Below, piece by piece: positions 1-64,000 of a stretch of 64,000 nt of DNA (position 1 is its first letter; each line of letters opens with the position of its first letter). Location of the stretch: contig NZ_JACAFP010000008.1 of NCBI RefSeq assembly GCF_015354505.1, positions 62,005-126,004 of the forward strand, read 5' to 3'. The notes below the pieces were generated by a model. The model saw only the letters and a list, made by a program, of their open reading frames with translations, ran no database searches and was not told the DNA's origin. Origin of the DNA: Microbacterium sp. UFMG61 (GTDB lineage Bacteria; Actinomycetota; Actinomycetes; Actinomycetales; Microbacteriaceae). The position numbers were made by a program, and so were the translations under genes.

Positions 1-504
1 GCGCCTCGCGTAATACACTCGCGAGCGCGTCCCCAAGATGTTGCGCCTTTGTCGTGACGACGGCCACTCCCCTCTCCTCACCCACTCCCCCCCCCCACGC
101 GAGCGCGGTGCCTACAGATCACGCGATACCTGGGTGACTCCGCCCGGCCGCCCGAGACGGCGAGCAGCCAGCTTCACGCTCGTGTGAGACCGAGGTAGAT
201 CTCTGCATCTTTGCCAATCTGACGAGACTGCATGCTTCGATTCCTCCACAGCTCGTGCGGCCGGGACAGCAGCCTGAAGTCAGGCTCTCACCGGAAGCCT
301 GACGCCCTCACACCCCGGAAGGTTTCGCATATGTGCCGCGCCTCGTCGGTTACCGCTCCCCGGTCCGGGAAGCGCATAGAGCTGAGTTCATCCCCACTAC
401 ATGAAGGCCTCGCCGGACGACTCCGGCGGCGACGAATCCGAGCGCGCCCCAGACACCACCACTCGCACGCGTGACCCGCATGATCGTCTGCCGCACCTCA
501 GTCC

Positions 505-555
505 GCACGCCACGCACCACACTCCACACGCCACACGCCACACGCACCACCACCC
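505..555. repeat. CA-rich short tandem repeat
   Basis: A CA-rich stretch with imperfect tandem copies of CCACACG and CACGCAC lies inside the noncoding parS region. It has no coding context. Slippage is a plausible origin. Confidence 0.6.
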
Positions 556-629
556 TTCAGTTCACACCGTGTGGCGCCGCCGGCGGCGCTCGCACGCGTT
601 GATCCTTCAGGACCAGCGACGCGTGAACC

Positions 630-645
630 CGTTTCACGTGAAACA
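630..645. promoter_or_regulatory. parS site 1
   Basis: CGTTTCACGTGAAACA matches the bacterial ParB-binding consensus TGTTTCACGTGAAACA at 15 of 16 positions. It is a 14-bp perfect palindrome. Confidence 0.93.
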
Positions 646-1030
646 CCCCGTTGAACGTACTCCCATGCTCCCCGCCGTAGGTGTCGCGCCTCACCGAACA
701 GATGGATCACATCTCGTGCCGTCGAGGTGATGGCATCTACGAGAGGACCAGGCCTCACAGCGATAGCACGGGATCGGTAGATCATTTCTCTTCCGGGCTG
801 GTCCTTCAGGTGAAGATCACCACCCCATCAACGGTGCCTCGATCGATGAGCTGACCACGCGAGCATAGCTACGCAAGGGCGCCGAGGAGTCAAACCCACT
901 CGACCTGATGACCATCGGCCACCCTCACGGCCCCAGGAACGCCTGTCGATTGCAGCGCCATGAGCGTGTGCTCAGTACTCGTGCACACAGCAGATCTCGC
1001 GAAGCATCCGAGCCCGGCGGATGCCATAGA

Positions 1031-1046
1031 TGTTTCACGTGGAACA
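1031..1046. promoter_or_regulatory. parS site 2 (one mismatch)
   Basis: TGTTTCACGTGGAACA is a parS variant with one half-site change. On the other strand it is the same sequence as the site at 1612. Confidence 0.85.
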
Positions 1047-1156
1047 CGGAGTTCGCTGGGCTCACTGCCCACGAGGCTGAACGGAGTGATCCGCTCGCGA
1101 GGTGGGCGTGCGGACACATTGGACTTTCATGCAGACTGAACACTGTCTCACTCCGG

Positions 1157-1172
1157 CGTTTCACGTGAAACA
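1157..1172. promoter_or_regulatory. parS site 3
   Basis: CGTTTCACGTGAAACA, with the complete palindromic core GTTTCACGTGAAAC. Confidence 0.93.
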
Positions 1173-1316
1173 TGACGCTCTGCAGCATCACGGCGGCTTC
1201 CTCGCTCGCTCCGAAGCTGAGGCGTCTACCGTCATGTACGTTGTCAGGGCCACCTCTCCGCGCGGCGATTGGTGGCGACACAGCCGCTCCTCCGGGGGCG
1301 GGCTCCATACATCGCT

Positions 1317-1332
1317 TGTTTCACGTGAAACG
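1317..1332. promoter_or_regulatory. parS site 4
   Basis: TGTTTCACGTGAAACG, with the complete palindromic core and a one-base change at the outer edge. Confidence 0.93.
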
Positions 1333-1611
1333 TATGGGCATGAATGTTGCAATCAACCGGACCACCCCTCCCCAAGGAGACTGACCGCACGTCGATCCTG
1401 GTGTCGTGCAGCCGGTCGGTGCCCGTTGAGCACCGACAAACCCGACAACCAGCTCAGCCCCGAAGACCAGCGAACTCACGTCATAGCGGCGGGCACAAGT
1501 GGCCAAGCCTGGCCAGGTGTCTTCGACCGCGATGAAACTCGACCAGCCCTACTCTGTGACGACCGCACGTCAGACAAATCCTCATCAGATCACATCCGCG
1601 ACAGCAACAAG

Positions 1612-1627
1612 TGTTCCACGTGAAACA
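1612..1627. promoter_or_regulatory. parS site 5 (one mismatch)
   Basis: TGTTCCACGTGAAACA, a common one-mismatch form of parS. Confidence 0.87.
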
Positions 1628-1803
1628 CGCAAGTGTCCCTGCGGCACCAGCGGGAGAATGAGCGTCAATCACGCACCCCGGAAGTGCCGGCACGGATGCA
1701 GGTCCAGCCACACACCATCTGCGGAGCTTTCCCGTCCCCCTGCCAGCAGATCACGTGAGTGACGCCGGTCCCATCTGTTCTCAGACTCGTCCGCAGCGCG
1801 CTG

Positions 1804-1819
1804 TGTTTCACGTGAAACA
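1804..1819. promoter_or_regulatory. parS site 6 (perfect)
   Basis: TGTTTCACGTGAAACA, identical to the canonical 16-bp parS palindrome. Confidence 0.95.
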
Positions 1820-2123
1820 ACGTGGTTACCCGCGAGCCATCAACGCTCCGCGGTTCACGCCCTCAGTAGAGCATCAGATGAAAACCAACGACCGACGTCA
1901 CACCTCGGTCGACCGAGTGGCATGACATCAGCACCCGTGAAGCGAATCTCATTGCGTCGAAGTTGCCCCACGGAGACCAGATCCCCTACCCCGCGACACT
2001 CCCCACGGCGGGGATACATGACCGCGACGTGTCCACGTCAACGCTCGCACGCAAGCATGGAGCGGGAAGGTCCCGCTGCTCGCGGCGGCACGACCCCCAC
2101 GACGCCCTCCCCGCGGCAGCTGA

Positions 2124-2139
2124 TGTTTCACGTGAAACG
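2124..2139. promoter_or_regulatory. parS site 7
   Basis: TGTTTCACGTGAAACG, 65 bp beyond the end of rsmG. It is the right-most site of the cluster. Confidence 0.93.
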
Positions 2140-2203
2140 CGCGTCCCCGCAGATCGGATGCACTGCTAAGCCGGACCCACGCGCCGTTGCCGCCGGCAAG
2201 CGG

Positions 2204-2863
2204 TCAGCGAACGCGCGCGCGCAGGACGCGCGTGGTCTCGGGAAGAACGCCCTCGCCCAGTACGTCGACACGAACACTCGACAGTTGGAACTTCTTGATC
2301 TGCTTCTGAGCAGCGTCGATCTCGTTCGACACGTTCATCCCCTTGAGCAGCGTGAGCTCACCACCATCGCGAACCAGCGGCGCCGTGAGAGGGATGAGAG
2401 TGCGCAGCGCACTCACCGCACGAGCTGTGACGACGTCGAAGCCGTCGGGTCGCTGAACCTCTTCAGCTCGGGCACGAACGACCTCGACGTTCGACAGCCC
2501 CAGTGCCGATACCTGCTCATTGAGCCAGGTCACTCGGCGCTCCATCGGCTCGACCAGAGTGAACTGGGCGTCCGGACGCGCGATCGCGAGCACGATACCC
2601 GGAAGACCGGCTCCTGACCCGATGTCCGCGACCGACCCGCTGAAGAGCGGAGCGGCGATCGCGCTGTTCAGGATGTGTCGAGTCCAGAGCCGAGGAAGCT
2701 CGAGGGGACCGATCAGGCCCCGCTCCTCGCCATGCTCAGCCAGCGCAGCGGTGAACTGACGAGCGAGCTCTATGCGATCCCCGAACATCTCCCCCGCGAC
2801 GGCGGGCTCGGTCTCCACGACGCTCGTCACCGAGGCATCCGCCCCCGAGAACTCCGACGACAT
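2204..2863 (-). CDS. rsmG: 16S rRNA (guanine527-N7)-methyltransferase RsmG
   Basis: RsmG methylates N7 of G527 in 16S rRNA, using S-adenosylmethionine, in the small ribosomal subunit. The 219-residue protein has the normal family length. It carries the SAM-binding loop VADIGSGAGLPG near residue 80, then the acidic strand FTLVEP and the motif VTARAV near 148. The ATG overlaps the khpB stop by one base (TGATG), so the two are translationally coupled at the end of the rpmH-rnpA-yidD-yidC-khpB-rsmG operon. In many bacteria parAB follows directly; here a parS-rich spacer follows. Loss of RsmG is a known route to low-level streptomycin resistance, and this copy looks intact. Confidence 0.95.
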   Translation of the reverse strand: MSSEFSGADASVTSVVETEPAVAGEMFGDRIELARQFTAALAEHGEERGLIGPLELPRLWTRHILNSAIAAPLFSGSVADIGSGAGLPGIVLAIARPDAQFTLVEPMERRVTWLNEQVSALGLSNVEVVRARAEEVQRPDGFDVVTARAVSALRTLIPLTAPLVRDGGELTLLKGMNVSNEIDAAQKQIKKFQLSSVRVDVLGEGVLPETTRVLRARVR

Positions 2864-3354
2864 CAGCGACGGCGCAGAACCGTGTGACGATCCGCGCCCT
2901 CACCGTACGATTCAGAGACAAGTCCCTGATCAGCGGCAATATCGTGCACCAGCTTGCGCTCGTAGCTCGACATCGCGGGCAGCGAGGCCTGGGAAGCGCC
3001 GTCATCGAGCTTGGCCGCAGCCGCGTTCACGAGCGTCTCGAGCTGGCGGCGCCGAGCGTCCCGCGATCCACCGATGTCGAGGATCAGACGAGAGAAGGAA
3101 CCGGTCTTGTTCTGCACCGCGAGCCGTGTGAGCTCCTGCAGTGCCTGCACGGTGTCGGGTGCCGACAGAAGCGACAGGCCATCGCCCTCAGCCTCCACCG
3201 ACACGTACGCGCGTCCCTGACGCACGTCGAGGTTGAGATCGCCATCGATGTCCGCGATGTCGAGGAGCTCCTCGAGGTAATCCGCGGCGACGTCGCCCTC
3301 GTTCTCCAGCTGAGCCACGGTGGGCTCGACGGTCTCCGTCATGTTCTCGCTCAC
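2863..3354 (-). CDS. khpB: KH/R3H RNA-binding protein KhpB (Jag/SpoIIIJ-associated)
   Basis: This cytoplasmic RNA-binding protein is encoded next to the YidC insertase in most Gram-positive bacteria, where it works with KhpA in RNA metabolism linked to cell elongation. The 163-residue product has an acidic N-terminus, a central KH-like region (about 30-95) and a C-terminal R3H domain. The R3H signature Arg-x3-His is visible in SYERKLVHD near residue 133. A GTG start overlaps the yidC TGA by four bases (GTGA). A weaker in-frame ATG lies four codons downstream. The product lacks the long N-terminal Jag domain of Firmicutes proteins, as is usual in actinobacteria. Confidence 0.9.
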   Translation of the reverse strand: MSENMTETVEPTVAQLENEGDVAADYLEELLDIADIDGDLNLDVRQGRAYVSVEAEGDGLSLLSAPDTVQALQELTRLAVQNKTGSFSRLILDIGGSRDARRRQLETLVNAAAAKLDDGASQASLPAMSSYERKLVHDIAADQGLVSESYGEGADRHTVLRRR

Positions 3355-4421
3355 GCGCCGCCACCCTTCTTCTTCGCACGCTTCTTGCCGACCGGCTGCT
3401 GACGCTTCGGAGCCTCGGCCTTGGCCTTCTCGACCTCTTCGAGCAGGCGCTGCTGCTCGGCCTCGTACACAGCCATCGGAACGACCTTGCCCGACGAATC
3501 GATCGCCTTGCCCTTGCGCGCCAGGCGCTCCTCACGAGCCTTGGCGGCCTCGGATCCGGGGGTGGGCATCTCGCGGATGACCAGGAACTGCTGACCCATC
3601 GTCCACAGGTTCGAGATGAACCAGTACACGACGACGCCGAGCGGGAAGAAGATACCCGAGAAGATGAAGCCCAGCGGCAGGATGTAGAGCATGATCTTCT
3701 GCATCTGGTACGCCTGACCGGTCTTGGCCTCGGGCGACAGGTTCTTCGAGATGATCTGCAGCTGAGTGAAGAACTGCGACGCGATCATGAGCACGACGAG
3801 AACCACCAGGATGACGATCGCGACGGTGTTGCCGGCGTCGACCGCGTTGCCGAGGGTCTCGTGCAGGGATGCGACCCCGAACAGCTGCGCGTCGTAGAAC
3901 TGCTCGGTGAGCTCGGCGTTGAGGAGACCCACGCCACCGATGCCGGCCGCGTGGTGCTTCGTCACGTCGTTGAGCACGCTGAACAGCGCGAAGAAGATCG
4001 GCATCTGCACCAGCAGCGGAAGACAGCTCGACATCGGCGTCGTGCCGTGCTTCTTGTACAGCGCCATGGTCTCCCGGCTCATGGCCTCGCGAGAGAGCTG
4101 ATCCTTCTTACCTCGATACTTCTCCTGAACTTTCCGCAGCTCAGGAGCGATTTCCATCATCTTTCGCTGGCTCTTGATCTGCTTCACGAAGAGCGGGATC
4201 AGAGCAGCACGCACGACGATGACGAGTCCGACGATCGACAGCACCCACGTGAGACCGGATGCGGCAGGAAGGCCCACCGCCGTCAGCAGCCAGTGCCAGG
4301 CGACGAGCACGAGCTCGACCAGCCACTTCAGCGGCCAGAGGATCGTCCCCAGCAGATCGAATCCGCCGGAGGCGGGCGCCGGTGAGGGCGTGGTGCTGGC
4401 GAACAGAAGGTCAAGACCCAC
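3351..4421 (-). CDS. yidC: Membrane protein insertase YidC/Oxa1 family
   Basis: YidC inserts and folds inner-membrane proteins, alone or with SecYEG. The 356-residue protein has an N-terminal segment (about 25-50), a second helix near 60-80 followed by the cytoplasmic basic hairpin (KQIKSQRKMMEIAPELRK), and the core helices at about 130-150, 205-225, 245-270 and 275-290. The conserved groove-lining Arg is probably the one in VVRAALIPLF near residue 71. The C-terminal tail is rich in Lys and Arg, typical for ribosome contact. The GTG start lies just after the yidD stop (3-bp gap), and the 3' end overlaps khpB by four bases. Confidence 0.95.
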   Translation of the reverse strand: MGLDLLFASTTPSPAPASGGFDLLGTILWPLKWLVELVLVAWHWLLTAVGLPAASGLTWVLSIVGLVIVVRAALIPLFVKQIKSQRKMMEIAPELRKVQEKYRGKKDQLSREAMSRETMALYKKHGTTPMSSCLPLLVQMPIFFALFSVLNDVTKHHAAGIGGVGLLNAELTEQFYDAQLFGVASLHETLGNAVDAGNTVAIVILVVLVVLMIASQFFTQLQIISKNLSPEAKTGQAYQMQKIMLYILPLGFIFSGIFFPLGVVVYWFISNLWTMGQQFLVIREMPTPGSEAAKAREERLARKGKAIDSSGKVVPMAVYEAEQQRLLEEVEKAKAEAPKRQQPVGKKRAKKKGGGA

Positions 4422-4424
4422 CGA

Positions 4425-4775
4425 TCAATCCTTTCGGGAAGGGACGACGAAACCGCGGGCGGTCAGGTCATAGCGGAAGTGTTCATGCGGACGGACGTCA
4501 TCGACGCCGCCGTGGCTCCAGGGATTGCAACGGAGTATGCGCCATGCCGAGAGCATCGTTCCCCGCACGGCACCATGCTGTTGCACCGCACCTACAGCGT
4601 AAGCGGAACAGGATGGGTAATAGGCACACACGTCTCCGTACATCGGAGAGATCACTGCCCGGTAGCCGGTCAGGAACCCGAGTACGAGGTTTCTCGGCAC
4701 CAGTGGGATGCTGCGCACAAGATCTCGGGGCTGCAGTCGTGCGCTTCCGAGTGAGGATGCCGGGAGCGCCGTCAT
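4425..4775 (-). CDS. yidD: Membrane protein insertion efficiency factor YidD
   Basis: YidD is a small membrane-associated helper of YidC-dependent insertion. The 116-residue product contains the family core: GFLTGYRAVISPMYG, then YYPSCSAYAVGAVQQHG with the conserved CxxY, then RILRCNPWSHGGVDDV. The ATG at 4775 is chosen because it overlaps the rnpA TGA by four bases (ATGA). The open frame extends farther upstream but is only a shadow of rnpA. It lies between rnpA and yidC, exactly as in other bacteria. Confidence 0.93.
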   Translation of the reverse strand: MTALPASSLGSARLQPRDLVRSIPLVPRNLVLGFLTGYRAVISPMYGDVCAYYPSCSAYAVGAVQQHGAVRGTMLSAWRILRCNPWSHGGVDDVRPHEHFRYDLTARGFVVPSRKD

Positions 4776-5116
4776 GTCGTCACCGGCGCCAGCCGCCCGA
4801 GGCAACGGTTCACATCCGCACTCAGTTCGGCATAGCTCGCGGTCGCGGACGCAGGAAGGGCACGGATGACGACATCCGTGCCCTCGGGAACTCGCGGGAG
4901 CGCCTCCGCGCAGACGGCCTTGAGGCGTCGACGGACGGAGTTGCGCACCACTGCGGTGCCAACCTGCTTGCTGATGATGAATCCGAACCTCGCGGCTCTG
5001 CTCTCGCCCGTCGTCATCATCGAGGTGACGACGCGCGCCCCGCCACAACGTGTCCCACGTCGAACGACCAGTCGATAGTCGCTACCGCGGGTCAGGCGAT
5101 ACGGGCGGGCGAGCAC
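4772..5116 (-). CDS. rnpA: Ribonuclease P protein component
   Basis: RnpA is the protein subunit of RNase P, which matures the 5' end of pre-tRNA together with the M1-type RNA. The 114-residue basic protein shows the diagnostic motif RNSVRRRLK near residues 58-66, preceded by FGFIISKQVGTAV. It starts at a GTG six bases after the rpmH stop and overlaps yidD at its 3' end. The RNase P RNA gene itself was not seen in this window. Confidence 0.95.
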   Translation of the reverse strand: MLARPYRLTRGSDYRLVVRRGTRCGGARVVTSMMTTGESRAARFGFIISKQVGTAVVRNSVRRRLKAVCAEALPRVPEGTDVVIRALPASATASYAELSADVNRCLGRLAPVTT

Positions 5117-5122
5117 AGCGGT

Positions 5123-5260
5123 TTACGCGGAGAGCTCGGTGCGGCCCTTCGCGCGGCGAGCCGACAGGATCGCGCGGCCGGCGCGGGTGCGCATGCGAAG
5201 ACGGAAACCGTGCTTCTTGGCACGACGACGGTTGTTGGGCTGGAAGGTGCGCTTGCTCAT
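5123..5260 (-). CDS. rpmH: 50S ribosomal protein L34
   Basis: L34 is a 45-residue, highly basic protein of the large ribosomal subunit. It starts [19 protein letters not shown] and ends KGRTELSA, as in other actinobacteria. The start at 5260 is chosen because it begins the universal MSKRTFQP motif. A longer frame upstream has no support. It is the first gene of the minus-strand operon through rsmG and is divergent from dnaA. Confidence 0.97.
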
Positions 5261-5579
5261 GAAATCACTCCGGGGAAAGCTGCCACCGGGATCATTTTGA
5301 CCGGAGACATAGGGATCTGCCATTCAGGCATAAGTCAACCGATTAAGGGTACGTCCTGACGGCGCGCAGAGCAAATCTGCGCGCTGGGACACCGGACCTC
5401 CTGCACGATCCGCACAGCCATTATCCACAACCCGCGGCCTGCACGTATGCGCAACACGCGCGCGGATTTCCCAGGGCAGGTTGCCGATCACAGCCGCGAT
5501 GACTACCGTGGCATCCGAAGTTATCCACAGGGAGACGCCCGTCGCCGAACCCTCCCCGATCACCCAGCTCCGGAGCGTC
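5261..5579. promoter_or_regulatory. rpmH-dnaA intergenic region with two DnaA boxes
   Basis: This 319-bp divergent spacer carries perfect DnaA boxes TTATCCACA at 5421-5429 and 5521-5529. They suggest DnaA autoregulation and possibly origin function. Promoters for both rpmH (minus) and dnaA (plus) must lie here. A TTGACT on the minus strand could be an rpmH -35 element, but its spacing to any -10 is poor. Confidence 0.75.
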
Positions 5580-6971
5580 ATGTCCTCACCAGCCCAGCCC
5601 GACGTCCCGATCTGGACCACGGTGCAGGAGCTGCTCGAAGCCGACGACCGCGTGACGCCCCAGCTCCAGGGTTTCCTGAGTCTGGCGGTCCCGGCCGGAG
5701 TCATGGCCGCGACTCTCTATCTCGAGGTGCCGAACGACCTCACCGCAGCCCAGATCAACAAGAGACTCCGACTGCCGATCATGGAGGCTCTCTCGCACAT
5801 CGGCGACGAGGTCACGTCGTACCGGGTGGTGGTGAACCACGAGCTCGCCGAACAGCCGACCGCGCCGATCGCAGTCCCTGACTTCGGCCGACAGGAGAAC
5901 GTCCGCATCGAGTCGCCCATGGAGCAGCCCACTCCGATGCGGCACGAGTCGCGACTCAACCCGAAGTACACCTTCGACAACTTCGTGATCGGTCAGTCCA
6001 ACCGCTTCGCGCACGCTGCCGCGGTCGCCGTGGCCGAAGCGCCGGCCAAGGCCTACAACCCGCTCTTCATCTATGGAGACTCCGGGCTGGGCAAGACACA
6101 CCTGCTGCACGCGATCGGGGATTACGCACAGTCCCTCTATGCAGGAGTGAAGGTGCGGTACGTCTCGAGCGAGGAGTTCACGAACGACTTCATCAACTCG
6201 ATCGCGAACAACCGCGGCGCCGCGTTCCAGGCCCGGTATCGCGACGTCGACATCCTCCTCATCGATGACATCCAGTTCCTTCAGGGGCGTGCCGAGACGC
6301 AGGAAGCCTTCTTCCACACCTTCAACACACTGCACGACCACAACAAGCAGGTCGTCATCACCAGCGATGTGGCCCCGAAGCACCTGACCGGCTTCGAAGA
6401 CCGCATGCGCAGTCGGTTCGAATGGGGCCTCATCACCGATGTGCAGGCGCCCGACCTCGAGACGCGCATCGCGATCCTCCGCAAGAAGGCACAGAGCGAG
6501 GCGCTCCACATCCCTGACGAGGTGCTCGAGTACATCGCCACGGTGGTCTCCTCCAACATCCGCGAACTCGAGGGCGCCCTGATCCGGGTGTCCGCGTTCG
6601 CGAGCCTGAACCGTTCCGCTCTCGACATCTCGCTCGCCCAGACCGTGCTGCGCGACATCATCGACACGGCGGAGGACAACATCATCTCGCCGACCGACAT
6701 CATCACGGCGACGGCGCAGTACTTCAAGCTCACGGTCGACGACCTGTACGGCTCGAGTCGTTCGCAGCAGATCGCGACCTCACGACAGATCGCCATGTAT
6801 CTGTGCCGAGAGCGCACGAGCCTCTCGCTGCCCAAGATCGGTCAGCTGTTCGGAAACCGCGATCACACGACCGTCATGTACGCGTACAAGAAGATCAGCG
6901 AACTCATGAAGGAACGCCGTTCGATCTACAACCAGGTGACCGAGATCACCACGCAGCTCGGTCGTCGCTGA
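5580..6971 (+). CDS. dnaA: Chromosomal replication initiator DnaA
   Basis: DnaA binds TTATCCACA boxes at oriC, melts the origin and loads the helicase. The 463-residue form starts at the ATG at 5580, with GGAG just upstream. A longer frame from 5481 would run through a DnaA box and is rejected. Domain I covers about 1-85 and a linker about 90-125. The AAA+ domain has Walker A GDSGLGKT at 166-173 and Walker B DILLIDD ending at 230. The C-terminal DNA-binding helix-turn-helix includes GNRDHTTVMYAYKKI. The linker is shorter than in Streptomyces and typical of Microbacteriaceae. A strong terminator follows directly. Confidence 0.97.
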   Translation: MSSPAQPDVPIWTTVQELLEADDRVTPQLQGFLSLAVPAGVMAATLYLEVPNDLTAAQINKRLRLPIMEALSHIGDEVTSYRVVVNHELAEQPTAPIAVPDFGRQENVRIESPMEQPTPMRHESRLNPKYTFDNFVIGQSNRFAHAAAVAVAEAPAKAYNPLFIYGDSGLGKTHLLHAIGDYAQSLYAGVKVRYVSSEEFTNDFINSIANNRGAAFQARYRDVDILLIDDIQFLQGRAETQEAFFHTFNTLHDHNKQVVITSDVAPKHLTGFEDRMRSRFEWGLITDVQAPDLETRIAILRKKAQSEALHIPDEVLEYIATVVSSNIRELEGALIRVSAFASLNRSALDISLAQTVLRDIIDTAEDNIISPTDIITATAQYFKLTVDDLYGSSRSQQIATSRQIAMYLCRERTSLSLPKIGQLFGNRDHTTVMYAYKKISELMKERRSIYNQVTEITTQLGRR

Positions 6972-6990
6972 ACGGGCACCGCGACTCCGA

Positions 6991-7032
6991 AAAGGGGGTC
7001 ACAGCATCCGAGAGGACGCTGTGACCCCCTTT
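6991..7032 (+). terminator. dnaA rho-independent terminator
   Basis: A perfect 15-bp inverted repeat: left arm 6991-7005 (AAAGGGGGTCACAGC), right arm 7018-7032, 12-base loop. It begins 20 bp after the dnaA stop and separates dnaA transcription from oriC. Confidence 0.85.
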
Positions 7033-7082
7033 GCGTGCGTGCGACGCGCCGTGTGAAGAACGGATCGATGCCACTTTGCACA

Positions 7083-7312
7083 TGTGGATAACTTGTGGAT
7101 GGATGGGGATGAGCTCGGGACGAACATGGGAGAAATCGTCGAACCTGTGGATAACTACGACATGCTCGCGATCGCATCGGATGCTCCCCACCCGCGTAAT
7201 CCTCAGGGATTCCACAAGTGACAACCGTGTAGTTCCCTACTCGCGTCTGCTTTCCACCGAGTTATCCACAGTATCCACAGCTGTTAACACCGTTAAGGAG
7301 TTAATCCAATCC
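7083..7312. other. oriC: oriC: DnaA-box cluster and A+T-rich stretch
   Basis: The dnaA-dnaN spacer contains perfect DnaA boxes at 7083-7091 and 7146-7154 (TGTGGATAA) and at 7262-7270 (TTATCCACA). Near-boxes lie at 7094-7102 and 7271-7279. The A+T-rich run from about 7282 to 7312 (CTGTTAACACCGTTAAGGAG and on) is the best candidate for the unwinding element. Placement between dnaA and dnaN is standard for actinobacterial oriC. Confidence 0.88.
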
Positions 7313-7467
7313 AGGGGCGATCCGATCACCAGACGGTGTGGAAACCCGACCGGTCCCCGGGAATCACATCCGCGTAGGGATCCGTGTGACTCTGGGGCTA
7401 GCATGGGAAGCCCTGCACCGGCAGGGACGATGACGACGCGTCTCAGAACGACGACAAGGGAGCACCC

Positions 7468-8610
7468 GTGAGGTTTCAGGTCAACCGCGATGTCTTCAGC
7501 GAGGCTGTGTCCTTCGTCGTCAAGCTGCTTCCGCAGCGCAATCCGCAGCCGATCCTGGCCGGAGTGCTGATCGAGGCCGACGGCTCCGGGCTCACGCTCT
7601 CGGCATTCGACTACGAAGCATCGGCGCGCACCACCATCGAGGCCACGGTCGAGGATCCGGGCACGATCCTCGTGCACGGTCGACTGCTCTCCGACATCGC
7701 CAGCCGACTCCCGAACGCTCCCATCGAGATCGCCGTCGAAGACGACGGAAGCATCTCGGTCACCTGCGGATCCGCACGCTTCACCCTGGCAGCCATGCCG
7801 GTCGAGGAATATCCCTCCATCCCTGAGGTCTCCGGATCCTCCGGAGTCGTCCCCGCAGATGACTTCGGCACCGCGATCGCGCAGGTCGGATTCGCCGCAT
7901 CGCGCGACGACGTGACCCCGGTGCTCACCGGTGTGCAGCTCGAGGTCTCCGGTCAGAGCCTCAGCCTGGTCGCGACGGACCGCTACCGCGTGTCGCTCCG
8001 CGACGTCCCGTGGGACGGAGAGGCCGTTGAAGCCACGGCACTCGTTCCCGCACGCACCCTGCTCGAGGTCGGAAAGACCTTCGGACACGCCGGCACGATC
8101 CAGATCGCGTTCTCGGGTGCCGGTGACCGCGAGATCATCGCCTTCACCGCCGGGAACAAGACCGTCACCTCGCTGCTCATCAAGGGGAACTTCCCCCCGG
8201 TCCGCCGCCTGTTCCCGGAGCAGACCGACCACTACGCGGTCGTCAACACCGCCGACCTCGTCGAGGCGGTGCGTCGTGTGTCGCTCGTCCTCGACCGGGC
8301 CGCGCCGCTGCGGTTCACATTCGCCAGCGACGGGGTGACGATGGATGCGTCCGGCAGCGAGCATGCCCGTGCCTCCGAGTCTGTGGATGCGATCCTCTCG
8401 GGTGGTGACGAGGTCACGCTCGGTCTCAACCCGCAGTACCTCATCGAGGCACTCGGTGCGGTCAAGAGCGAGTTCGTGCGTGTGACGTTCACCTCGAGCG
8501 ACAACGCCAACAAGCTCAGCCCCGTGCTCATCACGAGCCAGACCTCGGTCGACCAGGCGGGACTCGACTCGTTCAAGTACCTGCTGCAGCCGAACCTGCT
8601 GCTTCGCTGA
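7468..8610 (+). CDS. dnaN: DNA polymerase III beta subunit (sliding clamp)
   Basis: The clamp is a homodimeric ring that tethers polymerase III and other partners to DNA. The 380-residue protein has the normal length and three repeated clamp domains. It begins MRFQVNRDVFSEAVSFV at a GTG start preceded by AAGGGA. It shows the conserved VATDRYRVS motif near residue 170 and RRLFPEQ near 248. It follows oriC directly and heads the dnaN-recF-dciA-gyrB-gyrA series. Confidence 0.97.
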   Translation: MRFQVNRDVFSEAVSFVVKLLPQRNPQPILAGVLIEADGSGLTLSAFDYEASARTTIEATVEDPGTILVHGRLLSDIASRLPNAPIEIAVEDDGSISVTCGSARFTLAAMPVEEYPSIPEVSGSSGVVPADDFGTAIAQVGFAASRDDVTPVLTGVQLEVSGQSLSLVATDRYRVSLRDVPWDGEAVEATALVPARTLLEVGKTFGHAGTIQIAFSGAGDREIIAFTAGNKTVTSLLIKGNFPPVRRLFPEQTDHYAVVNTADLVEAVRRVSLVLDRAAPLRFTFASDGVTMDASGSEHARASESVDAILSGGDEVTLGLNPQYLIEALGAVKSEFVRVTFTSSDNANKLSPVLITSQTSVDQAGLDSFKYLLQPNLLLR

Positions 8611-8674
8611 CCCCGGTACGAACGGGCAGACGCCCGCGACTCCGAGTGTCAGAGGCCGAAGGTAGGCTGACAGC

Positions 8675-9946
8675 GTGATTGTGGAGCACCTGAGTCTGGT
8701 CGATTTCCGCAATTATGCGACCGCCGAACTCACCCTGCACCGCGGGCCGAACGTCCTCGTCGGTCGCAACGGTCAAGGCAAGACGAATCTCGCGGAGGCA
8801 GTGGTCTTCCTCGCGACGCTCGGCTCTCACCGTGTGTCATCCGATGCACCGCTCGTGCGCGACGGTCAGGAGTACGCGATCATCCGCGCCCGGCTCTCCC
8901 ACGGCGAACGCCGGGTTCTCGTCGAGGTGCAGCTCAACAAACAGGGCGCCAACAAGGCGCGCATCAACGGGTCTCCCTCCAAGATCAATGAACTGCCGCG
9001 CTATGCGCATGTCGTGCTCTTCGCCCCCGAAGATCTGCAGATCGTCAGAGGCGACCCCTCATCCCGTCGCCGGTTCGTCGACCAGCTGCTGATCCAACGC
9101 ACGCCGCGCATGGCATCGGTGCTCGGTGACTACGACCGCGTGCTCAAGCAGCGCAACGCCCTGCTCAAGTCCGCTCGAGCTCGCGGGATCAAGGGTGAGG
9201 GACTCAGCACCCTCGACGTCTGGGACGACAAGCTCGTCTCGCTCGGCGCCGAGATCATCAACGCCCGCCAGCGCCTCGCGGCAGATCTGCAGCAGCCGGT
9301 CGCCGAGGCCTATGCCGCGATCGCCGGTGAGGATCATCGTCCGCAGCTGGAATGGGCGCTGTCGGTGCGCGGCGCAGATCCCGAAGACGGCGAATCCGCT
9401 CCGATCGACACCGACGGGGTGCTGAGCACGGCGCAATGCGCCGAGATGTTCCACGCGGCCCTGCTCGCGAAGCGGCCGAACGAGCTCGAGCGCGGTCTCA
9501 CCCTCACGGGTCCGCATCGCGATGACCTCGTGCTGAGGGTTCGCGACCTTCCGGTGAAGGGCTATGCGTCACACGGAGAATCGTGGTCCGTGGCGCTGGC
9601 GCTCCGACTCGCCTCCGCCGAGCTCCTGCGCAGCGAGTCGCCCGCGGGCGATCCGGTGCTCATCCTCGACGACGTGTTCGCCGAGCTCGATGCCGATCGT
9701 CGCCAGCGACTCGCCGCTGTGACCGCCGGCTACGAGCAGGTGGTGGTCACCGCCGCGGTGGAGGAGGATATCCCCGAGGTGCTGCATGCACACGTCGTCA
9801 GGATCACCGCCGGCACGATCAGCGATGACCGCGAGCGCCAGTCGCCACAGAAACTGAGGGATGCGCGGGACGCAGAACCCGCGGATGCGGCGACAGCCCC
9901 CGAGACGACGAGCCCGGCGAGCGAGAAGGACGAGACGGATGACTGA
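8675..9946 (+). CDS. recF: DNA replication and repair protein RecF
   Basis: RecF is an SMC-like ATPase that helps RecOR load RecA at single-strand gaps. The 423-residue protein starts at a GTG (MIVEHLSLVDFRNYA). Walker A is GRNGQGKTN near residue 30, the signature region is LTGPHRDDL and Walker B is LILDDVFAELD. The C-terminus carries an extra roughly 40-residue Ala/Glu-rich tail of no known function. Its stop overlaps the start of dciA by eight bases (ATGACTGA). Confidence 0.96.
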   Translation: MIVEHLSLVDFRNYATAELTLHRGPNVLVGRNGQGKTNLAEAVVFLATLGSHRVSSDAPLVRDGQEYAIIRARLSHGERRVLVEVQLNKQGANKARINGSPSKINELPRYAHVVLFAPEDLQIVRGDPSSRRRFVDQLLIQRTPRMASVLGDYDRVLKQRNALLKSARARGIKGEGLSTLDVWDDKLVSLGAEIINARQRLAADLQQPVAEAYAAIAGEDHRPQLEWALSVRGADPEDGESAPIDTDGVLSTAQCAEMFHAALLAKRPNELERGLTLTGPHRDDLVLRVRDLPVKGYASHGESWSVALALRLASAELLRSESPAGDPVLILDDVFAELDADRRQRLAAVTAGYEQVVVTAAVEEDIPEVLHAHVVRITAGTISDDRERQSPQKLRDARDAEPADAATAPETTSPASEKDETDD

Positions 9947-10442
9947 CATCGCTCCGGTTCCCGCCGCGGAGACTCCCGAGACCGTGGCGACCTATCTGCG
10001 CCTGCGCGGACTGCAGCCCAGCTCGAAGAACTGGAAGCGGAAGCGCCGCGTCGTGGTCGACGACGACAATGCGCCCTTCACTCCCGGTCGCGATCCGGGC
10101 ACGCTCGGCGCGGTTCTCGACAGGCTCACCCGCGATGCGGGGTGGGAGACGACCCTCGCCCGGGAAGACCTCGTGCGCCAGTGGGGCGACCTCGCGGGAG
10201 CGGACACCGCGAAGCACTCCGAACCGGTGTCTCTCGAGCGCGGGGTGCTCACGGTGAAGTGCGATTCGACGGCCTGGGCCAAGAACCTGCAGTTCATGCG
10301 AGGCACGATCCTGACCGAGATCGGACGCCGCTATCCGTCGGCCGGCGTCGAGAATCTTCGCTTCATCGGACCCGACGTACCCTCGTGGAAATGGGGTCCC
10401 AGAGTCGTTCCAGGGCGGGGTCCACGCGATACCTACGGGTAG
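9939..10442 (+). CDS. dciA: DUF721 protein, DciA-like helicase-loading factor
   Basis: DUF721/DciA proteins interact with the replicative helicase DnaB in bacteria lacking DnaC or DnaI, and the gene sits between recF and gyrB throughout actinobacteria. The 167-residue product has a basic N-terminal extension (SSKNWKRKRR) and the DUF721 core from about residue 55: LGAVLDRL, VRQWGDLAG, LTVKCDSTAWAKNLQFM. The ATG at 9939 overlaps recF, implying translational coupling. The function is assigned from family and context. Confidence 0.87.
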   Translation: MTDIAPVPAAETPETVATYLRLRGLQPSSKNWKRKRRVVVDDDNAPFTPGRDPGTLGAVLDRLTRDAGWETTLAREDLVRQWGDLAGADTAKHSEPVSLERGVLTVKCDSTAWAKNLQFMRGTILTEIGRRYPSAGVENLRFIGPDVPSWKWGPRVVPGRGPRDTYG

Positions 10443-10536
10443 GACACCACGCAAGGGGTCCGACACGCTCAGAGGCCCACAGGTGGCCGCTGAGCCGCAT
10501 CTCGCCACGAAAGACCGCTAGACTGGGAGTTCGTGA

Positions 10537-12642
<2,106 letters not shown>

Positions 12643-12651
12643 CGCCACGCG

Positions 12652-12697
12652 GGTCCCTGAGCTCGTCGAAGGGTCCCGGATGCTTCGACAGGCTCAG
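12652..12697. repeat. Intergenic REP-like palindromic element
   Basis: The gyrB-gyrA spacer holds GGTCCCTGAGCTCGTCGAAG (12652-12671) followed by an inverted partner CTTCGACAGGCTCAG (12683-12697). The two 15-base arms pair at 13 positions. Related sequence appears inside the histidine kinase gene near 17600, so it is a dispersed element. Confidence 0.7.
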
Positions 12698-12733
12698 CAA
12701 CCAGGAAACAGCTCCGCAACCAGGAAATGACAC

Positions 12734-15301
12734 ATGACTGACGAAGAACGCCCCGACATCACCGAGGGCCACGACCACGGCAAGATCGATCAGGTCGATC
12801 TGCAGTCCGAGATGCAGCGCAGCTATCTCGACTACGCGATGGCCGTGATCGTGGGCCGTGCGCTCCCCGACGTCCGCGACGGACTCAAGCCCGTGCACCG
12901 GCGCGTGCTGTACGGCATGTACGACGGCGGGTTCCGCCCCGACAAGTCGTTCTCGAAGTGCGCCCGTGTGGTGGGCGAGGTCATGGGCCAGTACCACCCG
13001 CACGGCGACTCGGCGATCTACGACGCCCTCGTCCGTCTGGTGCAGCCGTGGTCGCTCCGGTATCCGCTCGCGCTCGGACAGGGAAACTTCGGCTCCCCCG
13101 GCAACATGGGCGCCGCCGCTCCCCGATACACCGAGACCAAGATGGCTCCGCTCGCGCTCGAGATGGTGCGGGACATCGAAGAGGACACGGTCGACTTCCA
13201 GGACAACTACGACGGTCAGACCCAGGAACCGACCGTCCTGCCCGCGCGATTCCCGAACCTGCTCGTCAACGGGTCGGTCGGCATCGCGGTGGGAATGGCG
13301 ACCAACATCCCTCCGCACAACCTTCGCGAGGTCTCGGCTGCGGCCCTGTGGGCGCTCGACAACCCGGGTCTCCCCCGTGAGGAACTGCTCGAGGGTCTGA
13401 TCCAGCGCATCCCCGGGCCGGACTTCCCGACCGGCGCCCAGATCCTCGGCACCAAGGGCGTGCAGGAGGCGTACCGCACCGGTCGTGGGTCGATCACGAT
13501 GCGCGCGGTCGTGAACGTCGAGGAGATCCAGGGTCGTACCTGTCTCGTCGTGACCGAGCTGCCGTACCAGGTGAATCCCGACAACGTCGCGGTGAAGATC
13601 GGCGATCTCGCCCGTGACGGCAAGATCACCGGCATCGCCGACATCCGCGACGAGTCGTCCGACCGCACGGGTCAGCGTCTCGTCGTCGTGCTCAAGCGCG
13701 ACGCGGTCGCCAAGGTCGTGCTGAACAACCTGTACAAGCACACCCAGCTGCAGGAGAACTTCGGCGCGAACATGCTCGCGATCGTCGACGGCGTGCCCCG
13801 CACCCTCGCGATCGACGGCTTCGTGACGAACTGGATCACCCACCAGCTCGAGGTCATCGTCCGCCGCACACAGTTCCGCCTCGCCAAGGCCGAGCGACGC
13901 ATGCACATCCTGCGCGGATACCTCAAGGCACTGGATGCTCTCGACGAGGTCATCGCGCTGATCCGTCGCTCCGCGACGGTCGAGGACGCTCGTGAGGGAC
14001 TCAAGAAGCTCCTCGACATCGATGACGACCAGGCACAGGCCATCCTCGACATGCAGCTGCGCCGCCTTGCGGCACTCGAGCGGCAGAAGATCCTCGACGA
14101 GGCGGCCGAGCTCGAGAGGCTCATCGCCGAGTACAACGCGATCCTCGCCGACGAGGGCCTGCAGCGCGGCATCATCCGCGATGAGCTCACCGGAATCGTC
14201 GACCGCTTCGGCGACGAGCGTCGCACGCACATCCTGCACGGATTCGACGGCGACGTGTCGATGGAAGACCTCATCGCCGAAGAGGAGATGGTCGTCACCA
14301 TCACGCGCGCCGGCTACATCAAGCGCACGCGCAGCGACAACTACCGGTCGCAGCACCGCGGCGGCAAGGGCATCAAGGGTGCTCAGCTGCGTGCGGACGA
14401 CATCGTCGAGCACTTCTTCGTGACGACCACGCACCACTGGCTGCTGTTCTTCACCGACAAGGGTCGCGTCTACCGGGCGAAGACCTACGAGGTCCCCGAG
14501 GCCGGTCGCGATGCGAAGGGCACGCACGTCGCCAACCTGCTCGCGCTCCAGCCCGACGAGAACATCGCGCAGGTGCTGGACATCCGCGACTACGAGGTGG
14601 CCGACTACCTCGTGCTCGCGACGCGTGACGGCCTCGTGAAGAAGACGAGCCTCGCCAGCTATGACACCAACCGTCAGGGCGGCGTCATCGCGATCCGTCT
14701 GAACGACGAGGACGAGCTCGTCTCGGCTCTGATGGTCAACGCCGAGGACGACATCCTGCTCATCAGCCGCAAGGGCATGTCGGTGCGGTTCAGCGCGACC
14801 GATGAGGCTCTGCGCCCGATGGGCCGCGCGACCGCCGGCGTCAAGGGAATGAAGTTCCGCGAGGGCGACAGTCTGCTGTCGGCATCCGTCGCAGCCATCG
14901 GTCAGTACGTGTTCGTCGTGACCGACGGCGGCTATGCGAAGCGCACCGCGATCGAGGAATATCGCGTCCAGGGACGTGGTGGATTCGGCATCAAGGTCGC
15001 CAAGCTGCACGATGACCGGGGCACTCTCGCGGGTGGTCTGATGGTCTCGGAGGACGACGAGGTCTTGGTGGTTCTCTCCAGCGGCAAGGTGGTACGCTCT
15101 GCCGTGGCCGAGGTGCCCGCCAAGGGCCGCGACACCATGGGAGTGGTGTTCGCACGGACGACGGAAGCCGACCGGATCCTCGCCATCGCCCGCAACGGTG
15201 AGCGGGGCCTCACCGAGGACGACGCGTCGGGTGAGGCGGAGGCGGAGTCCTCCACCACCTCCCCCGAGACGACCGAGAACCCTGAGGAAGCAGACGCATG
15301 A
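12734..15301 (+). CDS. gyrA: DNA gyrase subunit A
   Basis: GyrA cuts and rejoins DNA in gyrase. The 855-residue protein has the catalytic tyrosine Tyr132 in AAPRYTE and the quinolone-determining stretch [15 protein letters not shown] with Ser93 and Asp97, i.e. wild-type-like residues at the E. coli 83 and 87 positions. The C-terminal half has the beta-pinwheel repeats, including the GyrA-box-like [10 protein letters not shown]. The tail is Glu-rich. Its stop overlaps the next gene by four bases (ATGA). Confidence 0.97.
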
Positions 15302-15702
15302 GCACGGTAGCCGACAAGCTGGCGAAGAAGTCCACGCGTAAGACCGGAGGCAAGCAGGTCCGCCTGCGCCTCGTCTACGTCGATTTCTGGTCCGCAGTGA
15401 AGCTCTCTTTCCTGGGAGCTGTCGCGCTCGCGATCGTCACCATGGTGTCGTTCTTCCTGATCTACCTCGTGCTGCAGGCGACCGGCGTCCTCAACCAGGC
15501 AGACGAGTTCATCGGCACGATCACGAGTGACTCGGTGCGGATCTCTGAGCTGGCGGGTCTTCCCCAGGTGATGGCCTTCGCGGCCGTCGTCTCGATCCTC
15601 AATCTGATCGTCTTCACGGTGCTCGGCGCGGTCGTCGCCGGCATCTACAACGTCGCGGTGAAGGTGACGGGCGGGCTTCTGGTCGGGTTCACCTCGAACT
15701 GA
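15298..15702 (+). CDS. DUF3566 membrane protein
   Basis: A 134-residue membrane protein found immediately downstream of gyrA in most actinobacteria; its function is unknown. It has a basic N-terminus (KLAKKSTRK), the motif [15 protein letters not shown], and two transmembrane helices at about 38-62 and 93-122. The ATG overlaps the gyrA stop by four bases, so it is co-translated with gyrase. A perfect hairpin terminator follows, ending the dnaN-to-DUF3566 series. Confidence 0.9.
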
Positions 15703-15723
15703 CCGGTCGACACACAGACACAC

Positions 15724-15755
15724 AGAAGGGCGGATGCTTCGGCATCCGCCCTTCT
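15724..15755. terminator. Bidirectional terminator hairpin
   Basis: A perfect 14-bp inverted repeat (AGAAGGGCGGATGC, loop TTCG, GCATCCGCCCTTCT) lies between the convergent DUF3566 and VIT genes. Confidence 0.88.
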
Positions 15756-15774
15756 CGCTGTCTGAGAGCACGAT

Positions 15775-16485
15775 CTAGACGACTCCCGTCGTGCCGAGCA
15801 GCGTCCCGATCAGCCAGGTGGCGAGCAGCGCGAGCGCCCCGCCGATGACGAGTCGTATCGAGGCGCGCCCCGCCGGGGAGCCGCCGATGCGGGCCGACAC
15901 CGTGCCGGTGAGTGCGAGCGCCAGAAGCACGGCTACGAACGTGACGGGAACCCTCCACTCGGGCGGCGGAAGCAGAATGGCGAGAAGCGGCAGCAGCGCG
16001 CCGAGAGTGAACGCCACCGCAGACGACAGCGCCGCATGCCAGGGATTCACCAGATCGTCCTGATCGATGCCGAGCTCGACCTCGAGATGGGCTGCGAGGG
16101 CGTCGTGGGCCGTGAGCTCCTGCGCGACCCGACGCGCTGTCTCCTCACTGAGACCGCGTTCGCGGTAGAGGCCCGTGAGCTCCGTCAGCTCGGCCTCGGG
16201 CATGGTCTGCAGTTCGGTGAGCTCCTTGGCGATCAGCGCCCGCTCGCTGTCGCGCTGGCTGCTCACCGAGACGTACTCGCCGAGAGCCATCGAGATGGCC
16301 CCGCCCACGAGTCCCGCGAGTCCTGCGGTCAGCAGTGCGGCGTTGTCGGTGGTCGCACCGGCGACACCGACCAGCAGCGACGCGACGGACACGATGCCGT
16401 CGTTCGCCCCGAGCACTCCGGCGCGCAGCCAGTTGAGTCGCTGTCCGAGCCCCGAGCCGTGCGGTTCACCCTCATGTGCGGTCAT
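15775..16485 (-). CDS. VIT1/CCC1 family predicted Fe2+/Mn2+ transporter
   Basis: VIT/CCC1 proteins move ferrous iron or manganese across membranes. The 236-residue protein has the family hallmarks: the first helix NWLRAGVLGANDGIVSVASLLVG (about 18-40), a second with GGAISMALGEYVSVSSQRDSE (about 61-81), a cytoplasmic Glu-rich metal-binding segment (about 82-140), and three C-terminal helices. It is convergent with the gyrase operon and divergent from the kinase operon. The substrate (Fe or Mn) is inferred from the family. It could export or sequester metal. Confidence 0.9.
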   Translation of the reverse strand: MTAHEGEPHGSGLGQRLNWLRAGVLGANDGIVSVASLLVGVAGATTDNAALLTAGLAGLVGGAISMALGEYVSVSSQRDSERALIAKELTELQTMPEAELTELTGLYRERGLSEETARRVAQELTAHDALAAHLEVELGIDQDDLVNPWHAALSSAVAFTLGALLPLLAILLPPPEWRVPVTFVAVLLALALTGTVSARIGGSPAGRASIRLVIGGALALLATWLIGTLLGTTGVV

Positions 16486-16625
16486 GCGCTCAGTGAATCA
16501 GAACGGTTGCCACCGCGCTCCCCCTTTCACTCTCACGCGCGACACCGGGGCGGTAGGGAAAACCCGAATCAGGGTGTCGGGATGCCTCGGTGTCGGCGTG
16601 ATCCGTGCCGCCGTACCGTGGAGAC

Positions 16626-17915
16626 ATGACGACACAGACTGCCACGCCACCACCGGCGACGGCCACGAAGCCGCCGCTGCGCATCGTGCTCACGATCCTG
16701 CATCTGGCGGGCATCGGGGTCATCGGTGGATTCATCTTCGCGACTCTCTCGGGACTCCTCGGTACGGGGCTGGGACTGCTCTTCGCCGCCGGCGTCGGGA
16801 TCGTGCTCCTCGTCGGCCTCGTCTACGCGCTCTTCGGCGTGGGCTGGTTCGAGGTCGCTCGGGTCGGTGCGCTCTACAGGACACCGATCGCTCCCCTGCG
16901 GTGGCGTCCGCGTGACCGCCCGGGATTCGTCGGGTGGCTGCGGGCGCTCGGACGACAGGCGATCGACGGCCGCATGTGGAGGGCACTGGCGAACTTCGCC
17001 ATCACGGCCGTCCTCGGCTGGATCGTGCTGCGGCTGGCCTGGGGCGTCGTGTGGTCGATCGTGATCTGCTTCGCTCCCCTGGCGGGCACCGACACGGTGA
17101 TCGGGCCGTTCGGCGGCGGGGGGATCGACGCCACCTGGGCGCCGCTCATCGGCATCCTCGGGATCGCCGCCTCGATCGCCGGCATGATCGGTCTGGCGCT
17201 GCTGCACCGGGTGATCTCACTCGCCGTCGTGATCCGCAGCCGCGAGGCCGAGCTCACCGAGCGCGTGCGCACCAGTACAGCGCAACGGGAGGGCGCGGTG
17301 CGTGCGGCCGACCTGGAGCGCACGCGCATCGAGCGGGATCTGCATGACGGCGTCCAGCCGCGACTGGTGTCGGTCGGGATGACGCTGGGGCTCGCCCAGC
17401 AGAAGATCGACAACGATCCGGCCGCCGCGAAGGAGCTGATCTCCGAAGCCCACACCTCGACCAAGGCGGCGATCACCGAGCTGCGACAGCTCGCCCGAGG
17501 CATCCACGCGTCGGTCCTTGACGACCGCGGACTCGACGCCGCTCTCTCTGCCCTCGCCAGCCGCTCGCACATCCCGGTGAGTCTCGACGTCCGCATGGAC
17601 CCGTCGACGGGCTCAGGGACCCAGAGGGCTTGTCGAGACGCTGAGGCCGCGGTGTACTTCTCGATCGCCGAGTCGCTCACGAATGCCGCCAAGCACTCCC
17701 GTGCCAGCGAGACGAGGGTGACGGTGCGACTGCGTGAGGGAGGCGTGCTCTGGGCCCGCGTCGAGGACAACGGCATGGGCGGCGCGCAGGTGCAGCCCGG
17801 TGGTGGCCTCGACGGCATCGCGAACCGCATCCTCGCGGCCGGCGGAACCTTCCGCCTCGAGAGTCCGCTGGGTGGACCGACCAGCCTGGAGGTGAACGTG
17901 CCATGCGCATCCTGA
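16626..17915 (+). CDS. Sensor histidine kinase, NarL/DesK class
   Basis: A membrane-bound two-component sensor. The 429-residue protein has membrane helices at about 19-45, 48-75, 124-150 and 172-200, then the HisKA_3 dimerisation domain with phospho-acceptor His240 in IERDLHDG, and a C-terminal HATPase with VEDNGMGG. The ATG at 16626 is preferred over an upstream in-frame codon because the family protein begins shortly before the first helix. Residues 325-331 (DPSTGSG) come from a repeat-like insertion between the two kinase domains. The stop overlaps the regulator gene by 13 bp. The signal is unknown; similar kinases often sense envelope stress. Confidence 0.92.
   Translation: MTTQTATPPPATATKPPLRIVLTILHLAGIGVIGGFIFATLSGLLGTGLGLLFAAGVGIVLLVGLVYALFGVGWFEVARVGALYRTPIAPLRWRPRDRPGFVGWLRALGRQAIDGRMWRALANFAITAVLGWIVLRLAWGVVWSIVICFAPLAGTDTVIGPFGGGGIDATWAPLIGILGIAASIAGMIGLALLHRVISLAVVIRSREAELTERVRTSTAQREGAVRAADLERTRIERDLHDGVQPRLVSVGMTLGLAQQKIDNDPAAAKELISEAHTSTKAAITELRQLARGIHASVLDDRGLDAALSALASRSHIPVSLDVRMDPSTGSGTQRACRDAEAAVYFSIAESLTNAAKHSRASETRVTVRLREGGVLWARVEDNGMGGAQVQPGGGLDGIANRILAAGGTFRLESPLGGPTSLEVNVPCAS
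17598..17645. repeat. REP-like element inside the histidine kinase gene
   Basis: GACCCGTCGACGGGCTCAGG and following bases resemble the intergenic gyrB-gyrA element (GGTCCCTGAGCTCGTCGAAG on the other strand). It keeps the reading frame and encodes DPSTGSGTQRACRD in a loop between the DHp and ATPase domains. Confidence 0.6.
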
Positions 17916-18589
17916 TCTGCGAGGACTCCGTCCTGCTGCGCGAAGGACTCGTGCGGCTGCTGGAGGATGCCGGCCACAGCGTGGTCGCGGCGCTCCCCGA
18001 CATCGAGGGCCTCGATGAGGCGGTCGCCGACACCGACCCCGAGCTCTGCATCCTCGATGTGCGGCTGCCGCCGACGTTCACGGACGAGGGCATCCGCGCC
18101 GCCCTGCACCTTCGCGACACGAATCCCGCACTCCCGCTGCTCGTGCTCTCGCAGTACGTCGAGGAGCGCTACGCATCCGACCTGATCGCGGCGCAGGGCG
18201 GCCCCCTCGGCTACCTGCTCAAGGATCGCGTGGCCGACGTCGCCGAGTTCCTCGGTTCCGTGCAGCGCATCTCCGAAGGCGCGACCGTGCTCGATCCCGA
18301 AGTCGTGGCTCAGCTGCTCACTCGGCGCAATCGCGACGACCGGATGCTGCGACTCACCGAGCGCGAGCGCACCGTGCTGGCGCTGATCGCCGAGGGGAAG
18401 TCGAACCAGGCGATCGCCGCACTGCTCTTCCTCTCGGAGGCGAGCGTCGAGAAGCACATCACCGCGATCTTCCAGAAGCTGGGCCTCGAGCAGGGCGAGT
18501 CGGGCAACCGTCGAGTCCTCGCAGCGCTGGCTCACATCGAGAACACGGGCGGCACGACGCCGACCGGACAGACAGGAGTGGGACGATGA
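17903..18589 (+). CDS. NarL/LuxR-type response regulator
   Basis: The partner of the preceding kinase. The 228-residue protein has a receiver domain with acidic pocket Glu7-Asp8, phospho-acceptor Asp52 (CILDVRLP) and the conserved Lys in YLLKD near 108. A C-terminal LuxR/GerE helix-turn-helix starts at LTERERTVLALIAEGKSN and includes LFLSEASVEKHITAIFQKLGL. The gene overlaps the kinase by 13 bp and the next gene by four, so all three are one operon. The DNA target was not identified; autoregulation is likely in this class. Confidence 0.93.
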   Translation: MRILICEDSVLLREGLVRLLEDAGHSVVAALPDIEGLDEAVADTDPELCILDVRLPPTFTDEGIRAALHLRDTNPALPLLVLSQYVEERYASDLIAAQGGPLGYLLKDRVADVAEFLGSVQRISEGATVLDPEVVAQLLTRRNRDDRMLRLTERERTVLALIAEGKSNQAIAALLFLSEASVEKHITAIFQKLGLEQGESGNRRVLAALAHIENTGGTTPTGQTGVGR

Positions 18590-19542
18590 CCACGAACGAC
18601 GACTTCCCGGGCGGCCACACGCCGTACACGCCGCCCCCGGCATCCACGCCGGATGCACAGCCCGCCGACACTCATGCCGCTGTGCCGACCGGGGCCGACT
18701 CCTCGACCCAGGTCCCCTCCGGTGGGGGCGGATCCTCGTCGGGAGCGAGGGCGATCATGATCGTGACCGCGATCGTGGGGGGCATCGCGCTGCTCGGCTC
18801 GGGTGCCACGGCTGCCGTCGCGGCGACGGGCGGCCTCATCGCCTCGTCGACCGAGGGCACCGACTCACTGCAGACCGCGGACGTCTCGGGACTCCAGGGG
18901 CTCGACCTCGATGTGGATGCCGGGGCGATGCGCATCGAGTTCGGCGACGTCGACGAGGCGGAGCTCTCGGTCACGAACAGTCGCGGACCCGGGTGGACGC
19001 TCGAGCGCGAGGGGGACGATCTGGTCGTCCGCAGCCCGGAGTTCCGGTTCGGCTGGTGGTTCGGAAGCTGGTTCGGTGACGACGAGTCGGCGGTGCTCAC
19101 CCTGCCGGAGAGCTTGCGGGATGCTGCACTCGATGCCGACCTGACTCTCGACGCGGGAAGTCTCGACGTGGCGGGTGACTTCGGTGCCCTCGACATCTCG
19201 GTGAACGCGGGTGCGCTCGACATCGAAGGCGCCGCGAGCAGTCTGCGCATCGACATGAGCGCCGGTCGCGCCGATGCCGTTCTCGACGGTGTCGACGAGG
19301 CGGACCTCAGCGTCGCGGCCGGTGACCTGAACGTCGAGCTGACCGGGCGGGCGCCTTCGCAGACGACCATCGACGTCAGCGCCGGGTCCCTCGATCTCAC
19401 CGTTCCGGACGAGTCGTACTCGATCATCCAGGACGTGAGTGCGGGGTCTCTCGACGCTCGTGTCGACCAGTCCGGCGGCGCGCGGAACACGATCGAGGTC
19501 TCGCTCTCGGCGGGCAGTGCGACCATTCGCCCGGGCGACTGA
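18586..19542 (+). CDS. DUF4097-type beta-repeat membrane-anchored protein
   Basis: A 318-residue protein with a Pro/Thr-rich N-terminus (about 1-50), one transmembrane helix at about 57-85 (IMIVTAIVGGIALLGSG), and an extracytoplasmic domain of repeated short beta units. Repeats such as VDAGAM, LDAGSLDV, VNAGALDI, VSAGSLDL and LSAGSATI recur about every 20 residues, as in the DUF4097/toast-rack fold. It overlaps the response regulator by four bases (ATGA). Linkage to a LiaRS/VraSR-like pair suggests a role in envelope-stress signalling, probably as a sensor modulator. That is inference. Confidence 0.82.
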   Translation: MTTNDDFPGGHTPYTPPPASTPDAQPADTHAAVPTGADSSTQVPSGGGGSSSGARAIMIVTAIVGGIALLGSGATAAVAATGGLIASSTEGTDSLQTADVSGLQGLDLDVDAGAMRIEFGDVDEAELSVTNSRGPGWTLEREGDDLVVRSPEFRFGWWFGSWFGDDESAVLTLPESLRDAALDADLTLDAGSLDVAGDFGALDISVNAGALDIEGAASSLRIDMSAGRADAVLDGVDEADLSVAAGDLNVELTGRAPSQTTIDVSAGSLDLTVPDESYSIIQDVSAGSLDARVDQSGGARNTIEVSLSAGSATIRPGD

Positions 19543-19548
19543 CGCCGG

Positions 19549-19592
19549 TCGAGGGCGGGGCCCGGTCAGGTCCCCGCCCTCGATTGGGATTT
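19549..19592 (+). terminator. Terminator of kinase-regulator operon
   Basis: A perfect 12-bp stem TCGAGGGCGGGG / CCCCGCCCTCGA (19549-19560 and 19572-19583), followed by TTGGGATTTT. Confidence 0.8.
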
Positions 19593-19626
19593 TGTCGAAA
19601 TCTCCGGTAAAGTTCTGGAGGTTGAC

Positions 19627-19700
19627 GGGCCCATAGCTCAGGCGGTTAGAGCGCTTCACTGATAATGAAGAGGTCCCAGGTTCAAGTCCTGGTGGGCCCA
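19627..19700 (+). tRNA. tRNA-Ile (GAT)
   Basis: A 74-nt cloverleaf with acceptor arms GGGCCCA (19627-19633) and TGGGCCC (19693-19699), discriminator A, and T-arm GTTCAAGTC. The anticodon loop CTGATAA gives GAT. CCA is not encoded. It is the first of a pair with tRNA-Ala, a standard arrangement after gyrA in actinobacteria. Confidence 0.97.
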
Positions 19701-19726
19701 CTCCTCAACTCAAGAAATTCCCTCAC

Positions 19727-19799
19727 GGGGCCTTAGCTCAGTTGGTAGAGCGCCTGCTTTGCAAGCAGGATGTCAGGAGTTCGAATCTCCTAGGCTCCA
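19727..19799 (+). tRNA. tRNA-Ala (TGC)
   Basis: A 73-nt cloverleaf with acceptor arms GGGGCCT and AGGCTCC (one G-U pair), D-arm AGCTCAGTTGGTAGAGC, T-arm GAGTTCGAATCTC and anticodon loop TTTGCAA, giving TGC. It lies 26 bp after tRNA-Ile and is followed by a strong terminator. Confidence 0.97.
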
Positions 19800-19817
19800 C
19801 ACTGTGTTGAGACAGTT

Positions 19818-19853
19818 CGAGAAGGCCCCGCTTCGTGCGGGGCCTTCTCGTTT
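19818..19853 (+). terminator. tRNA-Ile/tRNA-Ala terminator
   Basis: 14-bp arms CGAGAAGGCCCCGC (19818-19831) and GCGGGGCCTTCTCG (19837-19850), loop TTCGT, then TTT. Confidence 0.9.
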
Positions 19854-20227
19854 CTGCGTCTCGCGGGCGTTCAAGGGATGGTCTGCTCGGCTTCGGTGAG
19901 CTGCACATCGCCCGAGTAGCGGATCCCGAAGGTGCGCACGTCGACGACTTCTCTTCATCGAACCTCCCCCTCCGGCGCCCAGAGCCTCCCCGACGACCTC
20001 GACTGTGCCCCTCCTCCACAGGTGTTAACAACCCTGTTAACAACTCCGCGCGCGCAGAAATGGTCCTCCTGATCAGGGAAATCCATCCACAGCTGTGGAT
20101 GGATCTGTTAACAACTCGGATGTCCACGCAACTTTTCCGGACCCCTGTGCATTCCGAGGCATCGGCATTCATCATGCATCCTTAGCAGTGAGTCGTACCT
20201 CGACGATCTCGCGAACGGAGCGCACCC
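19854..20227. other. Gene-free spacer with TGTTAACAAC repeats and a 24-bp palindrome
   Basis: No gene is supported here. The spacer has TGTTAACAAC at 20023-20032, 20035-20044 and 20106-20115; the first two are spaced by 12 bp. A perfect 24-bp palindrome lies at 20081-20104 (half-site ATCCATCCACAG), made of two head-to-head near-DnaA-boxes. The double TGTTAACAAC unit recurs exactly, inverted, at 26605-26625. Confidence 0.75.
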
Positions 20228-20758
20228 ATGAGCACACGACGGACGACCATCGGCGTCGTCGCCGTCATCTCGGCCCTGCTCCTCACATCCTGCTCATCTG
20301 ATCAGAGTGCCGAGGACTCCACTCCCACCCCCGTTCCGTCGCCGACTCCGGCGTTCACTGAGCCGACCGTCTCGATCACCTATATGAAAGACGGCGAAGC
20401 CCACGAGGTGGTCGGGCATCCCACGAAGCCCCTCTGCGACTGGGATCGGTACATCACCGTGATCGCGGAGGACCTGCTTGTGCCCTCGGGGGTGACCACG
20501 CAGTACGACGAGGGAGCCGAGTCGAGTATCGCCGCATGGGTGGGTGACGACGGTGTGGCCGCGAAGTTCCAGTCGCGCGGCGAGATCTCGATCGAACGGG
20601 GTGAGGAGACGTCCGTGCTCTTCGTCACTGAACTCGAAGGGTATGCCGACATCGCCCCGCGCGAGGTCGGTGTCCCCGCGTCGATCAATACGGTCACCGG
20701 TGAGTACGAGCGCGTCGATGCGACGCTGACGTTCGCCGTCACGTGCCCGAACGAATGA
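20228..20758 (+). CDS. Putative secreted lipoprotein of unknown function
   Basis: A 176-residue protein with a lipoprotein signal peptide: basic N-terminus, hydrophobic stretch, and lipobox LLTSC with Cys22 as the predicted lipidation site. A Thr/Pro-rich linker (about 30-50) leads to a soluble domain with two more cysteines (PLCDWD and VTCPNE), which may form a disulfide. I do not recognise the domain. It stands alone, downstream of the tRNA pair and the repeat-rich spacer, and is probably anchored on the outer face of the membrane. Confidence 0.8.
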   Translation: MSTRRTTIGVVAVISALLLTSCSSDQSAEDSTPTPVPSPTPAFTEPTVSITYMKDGEAHEVVGHPTKPLCDWDRYITVIAEDLLVPSGVTTQYDEGAESSIAAWVGDDGVAAKFQSRGEISIERGEETSVLFVTELEGYADIAPREVGVPASINTVTGEYERVDATLTFAVTCPNE

Positions 20759-20909
20759 TCGCAGCCCCTGGGCTCCCCGTCGGTCGAGGACATCGAGACG
20801 GTGGATCGTCATCGGGCGACGGCCTGGCGGCGGTGACTCCCCTGCCATGTCGGAGCCTCCTCCACAACCCCCCTTCCCGCGTTCGATGACGGGGCGTAGC
20901 GTTCCCGTC

Positions 20910-21191
20910 ATGACTGCGGCGAAGACGATGATCCAGACAGAGGCCATCTTCGACTCGGCGAGCTATCTTCTTGCGCAGGATCAGGACGTCGCGGATCTGC
21001 GCCGTCGCATCGAGGAGGCCGCGAAGACCTCCGGAATCTTCGTGGATTTCGTGGTCGTCGGCAATCGCCAGGTGAGTGTTCTGATCACGCAGCACAGTCG
21101 GGTGACGATCAGCGTGGCGACGGTGGCGTTCGATGAGCGAGACACCGGCGACCTCGACTTCCCCTACGGCGGGTACTACGACATCCTCTGA
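20910..21191 (+). CDS. Hypothetical small protein
   Basis: A 93-residue protein that I do not recognise. It starts at an ATG (MTAAKTMIQTEAIFD); an earlier in-frame ATG at 20847 would add 21 Pro/Arg-rich residues and has no better ribosome site. The body has a helix (DVADLRRRIEEAAKTSG) and alternating beta strands (FVDFVVVGNRQVSVLI), ending FPYGGYYDIL. No signal peptide or membrane helix is seen. A cytoplasmic alpha/beta fold is likely. Codon use fits the genome, so it is probably real. Confidence 0.6.
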   Translation: MTAAKTMIQTEAIFDSASYLLAQDQDVADLRRRIEEAAKTSGIFVDFVVVGNRQVSVLITQHSRVTISVATVAFDERDTGDLDFPYGGYYDIL

Positions 21192-21227
21192 CTCGGAGGT
21201 CGATGACGATCGGTGATTCGATCGACC

Positions 21228-21725
21228 TCAGATCCGCGGGCCGCGGATGATGCGCACGGGACCACGAGCCTCCCGGATGCTCACCGGCTGCTGCTTCTGA
21301 GTGACGATGATCTCGTCCAGATCGGCGAGGTCGGCGGCGACTCTGCGCACATCGGGCATCACCGGACGCCAGGATGGACCTCCGACGGTGCGCGCGACAT
21401 CGCTCGGACAGATCGACGACTGACCTCGGTGTCGAAGGAGGGTTCGGATCGTCGCCGCGATCCGCTCATCGAAGGTCGCGCCGGTGCGGTCCTCCCACCA
21501 GGGTGCACCGCGTTCCCCGAGCGCCGTCTTCGCATCCTGCACCCGCCGACGCGCATCGGACTCGGATGCCTTCACCGCCCGTCGCGCCGCCATCAGCTCG
21601 TCCACCAGTTCCTGGCGGAATCCGTCGGGGATCGACGGGTCGGTCGCTCGCCAGCGTCGCCCGTCGATGACGACGTGGTGGCCATCCGCCGTGAGCTCGG
21701 GCGCGGGCCTGTCATCGGATGCCAT
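21228..21725 (-). CDS. DUF3253 domain protein
   Basis: A 165-residue cytoplasmic protein. The N-terminal part (HHVVIDGRRWRATDPSIP) resembles a short family-specific strand region. A central charged helix (about 40-70) follows. The C-terminal DUF3253-type domain has ERIAATIRTLLRHRGQSSICPSDVARTVGG and PDVRRVAADL. The biochemical function is unknown. It is convergent with the preceding unknown gene and precedes the M24 peptidase gene on the same strand with a 55-bp gap, so the two could be co-transcribed. Confidence 0.75.
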   Translation of the reverse strand: MASDDRPAPELTADGHHVVIDGRRWRATDPSIPDGFRQELVDELMAARRAVKASESDARRRVQDAKTALGERGAPWWEDRTGATFDERIAATIRTLLRHRGQSSICPSDVARTVGGPSWRPVMPDVRRVAADLADLDEIIVTQKQQPVSIREARGPVRIIRGPRI

Positions 21726-21780
21726 GCGGGAAGTATCCCCTCCCGTGCTCGTGACCCGCAGGGGCTTGACGTGGTGCGGA

Positions 21781-22905
21781 TCAGACGGCGCGGAGGCCGT
21801 GCGGCGCCACGTTCAGCCGCTCGCCGCCGGCGCCCGTCACGACGACGATGTCTTCGATGCGGGCACCCCACTCCCCGGCGAAGTAGATGCCGGGCTCGAT
21901 GCTGAACGCCATGCCCTCTCGCAGCACCAGGTCGTTGCCCGGTGCGATGTACGGCTCCTCGTGCACCGAGACGCCGATGCCGTGGCCGGTGCGGTGCAGG
22001 AACGCCTCGCCGAGCCCGGCATCCGTCAGCACCCGGCGCGCTGCGGCATCGACCTGTGCTGCGGTCGCACCCGGTCGTACGGAGTCGACCGCGGCCTGCT
22101 GCGCGCGCACCAGCACTGCGATCCGCTCGGCGGCCTCGGGTGCGGGATTCCCGACCACATATGTCCTGGTGCTGTCGGAGTTGTAGCCGCTCGGCACCGC
22201 TCCCCCGATGTCGACGACGACGATCTCGCCGTCGCCGATCACGCGGTCGGAGACCTCGTGGTGCGGGTCGGCACCGTTCGGGCCCGAGCCGACGATCACG
22301 AACTCGACCGTGCGGTGCCCCTCGGCCACGATCGCCTCCGCGATGTCGGCGGCCACCTCGCGTTCGGTGCGCCCGGCGCGCAGCCACTCGGGTACACGGC
22401 GATGCACGGCGTCGATCGCCGCCCCCGCCCGCCGCAGCTCGGCGATCTCGTCTGCGTCCTTGATCATGCGTCCCTCGCGCAGCACAGGGGTCGCCAGCTC
22501 GACCCGCACGCCGAGCCTTTCGCCCAGAGGGATGACGTGCAGCGCCGGCAGCGCGTCGGAGACACCCACTCGGCTGACGGAGCCGAGGGCATCCGCGACG
22601 AGATCGTACGGGTTCTCTCCATCGACCCAGTCGGACACCGCGAGGCCGAGCGCGCCCACCGCCGTGGTCCGCACCTTCGCGAGTTCCATGCGCGGCACCA
22701 CGATCGTGGGGGCGAGTCCCGGTCCGAGAACGAGTGCGGTGAGCCGTTCGATCGTGTCGCCCTCGACGCCGACCAGATACTGCAGGTCGGGGCCCGGGCC
22801 CACGATGATCGCGTCGAGACCGGCGTCGGCGGCGAGGGCTGCGGCGCGGTCGAGTCGGGCGGCGTACACGGAGGCGGGGAACGGCAGTGTGCTCACGGCA
22901 TCCAC
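21781..22905 (-). CDS. M24 family Xaa-Pro dipeptidase/aminopeptidase
   Basis: A metallopeptidase predicted to cleave X-Pro bonds. The 374-residue protein has an N-terminal creatinase-like domain (about 1-150) and a pita-bread catalytic domain. The five metal ligands are Asp232 (VVDIGG), Asp244 (NSDSTRTY), His308 (TGHGIG), Glu337 (SIEPGIY) and Glu351 (RIEDIVVV). The start is uncertain: a GTG at 22905 or another GTG three codons later. It has no signal peptide, so it is cytoplasmic. It probably recycles proline-containing peptides. Confidence 0.92.
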   Translation of the reverse strand: MDAVSTLPFPASVYAARLDRAAALAADAGLDAIIVGPGPDLQYLVGVEGDTIERLTALVLGPGLAPTIVVPRMELAKVRTTAVGALGLAVSDWVDGENPYDLVADALGSVSRVGVSDALPALHVIPLGERLGVRVELATPVLREGRMIKDADEIAELRRAGAAIDAVHRRVPEWLRAGRTEREVAADIAEAIVAEGHRTVEFVIVGSGPNGADPHHEVSDRVIGDGEIVVVDIGGAVPSGYNSDSTRTYVVGNPAPEAAERIAVLVRAQQAAVDSVRPGATAAQVDAAARRVLTDAGLGEAFLHRTGHGIGVSVHEEPYIAPGNDLVLREGMAFSIEPGIYFAGEWGARIEDIVVVTGAGGERLNVAPHGLRAV

Positions 22906-22939
22906 GCTACTGCGCGGGAACTCCCTCGGGAACGGCTGC

Positions 22940-23389
22940 TCAGCTGACGGCGATACGGATGCGCTCCGCGAGCGCCGTGCGGTTGGCAGCCGTGAGTTCG
23001 AGCAGAGCGTAAGCGGTCGGCCACATGGTGCCGTCGTCGAGGTTCGAGATCGGCTCGAAGCCGAAGGTGCCGTAGCGGACCTTGAACTTGCTGGCGGGCT
23101 GGAAGAAGCAGAGCACCTTGCCGTCCTTGCCCCACGCGGGCATGCCGTAATAGGTGCGCGGCATCAGCTCGGGCGCCACCTCGGAGACGAGGGCGTGCAG
23201 CGCCAACGAGAGCTCACGATCCTTCTCGTCGGGCAGCTTGGCGACCGCCGCCTCGAGGTCGGCCACACCCTCGGCGCGCACCTCGTCGGGGGTCTTCTTC
23301 GCCCGGGAGCGCGACTTGCGCTTGTCGGCCGCCGCCTCCTTCATCGCCTCGCGCTCTTCGGCGCTGAAGTTCTTCTCGTTGTCGGCCAT
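22940..23389 (-). CDS. DUF1801 (YdhG-like) protein
   Basis: A 149-residue protein with a charged, Lys/Glu-rich N-terminal helix (about 1-45), then the DUF1801 fold: PRTYYGMPAWGKDGKVLCFFQPASKFK and a C-terminal helix. The family includes Bacillus YdhG, sometimes described as an iron chaperone; the role is not settled. It is followed by the M24 peptidase gene on the same strand with a 34-bp gap and is divergent from the Nudix gene. Confidence 0.83.
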   Translation of the reverse strand: MADNEKNFSAEEREAMKEAAADKRKSRSRAKKTPDEVRAEGVADLEAAVAKLPDEKDRELSLALHALVSEVAPELMPRTYYGMPAWGKDGKVLCFFQPASKFKVRYGTFGFEPISNLDDGTMWPTAYALLELTAANRTALAERIRIAVS

Positions 23390-23523
23390 GACCGGCTCCT
23401 TTCACGGGATGATCTGCGATGGATCTCACACTACGGATGCCGTGGCCCGCTGTGCTTCTCGATTCCTGATCGATCTCGGTCACACGACGACGGCATCGAA
23501 CGGAACCCGGTTATGGTGAGGTC

Positions 23524-23946
23524 ATGGACATGCGGGTCGCGGCATACGCGGTCGTCACCGATGACGACGGACGCATACTTCTGGCGCGCTGGATCGAGGG
23601 ACGCCGAGTGGCCTGGACCATGCCGGGCGGCGGTCTCGAGCCGGGCGAGTCTCCGGAGGATGCGGTCCGCCGAGAGCTCCGCGAAGAGACCGGGTACACC
23701 GTCAAGGTCGGCGAACTGCTGGGCATCCACTCACGGGTCATCCCGGCGAGCCAGCGGGTGAATACGTCTGATCAGCCGTTGCACACGCTCCGGATCGTCT
23801 ACCGGGCGACAGTGAGAGGGGGAAAACTCCGCTTCGAGACCGAAGGATCCACCGACAGGGCAGAGTGGTTTACTCTGGCGTCGGTGGCTGACCTGCAGCG
23901 GGTGAAACTCGTCGACATCGCTCTGCGGATGGCCGGCATCCTCTGA
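23524..23946 (+). CDS. NUDIX hydrolase
   Basis: A hydrolase of nucleoside-diphosphate-linked substrates, 140 residues. The Nudix box is complete: GGGLEPGESPEDAVRRELREETGY, here with its key residues Glu and the REXXEE core at about residues 52-56. The N-terminal strand MRVAAYAVV and the C-terminal helix are typical. The substrate cannot be read from sequence; 8-oxo-dGTP or a sugar nucleotide are possibilities. It stands alone between DUF1801 (divergent) and YbaK (convergent). Confidence 0.92.
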   Translation: MDMRVAAYAVVTDDDGRILLARWIEGRRVAWTMPGGGLEPGESPEDAVRRELREETGYTVKVGELLGIHSRVIPASQRVNTSDQPLHTLRIVYRATVRGGKLRFETEGSTDRAEWFTLASVADLQRVKLVDIALRMAGIL

Positions 23947-23964
23947 CCGAGGCGGCGCTCGGAC

Positions 23965-24480
23965 TCAGTCTCGAGGCTCTTCGGGCACCGAGATGTCGGC
24001 GACGGTCGCGCCGTATGCGGCGATGAGATCATCGGCGTCGACGAACAGGCTGTAGCCGTGCGCACCGGCACCCATCGCGATGCGCTGTCCGACGATCGAC
24101 TCGTCGGCGTAGATCGGCCAGTCGGTGGTGCTGCCGATGGGGACGATGGTCCCGCGCTCGTAGCCCGTCGCCGCGAGCGCGAGGTCGGGCTCGGGAAGAC
24201 GCAGCTTGTTGACACCGACGACCGCACGCAGCTTGGGCCACGAGATCGACCGGCCTCCCGGCACCAGCGCGAACAGGTAGGTGTCGTCGGACCGCTTGAC
24301 GACGAGCGTCTTGACGATGCCGGAGGGCAGGATGCCGAGCAGCTCCGCGGCCTCGAAGAGGCTGCGGGCCTCAGGCCGCTCGCGGATCTCGATGTCGAGA
24401 CCGCGTGACTCCGCGGCATCCGTCACCCGGGCATGGAGATTCCCCGGCTCAGCGGCCGGGGAATCCGATGTCGAAATCAC
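23965..24480 (-). CDS. YbaK/EbsC-family aminoacyl-tRNA deacylase
   Basis: YbaK-type enzymes hydrolyse mischarged tRNAs such as Cys-tRNA-Pro. The 171-residue protein carries the YbaK core: an N-terminal region, LPSGIVKTLVVKRSD with the conserved lysine, GVNKLRLPEPDLALAATGYERGTIVPIGS, and MGAGAHGYSLFVDADDL. Its GTG start overlaps the stop of the next upstream gene by four bases (GTGA), so the two are translationally coupled. Substrate preference is not predictable from sequence. Confidence 0.9.
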   Translation of the reverse strand: MISTSDSPAAEPGNLHARVTDAAESRGLDIEIRERPEARSLFEAAELLGILPSGIVKTLVVKRSDDTYLFALVPGGRSISWPKLRAVVGVNKLRLPEPDLALAATGYERGTIVPIGSTTDWPIYADESIVGQRIAMGAGAHGYSLFVDADDLIAAYGATVADISVPEEPRD

Positions 24481-24977
24481 GCGTCAGGTGCGGAGAGCGG
24501 GTCGTCGGCGACCCAGAGCTCGTCGTCGGCGCGCAGGGCCTGCCAGGCGGCGTAGAGAACGCCGACGGCTGCGGCCGCACCGAGGATGATGGCGATGACC
24601 GATCCGAGGCCCGGACCCTTGGGCTCAGGCTTGGTGGCCTTCTTGACCTTCTTCACGACACGCTCGCGCTTGGCGTTGGCGACATCCCACGCGGTGAGCG
24701 CGGTGCCGACGACTCCACCGACGATCGGGACGACCTTGTCGTCCACCACGTGGTGACCGAGACGCACGCCGCGGTCGACGACCGGCTGGACGCGACGGTT
24801 GTAGGTGTCCTGTACGACAGGACCGACCTGCTCGCGGCCGAAGTGGCCGAGCTGGCGACCGGCCTCGCGGGCGACGTCGGCGGCGTGGCCGACCAGGACC
24901 TGCTGGTTCTCCCAGAGCTGGTTGGCGTCTTTCTGAAGACGACGCAGCTCCTTCTTCCGCTTGCGGCTGATGCTCAC
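24477..24977 (-). CDS. Hypothetical protein with C-terminal membrane helix
   Basis: A 166-residue protein of unknown function. The GTG at 24977 is chosen because AGGAGA lies five bases upstream; the longer frame is mostly noncoding. It has a basic start (SISRKRKKELRRLQKDAN), a long amphipathic helical region that is His/Val/Arg-rich (about 20-95), a Lys-rich hinge (KKVKKATKPEPK) and a single transmembrane helix near residues 128-148, followed by a short acidic tail. This looks like a membrane-tethered cytoplasmic coiled protein. It is coupled to ybaK by overlapping start and stop codons. Confidence 0.75.
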   Translation of the reverse strand: MSISRKRKKELRRLQKDANQLWENQQVLVGHAADVAREAGRQLGHFGREQVGPVVQDTYNRRVQPVVDRGVRLGHHVVDDKVVPIVGGVVGTALTAWDVANAKRERVVKKVKKATKPEPKGPGLGSVIAIILGAAAAVGVLYAAWQALRADDELWVADDPLSAPDA

Positions 24978-25122
24978 GATGCTCTCCTGTCGATTGGAGT
25001 ACGGGTTCCCCATCTTGCCACGGGAGGCCGGATGGGGGGAGGGAATCGCCGAACCCTTGCGCTGAGCGGTGAACCGCGCTAGTTCAGGCCGCACACATGG
25101 GAAGCTCTGCGAGAATAAGGGC

Positions 25123-25680
25123 ATGGCTCACGCTTCTCATGTCGCAACCCTGCACACCAACCACGGTGACATCGTCATCAACCTCTTCGGCGACCACGCC
25201 CCGAAGACGGTCAAGAACTTCGTCGGTCTCGCCGACGGCACCCAGGACTGGACTCACCCGGCCACGGGTAAGCCGGGCGAGGGCGCGCTGTACAAGGACG
25301 TCATCTTCCACCGCATCATCCCCAACTTCATGATCCAGGGCGGCGACCCGCTCGGACAGGGCGTCGGCGGCCCCGGCTACAACTTCGACGACGAGATCAA
25401 CATGGAGCTCAACTTCAACGAGCCCTACATCCTCGCCATGGCCAACGCCGGCCTGCGTCGCAACGCCATCACGGGCAAGGCCGAGGGCACCAACGGCTCG
25501 CAGTTCTTCATCACGACCGATCCGACGCCGTGGCTGCAGGGCAAGCACACGATCTTCGGCGAGGTCGCCGACGACGCCTCGAAGGCTGTCGTCGACAAGA
25601 TCGCCGCTGTGCCGACCGCTGCGGGCGACCGCCCGATCGAGCCGGTCGTGCTGCAGTCGATCGACATCGTCGCGGCCTGA
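25123..25680 (+). CDS. ppiA: Peptidyl-prolyl cis-trans isomerase (cyclophilin)
   Basis: It catalyses proline isomerisation during folding. The 185-residue protein begins MAHASHVATLHTNHGDIVI and contains the cyclophilin core: FHRIIPNFMIQGGD (catalytic Arg region), GLRRNAITGKAEGTNGSQFFIT and WLQGKHTIFGEV. There is no signal peptide, so it is cytoplasmic. In Mycobacterium ppiA occupies the same place near crgA and the pkn operon, which supports the name. The start at 25123 gives the canonical N-terminus. Confidence 0.95.
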   Translation: MAHASHVATLHTNHGDIVINLFGDHAPKTVKNFVGLADGTQDWTHPATGKPGEGALYKDVIFHRIIPNFMIQGGDPLGQGVGGPGYNFDDEINMELNFNEPYILAMANAGLRRNAITGKAEGTNGSQFFITTDPTPWLQGKHTIFGEVADDASKAVVDKIAAVPTAAGDRPIEPVVLQSIDIVAA

Positions 25681-25701
25681 CGCCGACGCTGGCCGATCCG
25701 G

Positions 25702-26598
25702 ATGACCACGCCTGAGTTCGCGGACAACCGCGACAACTTCTGCTACCGGCATCCGGATCGGCAGAGCTTCGTGCTCTGCCAGCGGTGCCTGCGCACCATC
25801 TGTCCCGAGTGTCAGACCCAGGCGGCGGTCGGAGTGATCTGCCCCGAGTGCATGCAGGCCGAGCGCAAGAACCGCACCCCCGCGCAGAAACGTGCCGAGC
25901 GCCGCTGGCGCAGTCGACCCGCGATGGCCACGGCACGCGGCGGCAAGCCTGTCGTCACCTACACGCTGCTGCTGATCACCTCGATCATCGGCCTGCTGCA
26001 GATGGTGCCGGGCATGGGCGGCGCCATCACGCAGCAGCTGCTCTTCGCCGCCGCGTACCTCTACCCCGATCTCTCGCTCTACCCCTTCGAGCCCTGGCGC
26101 CTGCTCACCGCCGTCTTCGTGCACGGCGGGTTCATCCATCTCGCGCTCAACATGCTCGCGCTGTGGATGCTCGGGCAGAACCTCGAGCCCATGCTCGGTC
26201 GCGTCCGATACCTCGCTCTCTATCTGATCAGCGGCATCGGCGGCTCCGTGGCCGTCGCGCTCATCGCCCCCGGCACGGCCACGGTCGGCGCCTCGGGAGC
26301 GATCTTCGGACTCATGGCCGCGCTGCTCATCGTCGGCAGGCACCTCGGGGCGAACGTCACGGGGATCCTCGTGATCCTCGGCATCAACTTCGTCATCGGG
26401 TTCTTCATCGGCGGCATCGCGTGGCAGGCCCACCTCGGTGGCGCGCTCGTCGGCGCGCTGGTCGCGTTCATCCTCACGCGCACCCGTCGACGAGACCAGC
26501 GCACCCTGCAGATCGTGCTGCTCTCAGCGGTCGTCGTGGCGCTGCTGGCGATCGTCGCCTTCGTACCTCCGCTGCTCATCACCACGGTTTACTCCTGA
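25702..26598 (+). CDS. Rhomboid family intramembrane serine protease
   Basis: An intramembrane protease of 298 residues. The N-terminal cytoplasmic domain (about 1-52) has zinc-ribbon-like Cys/His pairs (FCYRH, CQRC, CPEC, CPEC), resembling a B-box. Six transmembrane helices follow. The catalytic pair is Ser198 in TVGASGAIFG and His244 in WQAHLGG, with supporting HLALN near 146-150. This pattern (zinc-finger rhomboid after cyclophilin) is common in actinobacteria. It follows ppiA by 21 bp, so the two are probably one transcript. Its substrates are unknown. Confidence 0.93.
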   Translation: MTTPEFADNRDNFCYRHPDRQSFVLCQRCLRTICPECQTQAAVGVICPECMQAERKNRTPAQKRAERRWRSRPAMATARGGKPVVTYTLLLITSIIGLLQMVPGMGGAITQQLLFAAAYLYPDLSLYPFEPWRLLTAVFVHGGFIHLALNMLALWMLGQNLEPMLGRVRYLALYLISGIGGSVAVALIAPGTATVGASGAIFGLMAALLIVGRHLGANVTGILVILGINFVIGFFIGGIAWQAHLGGALVGALVAFILTRTRRRDQRTLQIVLLSAVVVALLAIVAFVPPLLITTVYS

Positions 26599-26604
26599 TC
26601 GGGA

Positions 26605-26680
26605 GTTGTTAACAGGGTTGTTAACGGGTGTGAATAACATCTGTGTAATTCTCCCCATATTGGGGATAACCTGTGGATAA
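26605..26680. repeat. Inverted copy of the TGTTAACAAC double motif plus DnaA box
   Basis: GTTGTTAACA at 26605-26614 and GTTGTTAACG at 26617-26626 reproduce, on the opposite strand, the double unit at 20024-20044 without mismatch over 21 bp. A perfect DnaA box TGTGGATAA lies at 26672-26680. The spacer separates the rhomboid and crgA genes. Confidence 0.75.
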
Positions 26681-26698
26681 CTTCGGTGAAGAACCGAA

Positions 26699-26732
26699 GA
26701 AGGCCCCTCTCGCCGGAGCGAGAGGGGCCTTC
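26699..26732. terminator. Bidirectional terminator between rhomboid and crgA
   Basis: A perfect 15-bp stem GAAGGCCCCTCTCGC / GCGAGAGGGGCCTTC with loop CGGA, between convergent genes. Confidence 0.88.
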
Positions 26733-26751
26733 AGTACGTGAGCGGCCGGCG

Positions 26752-26991
26752 TCAGCGCCAGCGAGTGGTCATCAGGAAGCCGATCAGGGCGATGCCGAGT
26801 CCGATCGCGAGGTTCCAGTTGTCGAGACCCGGGATCGGGAACTGCATGCCGGAGATGTAGAACACGAGGATCCACGCGAGACCGAGCAGCATGAAGCCGA
26901 CCATCACCGGCTTGAACCACACGGCGTTGGGGGTGGTGTCGCCCTCGCTGCGGGGTGCTTCGGGCTCTTCGATCTTGCGGTCACGTGCCAT
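26752..26991 (-). CDS. crgA: Cell division protein CrgA
   Basis: CrgA is a small actinobacterial membrane protein that coordinates septum assembly with FtsZ, PBPs and FtsI. The 79-residue product has a charged N-terminus (MARDRKIEEPEAPRS) and the motif NAVWFKPVMVGFMLLGLAW. Two transmembrane helices span about 28-48 and 60-76, and the C-terminus is FLMTTRWR. Upstream in-frame codons are noncoding shadows of the sortase strand. Its place near the sortase, PabA and Pkn operon matches other actinobacteria. Confidence 0.94.
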   Translation of the reverse strand: MARDRKIEEPEAPRSEGDTTPNAVWFKPVMVGFMLLGLAWILVFYISGMQFPIPGLDNWNLAIGLGIALIGFLMTTRWR

Positions 26992-27075
26992 TCCGACATT
27001 GTACCCATGAGTTCTTTCGAAGATGGGACCGGGTCTCAGGGGCGTTCGTTCAGGCGGTCGGGATAATATCGGCGC

Positions 27076-27870
27076 ATGACTGCATCCGTCGTCTCGGGGG
27101 AGCGACGAGCACGGAACCGCCGCCCTCGATCGCGCGCCACGTTCACGAGCGTCCTCGGCGAGCTCCTGCTCACCGCGGGCGTGGTCGTGCTGCTGTTCGT
27201 CGCGTGGCAGATGTGGATCGGCGACATCATCATCAGCGCGCAGAAGAACGACGAGGGCGCCCAGGTGTCGCAGCAGCTCGCTGACGCGCCTGCTCCCGAG
27301 CCCCCGCCGCTCGTCGAGGCCGAAGACGGAACGACGTACTACGAGCCGGTGATCCCCGCGCACCCCGCAGACGCGCAGTGGATGGCACAGATGCACATCC
27401 CGCGCTTCGGCTCGGAGTACAACGTCGGCATCTACGGCGGAACAAGCCGCGCTCGCACGCTCGACGATCTCGGCATCGGCGTCTACACCGACTCGAAGAT
27501 GCCCGGAGAGGTCGGGAACTTCGCGATGGCGGGGCACCGCACGACCTGGGGCAAGCCGTTCAACCAGATAGACAAGCTGCAGCTGGGCGATGCGATCGTC
27601 GTGGAGACGCCGGACGGATGGTTCACCTACCGATTCCGCACGCTGGAGTACGTGAAGCCCACGCAGACCGAGGTGCTTCTCGACGTGCCGCAGATGCCCG
27701 GGGTCGAGACAGGAGAGAGGTACATCACGTTGACGGCATGCTCGCCCCTGTACTCGCTCGCCGAGCGCATCGTGGCGTACGGCGTGTTCGAGAGCTTCCA
27801 GCCCCGCGCCGAAGGACCTCCTGCCGCGCTCACCGACCCGCCGCCGCCCCCGGCCGCTCCGTCGATCTGA
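27076..27870 (+). CDS. Class E sortase
   Basis: A transpeptidase that anchors LAXTG-type proteins to peptidoglycan. The 264-residue protein has a basic N-terminus, one membrane helix at about 28-50, and an extracytoplasmic sortase domain. Catalytic residues are His154 (AMAGHRTT), Cys222 (TLTACSP) and Arg231 (SLAERIV). The C-terminal tail is Pro-rich. Its linkage with crgA and pabA is the usual class E setting. No obvious LPXTG/LAXTG substrate gene was noticed in this window. Confidence 0.93.
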   Translation: MTASVVSGERRARNRRPRSRATFTSVLGELLLTAGVVVLLFVAWQMWIGDIIISAQKNDEGAQVSQQLADAPAPEPPPLVEAEDGTTYYEPVIPAHPADAQWMAQMHIPRFGSEYNVGIYGGTSRARTLDDLGIGVYTDSKMPGEVGNFAMAGHRTTWGKPFNQIDKLQLGDAIVVETPDGWFTYRFRTLEYVKPTQTEVLLDVPQMPGVETGERYITLTACSPLYSLAERIVAYGVFESFQPRAEGPPAALTDPPPPPAAPSI

Positions 27871-27889
27871 CCGAAGGGAACGACGACAT

Positions 27890-28045
27890 ATGTACGCCGC
27901 GATCTGGCGCATCCTGCCCGGCCCCTGGTGGCTGCGACTCTTCATCGTGCTCGCGCTGGTCGCCGCCGTGCTCTACGCGCTCTTCTGGTTCGTCTTCCCC
28001 TGGGTGAGCCCGCTGATCACACCGGGCGAAGTCGACCTCGAATGA
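27890..28045 (+). CDS. Small single-helix membrane protein
   Basis: A 51-residue protein between the sortase and amidotransferase genes. It starts MYAAIWRILPGPWWLRL, has one transmembrane helix (about 14-38, IVLALVAAVLYALFWFVF) and ends TPGEVDLE. An AAGGGAA-like ribosome site precedes the ATG. The stop overlaps the pabA start by four bases (ATGA). Similar tiny W-rich proteins are often found at this spot in actinobacteria, but their function is not known. Confidence 0.78.
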   Translation: MYAAIWRILPGPWWLRLFIVLALVAAVLYALFWFVFPWVSPLITPGEVDLE

Positions 28046-28674
28046 CCCGCGTGCTCGTCGTGGACAACCACGACAGCTTCGTGCATACGCTCGTCGGCTA
28101 CCTGCGCGAACTCGGCGCCGAGGTCACGATGATCGAGTCGGATGCCGTCGACACGGCGGCGTTCAGCGCACTGCTTCCCGGTGTCGACGGCGTGATGATC
28201 TCGCCGGGTCCGGGAACCCCCCGCGAGGCGGGCATCACGGTGGATGCCGTGCGCCTCGTCGCCGGGCTCGGGATGCCGCTGCTCGGCGTCTGCCTCGGAC
28301 ATCAGGCCATCGGTGAAGCGTTCGGCGCTCCCGTGGTCGAGGCGCCCGAGCTCATGCACGGGATGGTGTCGAGCGTCGTGCACGACGGATCTGCGCTGTT
28401 CGAGGGCATCCCCTCGCCGTTCCACGTCGGCCGTTATCACTCGCTCGCGCTCACCGAGAGCGACCTGCCCGCCGAGCTGCACGTGTCGGCGCGCACCGCC
28501 AGTGGCACCGTCATGGCGCTCGCGCACACCGAGCTGCCGATCGTCGGAGTGCAGTTCCACCCCGAGAGCGTCCTGACCGAGGGAGGCTACCGTCTCATCG
28601 CGAACTGGCTCGCACAGTGCGGTGATGCTGATGCCGTGGCGCGGGCGGCGGAGCTGCATCCGCTGCAGCACTGA
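28042..28674 (+). CDS. pabA: Type 1 glutamine amidotransferase (PabA/TrpG)
   Basis: It releases ammonia from glutamine for aminodeoxychorismate or anthranilate synthase. The 210-residue protein has the class I triad region: nucleophile Cys in GVCLGHQAIG near residue 82, and His in VGVQFHPES near 173, preceded by SPGPGTP. The start overlaps the small membrane gene by four bases. No TrpE/PabB partner is nearby. In mycobacteria the gene at this site is named trpG, but a folate role is equally likely, so the symbol is tentative. Confidence 0.88.
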   Translation: MTRVLVVDNHDSFVHTLVGYLRELGAEVTMIESDAVDTAAFSALLPGVDGVMISPGPGTPREAGITVDAVRLVAGLGMPLLGVCLGHQAIGEAFGAPVVEAPELMHGMVSSVVHDGSALFEGIPSPFHVGRYHSLALTESDLPAELHVSARTASGTVMALAHTELPIVGVQFHPESVLTEGGYRLIANWLAQCGDADAVARAAELHPLQH

Positions 28675-28718
28675 CGTCGCGGGCGGCGCTGATCCGCGGC
28701 GGGGTCAGGAGTGGCGTG

Positions 28719-30419
28719 TCATTCGCCGGCAGCACCGCAGAAGCGCAGCTCGACTGTCGATCCGATCGGCACGTCTCCCGGGGCGGCGGACATCGAAGCG
28801 ACGGTGGGAGGGGTGACCGGGGTGCAGTCGGTCAGCTCGACGGGCTGGGCGACGAGGCCCAGGCTCTCGAGCTCTTCGGTGGCGGACTCGATCGTCCAGC
28901 CGACCATGTTCTTGATGGTGACCCGACCACTCGCGACGACGAGATTCACGACGGTGTTCGGGGCGACCTCGGCATCCGGCTCCTCGCTCGCCTCCATGAC
29001 GGTATCGGCGGCGAGACCCTCGTCGTTGCGAGGGATGACGGTACCCAGCTGCAGGCCGGCCTGTGCCAGGGCATCCTTCGCGGCCGTCAGCGACAGCCCC
29101 GTGAGCGTCGGCACGACGACGGTCTCCTTGCCCGACGAGACGTAGACGGTCACGGAGTCGCCTTCGCTCACCGCGGTTCCCGAGGTCGGATCGGTGCGGG
29201 TGACGTTGCCCTCGGCGATATCGGTGCTCGACTCGAGCACGAGCTTCGCCGTGAGATCCAGCTCGCCGAGGTCCTGCTGTGCGCGCTCGGACGACACGTT
29301 CACGAGGTCGGGGACCGTGCGCGAACTGGTCGGGACGTCGCTCGGGCGCATGCTGATCGTCCACACCCAGAACAGGACGGATGCCAGGAGCACGGCCAGC
29401 AGCGCCACGCCCGCCCAGATCCACGCGACCGGGGGACCGGACTGGGTGCGCGCCATCGTGCTGTCGGTGCTGAGCTGACGCAGCGACCGCGCGGTCTCCT
29501 GAGCCTGGCGGGGGCTCGGACCGTACAGTTCGGTCGTCAGGGCGCCGAGCTCCTTGCGGCTCGGCGCGCGGCCGGCCACGGCGGAATCCAGGGCGGCGCG
29601 GAAGTGCGCGGCATCCGGGTACCGCTGGTACGGGTCCTTCGCGAGAGCGCGGAGCACGATCGGGTCGAGGGCACCGGGGGCGTCTTCGTTGACCTCGGTG
29701 GGAGGCACCGGGGTCTCGCTGACGTGCTGGTAGGCGACGGCCACAGGGGACTCGCCCCGGAACGGCTGTCGACCCGTGAGCAGCTCGTAGAGCACGACGC
29801 CGGTGGAGTAGAGGTCGGCTCGGGCGTCGACCGGCTCGCCCTTGGCCTGCTCGGGAGAGAAGTACGCCGCGGTGCCGATGATCTGCGTCGTCTCGGCGAC
29901 GGTCGACGACGAGTCGGACACGGCTCGGGCGATGCCGAAGTCCATGACCTTGACCTGGCCCTTGTCGGTGACCATCACGTTGCCGGGCTTGATGTCGCGG
30001 TGCACCACACCGGCGCGGTGGGAGTAGTCGAGCGCCTCGAGGATGCCGTCGACGTAGCGCACGGCGTCCTCGACGGGCACGGGACCCCGGGCGATGATGT
30101 CCTTCAGCAGCGTGCCGCTGATGAGCTCCATGACGATGTAGGGCGGCTCGTCCGCGCCGGATCCCGAACCGGTCGACGGGTCGCCCGCGTCGTACACCCG
30201 CACGATCGACGGGTGTGACATGCGCGACGCGGACTGCGCTTCGAGCCGGAATCGCGTGCGGAAGGCCGTGTCGCGTGCGAGCTCGGGGTCGAGGATCTTG
30301 ATGGCGACCTGGCGGCCCAGGGTCAGGTCGTGACCGCGGTACACCTTGGCCATGCCGCCATGCCCGATGAGCTCATCGACGCGGTAGCGTCCCGCGATGA
30401 CGCGTGGCTCTGTCGACAC
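28719..30419 (-). CDS. pknB: Ser/Thr protein kinase PknB with PASTA domains
   Basis: PknB phosphorylates cell-wall and division proteins in response to muropeptides or lipid II. The 566-residue protein has a kinase domain (about 10-275) with [24 protein letters not shown] and DFGIA. A cytoplasmic juxtamembrane segment leads to one membrane helix (about 335-355) and three extracytoplasmic PASTA repeats. The start is GTG. The kinase domain includes a DPSTGSGSG loop after VYDAG that resembles the repeat-derived DPSTGSG of the histidine kinase. It is the last gene of the fhaA-to-pknB operon, after a 58-bp gap from pknA. Confidence 0.96.
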   Translation of the reverse strand: MSTEPRVIAGRYRVDELIGHGGMAKVYRGHDLTLGRQVAIKILDPELARDTAFRTRFRLEAQSASRMSHPSIVRVYDAGDPSTGSGSGADEPPYIVMELISGTLLKDIIARGPVPVEDAVRYVDGILEALDYSHRAGVVHRDIKPGNVMVTDKGQVKVMDFGIARAVSDSSSTVAETTQIIGTAAYFSPEQAKGEPVDARADLYSTGVVLYELLTGRQPFRGESPVAVAYQHVSETPVPPTEVNEDAPGALDPIVLRALAKDPYQRYPDAAHFRAALDSAVAGRAPSRKELGALTTELYGPSPRQAQETARSLRQLSTDSTMARTQSGPPVAWIWAGVALLAVLLASVLFWVWTISMRPSDVPTSSRTVPDLVNVSSERAQQDLGELDLTAKLVLESSTDIAEGNVTRTDPTSGTAVSEGDSVTVYVSSGKETVVVPTLTGLSLTAAKDALAQAGLQLGTVIPRNDEGLAADTVMEASEEPDAEVAPNTVVNLVVASGRVTIKNMVGWTIESATEELESLGLVAQPVELTDCTPVTPPTVASMSAAPGDVPIGSTVELRFCGAAGE

Positions 30420-30477
30420 GTACTGACCCCCTGGTTACGACCTGATGAATGCTCTCACAGACTACGACGCCACGTTG

Positions 30478-32295
30478 TTAGTCGGCTGTGGCGGTGCCCG
30501 TGCCGTTCGAGCCGGTCGTGGCCGTCGCGGTGCCGGAGCCACCGTTCGAGGAGCCGGTTCCGCCGTTCGCGGCTGCCGTTCCTGCTGCGGCGTCGTCATC
30601 ATCGGCCGCGGTGATCTGCTCGGCCATCTGGGGCGAGTTGCCCGAGGGGCGGTCGCCGCAGAACGCGCGGTACGTGGCCGTGACCTGCAGCGCCGGGTCG
30701 TCGGCCGGAGTGATCTGGGCGTTCAGCTGGCCCTGGAAGCTCCGCGTGGTCTTGCCGTCGCTGAAGGTCGCGTTCGTGATCGTGACCTCGTATGAGCTGA
30801 GCGCGTCGGCGCCCGAGGGGCACGAGAACGCGGTCCAGTTCAGGGTGACGGGCTCACCGGCGACCGGCGTTCCCGAGAGGCTCGGAGCGGATGCCGGGGC
30901 TCCGATGTCCACGCGGGGGGCATACGCGGTCAGGGTGATCGAGTCGCCCTCTTCGAGGAGTCCGCGCGGCTCGACCGACTCCACGACGTCGACGAGGTCG
31001 TCGGACGGAGCCGGAGTGGTGCCCACGCGGCACTGCGGCACGAGGCCCGCTTCGGTCGCGGCTGCCAGGGCCTCCTGGCAGGGGAGACCGATGAGTCCCA
31101 GTGCGTCGACGTTGATCGGCGTCGCGGTGGGGGTCGGCTCCTGAGAGGGAGTGGGAGTCTGCGACTGCGTCGTCGGCGGCGGGGTCGTCGCGTCGGCGTC
31201 GGGATCGCCCATGTTCATGAAGGCGAACACGGTTCCACCGAGAACGAGGGCGAGCAGCACGATCAGTGCGATCAGCGGCCACGTCCACGGACTGCGCTTC
31301 TTCTTCTCGCGCTCCTCCTCGGCATCCGCGGCCGCCCCGGTAGGAAGCTGCGCGGTGGTGGGGAGGATACGGGTGGTGCCGTCGTCGCCGGTGGCGGTCA
31401 GCATCCGCGTCGCGTCGTCGTCACCCGCGATGCCTCCGGTGGCGATCGCGGGCACTGCGATCGCGGCCGAGTTCAGATCGCCGCGGCGCAGGGCCTGCGC
31501 GGCTCGCGCCACGGTCGCCGACGACGACGGGCGGTCTGACGGCTTCTTGGCGATCATCGCCATGACGAGGTTCTGCACGGGGATCGGCACGGTCGGCGGC
31601 AGCGGCGGAGGCTGCTCGTTGATCTGCGCCATCGCGATGGCCACCTGCGACTCACCCGTGAACGGGCGCTTGCCGGCGAGGCACTCGTACGCGACGATCC
31701 CGAGCGAGTACGTGTCGGTCGCGGGGGAGGCCGGGTGGCCCGAGGCCTGCTCCGGCGACAGGTACTGCACGGTTCCCATCACCTGACCGGTTGCCGTCAG
31801 CGGCACCTGGTCGGCGATGCGGGCGATGCCGAAGTCGGTGATCTTGACGCGTCCGTCGGGCGTGATCAGCAGGTTCCCCGGCTTGATGTCACGGTGCACG
31901 AGCCCCGCCGCGTGGGCGGCCTGCAGTGCTGACGCGGTCTGCGCGACGATGTCGAGCGTCTTGTCGGCGCTCAGCGAGCCGTCGCGTTCGATGATCGTCG
32001 AGAGCGCCTCACCGGGCACGAGCTCCATGACGAGGAAGGCGCTGCCGTTCTCCTCGCCGTAGTCGAAGACGCTGGCGATGCCCTCGTGGTTGACGAGCGC
32101 GGCGTGGCGCGCCTCAGCGCGGAACCGCTCGAGGAACCCGGGGTCCCCCATGTACTCGTCCTTGAGGATCTTGATCGCGACGGTACGTCCGATGACGTGA
32201 TCCGTCGCCTCCCACACCTCGCCCATGCCGCCGATCGCAATACGCGACTGCAGCTCGTAGCGACCACCGAACGACACACCCTGCGTCGGTCTCAT
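30478..32295 (-). CDS. pknA: Ser/Thr protein kinase PknA, with extended extracytoplasmic region
   Basis: PknA, with PknB, regulates growth, septation and peptidoglycan synthesis. The 605-residue protein has a kinase domain from about residue 12 ([30 protein letters not shown]). After a linker and a membrane helix (about 345-370) comes a PASTA-like unit ([18 protein letters not shown]), a further beta domain with a CysCys pair, and a Gly/Ser/Thr-rich low-complexity tail. Mycobacterial PknA has no such PASTA. The start overlaps the pbpA stop by four bases (ATGA). The frame extends upstream, but only as a shadow. Confidence 0.94.
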
Positions 32296-33746
32296 CTGCC
32301 CAGCACCGCCTCTATGACCTTCTTCGCAATCGGAGCGGCGATGGTGTCGCCGGATCCTGATTGCCCCTGTCCGCCGCCGTCTTCGACGAGGACCGCTACT
32401 GCGACCGCCGGGTCTTCTGCCGGCGCGAATCCCGAGAACCACAGTGTGTACGGCTTGTCGCCGTTCTCTGTCGTCCCGGTCTTCCCGGCCACATCGACCC
32501 CGTCTATTCTTGCACCCTGCGCCGCGCCCGTTGAGACGCTCGCCACCATCGACGACGTGACCTCGTCGGCGACGGTCTCGTCGAGCGCCCGACCGTACTC
32601 CTTGTTCTCATACGACCGCACGACCGAGAGGTCGTTGCCGATCACCGTGTCGACGAGACGCGGGTTCATGACCACGCCGTCGTTGGCGATGCCGGCCGCC
32701 ACCATCGCGATCTGCAGCGGCGTCGCGGTGACCTGTCCCTGACCGAAGCCGGTGAGTGCCGTCTGGGGGTCGTTGAGCCCGGAAGGGTAGCTCGAGGGCG
32801 TGGACTCCAGCGGGGTGGAGAAGCTCTGGTTCCACCCGAACTTCTCGGCCATCTCGCGGATCTTGTCGTCGCCCAGCTGCACCGCGAGCTCGGCCATCGG
32901 GATGTTGCAGCTCAACCGGATCGCCTCGGCGATGGTCACGGTCTCGCCGGGGCCGCACGTTCCGCCCCAGGCGTTCGCGACCGTGTTGTTCGACTGCGGC
33001 AGCTGGTAGCGAGCGGGGTTCGGCAGGGTCGAATCCGGCGTGAAGTCGCCGCTCGCATAGGCCGCAGCGGCCACCACGAGCTTGAACGTCGATCCCGGGG
33101 GATTGAGGTCACCCGCGATCGCGCGGTTCGAGAGCGGCTTCAGCGGGTCGTCGACGAGCTGGTCGTAGGTCGCGTTCGCGGCATCCGCATCGTGCGTGGC
33201 GAGGGCGTTCGTGTCGAATCCCGGAGTCGAGACCATCGCGAGGATGCGCCCCGTGTCGGGCTCGATCGCGACGACCGCGCCGTTCAGGCCCTGCAGGGCG
33301 TCGTACGCGGCGCGCTGTGCGGCGGTGTCCAGCGTGAGCTCGACACCGAAGCCGGTCTGCGGCTGGCCCGACAGGATCCGCTCGATGTCCGAGAAGAAGG
33401 CGCTCGATCCGGTGCCCGAGAGGTCGGCGTTGAGGGCGCGTTCGATGCCGGTCGCCGACTGCAGCGCCGGGTTGAAATATCCGGTCACCGGCTCCCACAT
33501 CGCGGCATCGGTGTAGACGCGCTGGAACTGGTACCGGTCGTTCGAGGGCACGGACGAGGCGATCGCGACGTCGTCGACGATGATCGACCCGCGCTGGATC
33601 TCGTAGCTGTCGAGCAGGGTGCGGCGGTTGTTGCTGTCCTGGGCGAGGTTGTCGGCCTCGACGACCTGGATCCAGCTGGTCGCGACGAACAGCGACAGGA
33701 ACATGAACAGCATCACGATGCTGAGGCGGCGGAGCTCTTTGGTCAT
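32292..33746 (-). CDS. pbpA: Class B penicillin-binding protein PbpA
   Basis: A transpeptidase that crosslinks peptidoglycan with RodA. The 484-residue protein has an N-terminal membrane helix (about 8-28), a dimerisation/pedestal domain and a transpeptidase domain with Ser219 in STFK, the SxN-type motif Ser279-Cys-Asn, and KTGT at 422-425. All three catalytic motifs are present. It follows rodA in the fhaA-pknB operon and overlaps pknA by four bases. Beta-lactams target this class. Confidence 0.96.
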
Positions 33747-33778
33747 GCGACGCCCCCCGGGGCGGAGTGCCGGCCGGT

Positions 33779-33815
33779 CACTGAGCGAGGAGCGGAGCGA
33801 CGAGTCGAAGAGTTG
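33779..33815. repeat. Short dispersed repeat in the rodA-pbpA spacer
   Basis: The 75-bp rodA-pbpA spacer contains CACTGAGCGAGGAGCGGAGC and GACGAGTCGAAG, which pair imperfectly and resemble interspersed elements of related genomes. It interrupts an otherwise overlapping operon. Confidence 0.5.
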
Positions 33816-33821
33816 GTCATG

Positions 33822-35207
33822 TCAGCCGATCACCGTCCTGGGTTGGCTGCGGACGCCGTCGGAGATGCGCAGCAGGATCGCGACGATCAGCCAGTTGGCG
33901 ACCAGCGACGAACCGCCGGCGGCGAGGAACGGCGTGGTGAGGCCCGTCAGCGGGATCACCCGGGTCACCCCGCCGACCATGATGAACACCTGCAGCGCGA
34001 TCGTGAACGAGAGTCCGGTGGCCAGCAGCTTGCCGAAGTCGTCCTGCCCCGCGAGTCCGACGCGGATGCCGCGGCTGATGAACACCATGTAGAGGCACAG
34101 GATGGCGAAGAGGCCGATCAGGCCGATCTCCTCGCCGAGGCTCGTGATGATGTAGTCGCTGTGCGCGAGCGGAGTGACGTTCGGGCGACCCTGGCCCCAG
34201 CCGGTGCCGAGCAGGCCGCCGTGTGCGAGACCGAACAGGCCCTGCATGGGCTGGAATCCGGCAGCTTCGGGGTCGACCTGGGAGGGATCGAACAGGAAGA
34301 GCCAGTTGATGAAGCGTCCCCGCACGTAGCTGAGGATCTGGGTCGCGACCGCGACGCCGGCGGCGACGAGCGCGAGGCCGATGAGCACCCAGCTGGTCTT
34401 GCCCGTCGCGACGTAGAGCATCGCGACGAACATGCCGAAGATGAGGGTTCCGGTGCCGAGGTCGCGCTGGATCACGATGATGCCGAGCGAGATGGCCCAG
34501 ACCACGAGCACGGGACCGAGCTCGCGCATGCGCGGCCACGTGATGCCGAGGAATCGTGTGCCCACCGAGGTCAGGCTCTCGCGCGTGCGCACCAGGTAGC
34601 CCGCGAAGAAGATCGCGAGGCAGATCTTCGCGAGCTCACCGGGCTGGAAGGCGAACATGCCCCCGAGCGAGACCCAGACCTGCGCGTTGGCGTCGGGGAT
34701 GCGCAGCCCCGGCACGAAGGGGAGCAGCAGCAGCAGGATGCCGGAGAGGCCGAAGACGTAGGTGTACCGGAACAGGACGCGGTAGTTGCGCAGCAGGATC
34801 ACGACTGTGATCGCTCCGGCGAGGGAGATCGCGGTCCAGGCGAGCTGCTTGGTCGAGTAGGCGTTCCAACCGGTGAGCGACTCCGCGATGTCGATGCGGT
34901 AGATCATCGCGATGCCGAGACCGGTCAGCAGGGTCGCGATGGGGAGGATGAACGGGTCGGCCGCGGAGGCGACGGCGCGCAGCACGAAGTGCAGGGCGAA
35001 TGCGAGCACCGCGAGACCGCCGCCGATCGCGAGGATCATCGGGTCGATGAGACCCAGGGCGCCCAGCTGCACGAGAGTGAGCGAGGCTCCGCTGATCGCG
35101 ACGGCGAAGAGCAGCAACCAGAACTCGCGGTTGCGCTGCGTCTGCGGCATCCGCATCTTCTTGAGGGCCTTGATGACGCTGGTGTCGGCCGAGACGTCGG
35201 TGCTCAT
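33822..35207 (-). CDS. rodA: SEDS glycosyltransferase RodA/FtsW family
   Basis: It polymerises lipid II into glycan strands, together with the class B PBP encoded next to it. The 461-residue protein starts at an ATG overlapping the pstP stop by four bases (MSTDVSADTSVIKALKK). Ten or so membrane helices follow. SEDS motifs include the conserved loop QRDLGTGTLIFGMF, with the catalytic-type Asp, and GWGQGRPNVTPLAHSDYIITSLGEEIG. The long upstream frame is a shadow of pstP. FtsW and RodA cannot be told apart by sequence alone; neighbours pbpA and pknA favour RodA. Confidence 0.94.
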   Translation of the reverse strand: MSTDVSADTSVIKALKKMRMPQTQRNREFWLLLFAVAISGASLTLVQLGALGLIDPMILAIGGGLAVLAFALHFVLRAVASAADPFILPIATLLTGLGIAMIYRIDIAESLTGWNAYSTKQLAWTAISLAGAITVVILLRNYRVLFRYTYVFGLSGILLLLLPFVPGLRIPDANAQVWVSLGGMFAFQPGELAKICLAIFFAGYLVRTRESLTSVGTRFLGITWPRMRELGPVLVVWAISLGIIVIQRDLGTGTLIFGMFVAMLYVATGKTSWVLIGLALVAAGVAVATQILSYVRGRFINWLFLFDPSQVDPEAAGFQPMQGLFGLAHGGLLGTGWGQGRPNVTPLAHSDYIITSLGEEIGLIGLFAILCLYMVFISRGIRVGLAGQDDFGKLLATGLSFTIALQVFIMVGGVTRVIPLTGLTTPFLAAGGSSLVANWLIVAILLRISDGVRSQPRTVIG

Positions 35208-36505
35208 CCGGCTCCGTCCGTCGGCTCGGGACTCGGGGTCGGGACCGGTGTCGGCAGCGGAGTCGAGTTGATGACCCGGTCGGCGCCGGCCTGCAGTCGC
35301 GCGACGATCGCCTCGGCGTCGGAGAGCGAGCGGGCGGTGATCGTGCGCTCCACGGAGTCGCGCTGGTACGGCGGCAGATCGGCGAGCAGGATGTCGGTGT
35401 CCTGCAGCGGCGTCGAGAGGACGATCGGCCCGATGTTCTGCTGCACGCCCTGATAGATCACGACGCTGTCCTCGTCGGCGCCCACGAAGTAGCGCGTCTG
35501 GGTCCAGCTGTATGCGGCGAAGGCCGCGAACGCGAGAGCGGCGAGCACGACGAGCATCCCGGCGAACCAGCCGAGCCGCCGCCGGCGCGCACGCCGACGA
35601 TCCTCTTCGATGAGCTCCTCGAGGTACTCGGGCGCGGGCTCGAAGTGGCTGGGCTCGTTGGCGGCCTGGCGCACCGGATGCAGCCAGCTGCTGCGCGGGG
35701 CGCGCACCGGCGGCACCGTGATGTTCTCGGGGTTCGAGGCCGAGCCGACGATCGTCGCTGTGCCCGAGTGCATCGCATGCTGTCCGCCGACGTCGACGAG
35801 CACGATCGTGACGTTGTCGGGGGCTCCGCCGTCGAGAGCCTGCTTGAGCAGGTTGTCCGCCGTGCGGCCGGGGGCCATGCCGAGTCGCATCGCCTTGAGG
35901 ATGTGCGCCTCGTCGACGACGCCCGAGAGCCCGTCGGAGCACAGCAGCCACCGGTCGCCCGGCTGGGTGTGCATCACGAACATGTCGAGCTCGGGATCGG
36001 CGTCCATGTCGCTGAGCACCCGCATGAGAACCGAACGGCGCGGGTGGTAGCGCGCCTCTTCCGGCGTGATGCGACCGGAGTCGACCAGGCGCTGCACGAA
36101 GGTGTGGTCGGCCGTGATCTGCGTGACCGCGTCGTCGCGGTACAGATAGATGCGCGAGTCGCCGATGTGGCCGATGACGGCGTAGTCGTCGACCATGATG
36201 ATCGCGCTGAGCGTGGTGCCGAGGCCCGCGAGCTCCGGGCGGTCCTTCGCGGCGCGGATCAGGTCGCCGGCGGCGGTGGTGGCCGCCGCCTGCAGAGACG
36301 CCTGCGCGTCGTCGACCGACGTGTACGGCTGATCGAGTGGCTGCATCCGGTGGATGGCGATGCTCGAGGCGACGTCTCCTCCGGCGTGGCCGCCCATGCC
36401 GTCGGCGACGACGAACAGGTTCGCCCCGGAGTACCCGGAGTCCTGATTGTTGGAGCGGACCTTCCCGGTGTGGGAGATCGCGACGCTCGAGCCTTCGAAG
36501 ACCAT
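35204..36505 (-). CDS. pstP: PP2C-type Ser/Thr phosphatase PstP
   Basis: It dephosphorylates PknA, PknB and their substrates. The 433-residue protein has a PP2C domain (about 1-240) with metal-binding motifs VRSNNQDS, FVVADGMGGHAGG, GHIGDSRIYLY, LCSDGLSGVV and GGAPDNVTIVLV. After a charged linker, a membrane helix lies at about 315-338, and a small extracytoplasmic domain ends Pro/Ser-rich. It is encoded between fhaB (7-bp gap) and rodA (4-bp overlap), as in mycobacteria. Confidence 0.95.
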   Translation of the reverse strand: MVFEGSSVAISHTGKVRSNNQDSGYSGANLFVVADGMGGHAGGDVASSIAIHRMQPLDQPYTSVDDAQASLQAAATTAAGDLIRAAKDRPELAGLGTTLSAIIMVDDYAVIGHIGDSRIYLYRDDAVTQITADHTFVQRLVDSGRITPEEARYHPRRSVLMRVLSDMDADPELDMFVMHTQPGDRWLLCSDGLSGVVDEAHILKAMRLGMAPGRTADNLLKQALDGGAPDNVTIVLVDVGGQHAMHSGTATIVGSASNPENITVPPVRAPRSSWLHPVRQAANEPSHFEPAPEYLEELIEEDRRRARRRRLGWFAGMLVVLAALAFAAFAAYSWTQTRYFVGADEDSVVIYQGVQQNIGPIVLSTPLQDTDILLADLPPYQRDSVERTITARSLSDAEAIVARLQAGADRVINSTPLPTPVPTPSPEPTDGAG

Positions 36506-36512
36506 GCCGGGG

Positions 36513-37055
36513 TCAGGCTCGCAGCTCGAAGGTCGTGGCGCCCACCTTGATGGGAGTGCCGAGCGAGAGCGAGACGGGGTTGCCGCTCACCCTCTGCCCG
36601 GCGACGAACGTGCCGTTGGTCGAGTCGAGATCCTGGATCGCCCAGCTGTCGCCCCGCAGCAGGAGTCGCGCGTGGTGGCTGGACGTGTAGTCGTCGCGGA
36701 TGACGAGAGCGGATTCGCTCGATCGTCCGATGGTCAGGGTCTCGGAGCCGAGCGCCAGCTCGAGTCCGGCCTTCGGGCCCGATGTGATCACGAGGCGCTT
36801 CGCGGTGGCGACCGTCGCGGGACCGGTGGTCGCCGGCTTCGACGATGCGGGCTTCGCGGCCGCGGGTCGCGCGGGCGCCGGGGGAGTGGACGGCGCGGGA
36901 ACCGCGGCGGCGTCACCGTCGGCGGGGAGCTTGCGCACCTTCATGCCGAACAGGTCGGCGCGCAGCGAGTAGACGACGCCGAAGACGAAGAACCAGAGCA
37001 GCAGGAGGAACCCGATGCGCAGCAGGAGCAGGACGAGCTCGCTGGGCGTGGTCAC
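36513..37055 (-). CDS. fhaB: FHA-domain protein FhaB (FipA)
   Basis: A phosphothreonine-binding adaptor linked to division and septum proteins. The 180-residue protein has an N-terminal membrane helix (about 5-30, LLLLRIGFLLLLWFFVF), an Ala/Pro-rich linker, and a C-terminal FHA domain with IGRSSESALVIRDDYTSSHHARL and LDSTNGTFVAGQ. The GTG start overlaps the fhaA stop by four bases (GTGA). The extended frame upstream is a shadow of fhaA. Confidence 0.95.
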   Translation of the reverse strand: MTTPSELVLLLLRIGFLLLLWFFVFGVVYSLRADLFGMKVRKLPADGDAAAVPAPSTPPAPARPAAAKPASSKPATTGPATVATAKRLVITSGPKAGLELALGSETLTIGRSSESALVIRDDYTSSHHARLLLRGDSWAIQDLDSTNGTFVAGQRVSGNPVSLSLGTPIKVGATTFELRA

Positions 37056-37780
37056 GAGATCGCTCCGAACGCGCGGGTCGCGTCGTCGTCGCGCGGACGC
37101 GGCGGACGGGACGGAGTGGCGACCGGGACGACGCGGAAGACGAGGTCGGTGCGGCCGATCGTGATGGTCGTGTCGGTGGTCAGGGATGCTTCGCGCACCT
37201 TCTGGCCGTCGACCTTGGTGCCGTTCGTGGAGCCGAGGTCGCGCATCATGGCGCGCTCGCCGTCCCACAGCACCTCGACGTGCTTGCGGCTCGAACCGGC
37301 ATCCGAGATGGTGATGTCCGCGTCGGATCCGCGGCCGATCACGGTGCGGGCACGGGTGATCGAGTGGCGGCGACCGTCGACGTCGATCACGGCCTGCCAG
37401 TTGACGCGTCCCTCGACGGTGCCCGAGGTCACGTTCACGGTTCCGGTGGCGATCTTGTCGTCGGCCTCGAGAGAGATCGACAGCGGCCCGGCGAAGCTGT
37501 AGCCCTGAGCCTTGCCGTGCTTCGTGAGTAAAGCGTGCAGTTCGTCGGTCAGGGCTCCACCCAGGCCTCGCATGCGCCCGGCGTCGTCGGTGCTGAGCCG
37601 CACGACGTAGTTGTTGGGCGCGATGATGCGGTCGCGGCTCACCACAGCCGCGTTGGTGTCGGCCTCGCGGCGCAGCGCGGAGGCGATCTCAACGGGCTGG
37701 ATGCCGCTGCGAAAGGTCTTGGCGAAGGCGCTGTTCACAGCGCGTTCGAGACCCTTCTCAAAGCTGTCAAGTAGTCCCAC
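37052..37780 (-). CDS. fhaA: DUF3662/FHA-domain protein FhaA
   Basis: A phosphothreonine-binding adaptor for PknB substrates in cell-wall synthesis, e.g. MviN. The 242-residue product starts at GTG 37780 (GLLDSFEKGLERAVNSAFAK). It has the N-terminal DUF3662 domain (about 1-125) and a C-terminal FHA domain with IGRGSDADITISDAGSSRKH and LGSTNGTKVDGQ. The frame runs farther upstream only through tRNA-Leu antisense. It is the first gene of the operon that ends with pknB. Confidence 0.95.
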   Translation of the reverse strand: MGLLDSFEKGLERAVNSAFAKTFRSGIQPVEIASALRREADTNAAVVSRDRIIAPNNYVVRLSTDDAGRMRGLGGALTDELHALLTKHGKAQGYSFAGPLSISLEADDKIATGTVNVTSGTVEGRVNWQAVIDVDGRRHSITRARTVIGRGSDADITISDAGSSRKHVEVLWDGERAMMRDLGSTNGTKVDGQKVREASLTTDTTITIGRTDLVFRVVPVATPSRPPRPRDDDATRAFGAIS

Positions 37781-37912
37781 TGGGCTCCTCTGGCATGCCG
37801 ACCGGTAGGGACATCGTAGCCAGGTGTCCTGGGTGTACGCCGTCGAGAGGCGTGATTCCGGGTGTCTTGGCGGGTTCGGAGGGTCCGTTGCGCGGGACTG
37901 TGGGCGTCTTGT

Positions 37913-37981
37913 GGGCGGAGATCTCCCTGACGGGCGGAGGCTTCGCGCCGCATCCTCCGCCCTACAAGGAGTTCTCCGCCC
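37913..37981. repeat. Nested inverted repeats upstream of tRNA-Leu
   Basis: The outer arms GGGCGGAGATCTCC (37913-37926) and GGAGTTCTCCGCCC (37968-37981) pair at 13 of 14 positions. The inner arms GGGCGGAGG (37932-37940) and CCTCCGCCC (37954-37962) pair perfectly. The spacer 37781-38062 holds no gene apart from this structure. Confidence 0.6.
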
Positions 37982-38062
37982 GGCGCGGTGCGGCACCGGT
38001 TTCATCGCGGGGCGGAACGCGTGATATCCTCGCAAAGTTGACTTCTTCGGAATGAGACACTC

Positions 38063-38145
38063 GCGCGAGTGGCGGAATGGTAGACGCGCTGGCTTCAGGT
38101 GCCAGTGTTCGCAAGGACGTGGGGGTTCGAGTCCCCCCTCGCGCA
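38063..38145 (+). tRNA. tRNA-Leu (CAG)
   Basis: An 83-nt type II cloverleaf with acceptor arms GCGCGAG (38063-38069) and CTCGCGC, discriminator A, long variable arm, and T-loop GGTTCGAGTCC. The anticodon loop TTCAGGT gives CAG. CCA is not encoded. Confidence 0.97.
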
Positions 38146-38186
38146 CAGAGACAGAGGATCGTGATGATTCTCGTCTGACTTCTTTA

Positions 38187-38229
38187 CGACGAAGGCCCGG
38201 TTCACTTCTGTGAGACCGGGCCTTCGTCG
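38187..38229 (+). terminator. tRNA-Leu terminator
   Basis: 15-bp arms CGACGAAGGCCCGGT (38187-38201) and ACCGGGCCTTCGTCG (38215-38229), followed by TTCTT. Confidence 0.88.
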
Positions 38230-38274
38230 TTCTTCGGCACGCAGCCGCAGGCTCACTCGCGGAAGCGCGCCCGT

Positions 38275-38685
38275 CTATCGCGGTGTGCGCCTACGACCGA
38301 TGACGAAGTCCGCCGCGGCGGCGGCACCGCCCCCCAGCGCGTAGGCGACCAGGTCGCCCGGATCGAAGCCGACCCCGAGCACGAGTCGCACCGGCCAGAA
38401 GCCCTGCGCCCACAGCGCCGGCAGGCCGGTCAGTTGGAAGACCTCGATCGCCGCGCAGAGTGCCAGTGCAATCACGCCGACGATCACGACGCTCGCGCGC
38501 GGGAAGGCGACGGCGATGACGAGATAGACCATGACGGCGTACAGGGCATCACCGGCTCGGTCGGCGATCGGTCCCGATCCCACGAGATGCGTGAGGAGGC
38601 CGGCTGCGATCACCAGACCGGCGCTCGCCAGCAGACGCCAGCGTCGAGCGGCTGCTCCCGTCTCACGTGACGAAGGGGAGTGCAT
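38275..38685 (-). CDS. DUF2809 membrane protein
   Basis: A 136-residue membrane protein with four predicted helices (about 17-35, 45-62, 65-82 and 108-126). The second half contains IEVFQLTGLPALW and GFDPGDLVAYALGG, the DUF2809 hallmark. Its function is unknown. It is encoded on the minus strand downstream of the XRE regulator gene with a 62-bp gap, so the two could share a transcript. It lies at the left side of the accessory region. Confidence 0.8.
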   Translation of the reverse strand: MHSPSSRETGAAARRWRLLASAGLVIAAGLLTHLVGSGPIADRAGDALYAVMVYLVIAVAFPRASVVIVGVIALALCAAIEVFQLTGLPALWAQGFWPVRLVLGVGFDPGDLVAYALGGGAAAAADFVIGRRRTPR

Positions 38686-38747
38686 CCGTTCACCCTAGAT
38701 CGCCGCGGTTGGATGCCGCGAGCAACCGCCAGGACCCGGCGATTCGG

Positions 38748-39251
38748 TCACTTCTCCGTCAGGACCGGCGCTCCGCGTTTCTTCTGAGAGCGATTGGGCT
38801 GACGGGAGAGCGGATATTTCTCGTCGAGCCGGGGCTCCAGCACGATGCGCTGGAGAGCGATGATCGCGATGAGTCCGCCCGACCAGTAGGCGATGATGAT
38901 GGCCGCGGCCGCGCCGCCCAGAGGGAAGCTCAGGATCGTCACGGCGATCCCGACGCCGATGTAGAGCATCCGCCACGCGCGAAGCGTGCGGTTGCGGGCG
39001 GCCTGCTGCTCTTCGATGCGCCGATCGAGCGACTCGAGACGATCGGTCTCGTCCATCTCATCGGAGGGTTGGAAGAGGTCGGTGACGCTCACGCTGAGCG
39101 CGTTGGCGATGAGCGCGAGCGATTCGAGGCTGGCGTCCTGTCCGGCCTCGAGTCGTTGCACTGTGCGGAGCCCGACACCGCTCTCGAAGGACAGCTTCTC
39201 CTGCGTCCATCCCTGATCGCGTCGGAGCTCGGGGATTCGTGTGTTGTTCAT
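38748..39251 (-). CDS. XRE-family regulator with two membrane helices
   Basis: A 167-residue membrane-tethered transcription factor. The N-terminal helix-turn-helix (residues about 5-60, LRRDQGWTQEKLSFESGVGLRTVQRLEAG) is of the XRE/Cro type. A charged linker follows, then two transmembrane helices (about 105-125 and 128-145) and a basic tail. The ATG at 39251 begins the HTH; an in-frame extension to 39293 is possible. Its upstream region contains repeat copy A of the flanking direct repeat pair. A regulatory link to the ABC cassette is possible but unproven. Confidence 0.82.
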   Translation of the reverse strand: MNNTRIPELRRDQGWTQEKLSFESGVGLRTVQRLEAGQDASLESLALIANALSVSVTDLFQPSDEMDETDRLESLDRRIEEQQAARNRTLRAWRMLYIGVGIAVTILSFPLGGAAAAIIIAYWSGGLIAIIALQRIVLEPRLDEKYPLSRQPNRSQKKRGAPVLTEK

Positions 39252-39328
39252 GTCTCCATCGTTTCCGCCGGGGTGAACGGCGCACCACGCCATCCACCCG
39301 CCATCCTGCCGTCAGTCGCCCGCCACCG

Positions 39329-39360
39329 ATCCGCCAACGCGCTGCGGAGCCGAGATCGAG
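39329..39360. repeat. Direct repeat copy A flanking the ABC cassette
   Basis: The 32-bp sequence starting ATCCGCCAACGCGCTGCGGA differs from the copy at 42649-42680 at only two positions and has the same orientation. It lies 20 bp past the end of the last cassette gene. The 3.3 kb between copies contains exactly the four-gene operon and its promoter region. Confidence 0.85.
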
Positions 39361-39380
39361 GAGGTACGAGCGAGCCACTG

Positions 39381-40049
39381 TCACCAGGAAGCCTGCTTTC
39401 GCCGCCGGGATCGAGTGTCGCTTATCGAGCGGCGAACCGAAGACGGAGAGTTACGTTCCGAGTAGAGAACTGAGAATGCGATCAGACCGACGGACAGCAT
39501 CGCGAACGCGGAGATCCAGGCTGGCGGGCTCCGCCCTTCCGCCAGCACAAAACCGACCACCTGCCCTCCGGGGAATTGCCCCATATCGAACGCGATCGGA
39601 ACAACGACAACGGGAAGCGCACATATCGCGCCGAGTCGCATGTCGGTGAAGGCCACCACGATGAGCGCCACACCGAAGAGACCCATGAATGCTCGCATCG
39701 GTGCCAGTGTCCCGGCGGTGAGACTCTCCGGGGCGCCCGCCGGGCCGAGCAAGGAGACAAGGCAAGCCCCGAGCGTGCCGACGATGACCAGGACGCTCGC
39801 ATTGAAGAACCGAAGGAGCCTAAGCGGCCGCACCCCGGGGAACTCGAACTGCTCGGACCTGCCGCTGAGACCAAGGGTCAGGATTCCCACGACCAAGATC
39901 TGCAACGGCGTCGCGGGTGCGAAGGTCACGATGCCTGAATCGTGGTAGATCACGAGTGGTTTCGAGCCCAGTACGAGGACAAGCGATTCAATCACCATCG
40001 ATGCCAGAATGACCAGCACCGTGTGACGCGTCTTGAAGTAGATATGCAT
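39381..40049 (-). CDS. Polytopic membrane protein of the ABC cassette
   Basis: A 222-residue membrane protein not recognised as any family. Six helices are predicted: about 8-28, 44-62, 82-104, 115-137, 140-158 and 180-200. A basic C-terminal tail (SVRRSISDTRSRRRKQ) is cytoplasmic. It is the last gene of the operon, six bp after the 424-residue protein, and ends 20 bp before direct repeat A. It is probably a second permease-like or accessory subunit for the ABC ATPase encoded upstream. Base composition looks less G+C-rich than its neighbours. Confidence 0.7.
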   Translation of the reverse strand: MHIYFKTRHTVLVILASMVIESLVLVLGSKPLVIYHDSGIVTFAPATPLQILVVGILTLGLSGRSEQFEFPGVRPLRLLRFFNASVLVIVGTLGACLVSLLGPAGAPESLTAGTLAPMRAFMGLFGVALIVVAFTDMRLGAICALPVVVVPIAFDMGQFPGGQVVGFVLAEGRSPPAWISAFAMLSVGLIAFSVLYSERNSPSSVRRSISDTRSRRRKQASW

Positions 40050-40055
40050 CGGGGG

Positions 40056-41330
40056 TCACGGAAAGTCTGACAGATCAACGGTGCAGTTCGCGTATGCGTC
40101 GAAGTTCGCTGACATCCATGCTCGCGACGCATCGTCGTCGAGCGCGCGGAGCTCAGCCAGAGCCTCCAGGTGCTCGCTCATCAGCTGCGCATTGGCTTCG
40201 GCGCCGGGTCCAGCGAGCCAGATGTCGACGAGAGATGTCTCGAACGTCATCGATGTCTCACAACTCGAGGTATGCAGGTCGACCAGGGACTCCAGCACGG
40301 AATGAACCGCGATGGAATGACTCGCGGGGTTGAGGTAGATGGTGCGGAGCGCACGGACCTCCTCTGTCGGCGCGGGGTGTGAGTCGGTGGTCTGTTCGAG
40401 TTCGGTGAAGGCAGCAGGGGTGTTGCGCATAATGCTCTGAACACGCTCCCAACGCTTCAGAAGGTCGTCCTTTACGGGCAGGTATGTCGGCAGAACCGAC
40501 AGGGCGAGGCTTCCGTCTTCGGATGCGATCCGTGACGTGCGGCTCGCAGCATCCAGGACGGGCACTCCCCACCGCTCGTCCTGGCCATCGACGATCGCTG
40601 CTCCGGTCGCACAGGCTCCCAACGCCAGTGCCGCGATCGTCATGCCCCACCAGCGGTCCTGGGAGGAGAAGATGGCGGTTACGCCTATCAGCAACCCGAG
40701 AAGGCCACAGATGAACAGAAGCTGGCCCAGGAAGAACGGAGGGTTCGACTTGAGGAAATCACCGCCCGCGCGGTTCCCGAACGGAAGCAAACTTCGCGCG
40801 AGACCCGTGCCTTGGCCGAGCAACGCGTAGCCGTAAAGCGCCGCAGGCAGGCCAGCCGCCACCAGAACGGCACCCCAACGCCGCAATGCCCCCGCGGTGA
40901 CATACCCCCAGCCGGCCGCCAGACAGAGGGTCGCGAACGAAACCCCAAGGTTCGCCCAGAGAGGTTGATCTGCAAGAGTGAACAGCAGCCCTCGGCCATG
41001 CAGGACCACAACGATCGCGATGTATACAGCTGCTGCGTACGACACACCAGCGGCAAACTGCAGGAGGAGGATTCTCGCAGCCGGTTGGGTTGCAGTGTCG
41101 AGAACTGGCGCTCCGCCGTGCCGGAACTCGCGAAGTCCATCCCACGCGGCGAATCCGGCGATCACCGGAGCGAGAACCGCACTCGTCGATGCGGCGACGT
41201 TCGCAATGTTCGCTGCGGACGAGACGGAAGGATACGAAGCATTCCAGGCGATCAAGGCGCCCGCCAGCGCGAGCGCAGGCGCCGCCACGAGAAAGATGGA
41301 GTGGCGAATGTGCAACGAGTAAGGGCTCAT
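40056..41330 (-). CDS. Putative ABC transporter membrane protein with soluble C-terminal domain
   Basis: A 424-residue membrane protein I do not recognise. The N-terminal half has about six to seven helices (14-31, 43-60, 86-112, 120-143, 148-168, 196-218 and 228-248). The C-terminal 170 residues are soluble, with several Trp and Asp and two Cys ([12 protein letters not shown] and YANCTVDL), and probably face outside. The ATG overlaps the ATPase stop by four bases (ATGA). It is presumed to be the main permease of the cassette. Transport direction is unknown. Confidence 0.7.
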
Positions 41331-42115
41331 CGGATCGCCGATACGTCGCCTATGTGAGTTGCGAGGTGGAGCCCTGTATAGGCGCGCTCAATCGGCGTAT
41401 TTCCGGGAGCCTGAGCGACGTCGAGAGAAGAGAGCGCCGCGGGGGTGCCGTGAAAGGCGACCCTGCCCTCGATGACCATCAGAATCTGATCGGAATGCAA
41501 AGCGGCTTCGTCGATGAGATGTGTGCTCGTCAAGACGGTGCGGTCGCGTCCGAGGTCGTCGACGAGCCGCCGAAGCATGATTCGTTGTTCGGGGTCGAGG
41601 CCGGAGGCGGGTTCATCCAGGATCAGGATTGATGGGTCGTTCACGATCGCCTGTCCTATGCCTGCGCGGCGAAGCATCCCTCCTGAGAGCGCGCCGAGCT
41701 TGGTGTCGCGGTTCTTGTAAAGGTCCACGCCATGGATCGCAGCTTCGATGCTTGCTCTTCGCTCTTTACGGGGGACGCCTTTGAGCCACGCACAGTAGCT
41801 GATGAACTCGGTCACCGTAAGCGACGGAGTGAAGGTGAAACTCTGCGGCAGGTACCCCGTCTGTCGACGGATCACCGCGCGCCCATGCCTGAGGAGCGGA
41901 TCCTCTCCGAGGATCTTGACGTTGCCCCGATAACGCTGATGGAGTCCAGCGAGGACCCTGAGTGTCGTGGATTTTCCGGATCCGTTCCGACCGACAAGGG
42001 AAGTGACTCCCTTGTCGAGCTGGAACGAGACCCCATCGAGCGCTGGCGTCGACTCTGACTTGTATGACACCGTGAGCTCGGAAACGGTGATGCTCTGAAT
42101 CAAAGGATCAATCAC
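41327..42115 (-). CDS. ABC transporter ATP-binding protein of the cassette
   Basis: An ATPase of 262 residues. Walker A is GRNGSGKST (42-50), the Q-loop is at PQSF (near 91), the signature is LSGGM (143-147), Walker B is [13 protein letters not shown] (Glu168) and the switch His is His199. It resembles drug or lantibiotic-type exporter ATPases. The GTG start at 42115 is chosen because it overlaps the secreted-protein stop by eight bases (GTGATTGA), so translation is coupled. The longer upstream frame is a shadow of the secreted-protein gene. Confidence 0.88.
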
Positions 42116-42533
42116 AGATGGAGAGCTCGCCCGTGTTCCCACTGAGGACAGCGCTGTACCCGGAGAAGTAGGACTGACCGAAGTACTGGCGGGTACCAGA
42201 GCCAGAGCCTGCATCACACTTGGTCGTTGAGCCCCAGTAGCTGGAACGATTGCCCGACCAAGAGAACGTGCTCACCGTCGGGTGCCACCAGCCTTCGCTT
42301 CGGTGAATCTCGTACACCCATGTGCGCTGCGCGCTCGTGCTGCAGGTGCCGGACCCAGAACCGGTGATCTGGCTACCGCTCTTGTATGGCACGCCTGCGT
42401 AGACGGAACATCCCGCAGGCTGCGCGGCCTGAGCTGCGCCGGCGCTCACAGCAATGCCAGCAACCGCAAGTGCGATTGTGATCAGCGCGGCACCCACACG
42501 GCTTCTTCTCGTCGATGAGATGGCTTCTCGCAT
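42108..42533 (-). CDS. Secreted four-cysteine protein of unknown function
   Basis: A 141-residue Sec-exported protein. The signal peptide has basic STRRSR, a hydrophobic core (about 15-30) and an AQA cleavage site near residue 36. The mature part, about 105 residues, is rich in Gly, Ser, Trp and Tyr and has four cysteines (42, 64, 106 and 140), likely two disulfides. GSGSGT occurs twice (58-63 and 109-114). A strong GGAAGGAG ribosome site precedes the ATG. It is the first gene of the operon with the ABC ATPase. It may be a bacteriocin-like or signalling protein; this is inference. Confidence 0.83.
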
Positions 42534-42551
42534 TGTCCAACTCCTTCCAAG

Positions 42552-42574
42552 CACGCAGAGACTCTCTCTGCGTG
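42552..42574 (-). promoter_or_regulatory. Perfect leader hairpin upstream of the secreted-protein gene
   Basis: Ten-base arms CACGCAGAGA and TCTCTGCGTG flank a three-base loop CTC, just upstream of the ribosome site. This could be an mRNA hairpin or an operator. Confidence 0.6.
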
Positions 42575-42648
42575 GCCAACGATCCACGAGTTCGAGAGCG
42601 CACAAAAACGTCACGCGGAGTGAGTGCTGGCATCCCGGAATGGCATCC

Positions 42649-42680
42649 ATCCGCCAACGCGCCGCGGAGCGGAGATCGAG
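42649..42680. repeat. Direct repeat copy B flanking the ABC cassette
   Basis: Starts ATCCGCCAACGCGCCGCGGA and matches copy A (39329-39360) at 30 of 32 positions. It lies 116 bp upstream of the first cassette gene. On its right, an inverted repeat CTAGGCC / GGCCTAG (42692-42714) precedes the rbsK-like gene. Confidence 0.85.
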
Positions 42681-42749
42681 CTGCGAAGGACCTAGGCCGA
42701 GCGTGATGGCCTAGCATCGTCCTGTTCGATCAGATCGGCGGTGCGTGAG

Positions 42750-43691
42750 ATGAAGCCTGTGTACGTGGTGGGTTCCGCCAACATCGACCGCTGCTACTCG
42801 GTCATCTCCTTCCCTCGCGCAGGCGAGACGCTGAATGCGACCGCTTACACGGAGTCGCTCGGCGGCAAGGGCGCCAATCAGGCGGCCGCGTCGGCGCTCG
42901 CGGGTGGCCTGGTCCGGTTCATCGGCGCGGTCGGGGACGACGCCGGCGGAGCATCCGTTCTGCACGCTCTCGAGGCTCGCGGCGTCGAGACGACCCACCT
43001 CACTCGGCGCGATGGCACGGCGACCGGCACTGCCGCGGTCGTGGTGGATGAGACGGGCGAGAACCTGATCATCGTCGCCGGTGGGGCGAACCTCGTTCTC
43101 TCCGGAGACGACGTGCGCTCGGCGCTGGATCGCGCGGAGTCGGGGTCGCTCGTCGTCGCACAGGGGGAGATCCCGGTCGAGGCGATCGCCGCGGCAGCCG
43201 AGGTGGCGCAGTCACGCGGGTTGTCGTTCCTGCTGAACCTCGCACCCTTCGTGCCCGTGAGTGAAGAGGTCCTCCGTTCGGCGTCGCTGCTCGTCGTCAA
43301 CGCCACCGAGGCGATCGACACGGCAGCGCACCTCGGTCTCGGTGAGCCGTCGGATGCGACCGACGCAGCAGCGCGGCTGCGCGACCATCTGCGCATCGAC
43401 GTGATCGCGACGCTCGGGGGAGAGGGGTGCGTCGTGATGGCGACGGACGGCGACTCGACGGCGATCGGCTCACCCGCGGTGGAACGGGTGGTCGACACGA
43501 CCGGAGCGGGTGACGCCTTCGTCGGCATCCTCGCCGCTCGACTGGCCAGAGGCGACGACCTCGTCACCGCCTCTCGTGTCGCCACCGTCGGGGCCTCGTT
43601 CGCGGTGCAGCGACAAGGCACGGCCGAGTCGTACCCGGACGCCGATGAGCTCGATGCGCTCGTCGCCTCGATCGGGACGGTGCCACGGTGA
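42750..43691 (+). CDS. PfkB-family sugar kinase (ribokinase-like)
   Basis: A 313-residue ATP-dependent sugar kinase, closest in style to ribokinase. Motifs are the N-terminal GSANIDRCY, the substrate-binding GGKGANQAAA, LNLAPF and the C-terminal anion-hole motif DTTGAGDAFVG, whose Asp is the catalytic base. ATG 42750 is used; a GTG nine bases earlier is also possible. The stop overlaps the next gene by four bases (GTGA). The substrate is uncertain: ribose is the default for this subfamily but no ribose transporter is close. Confidence 0.87.
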   Translation: MKPVYVVGSANIDRCYSVISFPRAGETLNATAYTESLGGKGANQAAASALAGGLVRFIGAVGDDAGGASVLHALEARGVETTHLTRRDGTATGTAAVVVDETGENLIIVAGGANLVLSGDDVRSALDRAESGSLVVAQGEIPVEAIAAAAEVAQSRGLSFLLNLAPFVPVSEEVLRSASLLVVNATEAIDTAAHLGLGEPSDATDAAARLRDHLRIDVIATLGGEGCVVMATDGDSTAIGSPAVERVVDTTGAGDAFVGILAARLARGDDLVTASRVATVGASFAVQRQGTAESYPDADELDALVASIGTVPR

Positions 43692-44056
43692 TCCGTTCGT
43701 CGACGCGCTTCCCCCGCTCGGTCTACTCGGTGGGCGACGAGCCCGATGCACGTTTCACCCTCGCGAACGAGCGGACCTTCCTCGCGTGGATTCGCACAGC
43801 GCTGGCGCTGCTCGCGGGAGGTGTGGCCCTCGATCTGCTCGGCCTCGACCTGCAGTCCGGATTCCGGCTCGCCGCATCGCTCACCCTCGTTGCTGCAGGG
43901 ATCGTGCTGCCGCTCTTCGGATGGCTGAACTGGGCCGCGACCGAGCGGGCCCTGCGACGCGGCGACGCTCTTCCCGGTTCGTGGCTCGGGGCGTTCCTCG
44001 GGGTCGCGGTCACTCTCGCCGGCGTGCTGCTCGCTCTCGCGATCCTGCTGCGCTGA
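43688..44056 (+). CDS. DUF202 (YidH-like) membrane protein
   Basis: A 122-residue membrane protein of the DUF202 family. It has the signature FTLANERTFLAWIRTALALLAGG near residues 23-45, followed by two more helices (about 58-80 and 97-120). Function is unknown; YidH-like proteins often occur as pairs, as here. The GTG start overlaps the kinase stop by four bases, and its own stop shares one base with the next ATG (TGATG). Confidence 0.85.
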   Translation: MIRSSTRFPRSVYSVGDEPDARFTLANERTFLAWIRTALALLAGGVALDLLGLDLQSGFRLAASLTLVAAGIVLPLFGWLNWAATERALRRGDALPGSWLGAFLGVAVTLAGVLLALAILLR

Positions 44057-44394
44057 TGACGGTCTTCGACCCCGGACTTCAGCCTGAGCGCACCGATCTC
44101 GCGTGGCGTCGCACCGCGCTCGCCGTCGGAGTCGGCTCGCTGGTGTCGATGCGCCTCCTGCCAGCCGTTCTCGGCGACGCGGCGTGGGCGCTCTGCGGTG
44201 TAACGGGAGTGCTCTTCTCGGTGTGGCTGTGGTCGATGGCGCAGCGCCGCTATCGCGAGATCGATCGCCGTCTGCACGTGCAGGGCGACCACGCGGCCCT
44301 CCCGGGCGCGCTACCGCTGCTCGTGCTGGCCGTCGTGGTCGGGGCCGCGGGGACTGTCGCGCTCGGGGTCATCGCTGTCGGGTGGAGGGCGTGA
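44056..44394 (+). CDS. Second DUF202 membrane protein
   Basis: A 112-residue relative of the preceding protein, with the DUF202 signature LQPERTDLAWRRTALAVGVGSLVSMR, three helices (about 20-38, 43-62 and 86-108) and a basic loop (AQRRYREIDRRL). It is co-translated with its neighbours through one-base stop/start overlaps on both sides. The pair probably forms a hetero-oligomeric membrane complex, but this is not shown. Confidence 0.83.
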   Translation: MTVFDPGLQPERTDLAWRRTALAVGVGSLVSMRLLPAVLGDAAWALCGVTGVLFSVWLWSMAQRRYREIDRRLHVQGDHAALPGALPLLVLAVVVGAAGTVALGVIAVGWRA

Positions 44395-44909
44395 TGCCAG
44401 AGGACCGCGGGATGACCCCCTTCCGCGAGCGGAGCACGGGGCCCGGATGGATGCCGATCGCCGGCATCCTCACGTTCGCTCTGCTGGCGTTCGTCGCCTG
44501 GCTGGCGATTCCCGAGCTGGTCGCCCACCCGGAGTCGATGAACGGCTGGCTGCTCGCGGTGGTCGTGGGTGCGACCATCATGGTGCTCATCGCCGTTCTG
44601 CTGTTGATCATGCGCCGGGCGACCGTCGTCGTCACGGCCACCCATGTCGACGTGTACCTCGATCCATTCCGGATCATGCATATATCCCACGAGGTGATCG
44701 AGAGCGTCGAGGAGACGCATGTCTCGTTCGCCGATGCGCAGGGGTGGGGCTGGCGCCTCGCCGGCACGGAGCAGTACCTGCTCTGGTCGGCAGGGCCCGC
44801 CGTGCGGCTGCAGCTGACCCGCGGCGGGGCTCGGATCCTGCGCAGCGATCGCACCGCAGAGCTGATGACGGCGATCGCACAGGCGCGGTCCGACCCGAGC
44901 CACAGCTGA
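44394..44909 (+). CDS. Membrane protein with PH-like (DUF3093-type) domain
   Basis: A 171-residue protein with two transmembrane helices (about 23-42 and 52-73), then a predominantly beta cytoplasmic region (ATVVVTATHVDVYLDPFRIMHISHEVIES) and WGWRLAGTEQYLLWSAGPAVRLQL. It resembles actinobacterial membrane proteins with a bacterial PH-type fold. It starts at an ATG sharing one base with the DUF202 stop. Its function is unknown; it is the last gene of this run, before the 48-bp gap to the siderophore reductase gene. Confidence 0.65.
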   Translation: MPEDRGMTPFRERSTGPGWMPIAGILTFALLAFVAWLAIPELVAHPESMNGWLLAVVVGATIMVLIAVLLLIMRRATVVVTATHVDVYLDPFRIMHISHEVIESVEETHVSFADAQGWGWRLAGTEQYLLWSAGPAVRLQLTRGGARILRSDRTAELMTAIAQARSDPSHS

Positions 44910-44956
44910 CCACGGCAGACTGGAGTGGACGACACCCCCCCACATCAGGAGACCCG

Positions 44957-45754
44957 ATGACAGATCAGCCTCGGAAGGCACCGAGCCAGGCGGTACTCAC
45001 GGTGCAGGAGGTCGAGCAGATCAGTCCCGACCTCATCCGCATCACCGCAGGCGGAGAAGGCTACGAGGCGTTCATCGACAACTCCTCCACGGACAAGTAC
45101 GTGAAGATCCTGTTCGCCGACCCGGCTCACGGACTCACGCCGCCGTACGACCTGACACAGCTGCGTGCCGAGAGCCCCGAGAAGCTCCCGACTCGCCGCA
45201 CGTACACGGTCCGAGCGACGGATGTCGCGCGGCAGCGCCTCGTGATCGACTTCGTCGTGCACGGCGATGAGGGCGTGGCCGGGCCCTGGGCTCGCCGCGC
45301 GCAGCCGGGAGACACCCTCGTGGTCAGCGGTGCGGGCGGCGGGTATGCCCCCGACCCGACGGCGCCGTGGCATCTGCTGATCGGCGACCACACGGCTCTG
45401 CCGGCGATCTCGTCGGCAGTCGAGGCGTTCGCCCCGGGTGCTGTCGGGTACATCGTGCTGTCGATCGCGGATCCCGCCGACCGCATCCTGCCCGAGGTGC
45501 CGGCAGGGGTGTTGGTCCACTGGACGCAGACCGACGACGAACTGCTGTCGGTGGTCGGGAGCCTCGCGTGGCGCGACGGGGACCCGAGTGTCTTCGCTCA
45601 CGGTGAGCGCGGAACGATCAAGGCAGTTCGAGCGCTGCTGAAAGAGCACGCCGTGCCGCGCGAGCACCTCTCGATCTCGGCCTACTGGGCCCGTGGGCGT
45701 GCGGAAGACCAGTTCCAGGCCGAGAAGCGCGAGCCGATCGGTCAGATCGAGTAG
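44957..45754 (+). CDS. Siderophore-interacting FAD/NAD(P)H reductase (SIP)
   Basis: It releases iron from ferric siderophores by reduction. The 265-residue protein has the SIP architecture: FAD-binding domain with KLPTRRTYTVRATD near residues 75-90 and GPWARRAQPGD near 115, then an NAD(P)H-binding domain with HLLIGDHTALPAISS, and the C-terminal AYWARGRAEDQF motif. AGGAGA precedes the ATG by five bases. It is encoded 12 kb from the siderophore importer. No iron box was seen directly upstream. Confidence 0.92.
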   Translation: MTDQPRKAPSQAVLTVQEVEQISPDLIRITAGGEGYEAFIDNSSTDKYVKILFADPAHGLTPPYDLTQLRAESPEKLPTRRTYTVRATDVARQRLVIDFVVHGDEGVAGPWARRAQPGDTLVVSGAGGGYAPDPTAPWHLLIGDHTALPAISSAVEAFAPGAVGYIVLSIADPADRILPEVPAGVLVHWTQTDDELLSVVGSLAWRDGDPSVFAHGERGTIKAVRALLKEHAVPREHLSISAYWARGRAEDQFQAEKREPIGQIE

Positions 45755-45822
45755 ACGCCGCGGGGATCGGTCTCGCTAACGTCGGCTCCGCGGCCCTTCG
45801 AGGGGATTGCTGACCTCGTGGC

Positions 45823-46812
45823 TCAGAATCCCTCCGCCTCCCGCGGAGTGTAGGCGCTCTCGAGTGCCCCGATCTCGGAGGGCTCGAGGCGGATGCCGGT
45901 CGCGGCGACGGCATCCGCGATGTGGCTCGCCTTCGTGGCACCCACGATCGGCGCGGTGACGGCCGACTGCTGGGCGACCCAGGCCAGCGCGATCTGCGCG
46001 CGGGAGACTCCCCGCCCCTCGGCGACGCGCGCGACGGCCTCGACGATCGCCCGGTTCGAGTCCTCCTCTCGGCGATAGAGCGTCTTGCCGAAGGCATCTG
46101 TCTCGGTGCGCGCGGTCGTCTCATCCCAGTCGCGCGTGAGCTTGCCTCGGGCGAGAGGCGACCACGGCAGCACGCCGACACCCGAGTCGAGACAGTACGG
46201 GTGCATCTCCCGCTCCTCCTCGCGCTGCAGCAGGTTGTACTGATCCTGCATCGAGACGAAGGGTGTCCACCCGTTCTGCGCGGCGACATGCTGGGCCTTG
46301 GCGAACTGCCAGGCCCACATCGACGAGGCGCCGATGTACCGGGCCTTGCCCGAGCGGACGACGTCGTGCAGCGCCTGCATGGTCTCTTCGATGGGCGTCT
46401 CGGGGTCCCAGCGGTGGATCTGGTAGAGGTCGACATGGTCGGTGCCGAGTTGCATCAGGCTCGCGTCGATGCCGGAGAGGATGTGCGCGCGGCTGAGTCC
46501 GGCCTGATTGGCGCCGGGGCCCATGCGCCCATGGACCTTGGTCGCGATGACGATCTCGTCGCGCTGAGCGAAGTCGGCGAGTGCGCGCCCCACGATCTCC
46601 TCGCTGGTCCCGTCGGAATAGACGTCGGCCGTGTCGAAGGTGGTGATCCCGGCCTCGAGGGCCTGCTTGATGAGCGGGCGGCTGGTCTCTTCGTCGAGAG
46701 TCCACCCGTGCGCTCCGCGATCGGCGACGCCGAAGCTCATGCATCCGAGCACGATCTTCGAGATCTTCAGGCCGGAGCGGCCGAGCCGCACGCTGTCAGA
46801 AGTGTCGAGCAT
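45823..46812 (-). CDS. Aldo/keto reductase
   Basis: A NADPH-dependent oxidoreductase of 329 residues. The catalytic tetrad is Asp60 (FDTADVY), Tyr65, Lys92 (IATKVHG) and His133 (YQIHRWD). It contains LGRSGLKISKIVLGCMSFG, typical of AKR13-like enzymes. The ATG at 46812 is preceded by AGGAGA. It ends PREAEGF. It stands alone, convergent with the SIP gene. The substrate is unknown. Confidence 0.92.
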   Translation of the reverse strand: MLDTSDSVRLGRSGLKISKIVLGCMSFGVADRGAHGWTLDEETSRPLIKQALEAGITTFDTADVYSDGTSEEIVGRALADFAQRDEIVIATKVHGRMGPGANQAGLSRAHILSGIDASLMQLGTDHVDLYQIHRWDPETPIEETMQALHDVVRSGKARYIGASSMWAWQFAKAQHVAAQNGWTPFVSMQDQYNLLQREEEREMHPYCLDSGVGVLPWSPLARGKLTRDWDETTARTETDAFGKTLYRREEDSNRAIVEAVARVAEGRGVSRAQIALAWVAQQSAVTAPIVGATKASHIADAVAATGIRLEPSEIGALESAYTPREAEGF

Positions 46813-47105
46813 CCGTTTTCTCCTCGCATCGTCGGGTGGGGGTGTGTCGATGCTCTCACGCCTCGGGGAGTGCAGTCGGTGAGATGTTTCGTCTTCCGCG
46901 TCATGAAACGGCGGAATCCGCGTCCTGATCAATGGCGGTGCGACATCGGACTCGTGATCTGACGTCGTGTCGCCGCGTGGACGGCACGGGTGTTCCGGGG
47001 GGAGCCCCGTCGTCGTTCGCGATCAGAGGTGGCGGGCGTCGTGGGGGCCCCGCCACCTCACCCTCCCGACTGCGGCACATCGGGATGTCGCGACTTCTCC
47101 GCTCG

Positions 47106-47477
47106 TCAGACTGCCGAAGAGCCCGCCACAGCGCCTCCCGAGGCCTGTGCGCGCTCGCGTCCGCGCTTGCAGATCCACGTCATGGAGTACGCGACGACGA
47201 GCGCCGCGACGATGTAGAGCGTGACCCACAGGCCGCCCTCAGGATCGAGGGCGAACTGCACCGACTCGTCGGCCTGGGCGTTCTTGCGACCGCCGCCGAG
47301 CACGAGGAACCAGAACAGGCCGAACAGCAGCGAGGCGATCGTGGCCACCCACGCGAAGAAGCCGCCGACCGAGTAGCGACGGAGCACAGTGAACAGCACG
47401 GCGAGGAACAGCACGAGGATGTGCCCGCCGACGATCGCGAGGAACGTGGGGTCCTGAACAGCGAGAGCGAAGTCCAT
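47106..47477 (-). CDS. Three-helix membrane protein of unknown function
   Basis: A 123-residue protein with three predicted transmembrane helices (about 13-33, 39-61 and 84-105) and a basic tail ending AGSSAV. It starts MDFALAVQDPTFLAIVGGH, with an AAGG-type ribosome site a few bases before the ATG. I do not recognise it. It stands alone between the aldo/keto reductase gene and the small acidic protein genes; 46813-47105 upstream holds nothing I can support. Confidence 0.65.
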   Translation of the reverse strand: MDFALAVQDPTFLAIVGGHILVLFLAVLFTVLRRYSVGGFFAWVATIASLLFGLFWFLVLGGGRKNAQADESVQFALDPEGGLWVTLYIVAALVVAYSMTWICKRGRERAQASGGAVAGSSAV

Positions 47478-47681
47478 GGGGAGCCTTTCGAGGAGTCGAG
47501 TGCGTCGCGCGAGCGGTCGTCGCGCGTCCTTCTCCTAAGACGAGAGGACTGCCCGCGGTGTGACAGATCCGATCGCCACGGGCGGGAATCCTCCTCGCCC
47601 TGAACCGAGCTGTCAACCGCCCTGCGCTCGCCGCAGAACCGAGGGATCATGGGCAACTCGGAAACGAACTCAGGAGGCACC

Positions 47682-47918
47682 ATGACGAACATCGATGCAT
47701 TCGCGAACAGTCTGCCGCCGGAGATGCCGGGCATCCCTCCGGTCGACGGCTTCACCGACGGCACCTTCCCCACCGACACCGAGGCGCCCGAGACCCAGGG
47801 AGAGGATCCGCTCGAGGCGGAGTTGGGCGAAGACGGACAGGGAGATCTCGCACCCGAGGACGACCCGGATGCCGCCAGCGGCGATGCGCCCCGTGACCTG
47901 AGGGACGGCACCGAGTGA
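47682..47918 (+). CDS. Small acidic protein
   Basis: A 78-residue strongly acidic protein starting MTNIDAFANSLPPEMPG, with a Pro-rich first part and a D/E-rich second part (LEAELGEDGQGDLAPEDDPD). An ideal AGGAGG ribosome site lies six bases before the ATG, so it is well translated. No transmembrane helix or signal is seen; likely intrinsically disordered and cytoplasmic. Its stop overlaps the next start by four bases (GTGA). Function unknown. Confidence 0.7.
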   Translation: MTNIDAFANSLPPEMPGIPPVDGFTDGTFPTDTEAPETQGEDPLEAELGEDGQGDLAPEDDPDAASGDAPRDLRDGTE

Positions 47919-48163
47919 GCGGCGGAGCAGGACCCGAGGCGAGCGACGCCGAGAAGCGCATCGCCGAGCAGATGAAGGAGCGGGGCGCAGAGGATCCGCA
48001 TCTCGTCCAGGGCATCCCGGCCGGAGGCGGTGGAGCCGATTCCGGGCCCGCCGAAGCGGTGCGGGTGGAGCCGGATTCGTGGGATGAGAACGCCGAAGGC
48101 GTCGACACCGAGCAGTCGGTGCACAATGACGAGCCGGGCGTCGGCCCGCGCGGCGCGGACTGA
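47915..48163 (+). CDS. Small acidic protein coupled to its upstream neighbour
   Basis: An 82-residue protein with a GTG start overlapping the previous stop (GTGA). It starts SGGAGPEASDAEKRIAEQMK, then a Gly/Ala stretch and an acidic end (WDENAEGVDTEQSVHNDEP). It is probably disordered, with a short helix at the front. Function unknown. A hairpin terminator follows at 48172-48213. Confidence 0.62.
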   Translation: MSGGAGPEASDAEKRIAEQMKERGAEDPHLVQGIPAGGGGADSGPAEAVRVEPDSWDENAEGVDTEQSVHNDEPGVGPRGAD

Positions 48164-48171
48164 TCTCGAGG

Positions 48172-48213
48172 GGCTTCGAGCCTGTCGCGTCGACGTCGAC
48201 AGGCCGGAGCCCC
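48172..48213. terminator. Terminator hairpin before arr
   Basis: GGGGCTTCGAGCCTGTCG pairs with CGACAGGCCGGAGCCCC (one bulge) around the CGTCGA loop. It separates the small acidic protein operon from arr. Confidence 0.65.
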
Positions 48214-48225
48214 ACCACACGTAGG

Positions 48226-48642
48226 ATGCTGCGCGTGACCGACGTACTGGATGACGGACCCTTCTTCCACGGGACCAAGGCCGACCTCAGACCGGGTGAT
48301 CTGCTGACCGCCGGATTCCCCTCGAACTACCGCCCCGAGATCGTGATGAATCACATCTACTTCACGGCGGTGGCCGACGGCGCCGGCCTTGCGGCCGAGC
48401 TCGCTCCCGGCGACCGCGAGCCGCGCGTCTACGAGGTCGAGGTCACGGGTGAGTTCGAGAACGACCCGAACGTGACCGACAAGAAGTTCCCCGGCAACCC
48501 GACCCGTTCGTACCGCAGCAGCGAGCCGCTGCGGGTGATCCGCGAGGTGCACGACTGGACGCGCCTGGCTCCCGAGGCGCTCGCCGCATGGCGCGAACGG
48601 CTGGCCGTGATCCGCGACGAGCGCGGCGAGATCATCAACTGA
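48226..48642 (+). CDS. arr: Rifamycin ADP-ribosyltransferase (Arr)
   Basis: It transfers ADP-ribose from NAD+ to the ansa hydroxyl of rifampicin and so inactivates it. The 138-residue protein matches the Arr family from FFHGTKADLRPGDLL to NPTRSYRSSEPLRVI. The catalytic trio His15, Tyr45 and Asp80 has exactly the spacing of Arr-ms His19, Tyr49, Asp84 (30 and 35 residues apart). ATG 48226 or a GTG nine bases later could start it. It is followed by the Pr6Pr gene, convergent and overlapping by eight bases. No mobile element is adjacent, so it looks chromosomal, as in many actinobacteria. Confidence 0.93.
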   Translation: MLRVTDVLDDGPFFHGTKADLRPGDLLTAGFPSNYRPEIVMNHIYFTAVADGAGLAAELAPGDREPRVYEVEVTGEFENDPNVTDKKFPGNPTRSYRSSEPLRVIREVHDWTRLAPEALAAWRERLAVIRDERGEIIN

Positions 48643-49402
48643 CCGCTCGTGCGCTCCGACGCACGAGAGCCGCGAGTACGCGGTCGATCACGACGAACAC
48701 CAGGCCGACGAGGATGAGTGCCACGGTCAGCGCCACGACCCATTGGGCGACACCGCCGATTCCGAGAGCACCCACGTCCATGAACGGGTAGGGATAGGTC
48801 TGTCCCGGGTAGAACTCCCCGCCGAGTGCTCCGTAGCCGAAGGCCCAGCCGAGGTAGGCGTAGGGGATGAGCATCCACAGCAGCGGGTCGGTCCAGCGGA
48901 AGGATCCCTTGGGCACGAACAGCATCCAGTCTGCGATCAGCAGGATCGGTGTGACGATGTGGATGAGGTTGTCGGTGAGCGAGAACACGTCGGTGTCGCC
49001 GTCGGCGAACCGCGTCGGCACCAGGACCACCAGATAGATCAGCATCGTCACCGTGATCGCCATCATCACCGCACCGCTCACACGCGGGCTCGGAGTCGAG
49101 GTGCCGACCGGCCCACTGCGCCGCAGGTCGCGCACCGTGCGGACGATGAGCAGCAGCATCCACGCGAGGCAGAGCAGGTTGCTGACCATCGTGTAGAAGA
49201 GGAAGACCGTCCAGTCCGGCTGTTCGGTCAGGAGGTCGGCGTGGCGGATCGCACCGGTGGCGATGACGAGCACGGCGAGGATCCGGTACGCGAGTGCGAT
49301 CGGTCGCGAGTTCACGGCGGCGAAGGCGAACAGCGGCGCGCGCGGCGCCTCGGCGATCGGGTGTGCGGAAGCCGCGGACGGAGAGACGACGGCTTTCGAC
49401 AT
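48635..49402 (-). CDS. Pr6Pr family membrane protein
   Basis: A 255-residue membrane protein with six predicted helices (about 36-53, 68-90, 112-132, 146-168, 180-198 and 218-243). It contains FYTMVSNLLCLAWML, DNLIHIVTPILLIADWMLFVPKG and YPYPFMDVGALG, the signatures of the Pr6Pr (FAR-17a/AIG1-like) group. Function is unknown. Its 3' end overlaps arr on the opposite strand by eight bases. Confidence 0.85.
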   Translation of the reverse strand: MSKAVVSPSAASAHPIAEAPRAPLFAFAAVNSRPIALAYRILAVLVIATGAIRHADLLTEQPDWTVFLFYTMVSNLLCLAWMLLLIVRTVRDLRRSGPVGTSTPSPRVSGAVMMAITVTMLIYLVVLVPTRFADGDTDVFSLTDNLIHIVTPILLIADWMLFVPKGSFRWTDPLLWMLIPYAYLGWAFGYGALGGEFYPGQTYPYPFMDVGALGIGGVAQWVVALTVALILVGLVFVVIDRVLAALVRRSARAVS

Positions 49403-49442
49403 ACTTCGAGGCTACGCGTCCTGCAGCGTCGTCCGCGCCGGG

Positions 49443-50396
49443 TCAGCGACGTACAGGATCGGAATCCCGGTCTACGAAGCGCTCGAGCTCGCGCCGGGTG
49501 GGTGCTGCCTCCCAGTCGCCGGGCACGAGGCAGGCCATCGCACCGCAGGCGTTCGCCCGGTGCAGGATCGCCTCCGTGTCGAGTCCTTCGAGCAGCGCGC
49601 TCAGGTATCCGCTGACGAACGCATCGCCGGCGCCGACGGTGTCGACGACCTCGATCACGAAGCCGCCGGCCTCGACGACCGTGTCCGCCGTGATCACGGC
49701 GGCACCCGCGGGACCGAGCTTCACGACGGTGGTCGCGCATCCGGCATCCCGCAGCGCTGCCGCGGCATCCGCCACAGACCGCTCCGGGTACAGGATCGCG
49801 AACTCCTCCTCGCCGCCGAACACGATGTCGGAGCGCTCGGCGAGCTCACGCAGCACCGACCCCGCGACCTCCGGCGACGCGAGCGCGGAGCGGTAGTTGA
49901 TGTCGAAGCTCACGGTCGCACCGGATGCTTGCGCCCGGTCGATCGCTGCGTGCACGGCGTCCCGCGCGGTGTCGGACAGCAGGGGAGTGATCCCGGTGAT
50001 GTGCAGCAGCGAGGCACCTTCGACCCAGCCCTCGGGCAGGTCCTCGGGGCGCAGGCGGGATCCGGCGGATCCGGCGCGGTAGTAGTGCACGGCGGTGGAT
50101 GATGCCGACGGGCGCTCCTTGACCATCAGGCCGGTGCGCGCCTCGGCGTCGATCACAGCATGCACCTGCACGCCGTCTCCGCGGATCTCGCGGGCCACGC
50201 GCTCGCCGAGAGAGTCGTCGCCGACGCGTCCGAGCCACGACACCGCCACACCGAGCCGCGCGAGCCCGATCGCCACGTTGCTCTCGGCGCCGCCGATGCC
50301 GAAGGCCATCGCGTTCGCGTGCCGCAGCGAGCCGATCTCGGTCGTGCGCACGAGCGCCATGGTCTCGCCGAGTGTGACGACAGACGGCGAGGTCAT
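49443..50396 (-). CDS. kdgK: 2-keto-3-deoxygluconate kinase (PfkB family)
   Basis: It phosphorylates KDG to KDPG. The 317-residue protein has the PfkB pattern: LGETMALVRT, GGAESNVAIGLARLG, FDINYRSALAS and the C-terminal DTVGAGDAFVSGY with the catalytic Asp. KDG kinase is chosen over other PfkB sugars because the gene overlaps eda by four bases (ATGA) in an operon with mannonate dehydratase. It is the last gene of the sugar-acid operon. Confidence 0.9.
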   Translation of the reverse strand: MTSPSVVTLGETMALVRTTEIGSLRHANAMAFGIGGAESNVAIGLARLGVAVSWLGRVGDDSLGERVAREIRGDGVQVHAVIDAEARTGLMVKERPSASSTAVHYYRAGSAGSRLRPEDLPEGWVEGASLLHITGITPLLSDTARDAVHAAIDRAQASGATVSFDINYRSALASPEVAGSVLRELAERSDIVFGGEEEFAILYPERSVADAAAALRDAGCATTVVKLGPAGAAVITADTVVEAGGFVIEVVDTVGAGDAFVSGYLSALLEGLDTEAILHRANACGAMACLVPGDWEAAPTRRELERFVDRDSDPVRR

Positions 50397-51061
50397 GCAG
50401 TGCTCCGTGCGCAGACCTCGACGAACGCGGCGGCACGCTCGCGCAGCGCACCGAGGTCGCCTCCGCCGAAGGCGTCGCCGAGCAGCGGACCGCCGACGCT
50501 CACGGCCACCGCGCCGGCACGCAGCCAGGCGTCGGCGCCGGCGAGGTCGACGCCGCCCGAGGGCACTGCGACGAGGTCGGGGAACGGTCCACGGAGATCC
50601 TTGAGGTACGAGGGGCCCACCTGCCCTGCGGGGAACACCTTCACGGCAGACGCACCCGCAGACCAGGATGCGAACAGCTCGGTCGGCGTGAGCCCGCCCG
50701 GGACGATCGGCACACCGGCATCCGTCGCCTGAGTGACGAAGTCGGTCGACGTGATCGGCGTCACGATGTAGGCCGCGCCCACTTCGATCGCCCGTGCCAG
50801 ATCATCGGTGTTCGTCACGGTGCCGATGCCGAGGTCGATCGTGTCGCCGAACCGCGCGAGCAGGTTAGGGAAGTGCGCGAACGTGCCTGGCGTGGTCAGC
50901 GTCAGCTCGACGCTGCGGATGCCGGCGTCGACCAGCACGTCGAGCACGGCGTCGTAGTCCTCCGCCCGCTTCGCACGGGCGACGACGATCAGGCGGGAGT
51001 CGACCGTGCGCGGCGACAGGGCGACCCGGCGCGGCTCACCAGTCATGGCCTCACCAGTCAT
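50393..51061 (-). CDS. eda: KDPG aldolase
   Basis: It splits 2-keto-3-deoxy-6-phosphogluconate into pyruvate and glyceraldehyde-3-phosphate. The 222-residue protein has the Schiff-base lysine Lys141 in [12 protein letters not shown] and the general base Glu52 in [10 protein letters not shown]. The start is ambiguous: ATG 51061 overlaps the manD stop by 11 bp, or a second ATG at 51046 may be used. A 14-bp direct repeat at 51035-51063 duplicated this start region in frame (MTGEAMTGE). Confidence 0.9.
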
Positions 51062-52277
51062 GGACCGTCCCGTCGAGCAGACGGTTCACCGGCAGGTAGG
51101 CCTTGGTGTACTCGTGGCCGGCCGCGGCATCCTCATCGAGATCGACACCGAGCCCGGGCTTGTCGCCGGGGTGCAGGAAGCCCTTGTCGAACGTGAACGA
51201 GGTCTGGAACACCTCGAGCGTCTGCTCGTTGTGGGGCATGTACTCCTGGATGCCGAAGTTGTGGATCGCGAGGTCGAGGTGCAGCGCCGCGGCCATGCCG
51301 ACGGGCGAGATGTCGGTCGGGCCGTGGATGCCCGACTTGATGCCGTAGATCGCGGCGAAGTCGAGCAGCTTCTTCATGGCCGTGATGCCGCCGGTGTGGG
51401 TGACCGCCGAGCGCACGTAGTCGATCAGACGCTCGGTGATGAGGGTCTGGTAGTCGAAGACCGAGTTGAAGACCTCGCCGATCGCGAGCGGCGTCGTCGA
51501 GTGCTGGCGCACCAGGCGCAGCGCGGTCTGGTCTTCACCCGGGGTGCAGTCCTCGAGCCAGAACAGGTCGTAGGGCTCGATGTCCTTCGCGAAGCGCGCA
51601 GCTTCGATCGGCGACATCCGGTGGTGTCCGTCGTGCAGGATGCGCAGGTCGGTGCCGAAGTCCTCGCGGATCTTCGAGAAGATCCCGGGCATGTGGTTGA
51701 GGTAGTTGCGGGTGTCCCAGGTCTCTTCGCTGGGGCGGTCGCCCGAACGCTTGGCGGGCTCGTAGTCGTAGCGCACGCCGGGGCCGGTCGACGAGACGCC
51801 GTAGATCTGGCCGAGGCCGGGCACGCCGGTCTGCACGCGCACGGCGGTGTAGCCGAGCTCCTCATAGCCGGCGATCGCGTTCTTGAGCGCGGCGTAGTCG
51901 GTGCCGGAGGCGTGGGCGTAGACGCGGACGCCCTCGCGGCTCGCACCGCCGAGCAGCTGGTACAGCGGCATCCCGGCCTTCTTCGCCTTGATGTCCCACA
52001 GCGCCATGTCGACCGCGGCGATCGCGGCCATGGTCACCGGGCCGCGACGCCAGTACGGTCCGCGGTAGAGGTACTGCCAGGTGTCTTCGATGCGGTCCTC
52101 GTCGCGGCCGACGAGCATCGATGCCACGTGATCGGAGAGGTACGAGGCGACGGCGAGCTCGCGACCGTTGAGCGTGGCGTCGCCCAGGCCGACGATGCCG
52201 TCGGAGGTCGTGATCTTGAGCGTGACGAAGTTGCGTCCGGGGCTGGTGATGTTGACGTCGACGATCTCGATGGTCAT
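51051..52277 (-). CDS. manD: Mannonate dehydratase, ManD-type enolase superfamily
   Basis: It dehydrates D-mannonate to 2-keto-3-deoxygluconate. The 408-residue protein starts [17 protein letters not shown] and ends LLDGTVHDW, both typical of ManD. Metal ligands lie in [17 protein letters not shown] and AIGEVFNS; catalytic regions include [17 protein letters not shown] precedes the ATG. ManD family members differ in efficiency and some act on D-gluconate, so substrate certainty is moderate. Neighbouring uxuB supports mannonate. Confidence 0.9.
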
Positions 52278-52308
52278 GTCGTTCTCCTGAGGATGCGGGG
52301 CGAGGTGC

Positions 52309-52339
52309 GGGGTGCGGACGCGCGTCGCGTCCGCACCCC
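52309..52339 (-). terminator. Hairpin between transporter and manD
   Basis: Perfect 14-bp arms GGGGTGCGGACGCG (52309-52322) and CGCGTCCGCACCCC (52326-52339). No T-run follows on the minus strand, so it may be a processing or attenuation structure rather than a full terminator. Confidence 0.5.
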
Positions 52340-52360
52340 TGGTCGTGATGTGCGAGGCGA

Positions 52361-53752
52361 TCAGATCGCGTCGCGGGGGTCGGTCAGGTCGCGGCCGGCG
52401 ACCTCGGGCATCCAGATCGAGGCGATCAGTGCGCTCAGCGTGAAGATGAACAGCATGATGATGATCGGGATGAACGAGCCGGTGGCGGCCGAGACCCAGG
52501 CGGCGGCGATGACGGGGCCCGCGCCGGTCGCGATGATGGCCGCGATCTCACGTGCCATGGCCGTGAACGTGTACCGGTTGCGCGCACCGAACAGCTCGGG
52601 CAGCGTGAGGTTCTCGAGCGACGCGAAGCTCATCACCGCGAGGTTGTGCAGCACGACGTAGCCGATGAAGACCTGCAGCGTGACACCGCTGCTGATCATG
52701 AGCATGGTCGGGACGATGACGATCAGTGCGACGACCGCCCACACCATGTACATGCGCTTGCGGCCGAAGCGGTCACCCAGCCAGCCCGAGAGCGGCACCG
52801 TGATGAAGGCGACGAGCGACGAGACGATCACGGCGTTGACGCCGATCGAGCGGTCGAGCAGCAGCACGACGGTGATGTAGCTGATCAGGTACGTCTGGAT
52901 CATGCCGGAGTTGCCGGCCTGACCGAAGCGCAGCAGCAGGGCGATCGAGAACGCCTTCCAGGGCTTGCGGTTCATCGCCTCGAGGGTGCGGATGTCGTTG
53001 GTCTCGGTGGCGAGCTGGATCGTCTCCTCGCGGGACAGCGCCTTGCCGTCGACGACGTCGTCGCGCTCCTCGAAGACCGGGGTCTCCTTGAGGTTGAAGC
53101 GCACCCAGATCGCGAAGAGCATGATGATCGCGCTGCCGATGAACGGGATGCGCCATGCCCAGTCGATGACTTCCTGCTCGCTGTAGGCGACGAGCAGGAT
53201 CGCCCAGATGCCCGACGCGAGCAGGGTGCCGCAGTTGGTGCCGAGGGCGACGAGCGAGGCGATGATGCCTCGGCGCTTGGCCGGTGCGTACTCGGCCAGC
53301 ATGACGCCGGCGCCCGAGATCTCGGCGCCCGCACCGAAGCCCTGCGCGATGCGCAGCAGCACGAGCAGGATCGGCGCGAGCACGCCCACCTGGTTGTACG
53401 TGGGCAGGAAGCCGATGAGGGTGGTCGCGAGACCCATCAGGAGGATCGTGTAGAACAGCACCTTCGTGCGGCCGGTCTTGTCACCGAGGCGCGCGAAGAA
53501 GAAGGCGCCGACCGGGCGGGCGACGTAGCCGACGCCGTAGGTGGCCATCGCGGCGACGACCGCGACAGCCGGGTTCTCCGACGAGAAGAACAGGTCGGCG
53601 AAGACGAGAGCGGCTGCCAGCGAGTAGAGCTGGTAATCCATGAACTCGAGGGCCGTGCCGAGCCATCCGGAGATGGCGGCGCGCACGAGGTCTTTGACCG
53701 ACCTCTTCTCGGTGGGATCGGCGGCCGTGGCCGTCGTCTGCGGTTCTGACAT
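52361..53752 (-). CDS. MFS transporter, metabolite:H+ symporter (MHS) group
   Basis: A 463-residue sugar-acid importer candidate with 12 predicted helices. MHS-type motifs are [19 protein letters not shown] at the start of helix 1, the loop 2-3 sequence [49 protein letters not shown] and [10 protein letters not shown] in the second half. It is encoded between idnD (54-bp gap) and manD (83-bp gap, with hairpin). It probably imports a hexonate or uronate, as inferred from the operon. Confidence 0.88.
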
Positions 53753-53806
53753 GGGAGGTACTCCTTCGGACCAGGAACAGGGTGAGGTGTCGGGTGGAGG
53801 GTGTCG

Positions 53807-54811
53807 CTAGAGGGACAGCAGGACCTTCGCCGAGGCCGACGAGTCGCGAGCGAGCTCGAAGGCCTGGACGGCGTCGGATGCCGGGAGGACGTGCGAGATG
53901 ACGGAGTCGAGGGCGTCGGATGCGGCGAGCAGGGCCACCGCGTCGTCGATCTCGGTGGAGAAGCGGAAGGCGCCCCGGATCGTGAGCTCCTTGGCGAGCA
54001 TCGGGGCGAGGTTCACTCCGATGTCGGCGTTCGGGAGCATGCCGACCTGCACGATCGTGCCCGCGCGGCGAGCGGCGCGGACCGCCGACGAGAGGGCGAC
54101 TCCGACGCCGGAGCATTCGAAGACCACGTCGTACGACTCGTTGTCGATGGTGTCGCGACCGACGAGCGAAACCTCGGTGGCACCGAGGGTCTTCGCGCGG
54201 TCGAGGGGCTCTTCTCGCACGTCGCTGGCGCCCGCGACGGATGCTCCCGCGTTGACGGCGGCGGCGACGACGAGGAGTCCGATGGGTCCGGCGCCGATCA
54301 CGAGCACGCGCTTGCCGGTGATGTCACCGGCAAGGTTCACAGCGTGGATCGCGACGGCCAGCGGCTCGGCGAGGGCCGCGCGCTCGAGCGGCAGCGATGC
54401 GGGCAGCACGCGGACCATGTGGTCTTCGATGATCAGCAGCTCGGATGCTCCGCCCTGGCGGTGCGGGTTCGCCGCGGCGCTGCCGAAGTAGTCGCCTCCG
54501 GGGCGCAGGTGCGGGTGAGCTTCGAGGCCCGGCGCCTCGGGACCGTAGCGCGCGGGGTGCACGGTGACGGGGGTGCCGGGTGCCAGGCGACCCGACGGGT
54601 CGAGGTCGACGACGCCCGACAGCTCGTGACCGGGGGTCAGGGGCTCGCGGATCGTGTACTCGCCGTTGGCGCCGTGGAAGTAGTAGTGCAGGTCGGATCC
54701 GCAGATGCCGACGTAGTTCACGCGGAGGCGCACCTCTCCGTCACCGGGGCTCGGGACCTCGCGGTCTTCCCAGCGGATGTCTTCCTTGCCGTGGATGGCG
54801 AGAGCCTTCAT
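53807..54811 (-). CDS. Zinc-type alcohol dehydrogenase, L-idonate/L-gulonate 5-dehydrogenase-like
   Basis: It oxidises a C5 hydroxyl of a hexonate. The 334-residue MDR protein has catalytic zinc ligands Cys37 (GICGSD), His62-Glu63 (PGHE) and Glu149 (LAEPLAVAIHAV), and the Rossmann motif VIGAGPIG. YFGSAAANPHRQGG and AEPLAVAIHA resemble IdnD. The loop at residues 84-105 has none of the four structural-zinc cysteines. The ATG overlaps the uxuB stop by four bases. Product D-fructuronate (from L-gulonate) would feed UxuB. L-idonate is the alternative substrate. Confidence 0.85.
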   Translation of the reverse strand: MKALAIHGKEDIRWEDREVPSPGDGEVRLRVNYVGICGSDLHYYFHGANGEYTIREPLTPGHELSGVVDLDPSGRLAPGTPVTVHPARYGPEAPGLEAHPHLRPGGDYFGSAAANPHRQGGASELLIIEDHMVRVLPASLPLERAALAEPLAVAIHAVNLAGDITGKRVLVIGAGPIGLLVVAAAVNAGASVAGASDVREEPLDRAKTLGATEVSLVGRDTIDNESYDVVFECSGVGVALSSAVRAARRAGTIVQVGMLPNADIGVNLAPMLAKELTIRGAFRFSTEIDDAVALLAASDALDSVISHVLPASDAVQAFELARDSSASAKVLLSL

Positions 54812-56340
54812 GGCTGCATCTCCTCTGCGCTGATGAGTGATGATGTGGGGGACTGTGATGCCGAGACGGCATCGGTGATCGCGGCGTCGACGCCCTGCCG
54901 ACGGATGATGTCGATCAGGTCTCCGACTCGTGCGATGAAAGCTTCCTCCGCCCCGAGCTCTGCGCCGAACAGATGCAGCTCGGCGATCACGCGCGTCGCG
55001 AGCTCGCGACCGCCTCGGGCGGTGGCGGCGAATCCGGCCAGGCGCTCGCGGGAGGCGTCGGTCATCGCGGCGGCGTGCAGGCCGGGATCGAACCCGGGAA
55101 GCGGAGCGATGCACGACAGGTAGCCGGCGACCGTCAGTGCGATCAGGTGCGGCATGTCGCCGCGGCCGAGGGCGAGGAGGGCGGGCTCGGGGATGCGCTG
55201 GCGCAGCTTCACCGATCCGTCGGTGCCGACCTGGCTGGTGCGGTGGCCCAGGGCGCTGTTGGCCCAGCGCTCGAACAGCTCGGTTTCGTAGGCGCGGATG
55301 TCGACGCCGGACGGCACCTCGATCGAGGGCTCGTACTCGTCGCGCAGCACCGCACGCGCTGCACTCTCGATACCGTCGAGTCCGATCGCCTCGGGGATCG
55401 TGCCCACTCCGCTGAGTGCGCCGAGATAGGCGATGAGGGAGTGCGTGCCGTTGAGCAGGCGCACCTTCATCTGCTCGTAGCGTCCGACCTCGTCGGTGAA
55501 CACGGCGCCGCCTGCTTCCCACGCGGGGCGGCCGCCGGCGAAGCGGTCTTCGATCGCCCACATCGTGAACGGCTCGGCGGGCACGGGGATGTCATCTCGC
55601 GCACCGAGCAGGGTGCTGACGCGGGTGCGCAGCTCGGCGGTGGTCGACGGCACGATGCGGTCGACCATGCTCGAGGGGAACGATACGGCGCGGTCGAGGA
55701 AAGCGAGGGCGTCCGCGCCTTCGGAACCGGGAAGCTCCTGCAGGAACTCGCGGACGAGCTTCTCGGTGTGAGCGCCATTCGATGAGAGGTTGTCGCAGCT
55801 GAGGATCGAGATTGGCGCGCCGCCGGCCGCGGCACGGGCCTGCAGGCCGCGGGCGAGCTGGCCGATCGTCGAGCGGGCTGCGCCGCCGCGGAGGTCGGAG
55901 CGCACGGTGTCGTCGTCGAGATCGAGATGCTGCGTCGCGGGGGAGTAGCTGTACCCGTTCTCGGTGACCGTGAGGGTGACGATTCGGATGCCGGGGTCGG
56001 CGATCTGTGCCACGACGCGCTCGGGCTGCTCGGCGCCGACGAACGCGTCGGTGTGCACGCCGGGGATGGTCAGCGACGTGCTGCCGGGGCTGATGGTCGC
56101 GACCGAGTAGAGCATGTCCTGCGCGTGCATCGCGTCGACGATGGATCGCGAACGCGAGGCGACGCCGACGATTCCCCAGTCGCCGCCGGCGGACTGGAGT
56201 GCTGCCGCGGTGTAGACGGCCTGGTGTGCGCGGTGGAAGCTGCCGAGTCCGAGGTGCAGGATGCCTGCAGCGGTCGGGGCGACCAGGGGGGATGCGGTCG
56301 CAGAGGTCGTGCGGCGCAGGGCCGGTGCTGGGATGCTCAC
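54808..56340 (-). CDS. uxuB: Fructuronate reductase / mannitol dehydrogenase family
   Basis: It reduces D-fructuronate to D-mannonate with NADH. The 510-residue protein starts at a GTG with AAGGAG seven bases upstream. It shows the N-terminal Rossmann-like GILHLGLGSFHRAHQAVY, VTLTVTENGYSYS, ISILSCDNLSSNG and the catalytic KVRLLNGTHSLIAYLG (Lys, Asn, His). The length and the FHRAHQAVY motif favour UxuB or mannitol 2-dehydrogenase; ManD and KdgK downstream support UxuB. It is first in the operon, divergent from the LacI gene. Confidence 0.88.
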   Translation of the reverse strand: MSIPAPALRRTTSATASPLVAPTAAGILHLGLGSFHRAHQAVYTAAALQSAGGDWGIVGVASRSRSIVDAMHAQDMLYSVATISPGSTSLTIPGVHTDAFVGAEQPERVVAQIADPGIRIVTLTVTENGYSYSPATQHLDLDDDTVRSDLRGGAARSTIGQLARGLQARAAAGGAPISILSCDNLSSNGAHTEKLVREFLQELPGSEGADALAFLDRAVSFPSSMVDRIVPSTTAELRTRVSTLLGARDDIPVPAEPFTMWAIEDRFAGGRPAWEAGGAVFTDEVGRYEQMKVRLLNGTHSLIAYLGALSGVGTIPEAIGLDGIESAARAVLRDEYEPSIEVPSGVDIRAYETELFERWANSALGHRTSQVGTDGSVKLRQRIPEPALLALGRGDMPHLIALTVAGYLSCIAPLPGFDPGLHAAAMTDASRERLAGFAATARGGRELATRVIAELHLFGAELGAEEAFIARVGDLIDIIRRQGVDAAITDAVSASQSPTSSLISAEEMQP

Positions 56341-56406
56341 GCGGTGGCTCCTTCGCTCGGGGCCGCGCACCGCTGAGGGTGATCGGCGTTGATCGTCATG
56401 AAAATC

Positions 56407-56435
56407 AGTGTGCAGCTTTTGTACAAACTTGTCAA
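56407..56435 (-). promoter_or_regulatory. uxuB promoter with internal palindromic operator
   Basis: On the minus strand, TTGACA (-35) is followed by a 17-bp spacer and CACACT (-10). The spacer contains the 10-bp palindrome TTTGTACAAA (56418-56427), a plausible LacI-type operator. Confidence 0.65.
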
Positions 56436-56492
56436 GCCGTTTTACATCGAGGGTGAGGATCGTAGGATTGCCTGCGAGGGTGGGAGATCGAC

Positions 56493-57455
56493 ATGGCAGC
56501 GACGCTGACGGACGTGGCACGACGAGCAGGCGTCTCGATCGCGACCGCCTCCCGCGCGTTCGGAGAGCCGGATCGTCTCGCGCCGCACACCCTCGGTCGC
56601 GTCCTCGAAGCCGCGGGGGAGCTCGGCTACTCCACCCCGCAGTCAGCCACCGCCACCCGCACGTTCGGGGTCGTCGTGCCCGACGTGTCGAACCCTGTGT
56701 ACGCCACGCTGCTCAAGGCGATCCAGGGTCAGGCATGGCATGGTCGCCACCGCATCGTGCTGTTCGACGCCGATGAAGACCTGCGCCGTGAGCGCGAGCA
56801 GATCGAGCAGGCCCGCAAGCTCGACGGGATGCTGCTGTGCAGCCCTCGTCTTCCCGATGTCGACGTGCTCGAACTCGTCGGCGACACCCCCTACGTCGTG
56901 GTGAACCGCCAGATCGACGGCGCCCCCTGCGTGCTGATGGACACCGAGCACGGGCCGGCGCAGGCGATCGAGCACCTCGCAGCCCTCGGCCACACGCGCA
57001 TCGCCTACGCCGCCGGCCCTCGAGGATCGTGGGCCGACGTGCGCCGAGCAGACACCGTCGCCCGCGCGTGCGAGCGCCACGGCATCCGTCTCACCGGCCT
57101 CAGCCACCATGCCGCATCCATCCAGGGCGGCCGCGCCGCCGCCGCCCCGGCAGCAGCGAGCGGTGCCACGGCCGTGATCGCCTACAACGACCTCGTCGCG
57201 CTCGGACTCGAGGCAGGCCTGCTCGAGCTCGGCAAGCGCTGCCCCGCCGACATCAGCATCGTGGGCATCGACGACATCGATCTGGCCGGCGCGGTCACGC
57301 CAGCACTCACGACGGTGCGGATGCCGATCGAACGCAGCGGTGCGCTCGCTGTGGATCTCCTGCTGCAGGCGATGAACGGCTCGGCGATCGACGACGTCGT
57401 GACGCTGGGGTCTCAGCTGATCGTGCGCGCCTCGACCGCTGCTCCTTCCGCCTGA
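56493..57455 (+). CDS. LacI-family transcriptional regulator
   Basis: A repressor of 320 residues. The N-terminal helix-turn-helix (LTDVARRAGVSIATASRAFG, about 4-23) and hinge are followed by a periplasmic-binding-like effector domain (from about 55) with GVVVPDVSNPVYATLL, HGPAQAIEHLAALGHTRIAYAAG and IAYNDLVALGLE. It is divergent from the uxuB operon and probably represses it through the palindrome in the shared spacer. The inducer is likely a sugar acid or KDG; this is inference. Confidence 0.92.
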   Translation: MAATLTDVARRAGVSIATASRAFGEPDRLAPHTLGRVLEAAGELGYSTPQSATATRTFGVVVPDVSNPVYATLLKAIQGQAWHGRHRIVLFDADEDLRREREQIEQARKLDGMLLCSPRLPDVDVLELVGDTPYVVVNRQIDGAPCVLMDTEHGPAQAIEHLAALGHTRIAYAAGPRGSWADVRRADTVARACERHGIRLTGLSHHAASIQGGRAAAAPAAASGATAVIAYNDLVALGLEAGLLELGKRCPADISIVGIDDIDLAGAVTPALTTVRMPIERSGALAVDLLLQAMNGSAIDDVVTLGSQLIVRASTAAPSA

Positions 57456-57554
57456 TCTCCGACGGGCCGACAGCGACGCCCCGGGCGCTCATCGCCCGAG
57501 CTCCACCGCGGCGATGGGCATTCGTCTGGGCGGACCCTGGATTCGCATGATGAC

Positions 57555-57573
57555 TCAGGTAAGGCTACCCTTA
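57555..57573. promoter_or_regulatory. Iron box (DtxR/IdeR-like)
   Basis: TCAGGTAAGGCTACCCTTA matches the actinobacterial DtxR/IdeR consensus TTAGGTTAGGCTAACCTAA at about 15 of 19 positions and lies 28 bp upstream of the siderophore-binding protein gene. Confidence 0.75.
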
Positions 57574-57601
57574 TCGAGTCCCCCCGAATGAAGGAGTCGT
57601 T

Positions 57602-58645
57602 GTGCAGCAGCGTGCCGTGTTCACTCTCGTCCTCGCCGCGGCGCTCACGGTCGGACTCGCAGGATGCGGCGCCTCGGAGGCGGTCGAGCCGGAAGCGACC
57701 GCTGCATCGGGGGAGGGAGCGACGATCTACCCTCTCACCATCGACAACTGCGGCGTCGAGGTGACCGTCGACGCTGCGCCGCAACGAGTCGTCTCACTCG
57801 ATCAGAACTCGACCGAGATCCTTCTGTCTCTGGGTCTCGAGGATCGCCTGGTGGGCACTGCGTCATGGACCGATCCCGTGCTCGACTCCCTCGCGGATGC
57901 GAACGCCGATGTTCCGCGACTCGCGGACAATGCGCCGACCTACGAGGTCGCGTTGGGCGCCGATCCGGACTTCGTCACCGCCTCTTTCGGTCGACATTTC
58001 GCGGAGGGCGGCGTCGCGACGCGAGAGCGGTTCGCTGAGACGGATGTCTCCACCTACCTTTCGCCTACGGACTGCGACAACGGGACCAGCATCAACGGAG
58101 GCGGAACACGCACGACACCGCTCACGATCGATGCTCTCTATGCGGAGATCGCGGAGTTGGGCGAGATCTTCGACGTCTCGAACCGCGCCGACGAACTCAT
58201 CGCCGACCTGCAGGCGCGTGCCGAGGCGGCGACCACGGGGGTCGATTTCGAGGGCGCCTCGGTGGCCTTCTGGTTCGCAGACACGAAGACGCCGTACGTC
58301 GCGGGCGGTCTCGGTTCTGCCGCACTCCTGGCTTCGATGACCGGGCTCGACAATGTGTTCACGGACCTCGATGATGACTGGCCCGCGACCACATGGGAGG
58401 AAGTCGCCGATCGCGATCCGCAGATCTTCATCCTCGGCGATCTCCAGCGGGACCGTTTTCCCGGGGACCGCCTGGATGACAAGGTGGCTTTCCTCGAGTC
58501 CGACCCGTTGACGAAGACCATCGATGCGGTCGGGCATCAGCGCTACATCGCACTGCACGGGGCGGAGCTGAACCCGTCCATCAGGTTCGTCGACGGCCTC
58601 GAGAAGATCAAGGCGTGGTGGGTCGAGCACGAGGGCGAGCTCTGA
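57602..58645 (+). CDS. Iron-siderophore ABC transporter substrate-binding lipoprotein
   Basis: A 347-residue surface lipoprotein that binds Fe-siderophores. Lipobox LAGC with Cys22 follows a signal peptide. The mature protein is a class III binding protein (FepB/FecB-like): PQRVVSLDQNSTEILLSLGLEDRLVG near residues 60-85, and a C-terminal segment ending KAWWVEHEGEL. GTG start with AAGGAG upstream. It is the first of a three-gene importer behind the iron box, so expression is probably iron-repressed. Confidence 0.93.
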   Translation: MQQRAVFTLVLAAALTVGLAGCGASEAVEPEATAASGEGATIYPLTIDNCGVEVTVDAAPQRVVSLDQNSTEILLSLGLEDRLVGTASWTDPVLDSLADANADVPRLADNAPTYEVALGADPDFVTASFGRHFAEGGVATRERFAETDVSTYLSPTDCDNGTSINGGGTRTTPLTIDALYAEIAELGEIFDVSNRADELIADLQARAEAATTGVDFEGASVAFWFADTKTPYVAGGLGSAALLASMTGLDNVFTDLDDDWPATTWEEVADRDPQIFILGDLQRDRFPGDRLDDKVAFLESDPLTKTIDAVGHQRYIALHGAELNPSIRFVDGLEKIKAWWVEHEGEL

Positions 58646-59730
58646 CCCCCACCGCACTGAGGGGCTCTGCCGAACATTCGTCGAGCGGAGCCTCCCAGCG
58701 CCCACCACGCGTCCGTCGCCTCGGAACCTCGAGTGCGCTCGTCTTCGCCGGACTTCTCGTGCTCCTCCTCTCGGTCGGGGTGGCGATCACGTTGGGCCCC
58801 GCCGACATCCTGATCGTCAACGTGCGCGACATCGTGGCGAATCACCTCGGCCTCGCCGACATCCCCGTGAAGGCATCGAAAGACGCGATCGTGTGGGAGG
58901 AGCGTCTGCCACGGGCATTCGTCGCGGCGGCATGCGGTGCAGGGCTCGGGATCTGCGGGGTCATCATGCAGTCGCTTCTGCGGAACCCTCTCGCCGACCC
59001 GTTCATCCTCGGAATATCGTCAGGCGCCTCGACCGGCGCTGTCGCCATCGGGATCCTGGGGCTCGGCGGCGCGACGATCGGCTTGTCGGGGGGAGCTTTT
59101 CTCGGAGCGCTCGTCGCGTTCGGGCTCGTCCTGTTGCTCGCCCGCTTGTCCGGCGGCGGAAATGACCGCGTCGTGCTCGCGGGGGTGGCAAGCACACAGC
59201 TGTTCTCGGCCCTGACCTCGTTGATCATCTTCGCCTTCGCCGATTCGGATGAGACACGAGGTGTGATGTTCTGGCTGCTCGGATCGCTGGAGGGGGTGCG
59301 CTGGGACGATGCAGCGCTGTCAGCGACCGTGGTCGCAGCGGGCTCCCTCCTTTGCCTCCGCTACGCCCGCACGCTCGACGCATTCACCTTCGGTGATGAC
59401 GTCGCAGCCTCACTCGGCATCCATGTGACACGAACTCGGGCCGTCCTGCTCGTGACGACTGCTCTCATCACCGCGACCCTGGTGAGCATCGCAGGCGCGA
59501 TCGGCTTCGTCGGCCTCGTGCTCCCGCACGCCGCACGGCTGATCGCCGGTGCTCGACACTCGCGTCTGATCCCGGCTACCGCGATCATCGGAGCCATCTT
59601 CATGGTTTGGGTCGATGCCGGTTCACGGGTCGCGTTCTCCCCGACACCGCTCCCGGTCGGGGTCGGGACAGCGCTCGTGGGCGTCCCGGTGTTCATCGCC
59701 CTGCTGGCACGGAGAAGAAGACGCCCATGA
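58615..59730 (+). CDS. Iron-siderophore ABC transporter permease (FecCD)
   Basis: A permease of the FecCD family. The frame beginning at GTG 58615 gives 371 residues with a hydrophilic head of about 35 residues; overlap with the previous gene would be 31 bp, so a later start (e.g. CTG 58642) is possible. About ten helices follow. Family motifs include RLPRAFVAAACGAGLGICGVIMQ, NPLADPFILGISSGAS and GFVGLVLPHAAR (EAA-like coupling region). One permease gene suggests a homodimer. It overlaps the ATPase by four bases. Confidence 0.92.
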   Translation: MVGRARGRALTPTALRGSAEHSSSGASQRPPRVRRLGTSSALVFAGLLVLLLSVGVAITLGPADILIVNVRDIVANHLGLADIPVKASKDAIVWEERLPRAFVAAACGAGLGICGVIMQSLLRNPLADPFILGISSGASTGAVAIGILGLGGATIGLSGGAFLGALVAFGLVLLLARLSGGGNDRVVLAGVASTQLFSALTSLIIFAFADSDETRGVMFWLLGSLEGVRWDDAALSATVVAAGSLLCLRYARTLDAFTFGDDVAASLGIHVTRTRAVLLVTTALITATLVSIAGAIGFVGLVLPHAARLIAGARHSRLIPATAIIGAIFMVWVDAGSRVAFSPTPLPVGVGTALVGVPVFIALLARRRRRP

Positions 59731-60491
59731 CTCTCCGAGCCGAGAACGTGTCGTGGAACCGTGGCGGAACCCTCGTCGTCGACGGGGTGACTCTGCACCC
59801 GGAAGCCGGGCAGACCGTCGGCCTGCTCGGACCGAACGGCTCGGGCAAGTCGTCGCTCCTGAGATTGCTGCACGGCCTCGTGCGGCCGACCGCCGGACTC
59901 GTCACACTCGACGGGGTCGACCTCACCGACGTTCCGAGGCGACGCATCGCGAGATCGGTGGCGTCGGTGACGCAGCACGCCGACACCGACGTGGACATCA
60001 CCGTTCGCGATGTCGCTCGTCTGGGTCGCATCCCGCACCGCTCGGCACTGGGAAGCGCCACCCACGCCGATGAGGCAGCGGTGGATCGAGCACTCGCGCA
60101 CGTCGGGCTGATGCAGCAGGCTGATCGGCTCTGGCACACCCTTTCAGGAGGAGAACGCCAACGCGCGCAGATCGCCCGCGCCCTGGCGCAGGAACCTGCC
60201 GAACTGCTTCTCGACGAGCCGACGAACCACCTCGACATCCGGCACCAGCTCGAGCTGCTCGACCTGGTGTGCGCATTGCCGATCACCACTGTCATCGCCA
60301 TTCACGACCTCAATCTCGCGGCGATGTACTGCGACACCATCGTCGTGCTGCGCGAGGGGCGCGTGGTGACCGCAGGAACGCCGCTCGAGGTGCTGACGGC
60401 AGAGTTGATCCGGGAGGTCTATGAGGTCGCGGCCGACGTCGAACTCGGTGTCGGAGGACGCCCCGCCATCACGTACCGACGACAGAGGTGA
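59727..60491 (+). CDS. Iron-siderophore ABC transporter ATPase (FecE-like)
   Basis: The ATPase of the importer, 254 residues. Walker A is GPNGSGKSS, the signature is LSGGERQRAQIARAL, Walker B is LLLDEPTNHLD, and the switch His is in AIHDLNLAA. The ATG overlaps the permease stop by four bases. It is convergent with the MerR gene six bp away. With the lipoprotein and permease it forms a complete uptake system. Confidence 0.95.
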   Translation: MTLRAENVSWNRGGTLVVDGVTLHPEAGQTVGLLGPNGSGKSSLLRLLHGLVRPTAGLVTLDGVDLTDVPRRRIARSVASVTQHADTDVDITVRDVARLGRIPHRSALGSATHADEAAVDRALAHVGLMQQADRLWHTLSGGERQRAQIARALAQEPAELLLDEPTNHLDIRHQLELLDLVCALPITTVIAIHDLNLAAMYCDTIVVLREGRVVTAGTPLEVLTAELIREVYEVAADVELGVGGRPAITYRRQR

Positions 60492-60496
60492 TGCAG

Positions 60497-60925
60497 TCAC
60501 ACCCGCTCGGGCGTGGCTGCCGGCCCCTCGATGGTGACGTGTGGTTCCCACGCCGGGTGCCGGAGGGCCGGGCAGTGCTCCGGGGTGGGGTTGTGGGCGA
60601 TGTCGATGATGAGATCCAGGGCATCGCGGGCGGCCGTGAGCCCCTCGATGGCGCCGGTGATGCGATCGCGTTCCGCCGCCAGCAGGGCGAAGGCCTCCGG
60701 GGAACCGTGTCCGGTGTCGACGCAGGGCAACAGCTGCGCGATCGTGCGGCTCGGCACTCCCGCGGTGAAGAACTGCTGAACGAGTCGGACGCGCTCCACG
60801 GCCGACGCGGCATACTCGCGCTGTCCGCTGGGCGTGCGCTCCGAGGCGAGCAGCCCCTGCTCTTCGTAATAGCGGAGCGCCCTCGTGCTGACCCCTGCCT
60901 GACGTGCGACCTCGCCGATCCGCAT
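60497..60925 (-). CDS. MerR-family transcriptional regulator
   Basis: A 142-residue regulator. The N-terminal winged helix (MRIGEVARQAGVSTRALRYYEEQGLL) is followed by a dimerising coiled coil (about 80-110). The C-terminal region (VDTGHGSPE, HCPALRHP) has Cys and His but no clear CxC metal site, so a redox or small-molecule effector is possible. It is divergent from the SDR gene and very likely controls it through the dyad at 60959-60974. Confidence 0.9.
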   Translation of the reverse strand: MRIGEVARQAGVSTRALRYYEEQGLLASERTPSGQREYAASAVERVRLVQQFFTAGVPSRTIAQLLPCVDTGHGSPEAFALLAAERDRITGAIEGLTAARDALDLIIDIAHNPTPEHCPALRHPAWEPHVTIEGPAATPERV

Positions 60926-60952
60926 CCGTTCCTCCGTGTTCGTGTCTCGGAC

Positions 60953-60983
60953 TTGACCTTGACGTCAACGTCAGGTTCTAGCG
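60953..60983 (+). promoter_or_regulatory. SDR promoter with MerR-type operator dyad
   Basis: TTGACC (-35, 60953-60958) and CTAGCG (-10, 60978-60983) are spaced 19 bp, as in MerR-regulated promoters. The spacer holds the dyad TTGACGT-CA-ACGTCAG (60959-60974). Confidence 0.7.
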
Positions 60984-61041
60984 TAGCGGTGTCGGCCCGA
61001 TCGGGCCGGAGAGCGCAGAATCCCAACGAAGCAAGGAACCC

Positions 61042-61767
61042 ATGAACGTCACCGACCAGATCGCCCTCGTGACCGGAGCAAACCGCGGAATCGGCCGCCA
61101 GTTCGTGCTCGAACTGCTCGAACGCGGTGCCCGAACCGTGTACGCGACCGCGCGTCGCACTGACACGCTCGACTTCGACGACCGGCGCGCGGTGCCGGTC
61201 CGGCTCGATCTGCTCGACCACGACTCGATCGTCGAGGCGGCCGGCGTGGCACAGGACGTGACTGTCGTCGTGAACAACGCGGGGATATCCACGGGTGCGG
61301 GCCTGGTGACCGGCGACCTGCCGGAGCTCCGCCGCGAGATGGACACCCACTACTGGGGCACCCTCGACGTGATCCGCGAGTTCGCTCCCATCCTCTCTGC
61401 GAACGGCGGCGGCGCGGTCGTGAACGTGCTGTCGGCGCTGTCGTGGTTCGCGTCTCCGGGTGCCGGAGGGTATGCCGCCGCGAAGGCTGCGGCATGGAAC
61501 ATGACCAACGGGGTTCGGCTGGAGCTCGCAGGTCAGGGAACCCTCGTGCAGGGCGTGCATCTCGGTGCCGCCGACACGGATCTCATGGCGAACTACGACG
61601 GGCCCAAGATCGATCCTCGCGACGTGGCCCGTCGGTCACTCGACGGCCTCGCGGCCGGTTCGATCGAGGTGATCGTCGACGACTGGAGCGCGATGGTGAA
61701 GGCATCGCTCGCGGGGGACCCCGCCGTGTTCTACGCCAAGATGACGGAACTGCTCGGCGCTGCCTGA
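61042..61767 (+). CDS. Short-chain dehydrogenase/reductase
   Basis: A NAD(P)H-dependent SDR of 241 residues. The cofactor motif is TGANRGIG (11-18). NNAG is at 78-81. The catalytic triad is Ser131, Tyr144 and Lys148 (in GYAAAKAA). The substrate is unknown. It is divergent from the MerR gene and probably induced by the same effector. An AAGGAA ribosome site precedes the ATG. Confidence 0.92.
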   Translation: MNVTDQIALVTGANRGIGRQFVLELLERGARTVYATARRTDTLDFDDRRAVPVRLDLLDHDSIVEAAGVAQDVTVVVNNAGISTGAGLVTGDLPELRREMDTHYWGTLDVIREFAPILSANGGGAVVNVLSALSWFASPGAGGYAAAKAAAWNMTNGVRLELAGQGTLVQGVHLGAADTDLMANYDGPKIDPRDVARRSLDGLAAGSIEVIVDDWSAMVKASLAGDPAVFYAKMTELLGAA

Positions 61768-61792
61768 GGCTGCGCCCTCAATGACTTCGTCC

Positions 61793-62782
61793 TCAGCGGA
61801 ATGCTCGGCTGATCGCGCCGCCGGTCTGGAACAGTGTGATCCACACGATGAACTTCTGGATCGGACGCAGCGGCAGTCCCGCCACCCTTCGCCAACCGGT
61901 TCGGCGAGACCATGACGTGGTGATCGAGACCTGAGTACCGCCGCTGGTGTGCGCCAGGCTGAACTCGTAAAGAGCCGGATTGCTCCGAGGAGCATCGGGG
62001 TAGGCGAAGCTCCAGGCGATCCGCTCAGGTCCGTGCGCCGCGACGAGTTCGATTCTGCGGCGACGGAACTTCGGCTTGACCTTCACCGGCTTTCCGTCCG
62101 GACGTCGTTCGCGTGCGAAGCCCGTCCACACCCCACTGACGGCGGCATCCTGTCGTGCATTCTCGATCGAGCCGACGCTCATCTCCCAGTGGGGGATGTT
62201 CGTCGGCTCGGCGAGGTAGTCCCACACTCGCGCGATCGGCGCAGGAACGAATGTCTCCGTCGACCCTGAGATCCGCCCCCTCATCGCTGCAGCGGCAGGC
62301 GTGGTCGCGGGCGTTGACGAGTCGGGAGCGTCGAGCTGCGCGAGCAGCGCAGCGGGGGTGGTGCCCAGGCGTTCGAGTATGTCAGCGATCATGCCGCTCG
62401 GCTCGGCCACAAGTTCTCGGAGCACCGCGGCGGCGTCGCCCGCCTTGTCTTTGTCGGCCGAGCGAGCGATGAGGTCAGAAGCGCGCTTGCTCCACTCGTA
62501 CCCGTCGGTCTCTTGGAACACGATGCGCCCGGCCTCGGGAAACGATGCCTCGATGCCGAGGGATGCCAGTTGAGCCGCGTGCTGCTCTTCGACAGCGCGA
62601 CGGGCGGCGTCGAGGTCGATGCCGATGTCGCGCAGTGCCCGGCCTGCGGCTTTATCGTTGATCACGAGGGCGAGGAACAGGTGCTCGATGTCGGCGGTGC
62701 GAAGCCCGAGTCGGGATGCTTCTTCCATGGCGGCAAGAGACAGAGACTGGCTCGTCTGAGCGACGCGAACGAACTTGCTCAT
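61793..62782 (-). CDS. Clp N-terminal domain / SRPBCC fusion protein
   Basis: A 329-residue fusion. Residues about 1-140 are a Clp N-domain with two repeats, starting SKFVRVAQTSQSLSLAAMEEASRLG and including HLFLALVINDKAAGRALRDIGID. An Ala/Pro/Thr linker follows. Residues about 172-329 are SRPBCC/START-like (GSTETFVPAPIARVWDYLAEPTNIPHWEM). No AAA+ domain is present. It is translationally coupled to the HTH gene by a four-base overlap. A lipid or hydrophobic-ligand stress role is possible but not shown. Confidence 0.87.
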   Translation of the reverse strand: MSKFVRVAQTSQSLSLAAMEEASRLGLRTADIEHLFLALVINDKAAGRALRDIGIDLDAARRAVEEQHAAQLASLGIEASFPEAGRIVFQETDGYEWSKRASDLIARSADKDKAGDAAAVLRELVAEPSGMIADILERLGTTPAALLAQLDAPDSSTPATTPAAAAMRGRISGSTETFVPAPIARVWDYLAEPTNIPHWEMSVGSIENARQDAAVSGVWTGFARERRPDGKPVKVKPKFRRRRIELVAAHGPERIAWSFAYPDAPRSNPALYEFSLAHTSGGTQVSITTSWSRRTGWRRVAGLPLRPIQKFIVWITLFQTGGAISRAFR

Positions 62783-63024
62783 GAGTTCCTCCTTGAGATC
62801 GGAATGGTGGGGTCCACTCGCTTCGAGTGCTTCTTGTGAACGGCCTGTCGGGTCACTCCGAGTGCGTCGGCGATCTCCTGCCAGTTCATGCCTGAGCGCA
62901 GAGCAGCCTCGACCTGCCGAAGCTCCAGGGTGTCTGCGAGCACGCGCAACGATGCGACTGCCCGCAAGCCGGTTCTCGGGTCGCTGGTGTCCGCTGCCAC
63001 CGCTGCGATCTGCGAGGATTCCAT
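62779..63024 (-). CDS. Small HTH regulator paired with Clp-N protein
   Basis: An 81-residue DNA-binding protein with a helix-turn-helix near residues 45-66 (NWQEIADALGVTRQAVHKKH). It lacks a ribosome site; the promoter elements put transcription start near the ATG itself, so the mRNA may be leaderless. Two palindromic sites lie in its promoter. Its 3' end overlaps the Clp-N/SRPBCC gene by four bases. Small HTH proteins of this kind are often encoded next to Clp-N proteins in actinobacteria. Confidence 0.83.
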   Translation of the reverse strand: MESSQIAAVAADTSDPRTGLRAVASLRVLADTLELRQVEAALRSGMNWQEIADALGVTRQAVHKKHSKRVDPTIPISRRNS

Positions 63025-63029
63025 GTTGT

Positions 63030-63069
63030 CAACCTAGGTTGCTACGAACAGATCTGTCAACCTTGGTTG
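63030..63069 (-). promoter_or_regulatory. Autoregulated promoter with two CAACCTWGGTTG palindromes
   Basis: CAACCTAGGTTG (63030-63041) overlaps a TAGGTT -10 element and CAACCTTGGTTG (63058-63069) overlaps the TTGACA -35 element (minus strand, 18-bp spacer). The -10 ends six bases before the ATG. Confidence 0.72.
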
Positions 63070-63108
63070 CTGATGCGGGGGAGCGAGACTGCGCTGGAGG
63101 AGCGGTGT

Positions 63109-64000
63109 CTACCCGCCGGAGCTCTGCTTGAACTGACGCTCCCAGTCGCGCAACTCGCTGCGACCGATGAGCGAGTCGAGCGACACCTGGAACAGCAATC
63201 CCGTACGGGCGTTGACCTGCTTGATGTTGTCGACGATCTGGGTGGTCACGGCGGCGAGGGCTTCCCGCACCTCGGCGATGCGCTCGTCCGGGGCGTCCCA
63301 GAGATCCGGCCGGGTGAGCAGATCGAGCAGGTAGTCGCGATCGAGCGCGGCGACGAGGCGAGCGAGCTTGTCGGAGTACTCGGCTTCGGCGAGCACGCTC
63401 TGATCCTGACCCGCCTTGGCGTTCAGTCGGATGAACAGCTGCTCGACGTGCGACGCGAGGGCGTCGATGCCCGCGGCGGTCTCGGACGCGACCGGGCTGC
63501 CCGGCACCGCGGCGTAGTCGGCGCGGAGTTCGCGCAGACGGTTCACTCGCAGACGGATGCCGGCGGGCACCGGATCCGTCGAAACCGCCAGCTTGCGTCG
63601 GCGACGCCGCATGAGGAGGCCGAACGCGGTGAGGGCAGCCGCGATCACGACGACACCCCCGATGACCGCAGGCATCAGCGGATCTGCGCCACCTGCCCCT
63701 GAAGTTCCACCCGACGACGCCGGCGTCTCCGCCGAGATCTCCGTCACGGTCTCGACGAGTGCGGCCTGCAGGTCTCCAGCGGATGCGTTCTCATTCTCGT
63801 TCGCGATCCGCAACGCGACGTCGCTGTCGATCACCGTCGAGTCGGCCTGCAGATCGTCGCCGACAGCGAGGATGACGGTCTTCTGCGGAGCGCGCTCGGT
63901 GATCCGATCGAGCAGTTCGAGGTCGTAGACCGTGCCGAGATCGGCATCCGCCGGGAGCACGACGACGGCGATCGAGCCGTCGCCCGGGATCACACCGCTG
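63109..64000 (-). CDS. Partial membrane protein of unknown function
   Basis: A gene entering from the right edge; the reading frame is still open at 64000, so the N-terminus is missing. The visible 297 residues include an alpha/beta domain (SIAVVVLPADADLGTVYDLELL), a Ser/Gly linker, a membrane helix (about 108-128 of the visible part) followed by RRRRRK, and a helical cytoplasmic region with ELRDWERQFKQSSGG at the end. The architecture is like TPM-type or Rv1476-like membrane proteins, but I cannot assign a family. Confidence 0.65.
   Translation of the reverse strand, partial: SGVIPGDGSIAVVVLPADADLGTVYDLELLDRITERAPQKTVILAVGDDLQADSTVIDSDVALRIANENENASAGDLQAALVETVTEISAETPASSGGTSGAGGADPLMPAVIGGVVVIAAALTAFGLLMRRRRRKLAVSTDPVPAGIRLRVNRLRELRADYAAVPGSPVASETAAGIDALASHVEQLFIRLNAKAGQDQSVLAEAEYSDKLARLVAALDRDYLLDLLTRPDLWDAPDERIAEVREALAAVTTQIVDNIKQVNARTGLLFQVSLDSLIGRSELRDWERQFKQSSGG

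Follow-up and report, generated by a model that had tools for sequence, protein, structure and literature searches.

Four genes in the window (the entire 64,000-nucleotide stretch that was analysed) form a compact cassette enclosed by two 32-bp direct repeats. We consider this cassette to be, with a probability of roughly 0.55, a horizontally acquired, integrase-less element that was inserted by att-type recombination and codes for a secreted antibacterial protein and a dedicated immunity ABC complex. Its status as a transferable unit, already suggested in an earlier note on this DNA, is strongly supported by an empty site in one congener (G122) and by cassette-sized sharing between two other genomes. 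Toxicity, immunity, extracellular recognition and the att-type route of insertion are what we infer from these data. The cassette has the following features:

39329..39360, + strand: direct repeat copy 1, att-like, upstream of an HTH gene; left flank continuous with the G122 empty site
39381..40049, − strand: 222-aa membrane protein, about 6 predicted TM segments, putative second membrane subunit of the ABC complex; homologue at the equivalent position in L093
40056..41330, − strand: 424-aa membrane protein, DUF7224-type by profile match
41327..42115, − strand: ABC ATPase, DrrA/GldA/ABCA-like exporter type
42108..42533, − strand: secreted 141-aa protein with Sec-type signal, putative effector (toxin); homologue at 43% identity in L093 and L101
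42534..42648, − strand: upstream region of the operon, within the repeats
42649..42680, + strand: direct repeat copy 2, att-like, ribokinase side

All four genes are located on the minus strand. The coordinates bear out the gene order given in the earlier note, with an 8-bp overlap between the genes for the secreted protein and the ATPase, a 4-bp overlap between those for the ATPase and the 424-aa protein, and a 6-bp gap between the two membrane protein genes. The last stop codon lies 20 bp from repeat copy 1, as had been stated; the first ATG lies 115 bp from repeat copy 2, and not 116 bp. A search of positions 38100-43000 revealed no sigma-70 consensus. These four are all the genes identified between the repeats: no integrase, transfer gene, recombinase or transposase was found there, nor any regulator or kinase.

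The two repeats are identical at 30 of 32 positions, as had been read from the sequence. Comparison of the 600-bp flanks on the two sides gives a top direct-repeat score of 26, a value reached by none of 150 dinucleotide shuffles (mean score 10.4, maximum 15); a chance origin of this pair is excluded. Nor is it a common dispersed repeat: with up to 3 mismatches allowed, the pattern has just these two copies in its own 3.72-Mb genome and is absent from 294 congeners. The single copy in G122 differs from the 32-base pattern at 5 places and was therefore missed in that search. Two matches of the repeat core in viral contigs lie inside phage genes, show no further likeness and were regarded as chance. 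The lower G+C content noticed earlier was also confirmed, namely 61.8% between the repeats vs 68.0% and 69.5% in the 3.3-kb stretches next to them; among 304 blocks of equal size in the window, not one has a G+C content this low. The four cassette genes have a GC3 of 69-74%, compared with 80-92% in six neighbouring genes.

The search for a one-copy empty site in relatives, proposed in the earlier note, was successful. In G122, the HTH and ribokinase genes that flank the cassette in the window lie side by side with one repeat copy between them, and the left flank of the cassette aligns unbroken through repeat copy 1 to this site. Both refutations set out in the earlier note, a missing empty site and a dispersed repeat, were thus put to the test, and the transferable unit withstood them. 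Among the seven congener regions read, only that of G122 aligned on both sides, which explains why a single empty-site genome was found. A search of 38 genomes, its own included, with the ribokinase-side DNA gave only partial matches outside the own genome. Four matches to tyrosine recombinases are present elsewhere in the own genome. G122 may also have lost a cassette instead of never having had one.

Cassettes containing all four genes were revealed in G834, which carries the same family label, and in Lacisediminihabitans changchengi, so that the co-occurrence which the earlier note had proposed to look for does exist. All four window proteins have homologues in the L093 cassette. The cassettes of L093 and L101 share 98.9% identity over 3,483 bp without gaps, while the remainder of the 12-13 kb compared is unlike and the flanks differ: one cassette adjoins a resolvase frame lacking its N-terminal part, the other adjoins TniA/TniB genes. 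A second cassette of the family, in congener G008, is flanked by direct repeats identical at 33 of 35 positions and unrelated in sequence to those of the window. The smallest p value in 12 pairings of the window and G122 repeats with those of G008 was 0.028, which is not significant. Since the window and G008 repeats are not detectably alike, one recombinase specificity does not account for both. The gene flanking the G008 cassette, used in an empty-site search, had matches in 14 of 179 genomes, G008 included; the others were at most 46% identical. Clear flanking repeats were found at 2 of 20 family loci tested and, by comparison without shuffles, at none of three plasmid loci.

Cassettes of the DUF7224 family also occur on Streptomyces plasmids. 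No match was obtained for the 424-aa and secreted proteins of the window in plasmids, for the 424-aa protein in phages, for the secreted protein in viral contigs, or for the 424-aa protein of L101 in plasmids. The L101 cassette DNA matched 11 plasmid records, each over no more than 11% of the query; wherever the matched stretch is annotated, it falls under ABC ATPase genes.

Two other histories of the locus have to be weighed against att-type insertion. The repeats could be a long target-site duplication left by transposition, and the finding of two family cassettes in one genus with repeats similar in length and unlike in sequence would agree with this. Target-site duplications are usually 2-14 bp long, however, and the repeats exceed this length. 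Their copies differ at 2 of 32 places in the window and at 2 of 35 in G008, a transposase is absent, and terminal inverted repeats just inside the direct repeats were not seen by eye (none of at least 16 bp was listed), which together make this origin improbable. It is still more improbable that the operon is ancestral and was lost in G122 through recombination between the repeats. Direct repeats can mediate deletion, and only one empty-site genome is at hand. Against such a loss speak the low G+C content, the lack of a close relative among 294 congeners, and the homologous cassette common to the unlike surroundings in L093 and L101.

Its sequence places the 424-aa protein in the DUF7224 family as a divergent member. 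A profile built from eight full-length DUF7224 proteins, with the window protein excluded, gave it 43.3 bits (E 3.9e-13), the next of 358 ORFs scoring 5.7 bits. The earlier note reported no convincing sequence match; the DUF7224 match exists and is too divergent to be noticed by eye. The Pfam model PF23866 gave only 12.3 bits (E 0.18; residues 333-416) and did not reach its gathering score of 27 bits; neither the 424-aa nor the 222-aa membrane protein has a significant model match in Pfam or NCBIfam. Hydropathy and a positive-inside count predict 6-7 TM segments and a C-terminal part of about 175 aa, probably extracellular, which contains C357 and C416. This part has one Cys pair vs two in the eight DUF7224 proteins compared, the first pair being absent from the window protein.

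The DUF7224 (PF23866) proteins of actinomycetes are permeases homologous to the 424-aa protein, and their operons likewise contain an ATPase, a small membrane protein and often a small secreted protein; the window operon has these partners (an ATPase, a membrane protein of about 200 aa and a small secreted protein). In the 22 readable loci, an ABC ATPase accompanies the DUF7224 protein in every case, a membrane frame like the 222-aa protein lies nearby in 18 by the criterion applied, and a small secreted protein is located beside it in 12, as it is in all three Streptomyces plasmids examined out of seven with matches. The ABC genes lack a secreted partner at nine loci, one of which has an apparent internally deleted remnant.

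A single-sequence search of 295 genomes of the genus with the 424-aa protein returned its own match only (none in 294 congeners), and the same protein alone gave no match in genome contigs. Apart from the own match, the single-sequence searches of the genus (295) and order (297 genomes) produced 24 matches at E 0.001-0.08. Five of these loci were taken as chance after their gene content had been read, and the other 19 were screened by a script that compared frames with the four window proteins. The family profile reaches further and detected distant congener members missed by the single sequence, with matches in 7 of 187 congeners, four of them strong. Weak profile matches were left out (six genomes in one search, three among congeners, and G656 in another). 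The permease profile had one match to PDB sequences, at E 0.15.

The 141-aa protein carries a Sec signal readable from the sequence (a basic N-terminus, a hydrophobic stretch and an AQA-AQ end), which makes ABC export unnecessary. The mature protein starts at about AQPAGC and has four Cys, all conserved in the L093 and L101 homologues. The first Cys does not lie in a conserved lipobox (by eye, PAGC in the window and PDGC in L093); lipoprotein anchoring is therefore unlikely. Among family members, the secreted partners are of differing sequence types (two profiles were compared, others judged by eye), whereas the permeases are homologous. The four-Cys protein is unlike the commoner Trp-rich partner type of DUF7224 proteins, which mostly has two or no Cys. 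Neither Pfam nor NCBIfam yielded a toxin or bacteriocin model that matches it. Structure predictions for this protein, alone and with one relative, had pLDDT values of 46.8 and 41.8, too poor for a fold search, and the best match of secreted-protein profiles to PDB sequences was at chance level (E 0.14).

On the reading that we prefer, the cassette would enter by site-specific (att-type) recombination upstream of the HTH regulator gene, leaving it flanked on both sides by a 32-bp site that is present once in the empty locus of the congener. The four-Cys antibacterial protein would leave the cell via Sec, and the ATPase and the two membrane proteins would assemble into a DUF7224-type ABC complex of three parts. 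On the outside of the membrane, the predicted extracellular domain of the permease may recognise the protein that the cell itself secretes, and the ATPase would drive the removal of this protein; producers would thus be immune and neighbours lacking the cassette inhibited. Free-standing immunity would predict ABC genes that lack a secreted partner, as seen at some loci. Such genes would also be expected were the ABC complex not to act on the secreted protein.

An immunity role of the ABC part appears to fit the evidence best. Besides the loci with ABC genes alone, the exporter-like ATPase with a lantibiotic-protection model among its matches, the C-terminal permease part predicted to lie outside, the Sec signal of the secreted protein and the pairing of differing secreted partners with homologous permeases were counted in its favour. 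Two other roles were considered. The complex may be a sensor, or a maturation or retention device, for a signal protein, adhesin or envelope protein, the cassette then being a mobile colonisation or signalling trait. The secreted protein's own signal and its lack of toxin similarity are compatible with this, as is the predicted extracellular part of the permease. The ATPase, however, is exporter-like, no regulator or kinase lies between the repeats, and a dedicated maturation device would not easily explain the ABC genes that stand without a secreted partner at 9 of the 22 readable loci; we regard this role as possible and somewhat doubtful. Drug-type efflux or detoxification of an unrelated compound, with the secreted protein as an accessory binding protein, would agree with the DrrA-like ATPase and with the existence of ABC sets lacking a secreted partner. 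It is rendered unlikely by homologous permeases that accompany secreted proteins of different sequence type, and by the lack of a conserved lipobox (PAGC vs PDGC), which argues against a binding lipoprotein.

The family probably represents little-studied bacterial weapons together with their immunity. DUF7224, of which we found no mention in the literature searched, gains a testable function, and so do 'hypothetical' secreted proteins of Streptomyces plasmids and of Microbacteriaceae such as Lacisediminihabitans. The cassettes may belong to a new class of protein antibacterials, narrow in spectrum and with self-contained immunity, whose small size would allow cloning in one piece. There is also a question of mobility, namely what moves a recombinase-less 3.3-kb unit and leaves repeats of 32-35 bp at unlike sites. 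As a tentative generalisation, DUF7224 cassettes might be a widespread, undescribed class of protein bacteriocins in actinobacteria, each with an immunity ABC complex to match. They would be exchanged as 3-kb units that lack an integrase and, with recombination supplied in trans, enter the genome at differing sites of 32-35 bp; toxins of unrelated fold would replace one another, and the immunity part would be retained.

An anti-phage defence function was rejected; PADLOC matched the ATPase only (best 25 of 33 models). LanFEG and gallidermin-type ABC transporters are dedicated to self-protection. The ATPase matches the corresponding lantibiotic-protection model TIGR03740 (E 9.1e-28), but with 97 bits of the 310-bit cut-off, and, unlike in these systems, the membrane subunits have no significant model match and no lanthipeptide gene lies between the repeats.

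In its mobility, the cassette resembles a cis-mobilizable element (CIME), described in the cited part of the literature as keeping attL and attR after loss of integration and transfer genes (PMC5704250). The comparison is drawn because no recombinase lies inside; it extends to the two direct repeats, the one-copy empty site in a relative and the absence of transfer genes, a likeness of repeats and gene content in a unit of only 3.3 kb for which no integrase of matching site specificity was identified.

With regard to function, the closest logic is that of lactococcin 972, whose family is characterised by antibacterial activity and binding of lipid II; the cassette shares with it a Sec signal on the effector. 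The Pfam and NCBIfam libraries contain models of the lactococcin 972 family, one of them for its large 7-TM immunity-type membrane protein. Neither the secreted nor the membrane proteins matched a lactococcin 972 model in either library at E ≤1, and the lactococcin 972-group model was not among the best 25 of 203 NCBIfam matches of the ATPase; the caution of the earlier note, which saw a loosely similar logic and no convincing sequence match, was justified. The cassette also differs in having two membrane proteins (424 and 222 aa) and a DrrA-like ATPase encoded second in the operon. The lcn972 cluster sits on a plasmid and is reported, in the sections cited, to enhance plasmid maintenance (PMC4055356), and strains with scbBC keep the immunity genes after deletion of the toxin gene (PMC4055356, PMC11796350). 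As far as these sections describe them, the clusters of lactococcin 972 (lcn972-orf2-orf3) and streptococcin B (scbABC) are arranged like our cassette: the gene of a small secreted protein, the bacteriocin, comes first and is followed by two putative immunity ABC genes.

The earlier note's description of the four genes, of how they are coupled and of the cassette's two direct repeats holds, except that one gap was off by one base. The repeat pair (window 39329-39360 and 42649-42680) is far beyond chance, with a score of 26; dinucleotide shuffling of its flanks, repeated 150 times, gave at most 15. It does not behave as a common dispersed element, the case named in the earlier note as a refutation: the pattern occurs twice in its own genome. 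The lower G+C claimed for the cassette was also found. The content between the repeats is 61.8%, whereas same-size blocks of the window average 67.0% and none of the 304 is as low; GC3 is 69-74% in the cassette genes versus 80-92% in six neighbouring genes. Further to the left, a perfect 16-bp inverted repeat with arms 13 nt apart (window 38186-38230) lies between tRNA-Leu (38063-38146) and a DUF2809 gene.

The cassette had been regarded as a transferable unit, with an empty site carrying one repeat copy in a relative as a possible check. Such a site is present in the congener G122. Among 198 genomes of the genus, 17 (its own included) have a match to the HTH gene left of the cassette (window 38748-39251), and the relative in G122 is 89% identical. 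Seven congener regions were compared with the window; only that of G122 (locus L121) aligned on both sides. Window positions 38736-39358 align to L121 4989-5611 and positions 42705-47063 to the adjacent stretch L121 5656-9960, so the HTH and ribokinase genes are neighbours in G122, without the cassette. The left flank aligns unbroken through the single repeat copy (L121 5582-5611), in which 4 of 30 positions differ from either window copy. With five mismatches to the 32-base pattern, this copy fell outside a scan of 294 congeners that allowed up to three and returned none. Directly beyond it on the right, about 45 bp of G122 match the window poorly, so the crossover can be located only approximately. 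The base composition and the scarcity of the cassette make its gain in the window's lineage a more probable reading of this site than its loss in G122.

Among the closest relatives is locus L093 of genome G834, which belongs to the same family under another genus label. All four genes occur there in the same order, as the earlier note had proposed looking for: the secreted protein is 43% identical with its four cysteines conserved, the 424-aa protein is 31% identical, and the ATPase and small membrane protein have counterparts. A scan of named genomes with the 424-aa proteins of the window and L093 led to Lacisediminihabitans changchengi G11-30 (Microbacteriaceae) alone, at two places. These loci, L101 and L102 on scaffolds 3 and 1, are identical over the whole 13,263 bp compared, including the cassette and tni-type transposition genes, reflecting either a recent duplication of a large segment or an assembly artefact. 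L093 shares with them 3,483 bp at 98.9% identity without gaps, while the rest of the 12-13 kb compared is unlike. Since the shared block stands in unlike surroundings, a cassette of this kind has moved in one piece of about 3.5 kb; its genomic settings differ from that of the window, and its two hosts may or may not belong to one genus. Both this block and the empty site in G122 back the idea of a transferable unit.

Among the 38 differences in the shared block, the secreted-protein gene has two, both synonymous; the large membrane gene has 11 synonymous and seven nonsynonymous, the small membrane gene four and three, respectively. Five fall in the ATPase gene (unclassified) and six are intergenic. 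A TniA-like gene, with Mu-type transposase C-terminal and rve domains, starts about 140 bp past the block in L. changchengi, and TniB and resolvase genes lie beyond it. In L093, a serine resolvase frame (7948-8405) comes after the cassette; its match is confined to the later portion of the domain, the N-terminal part being missing. On the other side, below 4465, are a resolvase-like start (recognized by eye) and an IS3-type transposase. The palindrome AACGATCGTT occurs near both ends of the block in L101 (4567-4586 and 7978-7997), within 20-bp direct repeats that are 80% identical; the pair represents possible recombination sites.

The 424-aa protein had no significant match in model libraries, the sole hint being DUF7224 (12.3 bits). 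A search of the class for DUF7224 gave matches in 10 of 197 genomes, and nine regions were fetched. With a profile built from eight full-length DUF7224 proteins, the 424-aa protein scored 43.3 bits and the next of 358 window ORFs 5.7. The profile and the window protein together revealed strong relatives in eight other genomes of the family (15 of the 299 searched had some match, its own among them) and in four congeners (eight of 188, again counting its own), genus and family being those assigned by the search tool. The resulting set comprised 23 loci, including the window and L101. A same-strand ABC ATPase is in the same gene group at 22 of them; the remaining one, L074, is truncated by a contig end. 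Since gene calling relied on a basic script and signal peptides were judged from hydropathy and by inspection, the following counts may miss some proteins. By the criterion applied, a small membrane protein is present in 18 of the 22 loci. An adjoining gene for a small secreted protein was seen in 12 of 22 (window, L093, L101, L068, L071, L075, L095, L096, L097, L098, L100 and L141), such a gene is more than 1 kb away on the opposite strand in L143, and none was seen in nine (L069, L070, L072, L073, L076, L094, L099, L140 and L142), although a 123-aa frame whose tail resembles a wall anchor lies alongside in L073. In L068, one DUF7224 ABC set is preceded by a tandem pair of genes (1778-2242 and 2338-2748) for two-Cys-type secreted proteins that are 69% identical.

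A relative of the L068 permease is encoded on seven Streptomyces plasmids. The same four genes were found in all three examined, where the secreted and both membrane proteins are annotated as hypothetical and the fourth as an ATP-binding protein.

Streptomyces linear plasmids with a four-gene DUF7224 cassette
L159: NZ_CP102515.1
L160: NZ_CP108859.1
L161: NZ_CP038146.1

Searches of plasmids with the 424-aa and secreted proteins of the window, and of phages with the 424-aa protein, gave no match.

Flanking direct repeats were sought at 20 of the 23 loci (all but L074, L099 and L101). One other locus, L140 of the congener G008, had a repeat pair comparable to that of the window: scores were 29 and 26, versus maxima of 16 and 13 in six shuffles each, and the L140 maximum in 150 shuffles was likewise 15. 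The other 18 loci scored 8-12 versus shuffle maxima of 9-14, L093, L096 and L143 lying one or two above their own six shuffles. The L140 repeats are 33/35 identical; one forms the final codons of a 186-aa gene and the other lies 2,925 bp further on, a layout expected of site-specific integration at a gene 3' end. The repeat sequences of the window and L140 have no detectable likeness. L140 lacks a whole secreted-protein gene; a 25-codon frame before the ATPase has a signal-peptide-like start and an end like that of the L141 secreted protein. With caution, this frame may be read as an internal deletion of the secreted-protein gene, with the ABC genes kept.

The secreted protein of the window carries a Sec signal of its own, as had been stated, so the ABC complex would not be needed for its export. 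The C-terminal part of the permease is predicted outside from hydropathy and charge, and the ATPase belongs to the exporter/self-protection class. One permease family is paired with secreted partners of at least three sequence types: in a profile comparison of window-type and Trp-rich proteins the signal peptides alone align, and the L075 and L100 proteins differ in type by eye. ABC sets without a visible secreted partner are common among the DUF7224 loci. These features together suggest an effector/immunity pattern, and we consider it somewhat more probable than otherwise (about 0.55) that the cassette encodes a putative secreted effector and its immunity ABC complex. Fold prediction gave no usable model for the secreted protein.

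Neither DUF7224 nor a secreted-protein/ABC immunity system on Streptomyces plasmids was found in the literature searched, most subscription journals being outside its scope. The literature covered on Microbacterium bacteriocins and actinobacterial lactococcin 972 (including PMC12823222) gave no account of the cassette. Its integration is most like that of a cis-mobilizable element, as defined in PMC5704250. In gene order, the cassette parallels lactococcin 972: a secreted-protein gene is followed by putative ABC immunity genes. There, the structural gene precedes orf2-orf3, a putative immunity ABC transporter, and the cluster is reported to enhance plasmid maintenance (PMC4055356). In a streptococcal member, the two putative immunity genes, whose products had not been functionally verified, are reported to be retained where the toxin gene has been lost by deletion (PMC11796350).
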